Shown: piece after piece, positions 1 to 23,611 of the stretch
Layout of the letters: every line of letters begins with the position of its first letter
Position numbering within the stretch: position 1 is the stretch's first letter
Source of the DNA: a virus
IMG/VR virus record: IMGVR_UViG_3300021957_000309
Span: 1-23,611 of that record
Reading direction: 5' to 3' (one strand)
Length of the DNA: 23,611 nt
Made by a program: the position numbers and the translations under genes
The notes under the pieces: generated by a model
Seen by the model: only the letters and a program-made list of their open reading frames with translations
What the model was told of the DNA's origin: nothing
The model's database searches: none

Positions 1-10
1 ATTTTATTTT

Positions 11-39
11 TTGCATTGTAATTGTTTTTAAGTTATATA
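11..39 (+). promoter_or_regulatory. Possible sigma70-like promoter
   Basis: TTGCAT (11-16) is followed after 17 bases by TATATA (34-39), close to -35/-10 consensus spacing. The surrounding DNA is about 85% A+T, so such matches are expected by chance. No Bacteroidetes-type promoter (TTTG near -33, TAnnTTTG near -7) was clear. It would transcribe into the hairpin and island. Confidence 0.18.
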
Positions 40-96
40 TATTATCTAAATAAGTTCGTATTAATGATGTATAGCAAATAGGATCCGGGGTTATTT

Positions 97-128
97 GGAG
101 AGCGTTGAGCTGGTGTTGCTCCGCTCCC
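97..128. other. Strong imperfect GC-rich hairpin
   Basis: GG (97-98), GAGCG (100-104) and GAGC (107-110) pair in order with CC (127-128), CGCTC (122-126) and GCTC (118-121). This gives 11 base pairs, with a one-base A bulge, a two-base TT bulge and a 7-base loop (111-117). No T-run follows on the + strand, so it is not a classical intrinsic terminator. A structured RNA leader, protein-binding stem or packaging/replication element is possible. Confidence 0.55.
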
Positions 129-146
129 ACGGTCCCCGTCCCGACC

Positions 147-230
147 CTAGTCATCAGAGTCTGTGTCCAGCCCATCAACGTACGTGTCGTACTTCCAGGC
201 TATCAGTGCATCTATATCGTGTTCTTCCAT
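147..230 (-). CDS. Possible 27-aa acidic micro-protein on the minus strand
   Basis: An ATG at 230 (minus strand) opens 27 codons ending in TAG at 147-149. The product starts MEEHDID, has a central AWKYDTY and ends in the acidic tail DTDSDD, a composition that looks like a real small phage protein. The longer in-frame ORF from 407 has an implausible Cys/Trp-rich extension, so I prefer the internal start. It would be the only minus-strand gene in the window and it sits inside the GC-rich island. It may be chance. Confidence 0.25.
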   Translation of the reverse strand: MEEHDIDALIAWKYDTYVDGLDTDSDD

Positions 231-252
231 AGTAGTAGTGTTTAGTGTTATA

Positions 253-322
253 CGGTGACAATATCCGTGACTAACCGTGATAACACCGCATGACCAGACC
301 ATAACCAGAGTAGTACACCGCA
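253..322. repeat. Cluster of short direct repeats, some at helical-turn spacing
   Basis: C[CG]GTGA occurs at 253-258, 265-270 and 275-280 (12 and 10 bp apart). ACCAGA occurs at 293-298 and 304-309 (11 bp apart). ACACCGCA occurs at 283-290 and 315-322. Repeats 10-12 bp apart lie on one face of the helix, as in operators or iteron-like arrays. Each unit is short, so chance is not excluded. Confidence 0.35.
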
Positions 323-540
323 CAAACGTGCACGCAAAAGCTGAAAACACCACACGAAACCAGGGGAAACAGGGCCCGGTGGGGCTAAAATAATGGCTTC
401 CGGTCAAGGGCTATATCACGAAAAATACGTATATAATACAAAATCTCCATATATCTAAGTATGACAATAGCTTATATAATATATTAAATAGGATACTATC
501 GTCACATTAAACGTACTTAATTATACGTAATCTAATAACA

Positions 541-771
541 ATGAAACAAAAACTTAGTAAAAAAGCAGCCCTCGCAAAAAAGAAGAGAGATCTAGCGTAT
601 GCAATGACACCGAGAAGAAGAAAGATGAAAGCGGAGAACCAAAGACTGCGTAGAGCAGCAATTAAGGCTGGTAAGAATATTAAGGGGAAAGATTATGATC
701 ACAATACAAAAAAATTTATTTCGGTTAAACGAAACAGAAGCAAAACAAAAACGACTAACAACACAAAATAA
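541..771 (+). CDS. Small highly basic protein, unknown function
   Basis: The product has 76 residues and is rich in Lys and Arg along its whole length, with basic patches near KKAALAKKKR and TPRRRKMK. No cysteine, membrane segment or known domain is visible. The charge suggests nucleic-acid binding, as in small phage DNA-binding or head-internal proteins, but this is inference from composition. The ATG follows the A/T-rich TAATAACA with no Shine-Dalgarno. The stop overlaps the next start (TAATG at 769-773), implying translational coupling to the fibre gene. It is the first gene of the long + strand train. Confidence 0.7.
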   Translation: MKQKLSKKAALAKKKRDLAYAMTPRRRKMKAENQRLRRAAIKAGKNIKGKDYDHNTKKFISVKRNRSKTKTTNNTK

Positions 772-1748
772 TGGCTAGAATACAGAACTATAACGCGGGT
801 ATTGTATCGGGAGATGACAAGATACTAGGGCAAGATGGTAGCAGTACTTCCACGTTTACTATAAATGATCTAGCTACATATATAAATGACAACTACCAGG
901 TGGTGGGAGGAATAACGCTAGGCTCATTTAGTTTAGTAACAAACGCCGCATCTGGTGATGGCTCACTTACTTATAACGCATCGAACGGAGTATTTACTTT
1001 TACACCAGCTGATGCTTTTTCAGGTTCTTATAATGACTTAACAAATAAACCATTCATATTTGGAGGTGATTATCAGCAACTAAGTAATAAGCCAACTATA
1101 CCGACCTATTTAACAGATTTACAAATCACACAGGGGTCGGCGGGACAATATCTACAATCGAACGGTGATGGTACTTTTACATTTTCAGCGGTTACAGGAG
1201 ATGGTGTAGGAATTCAACATTCTGATTTATCCATAACGACGTCGGCCGCTAACGCGGGAGGTTCGCTATCTTACGATGCGAATACAGGTGTATTTACTTT
1301 TGTACCTGCGGATATACCAACTGTTCCTACGGATATTAATCAATTAGCTGATTCAACAAACGTGATACCAGCTGACGTATCTGATTTAACCGATACAACA
1401 AACCTAATACCTGCTGCGTTCATCAACACAATGACTGCAACAGCAGCGGGCGGGGCTTATTATATAGACGGCAACATTAGAGCTGTAATAGTATTAGTTC
1501 CTGGGTTTACATATAAAATAGATACAAGTGATTCGAGTATGAGCAGCCACCCTTTTAAATTTTCAACCACATCAAATGGAACACACGGGGGAGGAACTGA
1601 ATATACCACAGGCATTACTACAACAGGTGTAGCAGGACAAGCAGGCTCGTATGTAACAGTACAATTGCAACAAGGACATCCAGTATTACACTACTACTGC
1701 AGCAATCATTCTGGAATGGGAGCAGGCGTAGCAGATTTAACAACTTAA
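771..1748 (+). CDS. Fibre-like structural protein with C-terminal cupredoxin-like domain
   Basis: The protein has 325 residues. Residues 1-45 (MARI...SGDDK..G.D...IND) resemble the N terminus of the 915-aa fibre at 6534, suggesting a shared virion-attachment domain. Two copies of a beta-rich repeat follow (GSL.Y....GVFTF.PAD, roughly residues 64-81 and 163-180), separated by YNDLTNKP/YQQLSNKP linkers; such repeats are common in marine phage fibres. From about 220 the protein changes to a compact beta-rich domain with His260 in SHPFKF and the motif Y-C310-S-N-H313-S-G-M316. The His...CxxHxxM order is that of type I copper ligands in amicyanin-like cupredoxins. Real copper binding is inferred only. 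The same CSNHSGM-like motif could be a structural fold conserved without metal. Confidence 0.7.
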   Translation: MARIQNYNAGIVSGDDKILGQDGSSTSTFTINDLATYINDNYQVVGGITLGSFSLVTNAASGDGSLTYNASNGVFTFTPADAFSGSYNDLTNKPFIFGGDYQQLSNKPTIPTYLTDLQITQGSAGQYLQSNGDGTFTFSAVTGDGVGIQHSDLSITTSAANAGGSLSYDANTGVFTFVPADIPTVPTDINQLADSTNVIPADVSDLTDTTNLIPAAFINTMTATAAGGAYYIDGNIRAVIVLVPGFTYKIDTSDSSMSSHPFKFSTTSNGTHGGGTEYTTGITTTGVAGQAGSYVTVQLQQGHPVLHYYCSNHSGMGAGVADLTT

Positions 1749-1760
1749 TAAATAATAACA

Positions 1761-1946
1761 ATGTTTGATTTAAATAATCCATCAGCCGGCAAGCAAATAG
1801 ATTTAGCTCTTGATAAAAAAGAAATTACTTGGGAAGAACACCAAGAAATGAAAAAAGAGTGGGTTGCCAATATGAAAAAAATCAGGGACGCAAGAGAAAC
1901 CCTGGTTGAGAACGAAATACGTATCGTTACTCATAAGAAAAAATAA
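1761..1946 (+). CDS. Small charged helical protein, unknown
   Basis: The product has 61 residues, is mostly helix-prone and ends in a lysine run (HKKK). It includes a charged middle, EITWEEHQEMKKEW. I recognise no family. The ATG follows TAATAACA, the same pre-start sequence as at 541. It lies 12 bp after the fibre gene and 28 bp before the next small gene, so it is probably part of the same transcript. Confidence 0.6.
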   Translation: MFDLNNPSAGKQIDLALDKKEITWEEHQEMKKEWVANMKKIRDARETLVENEIRIVTHKKK

Positions 1947-1974
1947 ATTTCTCTATAACCAATAATTAATAACC

Positions 1975-2259
1975 ATGACATATTTTTATTACAAAACCTC
2001 AACCCAGGGGAACCAAGTTTCTGAGGATAACAAAAAAACCTGGGAGCATATCTCTGATAAAAAAAATTGGAGAATAACTCAATTACCAAATGGGTATTAC
2101 CAAGCGGAATGTAAAGTAATCGATTCAGATGATAGCTGGAAAGATGTTACAAGAAGAGAAACAATCGAATCGTGTGAAGCTGCAATTGATGCTTCTATTG
2201 AACACTATAAGAAAAGATTGGATTTCTTAAAAGGCCCGAAGGTAATAAAAACATTTTAA
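1975..2259 (+). CDS. Conserved-looking phage hypothetical protein
   Basis: The product has 94 residues, is soluble and charged, and contains WEHISDKKNWRITQLPNGYY and a helical second half ending GPKVIKTF. The well-ordered central motif and short edge strands suggest a compact alpha/beta fold. I have the impression that similar proteins occur in marine phages but cannot name a function. No Shine-Dalgarno is present; the start follows TTAATAACC. It lies between fibre-related genes and the chaperonin genes. Confidence 0.65.
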   Translation: MTYFYYKTSTQGNQVSEDNKKTWEHISDKKNWRITQLPNGYYQAECKVIDSDDSWKDVTRRETIESCEAAIDASIEHYKKRLDFLKGPKVIKTF

Positions 2260-2285
2260 TAACCACTTAACAAAAATTTAATTTA

Positions 2286-3848
2286 ATGGAATATAATAAC
2301 CCAAGTGAGATAGTAAAAGATCTAGCATTCGGTTCGGATGCGAGAGATAAAATAATAAAAGGGATAGATAAACTGTCAAGTGCAGTCAAATCAACTCTCG
2401 GTGCATCGGGTAAATGTGTCATCTACGAAGATGGGATTGGAAAACCGGTTGTAACCAAAGATGGCGTAACAGTTGCAAACTCTGTGGTACTTTTAGATCC
2501 TGTAGAAAATATAGGCGCAACGCTTATAAAAGAAGCAGCCCAGAAAACAGTAAAAGAAGCCGGCGACGGAACGACAACTTCGACCGTGCTAGCTTCGGCC
2601 ATCTTAAAAGAATGTATAGCCCATGATAATGTAGATTTTAGATATATTAAAGAAGGCATTGGAAAGGCTAAAGAAAAAGTATTAAAATACTTAGATGAAA
2701 TTAAAATCGAAGTTACTGACAAAATGTTAGATAGCGTTGCATCTATATCTGCTAATAATGACAAGGAATTAGGAGGTATAATAGCAAACGCATATAAGGA
2801 GGTTGGTAATGACGGTGTTGTTTTGATGGAAGAGTCTGACGACGAGACCACGTACGTTGAAATCGTAGATGGAGTACAATTCGATTCAGCTTTAAAATCG
2901 CAACACCTAGTTACTGATAAAGACAAGAATAGATCAGTGCTCGAAAATCCTTATGTATTAATTGTAGAATCTGAAATACAAAATATAAGAAAAATACAAT
3001 CAATACTTGAACACGTTATAAAAGAAAAGAGAAGTTTGCTTATAGTAGCACAATTAGCTACTCAGCCATTATCTGCTCTTATAATGAATGCTGTAAAGGG
3101 TAACATAAAGGTTAATATAGTAGATTTGCCTGGTTTTGGAGCTACCAAAAGAGATACGATAGAAGATTTAGCGACAATAACCGGCGCAAAAATTATTTCG
3201 GAGGACTTAGGCGACGATTTAGATTTAATTAACCCTGATTACTTAGGTGAAGCAATAAAGTCCGTTACGGATGATAATAACACCGTTATAACTATAGACG
3301 GAATGCCTGAGGAAACTAAAGAAAGGATAAAAGCTGTAAAAAAGAAAATAAAAGAAGAAAAGAACGGCTTTATAAAAAAGAAACTTGAACAGAGATTAGC
3401 AATGCTTTCAGGAGCTGTTGGTATTATAAATGTAGGAGCAAATAGTAAAGTAGAGTTAAAAGAAAAGAAAGATAGAGTAGAAGATGCAATATATGCGACA
3501 AAAGCTGCATTAAGAGAAGGTATAGTGCCAGGTGCTGGTATTGCACTGCATAATGCTGCTGATAGTTATAAGACAGAAGTTGTAACAGAGCAAATATTAT
3601 TAGAAGCTATAAAATCCCCATATAAAACTATATTAGAAAATGCCCACATAAATTATGGGCCTAATATGAAAGAGGGGTGGGGTGTTAATGTTATAACAGG
3701 CCAAAATGTGGATTTAGTAAAAGACGGTATTATTGATCCTGTGCTTGTAACTAAAACAGCGTTAATAAATGCGATAAGTGTAGCCACTACAATATTATCC
3801 GCAGATTGTGTAATTTCAAATATAAGAATTAATGAGAGCGGTAAATAA
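2286..3848 (+). CDS. groEL: Phage-encoded GroEL (60 kDa chaperonin)
   Basis: This is an ATP-driven group I chaperonin subunit that would form the ring for protein folding in the host cytoplasm. It has 520 residues against about 545 in bacteria. The equatorial signatures are intact: KDGVTV (58-63), GDGTTT (93-98), SANND (155-159), VEDA with Asp400 matching the catalytic Asp398 of Escherichia coli, and EGIVPGAG. The apical domain keeps LPGFGATKRDTIEDLATITG. The segment after GVQFD (196-200) reads SALKSQHL where bacterial GroEL has the conserved YLSPYF region, so part of the substrate/GroES-binding surface is changed. The C terminus lacks the Gly-Gly-Met tail. It overlaps groES by 17 bp, forming an operon as in bacteria but with EL before ES, opposite to the usual order. 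Confidence 0.96.
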   Translation: MEYNNPSEIVKDLAFGSDARDKIIKGIDKLSSAVKSTLGASGKCVIYEDGIGKPVVTKDGVTVANSVVLLDPVENIGATLIKEAAQKTVKEAGDGTTTSTVLASAILKECIAHDNVDFRYIKEGIGKAKEKVLKYLDEIKIEVTDKMLDSVASISANNDKELGGIIANAYKEVGNDGVVLMEESDDETTYVEIVDGVQFDSALKSQHLVTDKDKNRSVLENPYVLIVESEIQNIRKIQSILEHVIKEKRSLLIVAQLATQPLSALIMNAVKGNIKVNIVDLPGFGATKRDTIEDLATITGAKIISEDLGDDLDLINPDYLGEAIKSVTDDNNTVITIDGMPEETKERIKAVKKKIKEEKNGFIKKKLEQRLAMLSGAVGIINVGANSKVELKEKKDRVEDAIYATKAALREGIVPGAGIALHNAADSYKTEVVTEQILLEAIKSPYKTILENAHINYGPNMKEGWGVNVITGQNVDLVKDGIIDPVLVTKTALINAISVATTILSADCVISNIRINESGK

Positions 3849-4083
3849 TTACATAATCATAAAAGGTATAAAAGAAGATCAGAAAACAGATTCTGGTTTT
3901 ATAATACAAGATAACACTGAATTTAGATATTTAAAAGGTCAAGTTATAAGCGTTGGTGAAAAAACAGAGGCTATAACACTTGATGATATTGTATATTATG
4001 ATAGGCACGCGGGACACGAGGTAATATTTGATGATAATACATACATTGTTATTAAGCAACAAGACGTGGTTATAGTAGAATGA
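3832..4083 (+). CDS. groES: Phage-encoded GroES-like co-chaperonin
   Basis: This is the lid subunit partner of GroEL, 83 residues against about 95 in bacteria. The N-terminal strand NNYIIIKGI, a mobile-loop region about 16-35 with SGFII at the place of the GroEL-binding GGIVL, then GQVISVG and DDIVYYDR, give the GroES barrel order. The C-terminal strand is DVVIVE. It is shortened at the roof loop. It overlaps groEL by 17 bp in another frame, and its stop overlaps the next start (ATGA at 4080-4083), so the three genes are probably translated together. Assignment rests on the mobile loop plus position beside groEL. Confidence 0.88.
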   Translation: MRAVNNYIIIKGIKEDQKTDSGFIIQDNTEFRYLKGQVISVGEKTEAITLDDIVYYDRHAGHEVIFDDNTYIVIKQQDVVIVE

Positions 4084-4520
4084 GAATAGAAGCTTCTGAC
4101 CTACGAGAATTACAACTTTTTAAATATTATAGGTTAGTAAGGAAATGGGCTTGTAAGACATACAAATTAACCGATGCAGACTTAGAACTTCTAATCTATT
4201 TTGATTGCATTGGTAGATTTACACGTAATGATTACATTAACGGTACTTACCTCATGAGTTGGGACAAAGCTAGATGGGAAAAACTACGAAAAAATGGCTG
4301 GATAGATGTATGGAGACACCGTAATCGCACTACAATTAAATATTCTATATTCCAAACTTCATTTAAATCAAAAAGATTAATTACACGCATTTATAATATT
4401 CTGCTGGGTAAAGAAGACATACCTATATCAGAACAAAATGTATTTTACAAAAACAAATCATATACCGATAAAGTTTTTAATAAAGCTATAGACGATATGT
4501 TAAAAGATCCAGAAAGATGA
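4080..4520 (+). CDS. Putative winged-helix (MarR-like) protein
   Basis: The product has 146 residues. The N-terminal half (ELQLFKYYRLVRKW, then TDADLELLIYFD and the RFTRNDY segment) followed by SWDKARWEKLRKNGWIDVWR and basic-aromatic strands fits a helix-turn-helix plus wing. Related proteins appear to be common in marine phages. A transcription regulator role is inferred from fold-like order only; no operator is identified. It starts on the ATGA overlap with groES and ends on an ATGA overlap with the next micro-gene, so it belongs to the same operon. Confidence 0.6.
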   Translation: MRIEASDLRELQLFKYYRLVRKWACKTYKLTDADLELLIYFDCIGRFTRNDYINGTYLMSWDKARWEKLRKNGWIDVWRHRNRTTIKYSIFQTSFKSKRLITRIYNILLGKEDIPISEQNVFYKNKSYTDKVFNKAIDDMLKDPER

Positions 4521-4570
4521 AAGATTTAATAATCCAATGGTTAATGACCTTAATACTAATACTTATATAA
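4517..4570 (+). CDS. 17-aa hydrophobic micro-peptide, possible
   Basis: The frame encodes MKDLIIQWLMTLILILI, almost all hydrophobic after residue 3, and could span a membrane. The start uses an ATGA overlap with the upstream stop, a typical coupled start in this window. It ends 2 bp before the next micro-gene. The size is below normal annotation limits, so it may be chance; its fit into the overlap chain is the main support. Confidence 0.35.
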   Translation: MKDLIIQWLMTLILILI

Positions 4571-4572
4571 TT

Positions 4573-4659
4573 ATGCCGGGAAAAACAAAAAAAGGAGGAG
4601 GCTTAAAAGTTAAGACTTCTTACAAAAAAAAGAATAAAAAGAAGAAGCATGGCAAATAA
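4573..4659 (+). CDS. 28-aa lysine/glycine-rich micro-protein
   Basis: The frame runs 28 codons, starting MPGKTKKGGGLKVKTSY and ending in KKKNKKKKHGK. About half of the residues are lysine. It overlaps the next gene by 11 bp in another frame. Similar short MPxKxxKGGG peptides seem to recur in marine phages, which supports a real gene. Binding to DNA, RNA or an acidic partner is possible from charge alone. Confidence 0.5.
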   Translation: MPGKTKKGGGLKVKTSYKKKNKKKKHGK

Positions 4660-4933
4660 AAAAGCCCCTTCTAAGAAAAAATCTCTTGGTTATTACAATA
4701 AAGCTAATAAAAAAGGTACCGGTGCCAAAGCAGGTGGGGGTATGTCTAAAAAGGGCGTTAAAAAATATAGACGTGATAACCCAGGAAGTAAGTTAAAAAC
4801 AGCGGTGACTACGCCACCGTCTAAATTAAAAAAAGGAAGCAAAGCTGCTAAAAGAAGAAAATCATTTTGTGCAAGATCAAAAGGGTGGACGTCTGAAAGA
4901 GGTAGGGCTGCTAGGCGTAGATGGAATTGTTAG
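4649..4933 (+). CDS. Basic protein with conserved GSKLKTAV / KRRKSFCAR / RRWNC motif
   Basis: The product has 94 residues. A Lys/Gly-rich N terminus is followed by DNPGSKLKTAVTTPPSKLKK, GSKAAKRRKSFCARSKGW and a terminal RRRWNC. Two cysteines (in SFCAR and WNC) could pair or bind metal. I recognise this C-terminal arrangement as a domain of unknown function found in marine phages and large DNA viruses. A nucleic-acid-binding or virion-internal role is inferred from charge. It stands in the centre of the lysine-rich micro-gene cluster. Confidence 0.75.
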   Translation: MANKKAPSKKKSLGYYNKANKKGTGAKAGGGMSKKGVKKYRRDNPGSKLKTAVTTPPSKLKKGSKAAKRRKSFCARSKGWTSERGRAARRRWNC

Positions 4934-4934
4934 T

Positions 4935-5048
4935 ATGAAAAATAAATTTACAAGTAAAACCGCAAAGCTTGCGCCACCGTACGATAAGTTAACAAAAGCT
5001 GATTTCGCTGTGTTAAGAGCTAAAAAGAAAAAAAAGAAAAAGAAATGA
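4935..5048 (+). CDS. 37-aa protein with C-terminal poly-lysine
   Basis: The frame runs 37 codons: MKNKFTSKTAKLAPPYDKL, then TKADFAVLRA, then eight lysines in a row at the end. The stop overlaps the next start (ATGA at 5045-5048). The APPxDKLTKADF core looks conserved in small phage proteins that I recall, without known function. The poly-lysine end is coded by mixed AAA/AAG codons, not a single A-run, which speaks for selection on the protein. Confidence 0.55.
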   Translation: MKNKFTSKTAKLAPPYDKLTKADFAVLRAKKKKKKKK

Positions 5049-5323
5049 GTGAATTAAGTGAAGATAGTAAGTTCAACGTAAGTATAAAAACCCTAGTTGG
5101 GATCGGATCATTACTATTAACATTGGCTGGAATGTATTACACACTTAAATCGGACATAGAAATTGCTAAGCAATTACCCGAGCCACCTGTTAGTAGAACA
5201 GAATATGATTTAAAAGATCAATTAATTAGAGAAACAATAATTTCAACTGAAGAGAAGGTTAATGCAAATTCAGAAAAACTTGATAAGATTGATGAAAAGT
5301 TATATGAAATAATTAAAAAATAA
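5045..5323 (+). CDS. One-TM coiled-coil membrane protein
   Basis: The product has 92 residues. One hydrophobic segment, about residues 16-34 (TLVGIGSLLLTLAGMYYTL), is followed by a Pro-containing stretch (LPEPP) and a charged helical C terminus, about 50-92, with heptad-like spacing. This layout suits a small inner-membrane lysis accessory or spanin-like protein. No lipobox is seen. Position three genes before another TM/coiled-coil gene and four before the holin supports membership of a lysis or envelope module; the exact role is not established. Confidence 0.65.
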   Translation: MSELSEDSKFNVSIKTLVGIGSLLLTLAGMYYTLKSDIEIAKQLPEPPVSRTEYDLKDQLIRETIISTEEKVNANSEKLDKIDEKLYEIIKK

Positions 5324-5325
5324 AA

Positions 5326-5640
5326 ATGAAAAAATTTATTACGACTCTACTTTTATTGTTTGCTTTAAGCACACAGGCACAAGACGTTACTGTTGTGCAT
5401 TTTAATTATAAATGGAACGCAAAAAATGATTATACTAAATTAGAATCTATTAAAAGAGCTTCTGTTTCAAAAGCACTTGTTGAAGAACAAGCTGCTGATT
5501 TACAGGCTAGTATTAAATCTGTACCAGTTATAATTATATTTAGAAGCGGAAAGCCGGTCGCTAGAATAGAAGCGGGCTTAAGCATGAAAATAGAGGCAAG
5601 ACTTGACGAGATTCAAGAGCTTGTGGATAGAAACAATTAA
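5326..5640 (+). CDS. Exported thioredoxin-fold protein lacking the CxxC
   Basis: The product has 104 residues. Residues 1-19 form a clear signal peptide (MKKFITTLLLLFALSTQAQ) with likely cleavage around 18-20. The rest has the order of a short thioredoxin fold: strand VTVVHFNY, helix, strand, then the cis-proline region SVP67VIIIFRSGKPV and the terminal GLS... helix. At the active-site position, where thioredoxins have WCxxC, it reads W30-N-A-K-N34; both cysteines are absent and the mature protein has none. It cannot be a dithiol oxidoreductase; binding or structural use is more likely. The family call is by motif pattern. It starts 2 bp after the upstream stop, with A-rich pre-start and no Shine-Dalgarno. 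Confidence 0.65.
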   Translation: MKKFITTLLLLFALSTQAQDVTVVHFNYKWNAKNDYTKLESIKRASVSKALVEEQAADLQASIKSVPVIIIFRSGKPVARIEAGLSMKIEARLDEIQELVDRNN

Positions 5641-5644
5641 TATT

Positions 5645-5806
5645 ATGAAATCAAAAGGACTAGGTGATTCGGTAGCTAAGTTTACTAAAAAAACAGGTAT
5701 TAAACATATGGTAGAAAAAATCTCAGACGGATTAAACATACCATGTGGCTGTGAGGGTAGACAAGATGCCTTAAATAAATTATTCCCATATAAAAACAAA
5801 AAATAA
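5645..5806 (+). CDS. 53-aa protein with C-terminal CxC motif
   Basis: I choose the ATG at 5645 because the upstream in-frame start at 5603 would overlap the previous gene by 38 bp, and similar phage proteins begin near KSKGLGDSVAKFTKKTGIK. The C terminus has IPC34GC36EGRQDALNKLFPYK. The CxC plus R..xLN..FPY pattern looks conserved in phages of Bacteroidetes; metal or partner binding is possible. Its stop overlaps the next start by 1 bp (TAATG). Confidence 0.6.
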   Translation: MKSKGLGDSVAKFTKKTGIKHMVEKISDGLNIPCGCEGRQDALNKLFPYKNKK

Positions 5807-6090
5807 TGACAATACTATTTATAATAGCAATAATTGAAGCAATAGTTATAGTGTATTTATTTATGCTTCATTCAGGAAAAATAAAAGATGCTGATGGTGA
5901 TTTTATCGCTGATTCAGTAGAGGCAAAAGTTGAAGAGATTCAAGTTAATGCTGTGAATAAATTAAATAGATTAAAAGCTGAATTAAAAGACGTAGCTACT
6001 TCTATAAAAGAGGTTGGAAATCAATTAGAAGATTTACCAAAATCACTTAAAGGCAAAAGAGCCGGAAGAAAAGCAAATGTCAAAAAATAA
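5806..6090 (+). CDS. One-TM protein with TSP3/EF-hand-like Asp loop and coiled coil
   Basis: The product has 94 residues. An N-terminal membrane segment, about 2-20, is followed by D28-A-D30-G-D32-F-I-A-D36-S-V-E39, which fits the calcium-loop pattern DxDGDxIxDxxE of thrombospondin type 3 and dockerin-like repeats. A long helix with coiled-coil character (about 37-75) and a basic tail (KGKRAGRKANVKK) complete it. If exported with the C terminus outside it could span the periplasm; topology is undetermined. It overlaps the holin gene by 14 bp, supporting a lysis or membrane role. Confidence 0.62.
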   Translation: MTILFIIAIIEAIVIVYLFMLHSGKIKDADGDFIADSVEAKVEEIQVNAVNKLNRLKAELKDVATSIKEVGNQLEDLPKSLKGKRAGRKANVKK

Positions 6091-6532
6091 AAAGAAATTA
6101 AAAGACACAGCAGTTGGTAAATTTTTAGCGGGTGCTGGTTCTGATATAATAGGTAGTCTTGGCGACGTCTTGCCAGATAACGGTGTTTTTGGATTAGTTA
6201 AAAATTTAATTAAAAAAGACCCTGTACTACCTGCAGAAGATAAAGAAAAAGCTTTAGCTCTGCTAAACCAAGATACTATTGAAATGCAAGAAGTATCTAA
6301 GCGATGGAAAGCGGATATGCAATCTGATTCATGGCTTTCGAAAAATACAAGACCAATGACACTGATTTTTTTAACAGTAGCAATGGTCTTATTAATATTT
6401 ATAGACTCAACAGGATTAGACTTTAGTGTTGATGGTGGTTGGGTGGATTTATTAAAATCTCTTCTTATTACTGTTTACGTAGCTTATTTTGGTTCACGTG
6501 GCGCAGAAAAATTCAAAACAATAAGCAAATAA
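6077..6532 (+). CDS. Holin of the three-TM family
   Basis: The product is a membrane pore or lysis-timing protein of 151 residues. The signature SWLSKNTRPMTL (85-96) leads into a TM helix, about 92-110, then a second TM, about 121-138 (VDLLKSLLITVYVAYFGSRG), which matches the phage 3TM holin family. A weaker amphipathic segment, about 13-45, may supply the third helix. The helical region 53-84 with KALALLNQDTIEMQEVSKRW also fits. No endolysin follows; the fibre locus starts 1 bp downstream. Confidence 0.85.
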   Translation: MSKNKKKLKDTAVGKFLAGAGSDIIGSLGDVLPDNGVFGLVKNLIKKDPVLPAEDKEKALALLNQDTIEMQEVSKRWKADMQSDSWLSKNTRPMTLIFLTVAMVLLIFIDSTGLDFSVDGGWVDLLKSLLITVYVAYFGSRGAEKFKTISK

Positions 6533-6533
6533 A

Positions 6534-9281
6534 ATGGCAAGGATAAAAACTTACGTTAATGACACTGGAATAACGTCCGGAGATAAGTTTATAGGAACTG
6601 ATCAAGCCACAGGGGCAACTAAAAATTTTACATTTGGTGATCTAGTTAGCGCTATAAATGATCAAGCATTATTTCAAGCTTTTGACGGAGCTATATATAA
6701 TTTTAAAGTTTTATCCACAGACCCATCACCTAGCGGTATAATAAACCTAACAGGTACGAACGCTATTGACACCAACTTTAATGCTGTTACGCAAATAATA
6801 GTTAGTAAGATAAATACTCAAGGGGATAATATTGCTAATTATATAGATGGTTTATTAAACTATCATATAAAAATATCAAATTCAACTACGTTAGATCAGT
6901 ACGCTATATATAGAGTAGATGCTGTTGAAGATTATATTAACGATGCTGACTACAAAAAGTTAACTGTAAATTTTAAAGAAGGTAATGGTCAACTAACAAC
7001 TGGATCAAATTACTTTCTTTCTTTATTTCAAGCATCGTATGATACCGATTTAACTAGTAGATCTGTTACGGAGTTTGGAGATATGACTTCCGCTGGGTCT
7101 GGTAATATAATTACTACAGCTGAAAGAATAACATTAAACTCAGTACCTAGTAAAATAAATTATGCTGATATAGTTGACAATGTAATCGACAATAGAACAA
7201 ACGTACCATTATCAGCGAATCAAGGTAAAGTATTAAAAGGGTTAATAGACAATATAAACACACTACTAACATCGGATAATGTAAGCTTAGATACATTACA
7301 AGAGGTTGTAGATTTTATTGAAGCCAATAAAGATACCTTAGATAATTTAACTATAAGTAATATAGCGGGGCTGCAAAATGCTTTAGATAATAAGGTAAGC
7401 ATAGTGGCTGGAAAAGATTTATCAGATAATAACTTTACAGACGCCTTGCTAAGTAAATTAAACGCTATAGCTGCGGGCGCGGAAGTAAATGTTCAATCAG
7501 ATTGGAATCAGTCTTTAAATACCTCTGATGATTTTATAAAAAATAAACCTACGGATGTAACTGATTTAAGCTTACATAATGCAACTGAATTGTCAGATGT
7601 TTTTGATTCTGGTTCAGGTTATATAATAACTAATAATGAAAGAACTAAGCTAGCAAATATTACAGTAGGATCTAACAGTATTATAACTAATGCTGAAAGA
7701 ACTAAGCTAGCGGGTATAGCATCCGGTGCTGAAGTTAATGCACAAGCAAATTGGAATGAAACGAATAGTGCGGATGATGCGTTTATTTTAAACAAACCAG
7801 CTTTTGTTGATCCTAGTATTACTTTTACAATAACAGGAACCGCTAATGAGATAGAAGTTTCCCCTAGCACAGCACAAGATTTAACAACAGATAGAACTGT
7901 ACAAATAGGTTTACCTAATACTGTTAATGTAACTAACAACTTAATAACTGGTGATGATGTTACAGCTGGTCAAGATTTAAAAGCCACTAGGTATTTACAG
8001 TTTACAACTCCACAAGCAAATCCACCAACAGCACAGAACGCTATATATGTTACAACAGATAGCGCTCATGATGTTATGCACTTTAGGTATCACGGTCATG
8101 ATTTATCCATTGATACTTTAACTGAAAATGTTCCTACAGGTATCACATCAGGAGGGGAGTTATCAAAAGCTAGTAATACTCAATTTACAATTAATGCAGG
8201 TACAGGTTTAATAAATGATTTAAATAAAGAATCAACCGCAACAAAACCTTACCCTGAAATATTAGAAATAAGCTGGTCAACTCAAACTATAACTGTATCT
8301 AATTTAGCACCGCTAGAGGCAGAGCAAAAAAATTCATGGATATATATAGACGAACTCGGACAGGTGCAACAACAAAGCACACCGTTTACAGATGGTCAAT
8401 ATAGTAATAAGATCCCAATTGGTGTTGCATTACACAGTAGTGGTGTAATATTATTTACTAAGACCTTTCCTCAAACAGCTTATAATACAACAGACGGCTT
8501 ACAGCAATTTGCTAGAATATTTGGACCTCTTAAAAAAGATGGATTAACAGTTACAGCTAATGGTGCTAATTTATCTTTAGACAGAGCGCAAGGTACATCA
8601 TTTGCATTTGGAAGAAATTACGTGAATAATCCTAATAGTCCTTCTCTTGTAATTGATGCTACAAAATCTCAAGCTGAAATACACAGATATTATAAAGACG
8701 GAACAGGAGGATACGTAAGAGACAATAATAGTGGCAATGGGTATACCGAAATAGATCCTACTAAATGGGATCCAGGAACAGGTACGCTTTCTACAATACC
8801 AGGTGGGCAATATTCAATTCAAAGATTTTACTTTTTCCCAGGCACGCCAGATATATTAGTTGTTTATTACGGTACAGAATATTTCAGTAATTTAGAAGAA
8901 GCTGAAAGAAACTTTTTATCATCACAGGCTGATGAAGATGACAACACTGCTCAACAAGCAGTTTACTTAGGGGCTGTAATTGTTTCAGGAAGTGCAAACA
9001 ATTTACAAAATGTTAATCAAGCTAAATTTTTCCAAGGAGGAATATTTAGAAACTTATCAGGTGCTCCTGTTGGATCGGTTGCGGGTAACGCAGTATTAAA
9101 TGATTTAATAGATGTACAAGTACAAACACCATCTAACGAGGATATATTACAATATAATTCCGCTACTACACAATTTGAAAATGTTGCATTAGCATCAGTT
9201 ATTGGTAGTGGTGATGCCCAAAAAGAAGCATTATATAATGTTATTGGTATTGGGGAAATTTATTACATGACACAATTATAA
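6534..9281 (+). CDS. Large tail-fibre / receptor-binding protein
   Basis: The protein has 915 residues. Residues 1-45 resemble the N terminus of the 771-1748 fibre (MARI.. Y ..SG.DK..G.D). The middle part has repeated fibre modules IIT..ER.. and GAEVN.Q..WN....DD.FI.NKP, two copies at about 316-340 and 399-423, as seen in many marine phage fibres. Units at 364-382 and 383-401 are a recent 19-residue tandem duplication. The C-terminal half from about 500 is a beta-rich globular region (HFRYHGHDLSID, SWIYIDELGQV, SIQRFYFFPGTPDILVVYYG) likely to include receptor-binding parts. No enzyme motif is recognised. It is the largest protein here and the first gene of the fibre locus. Confidence 0.85.
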   Translation: MARIKTYVNDTGITSGDKFIGTDQATGATKNFTFGDLVSAINDQALFQAFDGAIYNFKVLSTDPSPSGIINLTGTNAIDTNFNAVTQIIVSKINTQGDNIANYIDGLLNYHIKISNSTTLDQYAIYRVDAVEDYINDADYKKLTVNFKEGNGQLTTGSNYFLSLFQASYDTDLTSRSVTEFGDMTSAGSGNIITTAERITLNSVPSKINYADIVDNVIDNRTNVPLSANQGKVLKGLIDNINTLLTSDNVSLDTLQEVVDFIEANKDTLDNLTISNIAGLQNALDNKVSIVAGKDLSDNNFTDALLSKLNAIAAGAEVNVQSDWNQSLNTSDDFIKNKPTDVTDLSLHNATELSDVFDSGSGYIITNNERTKLANITVGSNSIITNAERTKLAGIASGAEVNAQANWNETNSADDAFILNKPAFVDPSITFTITGTANEIEVSPSTAQDLTTDRTVQIGLPNTVNVTNNLITGDDVTAGQDLKATRYLQFTTPQANPPTAQNAIYVTTDSAHDVMHFRYHGHDLSIDTLTENVPTGITSGGELSKASNTQFTINAGTGLINDLNKESTATKPYPEILEISWSTQTITVSNLAPLEAEQKNSWIYIDELGQVQQQSTPFTDGQYSNKIPIGVALHSSGVILFTKTFPQTAYNTTDGLQQFARIFGPLKKDGLTVTANGANLSLDRAQGTSFAFGRNYVNNPNSPSLVIDATKSQAEIHRYYKDGTGGYVRDNNSGNGYTEIDPTKWDPGTGTLSTIPGGQYSIQRFYFFPGTPDILVVYYGTEYFSNLEEAERNFLSSQADEDDNTAQQAVYLGAVIVSGSANNLQNVNQAKFFQGGIFRNLSGAPVGSVAGNAVLNDLIDVQVQTPSNEDILQYNSATTQFENVALASVIGSGDAQKEALYNVIGIGEIYYMTQL
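7623..7736 (+). repeat. 57-bp tandem duplication within the fibre gene
   Basis: Two adjacent 57-bp units (7623-7679 and 7680-7736) each encode a 19-residue IITN.ERTKLA module. Both carry the identical 18-mer TGAAAGAACTAAGCTAGC (7637-7654, 7694-7711). The flanks of the units have diverged. A third, more distant copy of the module (IITTAERITL) lies near 7108. Confidence 0.75.
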
Positions 9282-9298
9282 AAAAAGAAAATTAAAAA

Positions 9299-11128
9299 AT
9301 GGCTAACTCAATTACATTAAGTGCAGGTATAATCAATGCTTTATCTGCAAAAATAACAGCAGGTACAGCTACTGCGGAAGAAATTGTTCTCTATACTACC
9401 GGTCTACAGAGGCTGCAGGAGGGGAATGATTTTGAAGCTACAGTTATTGGTTTGTCTCAAAGCGCAGTTGATGCGATTGACGCAGCTAATAGCCAGTTTC
9501 AAACTGACTCAGCAACAGCGGTATCAAACTTTAGTACAAATACTGGAACAGCTGTAACAAGCTTTACAACGGCTTCTAATACTGCAATAACAGATATTAA
9601 TACAGCTAGAACAAACTTAGAAACAGCAGCAACTGATTTAACGAACACTGTTTCAGGATTACCAACAGCAAGTACAATTGAAACCGCAATTGATACTGGA
9701 TTAAACTATGTGGCACCAAATCAAAGAATAGCATTTTGGAAAGGATTTAGTGAAGGCAATTATGTTCAAATGGTCGCGTTTGACCACGACTTTATAATGC
9801 AAGATGAAATAATGCTTACAAATAGATCATGGGGTAGTGGTTCTTATTATGCTTCTGGTACGGGTTATGGTGGTAGAGACTTTATAGGAGATTTAAATAC
9901 CGAAAGTAATCCAAGTACAAGTAATCATTCAAACATGAGAATGACTGGGAATGGTTTTAACTTAGGTACGAATCCTGTAAGTTTTTATGATCAATATAAT
10001 AAATTTGGTAAAAGAAAGGTTTTTGCTCCAAATGGTTATGATACTGCAAAAATGCAACAAGGTGTTGTTTGTGGTAGTTATGAGCAAGATGTTTTCTTAT
10101 TTAGAGAAAACCAACAATATAAGGTAACTACTAATTATGCTCCTGGGAGAGCGTATAATTATGATAGATTTCTTTATAAACAAAATACAAATAAACAAAT
10201 TAGCAATAACGCTTTAGGTATCCACAATGGGTATACAGGGTTTCTATGGCCAACACCAGGATTAAGTGCATTAGGTCTTTGTTCTTACAACAGTACGACT
10301 AATAAACTTTTAAGTTTTGATGTAGCGACTACGCAAAATGATGCCTTTCCTGTGGTAGCTGAATTTGCGGGAACTCATACTCTTAGAAGAATAGCATACG
10401 GATTAGAAACATCTACATTTGGGCAGGATTATGATGCAACAGCAACGTTAACAAACATGTTAGTAGGTACTAACGGTTTATCAGGTAAACCATCAAACAC
10501 TGGTACAGAAGCAAATTATAGGGGTAAGCCTGTATTATGTGATAATAATAATATAGTATTAGTTCAAGCAATTCAAAATGGCCCATTATATGTTCACAGA
10601 TGGGTGCCGAATGGTACAAATGATAACTGGCTTTCTGATTTCAACACTACTATTAGCAGAAATAGCACTGTATATGGAGCAGAGGATAGTGGATATTCAA
10701 GTATAGCGCATCAAGTAACATTAGATGGTAAATACGTATGTGTGTATTCGCATTATTATTATTATGGTGGTGGTATGACTGGATACATTATTAGAGTTAC
10801 AGATGGTAAAATTTTAAAATTCACAGCTGGTACTAGTGCGTCTCAACAATGGATTGTCCCTGTACATAAAAATAAGTTCTATTTTTCAGGTAGAGACTTT
10901 AACAGCAATAACAACCACTGGATAATGGATATGGATTATATATTCGGCCTACAAGCAGATGGAGCTGATATATCTGCGCTGTTTACAACACAAGTTACAC
11001 ATCCTACAACTAATCAGCAAATGGGATCAAGTGGTGTACCAGGAATAGATCACAGTAGATCAACTAATAACGCTTGGTTGGCAACAACAATTAAAATGAA
11101 TCCATTGGATTTCGCAAACTTAATATAA
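9299..11128 (+). CDS. Tail-fibre protein with coiled-coil stalk and beta-rich head
   Basis: The protein has 609 residues. Residues 1-50 (MANSITLSAGIINALSAK...EEIVLYTTGLQRLQ) resemble short helical virion-anchor domains of phage fibres. Residues about 53-118 are Ala/Thr/Asn-rich with repeating small helices, suggesting a trimeric coiled-coil stalk. From about 143 (IAFWKGFSEG) to the end it is Tyr/Asn/Gly-rich, with several short strand/loop units such as GKYVCVYSHYYYYGGGMTG and DGKILKF, in line with a beta-propeller-like or beta-sandwich adhesin head. No catalytic motif is seen. A 17-bp A-rich gap precedes the start, without Shine-Dalgarno. Confidence 0.75.
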   Translation: MANSITLSAGIINALSAKITAGTATAEEIVLYTTGLQRLQEGNDFEATVIGLSQSAVDAIDAANSQFQTDSATAVSNFSTNTGTAVTSFTTASNTAITDINTARTNLETAATDLTNTVSGLPTASTIETAIDTGLNYVAPNQRIAFWKGFSEGNYVQMVAFDHDFIMQDEIMLTNRSWGSGSYYASGTGYGGRDFIGDLNTESNPSTSNHSNMRMTGNGFNLGTNPVSFYDQYNKFGKRKVFAPNGYDTAKMQQGVVCGSYEQDVFLFRENQQYKVTTNYAPGRAYNYDRFLYKQNTNKQISNNALGIHNGYTGFLWPTPGLSALGLCSYNSTTNKLLSFDVATTQNDAFPVVAEFAGTHTLRRIAYGLETSTFGQDYDATATLTNMLVGTNGLSGKPSNTGTEANYRGKPVLCDNNNIVLVQAIQNGPLYVHRWVPNGTNDNWLSDFNTTISRNSTVYGAEDSGYSSIAHQVTLDGKYVCVYSHYYYYGGGMTGYIIRVTDGKILKFTAGTSASQQWIVPVHKNKFYFSGRDFNSNNNHWIMDMDYIFGLQADGADISALFTTQVTHPTTNQQMGSSGVPGIDHSRSTNNAWLATTIKMNPLDFANLI

Positions 11129-11129
11129 T

Positions 11130-11528
11130 ATGAAAGTAGTAAAAACACACGGACACATAATTCAAGAAATACATTCTTCAAGAAAAAAAAGAGATCCTGA
11201 AATCATGGGATTAGGCCTGGAGGTTGAAGCCAAATTTAAAGGCAAAGTTGGCCAATACTATAATCCAGATACAAGCGAATTAAGAGACGCTGTATTAGCA
11301 GATAAAATTACGGCTGGTTTTTGTAAAGAAAACATAAATAAAGCTGAGTTAATTTCTAAATTGTCTGCAGACGAATTAACAGATATTCTAACAAAAAAAG
11401 CTAGTAATCCAGCTATTGAGGCTTATTGGTTAAAAGCAGATAATGGTAATGTAACATTAGATATTCTTATTGAAGAAAAAATTATTGACGAAGTAAGAGC
11501 TGAAGAAATATTAACTATTATAAATTAA
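11130..11528 (+). CDS. Small protein between fibre genes, unknown
   Basis: The product has 132 residues. The N-terminal third is beta-like and basic (KVVKTHGHIIQEIHSSRKK; EVEAKFKGKVGQYYNP); the rest is helical and acidic, including LSADELTDILTKKAS and a C-terminal EEKIIDEVRAEEILTIIN. It lies 1 bp after one fibre gene and 4 bp before the next, a usual position for fibre-assembly or linker proteins, but no chaperone family is recognised. Confidence 0.65.
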   Translation: MKVVKTHGHIIQEIHSSRKKRDPEIMGLGLEVEAKFKGKVGQYYNPDTSELRDAVLADKITAGFCKENINKAELISKLSADELTDILTKKASNPAIEAYWLKADNGNVTLDILIEEKIIDEVRAEEILTIIN

Positions 11529-11532
11529 ATAT

Positions 11533-13515
11533 ATGATCTTATCAGAAAAAGCAACTAAAGTATACGAAAAATATTTTAGTTCTGATATTAGTGCTTTGAG
11601 GTTTGAATATTTAATGCAAACTTCAGACTACAGTATCGGGTTTCAAGAGCTTATAACTTATCCTAGCGCTTTAGCTGAGATAAAGGCTTATGGTAGATAT
11701 ACTGAATTAATTGGTACATCTGGAACTGCTTACAACTTGATAACAACATATGAAACAAGCGAAAACAATAAAAACCTTGAATTAGCTGCATATAATGCAA
11801 TGTTTGCGCATACTACTCAAACAGAATTTAATACGTTCTATGCAACTACCTCAGGTGCTCTTGGTTTTGGGTTAGCTATTGATAATCCTAACAGCGTTTA
11901 TGATTTAGCTGGGAGTAATACAGTAGTTACACATATAATAAATAATACTGGAGCATTAGAAGCTTTATTAAATTCAAATGAAGCTATAAAAGCTTTTTCA
12001 GAAACAGCTTCCTCGTCCTCATTAATATTTGCAAACGTAGAGGCTAACAAAAAATTTAAAGACAATATAATATTTAGAACCAAAAATAGTTTACCCGTTA
12101 ATGCTGAAGAAGCAACATATGGTAAAATTTATTATCTAAATAACAAATATATATTCTTTTTATCTAATTTAATTTATTATAGTTCTGATGCTATAACTTG
12201 GAATAACGCTACAATAAACATAGCCCCTCCAGATAACGACCAATCAATATTTTTTGATTATGACACCACAGCGGGTGTATATGTTATGTCAGTTAGCGCA
12301 TCAGGGGATTATATTTATAAAAGTGCAGACCTAGTTACTTGGACACAAGTTCTTATACCGCAAACAGGTACGCCTGACGGATTATGTTCTTTCAATAATC
12401 AATTATACTTATCTATAGCTGGTTATATATATAGATCAACATCAGCAGGATCTACTTGGTTTCAAGTAAGATTTGGGTCAGGAGTAACTTATAAATTACA
12501 TAAATTTAAAGATAAACTATTAACATATTCATCAGCGAATGCTATAGATTATGTTGATACTAATAACGGGTTTAATTTGTATTTAGCTGGTATAATAGCC
12601 GCAGCTGAAACAATAAATTATATTTCAACATCGCCTGATTATTTATTTTTTGTAACAAAAGACGCTACAACAAATGCACCTAATACAAATAATTATATAT
12701 ATACTTTAAATGGATTAGATTCAAATGCAGTTGTAACTAAATATGAATTTGGTCAAGCAACTGAAGATTATAATATCAAGAAAGTATTATATGCTAATGG
12801 TATTTATATAGCACAAACAGGAGATGGGTATATTGTGGGTACAGACGGTGTTAACTGGAGTATTAAAAGAAGAGATGAATCTTATATATTAAACTTATCC
12901 GCTATAAGTAATAAAGGTATATTTGGGTTTGTTACAGACACTAAATTTATAGCATCTAATTACGAAATACAAGCAGCAGGTTCAAATGTAACAACTACCA
13001 CTACAACAACTATTGCTTCTGAGCCTAACCAGCAATTAAGTGAATGTTTGACTACATTGTCAGGGGCTAGTATAATTAATGACGGAGGAAATAAATTATT
13101 ATTAAACGCTCATTATGGGCACGTACAGAACAAAGAATATTTAGTTAATAATAAAAGTTACATATTAACTAATGTACCACAATCTGAACCGATTGCGGTT
13201 TTAAACAAAAGTATAGCTACAAAAATAAAATACTTTGGTGATCCAACAAAAAGAGTTGCTAAAACAATAACAGGCACAGGATCAGCTACAGATGGTAGTT
13301 ATTTCTTTTATTACGGAAATGTAAGAATACTTGTTGAAAATAATATTACAAGTGATAATTTCGGTAATGCAACAATATGGGGTTATAATACAGGAGACAT
13401 AGGCGCTACTGATTTATTAACTTACCATGTAGCTGGTGAATTTGATACATCAGCAGATTCAGACACGGTAACAGTCGACAACACAAATATATTAATAAAC
13501 ACAGAAACTTGTTAA
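11533..13515 (+). CDS. Tail-fibre protein with Asp-box-like beta-propeller
   Basis: The protein has 660 residues. The N-terminal part (1-180) is helical. From about 190 there are repeated strand units with Asp-box/BNR-like motifs: YYSSDAITWNN (215-225), YIYKSADLVTWTQV (260-273), YIYRSTSAGSTWFQV (298-312) and YIVGTDGVNWSI (433-444). The S.S.GSTW unit fits the canonical Asp-box SxDxGxTW best. Together they indicate a sialidase-like or Ycf48-like beta-propeller, probably binding glycan. Sialidase activity is not claimed: no conserved arginine triad was identified. A Thr-rich linker (about 487-493) leads to a C-terminal domain (500-660) with a beta-rich tail. Confidence 0.78.
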   Translation: MILSEKATKVYEKYFSSDISALRFEYLMQTSDYSIGFQELITYPSALAEIKAYGRYTELIGTSGTAYNLITTYETSENNKNLELAAYNAMFAHTTQTEFNTFYATTSGALGFGLAIDNPNSVYDLAGSNTVVTHIINNTGALEALLNSNEAIKAFSETASSSSLIFANVEANKKFKDNIIFRTKNSLPVNAEEATYGKIYYLNNKYIFFLSNLIYYSSDAITWNNATINIAPPDNDQSIFFDYDTTAGVYVMSVSASGDYIYKSADLVTWTQVLIPQTGTPDGLCSFNNQLYLSIAGYIYRSTSAGSTWFQVRFGSGVTYKLHKFKDKLLTYSSANAIDYVDTNNGFNLYLAGIIAAAETINYISTSPDYLFFVTKDATTNAPNTNNYIYTLNGLDSNAVVTKYEFGQATEDYNIKKVLYANGIYIAQTGDGYIVGTDGVNWSIKRRDESYILNLSAISNKGIFGFVTDTKFIASNYEIQAAGSNVTTTTTTTIASEPNQQLSECLTTLSGASIINDGGNKLLLNAHYGHVQNKEYLVNNKSYILTNVPQSEPIAVLNKSIATKIKYFGDPTKRVAKTITGTGSATDGSYFFYYGNVRILVENNITSDNFGNATIWGYNTGDIGATDLLTYHVAGEFDTSADSDTVTVDNTNILINTETC

Positions 13516-13516
13516 A

Positions 13517-14491
13517 ATGGCACAACAAACAATAAACGTTGGAGTTAGCGCAAACGATGGCGGTGGGGATACTTTAAGAGCCTCAATGCAAAAAATAAAT
13601 GCAAACTTCACAGAAACATATGGTAACGATTTCATTGACTCTGCACAAATTGTACAGGACGCGGTTGGTGAAAGAGAATTAAATGTTGGAGCAGGAACAA
13701 CAGGTCAATCTTTAGCATCTGATGGATCAGGTGGTCTTTACTGGGGTAGTGTTATCACAGGAGACGTACCGATCAATGTTTTAGAAACAAGACTTGGAGA
13801 AATTGGCGCTACTACAATTGGTGTTGACGCTACTGCTGACATAACATTCAATGGGCAGATAACTGCTACAGGACAAAATAGTATTACATTTTTACATGCA
13901 ACATTTGCAGGACTACCTGCTGCTGCAAGTAACGAAGGTTTAATAGCTTACGCACAGGATACGGGAAAATTCTATTGGTCAAATGGGACACAATGGGTTA
14001 CCGCTTTCGCTTTAGCTTCAGACGTAAGAGACAATATAGAGTACATAGGTTATGACACATCTGACTTTATAAGATTTGTTAATAATACAAAAATGGACTT
14101 TTATGTTAATAACGTATACAGAATGCGTTTAGATGATGGGTTAGATTTAGATGGTGATATAAATACCACAGGGGATGTAATTGCATACTCTACAGTAACA
14201 CTTTCAGATATAAACTTAAAGAAAGATGTTGAAAAAATAACAGAACCAATTGAAAAAATAAATAAACTTAACGGAGTTACTTATAAATGGAAAGACAGTA
14301 ATAAAGAGGCAGCTGGGCTTATAGCACAAGATGTTCAAAATGTATTACCTCAATCTGTAATAAAAAGAACAGACTTTCACGGTGAAGAACAACTTGCTTT
14401 AGACTACAATGCTATAGTAGGATTACTTGTAGAGGCTGTTAAAGATTTAGACAATAGGTTAAAAACTTGTAATTGTAATTGCGAAAAATAA
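13517..14491 (+). CDS. Tail fibre with S74 intramolecular chaperone domain
   Basis: The protein has 324 residues. The N terminus (INVGVSANDGGGDTLR...INANF) is an anchor motif common in marine phage fibres. Residues 60-225 are beta-rich fibre. From 230 there is a peptidase S74/endosialidase-type chaperone: S230-D-I-N-L-K235, in which Ser and Lys match the autocleavage dyad, then VTYKWK, AGLIAQDVQNVLP (266-278) and LDYNAIVGLLVEAVKDL (295-311). Known members trimerise the fibre and then cut themselves off just before the Ser, which would leave a mature fibre of about 229 residues. The extreme C terminus, CNCNCEK, carries three cysteines, which is unusual. Confidence 0.9.
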   Translation: MAQQTINVGVSANDGGGDTLRASMQKINANFTETYGNDFIDSAQIVQDAVGERELNVGAGTTGQSLASDGSGGLYWGSVITGDVPINVLETRLGEIGATTIGVDATADITFNGQITATGQNSITFLHATFAGLPAAASNEGLIAYAQDTGKFYWSNGTQWVTAFALASDVRDNIEYIGYDTSDFIRFVNNTKMDFYVNNVYRMRLDDGLDLDGDINTTGDVIAYSTVTLSDINLKKDVEKITEPIEKINKLNGVTYKWKDSNKEAAGLIAQDVQNVLPQSVIKRTDFHGEEQLALDYNAIVGLLVEAVKDLDNRLKTCNCNCEK

Positions 14492-14497
14492 TAAATT

Positions 14498-14977
14498 ATG
14501 GCATTAATTGGAAATTATACTAAATACTGGCTTGAAAACGATCCAGAAGAAGTTAGAGAGGTTGTAATAACATATCCATCTATTTTACCTCAACAGCATC
14601 CTGACTATGATAAAAGAGGAGTTACAGAAACTATAATAGAACCTGTCACTGTACAAAAAACTCAAACTTGGGAAGATGTTTATATTGTTATAAGAACATA
14701 TGCAATAGAAAAAGAAGAAATTCCACATTTTGAAGAAACTACTATGGAAACGCCTGATGATGTTATTACTCCTATAGGATTAGAAAAAGGATGGAGAATG
14801 AGTATAAGGTTTGCTGTTTATGATAATAAAGAAGATAAACTTACTTCTCCTGAAAATTACATATTGCAAGATCATGCTTATGTTGATTTACCTCCTATGA
14901 ACGAAAGTATTTTTAAACTAGGTTATTCAAGTCTTAAACAGGTAAAAGGATTTGAAGAAACACAAAACGACGAATAA
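14498..14977 (+). CDS. Hypothetical protein in the fibre locus
   Basis: The product has 159 residues. It starts MALIGNYTKYWLENDPEEVR and contains beta-like charged segments (VQKTQTWEDVYIVIRTYAI, GWRMSIRFAVYDNKEDK), Pro-rich turns, and no hydrophobic membrane segment. I recognise no family; a small virion or baseplate protein is possible from position. Its initiation region AATAAATTATGGCATTA is repeated exactly at the next gene. Confidence 0.65.
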   Translation: MALIGNYTKYWLENDPEEVREVVITYPSILPQQHPDYDKRGVTETIIEPVTVQKTQTWEDVYIVIRTYAIEKEEIPHFEETTMETPDDVITPIGLEKGWRMSIRFAVYDNKEDKLTSPENYILQDHAYVDLPPMNESIFKLGYSSLKQVKGFEETQNDE

Positions 14978-14980
14978 ATT

Positions 14981-16003
14981 ATGGCATTACCAGCATCTGG
15001 CCCTTTAGCTTTATATGTAGATATAAGAGCTGAAGAATTAAGTAAAGAGCCGAATCTATCAGTAGCAGATTTAGGGCTTAGAGAAGTTTCATTATCGGCC
15101 GGGTTCACCCAGCCAGATCATATGTCTGAATTTCATGGGTATTCATCTGTTATGCCCATAACTTTTACTGCTAATCCAGTTGAATTAGGTAAAAATGATG
15201 TAAGCATTAATATAAGACAAAATGCAAACACATTCAATAACGGTAACGGTACAATTTCATCCAGAGGTTTTTATTTTGGAACTAGTACCAATAGAGCTTC
15301 TAACACTAAATACCAAGTAGATACTAGCAACAGCTTAGGCCAATTTGACAGAAATTTTACCAGTTTAAGTGGGGGTACAACATATAGAATGTGGGCTTAT
15401 GTGGAAAATGAAGTAGGAGAATCTTATAGTGGTATGACTAGTATAACAACACTAGCTGCAGTAAGTTTAAATGTAACCTCAAATGTTGGTACTCAGTTTT
15501 ATATTGATGGTTATACGAGTAGTGCAGTCCACAACTGGTCTTGGGGAAATCTTGTAGGACAGCATCAATATCAGCATCCTTATTACGGAATGGTAACGAC
15601 TGGGAATAGAGGTTATGCCGCTAGTTTGATTGCTTCGCATGGTTGGTTAAATTGGTATTTCCAAGCAGCTATTACAAGAGCAAATAATAGCAATACAAGA
15701 CAGGAATTTCAAAACGGCGCATACATAGCTATATCGGGGGAGCTTTATGTAGCATCGTCTGAAACTAACGGTAGTTGGTATTCGAGAACAAGTGGATTTA
15801 ATGATAACAGTAACAAAACTTTTAGTATAAATACGTATACACCGTGGGGTGGACCTTTTACAGGAACAGTGAGTGGTAGCTCAGGTGATGATAGATCATC
15901 GAATACTTATAATTCACATTGGAGTTATGCACCCACAAATGGTAACCCTAAAATAGAAAGTTACACATATTTCACAAGAGTAGGCGGAGCGTACGCAACG
16001 TAA
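14981..16003 (+). CDS. Adhesin-like virion protein with FN3-like domain
   Basis: The protein has 340 residues. Residues 1-55 (MALPASGPLALYVDI, then DHMSEFHGYS) look like a structured virion-attachment segment seen in other marine phage proteins. Residues about 60-158 fit a fibronectin type III-like beta sandwich: GFYFGTS..., then LSGGTTYRMWAYVENEVGESY and a final TSITTL strand. From 160 the protein is Trp/Tyr/Asn/Ser-rich (NWSWGNL; HGWLNWYFQAAI; TYTPWGGP), likely a carbohydrate-contacting beta domain. No catalytic residue is assigned. Confidence 0.75.
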   Translation: MALPASGPLALYVDIRAEELSKEPNLSVADLGLREVSLSAGFTQPDHMSEFHGYSSVMPITFTANPVELGKNDVSINIRQNANTFNNGNGTISSRGFYFGTSTNRASNTKYQVDTSNSLGQFDRNFTSLSGGTTYRMWAYVENEVGESYSGMTSITTLAAVSLNVTSNVGTQFYIDGYTSSAVHNWSWGNLVGQHQYQHPYYGMVTTGNRGYAASLIASHGWLNWYFQAAITRANNSNTRQEFQNGAYIAISGELYVASSETNGSWYSRTSGFNDNSNKTFSINTYTPWGGPFTGTVSGSSGDDRSSNTYNSHWSYAPTNGNPKIESYTYFTRVGGAYAT

Positions 16004-16028
16004 TAAAAATATAATTAAATTTAATAAA

Positions 16029-16793
16029 ATGAAAACAGTGTATTACAGTATTGCTCCCTACGGAGGAATAGTAGATATGTCTGCAACTAATCAATTTATA
16101 GGTGGCAGCATACAAAAAGTAAAAAAAAATTACTTTGACAAATTAAGAAAAATAGGGCCTAATGCTCAAAGCTTCACTAAATGTGTAGCAGCTACAGAAT
16201 ATTTAAAAAATTGGTATTCATGGCACATAGATTATGGTTTCAATTTAAAATTTAATAGAGACAATAATTCATTTAAATTAAAAGTAGATTTATCTGACGA
16301 TCCAGAAGTAAAAAACTTATTACCTGGTTTCCAAGAAAAAATGTCATCTAGTAATTTTTTGTTAAGAGGAGTTCAAGATAGAATGGTGAGTGTAAATCAT
16401 GGTGTTTATTTTTTTTGTGAAGAAGATTTATGGGTAGAACAAATGCATCCTACGTATGAAAGTACTGAATTTTCAAGAAACACTATGGTTTTTCCAGGAA
16501 GTTATAATATAGCTAAATGGTTCAGGCCCCTTCAATCTTCTTTTATGTGTTTAGAGGATAACATAAGAGTAAACGAAGGAGATGGTATGTATTATTTTAA
16601 ATTTTTAACTACTGAACAAGTTAAATTAGTTGAATTTGATTTTACACAAGAAATAGCCAATGTAGCTTTTTCGTCAACATCATATAAGGTTTTAAGATCT
16701 TTTTTAAAATTAGATAAACTATATGATTTGTTTTCTAAAAAAAGAGCGCCGCAAAAATTAGCTAAATTAATTAAACAAAATATAATAGAATAA
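16029..16793 (+). CDS. Trp/aromatic-rich conserved-looking phage protein, unknown
   Basis: The product has 254 residues. It contains APYGGIVDMSATNQFIGG, FTKCVAATEYLKNWYSWHID, VNHGVYFFCEEDLWVEQMHP and FPGSYNIAKWFRPLQSSFMC, then a basic helical C terminus (KLDKLYDLFSKKRAPQKL). The dense aromatic motifs suggest a well-conserved globular fold. His and Glu/Asp residues are present, but no known active-site pattern was matched. It stands at the border between fibre and packaging modules, 25 bp after the adhesin gene, and its last stop base overlaps the next gene. Confidence 0.7.
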   Translation: MKTVYYSIAPYGGIVDMSATNQFIGGSIQKVKKNYFDKLRKIGPNAQSFTKCVAATEYLKNWYSWHIDYGFNLKFNRDNNSFKLKVDLSDDPEVKNLLPGFQEKMSSSNFLLRGVQDRMVSVNHGVYFFCEEDLWVEQMHPTYESTEFSRNTMVFPGSYNIAKWFRPLQSSFMCLEDNIRVNEGDGMYYFKFLTTEQVKLVEFDFTQEIANVAFSSTSYKVLRSFLKLDKLYDLFSKKRAPQKLAKLIKQNIIE

Positions 16794-17014
16794 TGAATTT
16801 AATCAGAAAGATAAGTATAGGCACCGACTATAAAGATAACGCGATGCACTATTCAGTAGGACAAGAAGTATATGGGGGGCACAGAATTTCTGATATACTT
16901 GAAAAAAAAGATTCATACTGTATTTATATTACAAAAAATAAAGAAGTACTTTTATGGAAGTCTTTTAACAAAAACATGGGAATTAGCGTAGAATATAATT
17001 TAGATTATGAATAA
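16793..17014 (+). CDS. Small conserved-looking protein, unknown
   Basis: The product has 73 residues and is beta-rich. It contains SIGTDYKDNAMHYSVGQEVY, GGHRISDI and a strand pair CIYITKNKEVLLWKSF. It starts on the TAATG overlap with the previous stop and ends 8 bp inside the next gene. Tight coupling suggests it works with its neighbours. Confidence 0.65.
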   Translation: MNLIRKISIGTDYKDNAMHYSVGQEVYGGHRISDILEKKDSYCIYITKNKEVLLWKSFNKNMGISVEYNLDYE

Positions 17015-17594
17015 CCCATATGCTTTTATAATACAACCCAAAGAAAACCGTTACAAAAATACCAAAAAAGTATCCGATAAAAACTTGATCCTTAATACGT
17101 CGATTAGTGACCATAGGTATGTAAGTAAAGAAGCAATAATAAAAGCTCCACCATTAGCGCTTAAAACGCATTTAGGGGAGTCTGACAATATAATAGTTCA
17201 TCACAATATATTTAGAAGGTATTATGATGCTCACGGAAATGAAAAAAATAGCGGTAGTTATTTTAAAGAAAACTTATATTTTTGTCACTTAGACCAAATA
17301 TATATGTATGAAAAAAATAACAACTGGGTAGCTATGCCGGGATATTGTTTTGTAAATCCTATTGAATCAGAAAATGAATGGGATGAAAATAAAGAGGAAC
17401 CATTAAGGGGTATAGTTGTTTATACAGACGGTTCTGATTTTGTTACAAAAAAAGAAGTTGTTGGTTTTACACCTAATTCAGAGTTTGAATTTATAATAGG
17501 TGGTAAAAGATTATATAGAATAAAATTAAATGATATAACAATAAGGTATGGACGCAAAGGAACAGAAAAACTCTATAATCCGAGCTGGTTATAA
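17007..17594 (+). CDS. Putative tandem GroES-like barrel protein
   Basis: The product has 195 residues. Domain 1 (about 1-110) has an opening strand YAFIIQPK, a loop, APPL, LGESDNIIVHHNIFR (56-70) in the place of the VGDxVxF strand of GroES, and a strand DQIYMYE. Domain 2 (about 113-181) repeats the order: YCFVNPI, RGIVVYTD, VVGFTPNSEFEFI and LYRIKLNDITIRYG (169-182). That succession of barrel strands, with the sensor-like last strand, is GroES-like in both halves. It is distinct from the 83-aa GroES gene at 3832. Function could be lid-like or purely structural; the fold call is by eye and needs a profile search. It overlaps the next gene by 47 bp. Confidence 0.5.
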   Translation: MNNPYAFIIQPKENRYKNTKKVSDKNLILNTSISDHRYVSKEAIIKAPPLALKTHLGESDNIIVHHNIFRRYYDAHGNEKNSGSYFKENLYFCHLDQIYMYEKNNNWVAMPGYCFVNPIESENEWDENKEEPLRGIVVYTDGSDFVTKKEVVGFTPNSEFEFIIGGKRLYRIKLNDITIRYGRKGTEKLYNPSWL

Positions 17595-17826
17595 AGCTGT
17601 AAAAGAGTTAATAAAAGTTGCTGAGGAGGAGATAATAGTGGAGGATGCAGCAGATGAGTTAGCTGCAGATAGATTAAAGAACGCGGCTGCGACAAAAAAA
17701 TTAGCTATATTCGATGCTTTCGAAATATTAAACAGGCTAGAGCAGGAAAAAGCTATATTAGAAAATAAACCTATAGAGGATAAAAAAACTGCATTTAGTG
17801 GATTTGCAGAAAAGAGGTCTAGATAA
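17548..17826 (+). CDS. Candidate small terminase subunit or helical packaging protein
   Basis: The product has 92 residues and is almost wholly helix-prone and highly charged (IRAGYKAVKELIKVAEEEI; AADRLKNAAATKKLAIFDAF; LNRLEQEKAILE). It lies directly before TerL, with a 1-bp stop/start overlap (TAATG at 17824-17828). Position suggests a small terminase subunit, but no HTH motif is evident and it is short for TerS, so the name is by context. Its first 47 bp overlap the previous gene. Confidence 0.6.
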   Translation: MDAKEQKNSIIRAGYKAVKELIKVAEEEIIVEDAADELAADRLKNAAATKKLAIFDAFEILNRLEQEKAILENKPIEDKKTAFSGFAEKRSR

Positions 17827-20048
17827 TGAGTTATCAGCAAACATTATATAAAATTGTTGAACCTATTAAACGAACAACAATACATAGACTGAATAAAAAG
17901 AAATCATGGGATTACGGTTACAACAAAGAACACGACGTAATTGTTATTAGTAAGACGGGGCAGATAGGGGATGTATATGAAATACAAAATTTAAAGATTG
18001 CTTTACCAAAAGAAAAAGATGTGTATAGCAAGCATGACAGATGGACACCTCATGAGTACCCTAAAGAGTTAAAAAATATTAGAACTATTTTTGACTGGCA
18101 AACATACCCAGAAGGGTTTAAAGAAAAGTATTATGAATATATTGATAAAGAGTTTACAAAACGTGAAGAAGGTTTTTGGTTCAAAAACAAAGGTATTGGG
18201 ACTTATATCACTGGCTCTCATTATATGTACTTGCAACACTCCAAGATTGACGTTGGGAAGCCAGACTTTCGAGAAGCAAACAGATTATTCTTCATATTCT
18301 GGGAGGCATGCAAGGCAGATCAAAGATGCTATGGAATTTGCTACCTTAAGAATAGACGGTCTGGATTTAGCTTCATGTCAAGCAGCGAAACAGTTAATCA
18401 AGCTACAATCACTTCAGATGCTAGATTCGGAATCTTATCGAAGACTGGTAGCGATGCAAAGAAGATGTTTACCGATAAGGTCGTACCAATATCAACCCAT
18501 TATCCATTCTTCTTCAAACCAATACAGGATGGAATGGATCGCCCCAAAACAGAACTGGCCTACCGTGTCCCAGCATCCAAACTCACAAGAAAGTCCATCA
18601 CCAGTACAGCCACATCCAAATCCGTCACCGGGACGCTCGAAGGGCTCGATACAACAATAGATTGGAAGAACACAGGTGATAACTCTTATGATGGTGAAAA
18701 GTTAAGATTGCTTGTTCACGATGAATCTGGTAAGTGGGAAAGACCAGATAATATATTAAATAACTGGAGAGTAACTAAAACAACCCTTAGATTAGGAAGT
18801 AGAATAATTGGAAAGTGTATGATGGGATCAACATCAAACGCGTTAGATAAGGGTGGTGATAACTTTAAAAAATTATACGATGACTCAGACGTTACAAGAA
18901 GAAACCGCAATGGACAGACTAGCTCGGGATTATATAGTTTGTTCATACCTATGGAATGGAACTACGAAGGATTCATTGATTCTCATGGAATACCTGTATT
19001 CGACACTCCCTCCAGACCAGTTGCCGATAACTTTAACAATGACATCGAAGTCGGCGTAATAGAGCATTGGGAAAATGAAGCAGAAGGATTAAAACAAGAT
19101 TCAGATGCGCTTAATGAATTTTACAGGCAATTCCCGAGAACAGAAGAACATGCGTTCAGAGATGAAACAAAAAATAGTATATTTAATTTACAAAAGATAT
19201 ACGAGCAAATAGATTACAACGAAGACTTAAAATATTCAGGTGCTATCACACAAGGTAATTTTCATTGGGAAAATGGTATACAAGATAGCAGAGTGATATT
19301 TTCACCAGATGCTAACGGTAGATTCAATATTTCTTGGGTTCCTAGTTTAAATCTTCAAAATCGTGTAATACTAAAAAATGGGGGTAAATATCCTGGGAAC
19401 GAACATATGGGTTCTTTTGGTTGTGACTCCTACGACATATCCGGTACCACAGATGGAAGAGGATCTAAAGGAGCGCTACACGGATTGACTAAATTTAGTA
19501 TGGAAGATGCACCCTCTAATACATTCTTTTTAGAATATATTGCAAGGCCTCAAACAGCAGAGATATTTTTTGAAGATGTATTAATGGCACTAATATTTTA
19601 TGGTATGCCAATACTTGCGGAAAATAATAAACCTAGATTGTTATATTATATAAAAAGAAGAGGATATAGAGGCTACTCTATGAATAGGCCAGATAAAACA
19701 ATGAATAAGTTGTCGACAGCTGAAAAAGAAATAGGTGGCATACCTAATACCTCTGAAGATATAAAGCAAGCTCATGCCGCAGCAATTGAATCATATATAG
19801 ATAAATATGTTGGATTGCAAGAAAATGGGGATTACGGTAATATATATTTTAACACTACGTTAAATGATTGGGCGAAGTTTAATATAAACAATAGAACAAA
19901 ACATGATGCTGCAATAAGTTCTGGACTTGCTGTAATGGCTTGTAATAGACATTTGTATCAACCCAAACAACTAAGACAAACTAAAACATTAGATTTTGGT
20001 TTTAAAAAATATAATAACAAAGGAAATATTTCAAAAATAATAAAATAG
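17826..20048 (+). CDS. terL: Terminase large subunit (TerL)
   Basis: This is the motor and nuclease that cut and pump DNA into the head. It has 740 residues, long for TerL (usually 450-650). The ATPase core has an unusual Walker A-like K175-N-R-R-S-G-F-S182, Walker B LLVHD299E300, and the coupling segment MMGSTSN. The RNase H-like nuclease has G-C-D534-S-Y-D, LAE599NN and KHD694AAIS, giving the metal-binding acids. Between them lies an extended region. The DNA at 18241-18660 is about 45% G+C (18541-18660 about 53%) with C/G-ending codons, unlike the roughly 30% flanks; this suggests recombination. The stop is directly followed by the portal start at 20049. Confidence 0.93.
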   Translation: MSYQQTLYKIVEPIKRTTIHRLNKKKSWDYGYNKEHDVIVISKTGQIGDVYEIQNLKIALPKEKDVYSKHDRWTPHEYPKELKNIRTIFDWQTYPEGFKEKYYEYIDKEFTKREEGFWFKNKGIGTYITGSHYMYLQHSKIDVGKPDFREANRLFFIFWEACKADQRCYGICYLKNRRSGFSFMSSSETVNQATITSDARFGILSKTGSDAKKMFTDKVVPISTHYPFFFKPIQDGMDRPKTELAYRVPASKLTRKSITSTATSKSVTGTLEGLDTTIDWKNTGDNSYDGEKLRLLVHDESGKWERPDNILNNWRVTKTTLRLGSRIIGKCMMGSTSNALDKGGDNFKKLYDDSDVTRRNRNGQTSSGLYSLFIPMEWNYEGFIDSHGIPVFDTPSRPVADNFNNDIEVGVIEHWENEAEGLKQDSDALNEFYRQFPRTEEHAFRDETKNSIFNLQKIYEQIDYNEDLKYSGAITQGNFHWENGIQDSRVIFSPDANGRFNISWVPSLNLQNRVILKNGGKYPGNEHMGSFGCDSYDISGTTDGRGSKGALHGLTKFSMEDAPSNTFFLEYIARPQTAEIFFEDVLMALIFYGMPILAENNKPRLLYYIKRRGYRGYSMNRPDKTMNKLSTAEKEIGGIPNTSEDIKQAHAAAIESYIDKYVGLQENGDYGNIYFNTTLNDWAKFNINNRTKHDAAISSGLAVMACNRHLYQPKQLRQTKTLDFGFKKYNNKGNISKIIK

Positions 20049-22466
20049 ATGTTAAACACAGTACCAAGAGGAGTATTCCCAAGCCAAGCAGTTTCCAATG
20101 CACAGAAAGCAGGTGAGCAGTATGGTTTAGAAGTTGCAAAGGCAGTTGAATCAGAATGGTTTAAAAGAGATTCTGGCACAGCTAGGTATTACGCTAATAG
20201 AGATAACTTTCACCGTTTAAGATTATATGCTAGAGGTGAGCAGTCAATACAAAAATACAAGGATGAATTATCTATTAATGGTGATTTATCATATCTTAAT
20301 TTAGATTGGAAACCAGTTCCTATAATACCGAAGTTTGTAGATATTGTAGTAAACGGTATTAGCGAAAGAACATACGATATAAAAGCGTATTCACAAGATC
20401 CAGCTTCAATACAAAAAAGAACTGCTTACGTTGAATCTTTATTAAAAGATATGCGTACAGTTAATTTTGCTGACTCAGTAATGGATGAATTAGGAATAAA
20501 TATATTTGAAAATGATCCAGATTCATTACCTGAAAATGAAGAAGAGCTGGAATTGCATATGCAGCTGGATTACAAAGACTCTATAGAGATAGCTGAAGAA
20601 GAAGCAATTAACAATGTGCTTGATCATAATAAATATGATTTAATAAAGAAAAGATTAGATTATGATTTAGCTGTTTGTGGTATAGCTTCAGTTAAAAATG
20701 ATTATACAACATCTGAAGGTATTAATGTAAAATATGTTGATCCAGCTGATGTAGTATATTCTTATACTGAATCACCATATTTTGATGATATATATTATGT
20801 AGGTGAAATAAGAAGAGTGTCAATTGTTGAATTAAAAAAACAATACCCTAATTTAACACCTGAAGATATTGCTAAAATTGAAGGGCAAGGTAGCAATACA
20901 AAATTATATAATAAAGCTTATGCAGCACAAGACGCTGAGGATAGTAATTATGTTTATGTGTTATATTTTGAATATAAAACATATCAAGATCAAGTTCATA
21001 AAATAAAAGAAACTTCAACAGGTGCATCGAAAGCAATTAAAAAAGATGATAGTTTTAACCCACCTAAAGATTCAAGAGCTAGATTTGAAAAACAAAGTAG
21101 AACTATTGAGGTAATATATGAGGGAGCTAAAATAATTGGGAGCGACAAGTTGCTTAAATGGCAGTTAGCTGAAAACATGACAAGACCTAAGTCTAATACT
21201 GTTAAAGCTCAGTTTAGCTATAATATTGTTGCACCAAGAATGTATAAAGGTAAAGTTGAATCGCTTGTTAGTAGAATGACTACATTCGCTGATATGATTC
21301 AATTAACTCATTTAAAGTTACAACAAGTGCTATCAAGAATGGTACCAGATGGTGTTTATTTAGATGCGGATGGTATTGCTGAAATAGATTTGGGTAACGG
21401 TACAAATTATAATCCGCAAGAAGCATTGAATATGTATTTCCAAACAGGTTCTGTTATTGGAAGGTCAATGACTAGCGAAGGAGAATTTAATAATGGTAAA
21501 GTACCAGTACAAGAATTACAGTCTTCTGGATCTAATGCTAAAATAGCTAGTTTGATAAATTCATATAATTATTATTTACAAATGATAAGAGATGTGACCG
21601 GATTAAACGAAGCAAGAGATGGTTCAACACCAGATAAAAACGCGTTAGTAGGACTCCAAAAACTTGCAGCTGCTAATTCTAATACAGCAACAAGACATAT
21701 ACTGCAAGCAGGTTTATTCCTTACTTTAAAAACAGCTGAAGCAATATCACTTAGAATTTCAGATGTACTAGAGTATGGACCAACTAAAAAATCATTTATA
21801 CAAGCTATAGGTAAATTTAATGTAGCAGCATTAAATGATATGAAAAAACTGTCGCTTCATGATTTTGGTATATTTTTAGAGCTATCACCTGATGAGGAAG
21901 AAAAACAATTGTTAGAAAACAATATACAAATGTCTTTATCTAAAGATCAAATTAATTTAGAAGATGCTATTGACATACGTGAAATCAAAAATCTTAAGCT
22001 TGCAAATCAATTATTAAAGATAAGAAGAAAAAAGAAATTTGATCAAGATAGAGCTTTACAGCAAGAGAATATTCAAATGCAATCTCAATCTAATGCTCAA
22101 TCAGCACAGGCATCCGCGCAGGCTGATATCCAAAAACAACAAGCTATTACAGAGAGCAAAGCACAACTAGCACAAATAGAAGCACAGCTGGATAATCAAA
22201 AGTTAGAAAAAGAAGCTGAATTAAAGTTGTTGTTAATGCAAAAAGAATTTGAAATGAATATGCAGCTTAAAGGTGCAGAAATACAAGTGATTAAAGATAA
22301 AGAAGCTTATAAAGAAGATAGAAAAGATGAAAGAACAAAAATACAAGCATCTCAACAGTCTGAACTTATACAGCAAAGAAAAAATAATACTCCACCAAAA
22401 AGTTTTGAATCTGCTGGATTTGATAACTTAGGAGGATTTGGATTAGAGCAGTTTGATCCTAAATAA
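20049..22466 (+). CDS. Portal (head-tail connector) protein
   Basis: The protein has 805 residues and would form the ring through which DNA enters the head. Signals are the position right after TerL, a long alpha-rich body with SEWFKRDSGTARYYANRDNF, the region LNLDWKPVPIIPKFVDIVVN (about 80-100, typical of large portals), the strand DPADVVYSY, and a stretch MRDVTGLNEARDG-like (MIRDVTGLNEARDGSTPDK) characteristic of phage portals. The C terminus (about 665-760) is a Gln/Ala/Glu-rich coiled coil, longer than in small portals. Starts 0 bp after the TerL stop. The size fits large marine podovirus-like portals, but morphology is not established. Confidence 0.85.
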   Translation: MLNTVPRGVFPSQAVSNAQKAGEQYGLEVAKAVESEWFKRDSGTARYYANRDNFHRLRLYARGEQSIQKYKDELSINGDLSYLNLDWKPVPIIPKFVDIVVNGISERTYDIKAYSQDPASIQKRTAYVESLLKDMRTVNFADSVMDELGINIFENDPDSLPENEEELELHMQLDYKDSIEIAEEEAINNVLDHNKYDLIKKRLDYDLAVCGIASVKNDYTTSEGINVKYVDPADVVYSYTESPYFDDIYYVGEIRRVSIVELKKQYPNLTPEDIAKIEGQGSNTKLYNKAYAAQDAEDSNYVYVLYFEYKTYQDQVHKIKETSTGASKAIKKDDSFNPPKDSRARFEKQSRTIEVIYEGAKIIGSDKLLKWQLAENMTRPKSNTVKAQFSYNIVAPRMYKGKVESLVSRMTTFADMIQLTHLKLQQVLSRMVPDGVYLDADGIAEIDLGNGTNYNPQEALNMYFQTGSVIGRSMTSEGEFNNGKVPVQELQSSGSNAKIASLINSYNYYLQMIRDVTGLNEARDGSTPDKNALVGLQKLAAANSNTATRHILQAGLFLTLKTAEAISLRISDVLEYGPTKKSFIQAIGKFNVAALNDMKKLSLHDFGIFLELSPDEEEKQLLENNIQMSLSKDQINLEDAIDIREIKNLKLANQLLKIRRKKKFDQDRALQQENIQMQSQSNAQSAQASAQADIQKQQAITESKAQLAQIEAQLDNQKLEKEAELKLLLMQKEFEMNMQLKGAEIQVIKDKEAYKEDRKDERTKIQASQQSELIQQRKNNTPPKSFESAGFDNLGGFGLEQFDPK

Positions 22467-22497
22467 AAACTGCTAACATATTTTATACAATTTTATA

Positions 22498-23611
22498 ATG
22501 GAAGAAAATAAAGACGTCGTAGTTGACGAAACACCAACTGCTGCAGAAAAGGAAGAACAAGTACTTGAAGCAGCCGGACAAGATACAGGTAAGGCCAAAG
22601 ATGGTACTTACAAAGTGGATTTAAGTAAACCACCTAAAACAGAAACAGATGCCGTTCAAGAACAAAGCGCAGATGAAAGCGTGCCAAGCGGAAGCAGCAC
22701 GGATGAAAAAACTGGGGAAGAAACCGAAGTGGAATTGCAAGAAGTACAGCAAGAAGAAAATCAATTAACTTTAGAAGAGGTAATTGAAGAAGAAACTAAA
22801 GAAGAACCCAAAGAAGATCCTGTACAGGAACTTAAAGAAGAAATAGAAGACGCTGTGCAAGAATCGCAAGATACGGCTACAGCATTACCAGAAAACATTC
22901 AAAAAGTTGTAGACTTCATGAATGAGACTGGTGGAACGTTAGAAGATTATGTAAAACTTAATCAAGATTATTCTAACATCGATGATTCAACTCTTTTATA
23001 CGAATATTATTCTCAAACTAAAGGTCATCTTACTAAAGATGAAATAGATTTTTTAATTGAAGATAAGTTTGTATCAGACGACGAAGTTGATGATCCAAAA
23101 GATATTAAGCGTAAGCAGTTAGCTTACAAAGAAGAAATTGCAAAAGCTAAAGGCTATTTGGAAGGATTAAAGGGCAAGTACTACGAAGAAGTCAAGTTGG
23201 GTTCTAAGTTAACCAGCGATCAACAAAAAGCAATTGAGTTTTTCAATAATTACAACTCTGAGCAATCAGAACAGCAGGTTTTGCAGGAAAAGCAGACTGT
23301 TCATTTTAACAATGAATCTAACAAAGTTTTTAACGAGGAATTCAAAGGTTTTGAATTTAAAGTTGCAGACAAAAAATATAGATTTAATGTAAAAGATAAG
23401 CAGCAAGTTTTAGATAAGCAGTCAAACATTTTAAACGTATTAGATAAGTATATTAATAATGATAATATGTTACAAGATGCTACTGGTTATCATAAAGCAC
23501 TCTTCGTTGCAGACAATGCAGATGCAGTTGCAAATCATTTTTACGAACAAGGTAAAGCTGATGCTATAAAACAGTTAAATGCAGATTCAAAAAATATAAA
23601 TATGGATCCGC
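22498..23611 (+). CDS. Acidic scaffold-like head protein (truncated by window end)
   Basis: The frame starts at ATG 22498 (after AATTTTATA, no Shine-Dalgarno) and runs open for 371 codons to the window end. I translated it throughout and found no stop. Residues 1-135 are very acidic and Glu/Gln/Lys-rich (EEVIEEETKEEPKED). A conserved-looking helical segment follows (KVVDFMNETGGTLEDYV; YYSQTKGHLTKDEIDFLIED), then further helices ending DADAIKQLNADSK-like. Acidic coiled, low-complexity proteins placed after portal are typically scaffolding or head-assembly proteins. The capsid gene is expected beyond the right edge. It is incomplete, so length and C-terminal domain are unknown. Confidence 0.72.
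   Translation, partial: MEENKDVVVDETPTAAEKEEQVLEAAGQDTGKAKDGTYKVDLSKPPKTETDAVQEQSADESVPSGSSTDEKTGEETEVELQEVQQEENQLTLEEVIEEETKEEPKEDPVQELKEEIEDAVQESQDTATALPENIQKVVDFMNETGGTLEDYVKLNQDYSNIDDSTLLYEYYSQTKGHLTKDEIDFLIEDKFVSDDEVDDPKDIKRKQLAYKEEIAKAKGYLEGLKGKYYEEVKLGSKLTSDQQKAIEFFNNYNSEQSEQQVLQEKQTVHFNNESNKVFNEEFKGFEFKVADKKYRFNVKDKQQVLDKQSNILNVLDKYINNDNMLQDATGYHKALFVADNADAVANHFYEQGKADAIKQLNADSKNINMDP

Follow-up and report, generated by a model that had tools for sequence, protein, structure and literature searches.

A cupredoxin-like domain with a predicted type-1 copper ligand set in a phage tail-fibre-like protein, and its relatives on annotated virion proteins of marine phages

The DNA analysed in this work is the IMG/VR virus record IMGVR_UViG_3300021957_000309, positions 1-23,611 (this whole stretch of 23,611 nucleotides is hereafter called the window). 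Near its start, an open reading frame on the plus strand (771-1748, from an ATG start to a TAA stop) encodes a protein of 325 residues, which passes as a phage tail fibre based on its PHROG families, its repeats and an N-terminal module in common with another fibre gene of the window. The PHROG tail-fibre profiles phrog_30742 (8e-17) and phrog_693 (6e-12) match it, the region matched being the C-terminal domain studied here, and the annotation of relatives suggests that such a tail-fibre-like protein is present on the virion. The features referred to below are the following.

771-1748, plus strand: fibre protein gene with a C-terminal cupredoxin-like domain (open reading frame, 325 residues; PHROG tail-fibre profiles)
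771-900, plus strand: N-terminal module, about residues 1-43 (local alignment to the second fibre protein)
909-1319, plus strand: fibre repeats, two units of ~35 residues around L-x-NKP (repeat score against shuffles)
1425-1745, plus strand: cupredoxin-like domain, residues 219-325, ~107 residues (AlphaFold2, Foldseek)
1548-1550, plus strand: His260, predicted first copper ligand, in an HPF motif (66/66; invariant in the 39-member alignment)
1698-1700, plus strand: Cys310, predicted copper ligand (66/66; invariant in the 39-member alignment)
1707-1709, plus strand: His313, predicted copper ligand (66/66; invariant in the 39-member alignment)
1716-1718, plus strand: Met316, predicted axial ligand (65/65; Gln in a few distant relatives)
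6534-9281, plus strand: second fibre protein, 915 residues, with the same N-terminal module and without the cupredoxin-like domain

The local alignment of the N-terminal module with the product of 6534-9281 scores 77 (shuffles: mean 26 +/- 5.5, maximum 53). For the two ~35-residue repeats, at about residues 47-81 and 147-181, the score is 98 (shuffles: mean 25 +/- 5), in agreement with a preliminary description of this DNA, which had placed fibre repeats ahead of the domain.

Several other features of the window were also observed. A phage chaperonin pair, GroEL (2286-3848, plus strand; Cpn60, 4e-54) and GroES (3832-4083, plus strand; Cpn10, 3e-13), sits shortly downstream of the fibre gene, its closest phage relatives having ~40% identity (Flavobacterium phage immuto). 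It is followed by a basic DUF6321 protein (4649-4933, plus strand; 5e-11), of a family without assigned function that other phage profiles also contain, and by a 104-residue protein (5326-5640, plus strand) whose start resembles a signal peptide; this protein includes a thioredoxin-like stretch (VVHFNYKWNAKND ... SVPVIIIFRSGKPVARI), has no CxxC and gave no Pfam match. A fibre protein at 13517-14491 (plus strand) has a C-terminal Peptidase_S74 intramolecular chaperone domain (1e-15) and an N-terminus that is weakly T4 gp9/10-like. Positions 60-420 stand out with 50% G+C, against 34% for the record, and gave neither a convincing gene nor an Rfam or tRNA match.

The window terminase shares 62% identity with its counterpart in the uncultured podovirus MW202828 and 45% with the one in Flavobacterium phage elemo, and Cellulophaga phages are also among its matches; going by these matches, the window virus, a marine phage, is therefore a relative of the Bacteroidota podoviruses. 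Besides the terminase, which the three viruses have in common, elemo and MW202828 also encode GroEL. The cupredoxin-like domain is absent from the regions read in these two relatives, so that the window virus probably acquired it as a module and, for the same reason, synteny with them was discarded as context for the domain.

The AlphaFold2 model of the window domain, built with 48 relatives, has a pLDDT of 91.1 and a pTM of 0.83, its nine strands forming a beta sandwich. His260 lies just ahead of strand 44-47, Cys310 closes strand 88-92, and His313 and Met316 are in the loop preceding the last strand; a His before a strand, a Cys at a strand end and a His and a Met in the final loop are the arrangement typical of cupredoxins, and these strand positions are consistent with a convergence of all four ligands. 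When the model was compared with the PDB using Foldseek, ranks 1-22 were all cupredoxins (among them azurins whose loops were engineered to CAAHAAM and CTPHPFM), with rusticyanin as the best match (E 2.5e-3, probability 1.00, TM 0.55), and antibody domains entered from rank 23. Since the E-values are modest and the TM values lie at about 0.5-0.6 with a high rmsd, the window domain is, as modelled, a divergent cupredoxin. For a compact cellular relative (locus L143), the fold matches are almost exclusively rusticyanin, plastocyanin and amicyanin (best E 5.5e-4), cupredoxins making up nearly all of its top 36. The model, fold ranks 1-22 and the compact relative alike support the Greek-key beta sandwich of the cupredoxins.

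The window domain's own sequence has no match in Pfam or NCBIfam, nor among the PDB sequences, and the sequence links to curated cupredoxin families were found in its relatives. The Pfam Copper-bind model (PF00127) matches 8 of 39 relatives (best 4.6e-5), one of them at 24 bits, above the curated cut-off of 21.2, and the NCBIfam plastocyanin model matches a relative at 3.3e-4. Additionally, hhalign comparisons with pseudoazurin-type proteins (from genomes that also carry relatives of the domain) place His, Cys and His in register, with E 1.4e-4 and 5.3e-5 and probabilities of 52-67%. The amicyanin model TIGR02657 reached E = 0.1 at best, in two relatives, so that the domain is not an amicyanin by score. 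A search with profile A1 reached pseudoazurin at E 1.2 at best, and the 39-member profile (A3), searched against the PDB sequences, returned antibodies and a weak copper-oxidase match, which we consider uninformative.

In the window domain, His, Cys, His and Met occur in the canonical order and loop of a type-1 copper site, with the amicyanin-like spacing C-x2-H-x2-M, and C310 is the sole Cys of the 325-residue protein. The preliminary description had proposed a cupredoxin-like, beta-rich domain with His260, C310, H313 and M316 in a CxxHxxM spacing: the codons are located exactly where this proposal places them, the confident model (pLDDT 91) forms a beta sandwich, and cupredoxins lead its PDB fold matches. 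The conservation of the four positions among homologues, described below, further supports the proposal. A fifth ligand, His272, was also considered, this residue being invariant in close viral relatives, and was rejected because it is Trp or absent in distant relatives that retain the site.

Composition predicts about 0.5 occurrences of C..H..M for the open frames at the first 80 related viral loci, and 84 are found. Most of these domains contain the peptide THGGGTEY, a search pattern covering no ligand, and the evidence that is free of pattern bias comes from the 56 domains with this peptide and without any ligand-covering pattern: H, C, H and M are found at all four positions in 56/56. Taking all 66 domains together, H260, C310 and H313 are each present in 66/66 and M316 in 65/65. 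In an alignment of 39 members from phages and cells, with identities down to 31%, the only invariant residues are Y248, H260, G275, C310, H313 and M316 (columns 30, 42, 57, 92, 95 and 98 in domain numbering), four of these six columns being the ligands.

The same question was put to the whole genomes of 19 phages, one of them a Methylophilales phage and the other 18 cyanophages or near relatives, using a profile and no ligand pattern. Each genome holds 1-5 copies of the domain and, among the readable copies, His1, Cys and His2 are all retained in 34, all lost in 11 and mixed in 3; the site is therefore nearly all-or-none in these genomes. The raw association between His1 and Cys across copies has p = 1e-9. 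When the ligand columns were left out of the tree, 4 independent pairs pointed the same way, none the other way, and 2 did not differ (p = 0.125), this phylogeny-corrected test of joint loss being underpowered, with too few pairs for significance.

Variants of the site were also recorded. Rare Met to Gln changes (P-RSM6 and SAR86) resemble, by sequence, the stellacyanin type of site, in which Gln is the axial ligand. Two domains (the second copy of locus L032, and L317) have a C-x2-H-x3-M loop instead of C-x2-H-x2-M. The gene CSPG_00077 of Cyanophage PSS2 (L256:3992-4330) encodes a stand-alone domain of 112 residues, in which His, Cys and His are lost and the Met and the family signature are retained. 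Seven cyanophages (L293, L299, L302, L303, L307, L310 and L311) have a ligand-free copy on an apparently orthologous structural protein of ~480-520 residues, together with an intact site on a different protein of the same genome.

Searches with tblastn found the domain in 26 GenBank phage records when the window domain was the query, and in 358 records (837 places) when a relative was used, mostly Synechococcus and Prochlorococcus phages, with Pelagibacter and Methylophilales phages as well. In IMG/VR, one scan gave 231 relatives and another at least 590 viral-contig stretches; this last scan used the Cys-His-Met motif as its pattern, and its ligand counts were therefore excluded as evidence of conservation. 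The preliminary description had considered such a site unusual on a virion surface, a judgement that these 358 records and at least 590 stretches overturn, the domain being widespread in marine phages.

The carriers include P-SSM2, Syn1, S-RIM2 and the pelagiphage HTVC028P. In HTVC028P, Baldr and Melnitz the carrier is annotated as a tail fibre, in S-RIM2, ACG-2014b and ACG-2014d the domain is the C-terminal end of the gp9 baseplate wedge tail fibre connector (with HPF...C..H..M intact), and in S-TIM5 the domain-bearing protein is near the portal gene. The domain is C-terminal in 75 of 143 complete viral frames. Some short viral carriers (L013, L012, L063 and L225) combine it with a four-Cys, zinc-ribbon-like N-terminus (CDRCGF...CPTCF...KHPQ). 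In cellular genomes, the domain ends lipoprotein-like, exported proteins of SAR86 and marine group II archaea; in two of the latter (L097 and L103) the lipoprotein-like protein has a collagen-like GPAG stalk with the domain at its end, an architecture that mirrors the phage fibre. We did not accept all genome matches as purely cellular genes, since some short MAG contigs may be phage, and the protein of a Pelagibacter single-cell locus (L094), which looks phage-fibre-like, may be phage too. Based on this distribution, the domain is most likely a mobile module placed on virion surface parts and, in marine bacteria and archaea, on exported lipoproteins, its location on virions being read from the annotations of relatives; the exported, stalked cellular relatives suggest a general surface-display module.

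The explanation that we favour, with a probability of about 0.58, is that of a mobile cupredoxin module in which the type-1 ("blue") ligand set is complete and which is displayed on the virion as an adhesin or decoration and predicted to bind copper. From the computed fold, ligand set, conservation as a unit, distribution and surface-protein context we infer the copper occupancy, the tip position and the adhesive role. In the mechanism that we propose, the N-terminal module would probably anchor the fibre and the repeats would form its shaft, with the domain, judging from its C-terminal position alone, at or near the tip. The domain would most likely take up one copper ion, either inside the cell or, once it has lysed, in seawater, and the metal would rigidify the outward-facing loop that holds the ligands, located at one end of the sandwich, thereby fixing a surface that, at the fibre tip, could contribute to the binding of a host or environmental ligand. 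The aid to attachment on metal-rich or redox-active outer-membrane targets that the preliminary description had suggested is a conjecture. By extension, many ocean viruses may display a metal site on their surface. A broader version, in which copper-loaded type-1 domains would be present on the fibres and baseplates of a sizeable fraction of marine tailed phages and the metal site would serve in host recognition or entry, as a copper counterpart of the iron "Trojan horse" proposed for phage fibres, is a tentative and rather unlikely proposition at present.

Other explanations account for part of these observations. Copper could be bound and only stabilise a decoration domain outside the cell, with no part in host recognition, which we find unlikely while giving it some weight: metal is known to stabilise fibre tips, as the iron held by HxH motifs in T4 gp37 (PMC11705849), and the domain also occurs at baseplate, portal-adjacent and mid-protein sites that need no host contact. 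Nevertheless, a complete type-1 set with Met is not needed for a purely structural role, and the persistence of ligand-free copies suggests that the metal is not essential for folding. These ligand-free copies, found in several cyanophages and stand-alone in PSS2, would on the other hand fit a cupredoxin-fold adhesin that in practice no longer binds metal, the conserved residues serving in packing, as might the invariant Tyr248 and Gly275, which are not ligands. This we consider improbable, since 4 of the 6 invariant columns are exactly the type-1 ligands and the joint retention or loss of His, Cys and His (34 versus 11, with 3 mixed) is a pattern disfavoured by packing alone.

The ligand set equals that of the electron-transfer cupredoxins, as expected if the site were a functional redox centre, exchanging electrons at the host surface or quenching copper or reactive oxygen. 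However, no partner or redox-enzyme neighbour was recognised in the window, and the domain occurs in phages whose hosts differ widely as well as on stalked surface proteins, so that we give a redox function very little credence. Equally implausible is a generic Ig-like beta sandwich with a coincidental CxxHxxM: antibody domains do appear lower in the fold list, from rank 23, and weakly in the 39-member profile search of the PDB sequences, but cupredoxins hold all the ranks above them, as well as almost the whole top 36 of the compact relative, curated cupredoxin HMMs match relatives, and the ligands are conserved.

The copper-binding surface module that we prefer has several points in common with known systems. 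It shares with the cupredoxins (amicyanin, plastocyanin, pseudoazurin and rusticyanin; PF00127) the beta sandwich, the ligand positions relative to the strands and the order of a His followed by Cys-x2-His-x2-Met (the amicyanin spacing), with one relative passing the Pfam cut-off. It differs in its first-ligand motif (HP[LF]R, against HN[VS] in the pseudoazurins compared, A2), in the stretch of ~50 residues that separates His from Cys and includes a Gly/Thr-rich THGGGTEY loop, and in its occurrence on virion and surface proteins, whereas the known proteins are soluble periplasmic electron carriers; its copper site is predicted. Phage Ig-like decoration domains are mobile beta-sandwich modules on unrelated virion proteins, without copper ligands; mobility and sandwich are alike, and the copper ligand set is found only in the cupredoxin-like domain. 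In print, the closest idea is that of iron bound by HxH motifs of phage fibres, described for T4 gp37, with Alteromonas phage R22Y also having a metal-binding fibre, and metal on the receptor-binding fibre has been proposed to be important for attachment in a metal-poor ocean (PMC11705849). Those fibres use paired HxH histidines in a trimer, whereas the window domain has a predicted His-Cys-His-Met set within one domain. The profiles that match carriers of the domain (phrog_30742; phrog_693, tail fibre; phrog_677, baseplate wedge tail fibre connector; phrog_708) belong to families annotated as tail or virion proteins, with no domain, fold or metal function given for this part. The open-access literature searched gave no description of a phage-fibre cupredoxin. 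The fold and the kind of site are known, whereas their wide occurrence on marine phage virions, as indicated by sequence matches, turned up in none of the papers of that open-access literature.

This work gives a name to a domain that, in PHROGs and GenBank, has so far been just "tail fibre" or "hypothetical". If copper is bound, the domain would be an unrecognised class of metalloprotein on the surface of marine viruses, even in the well-studied P-SSM2, Syn1, S-RIM2 and HTVC028P, and would offer a testable way into the working of fibre tips, together with a single Cys to Ser mutant by which metal and fold could be separated. Such virions would additionally be a possible viral ligand pool for seawater copper.
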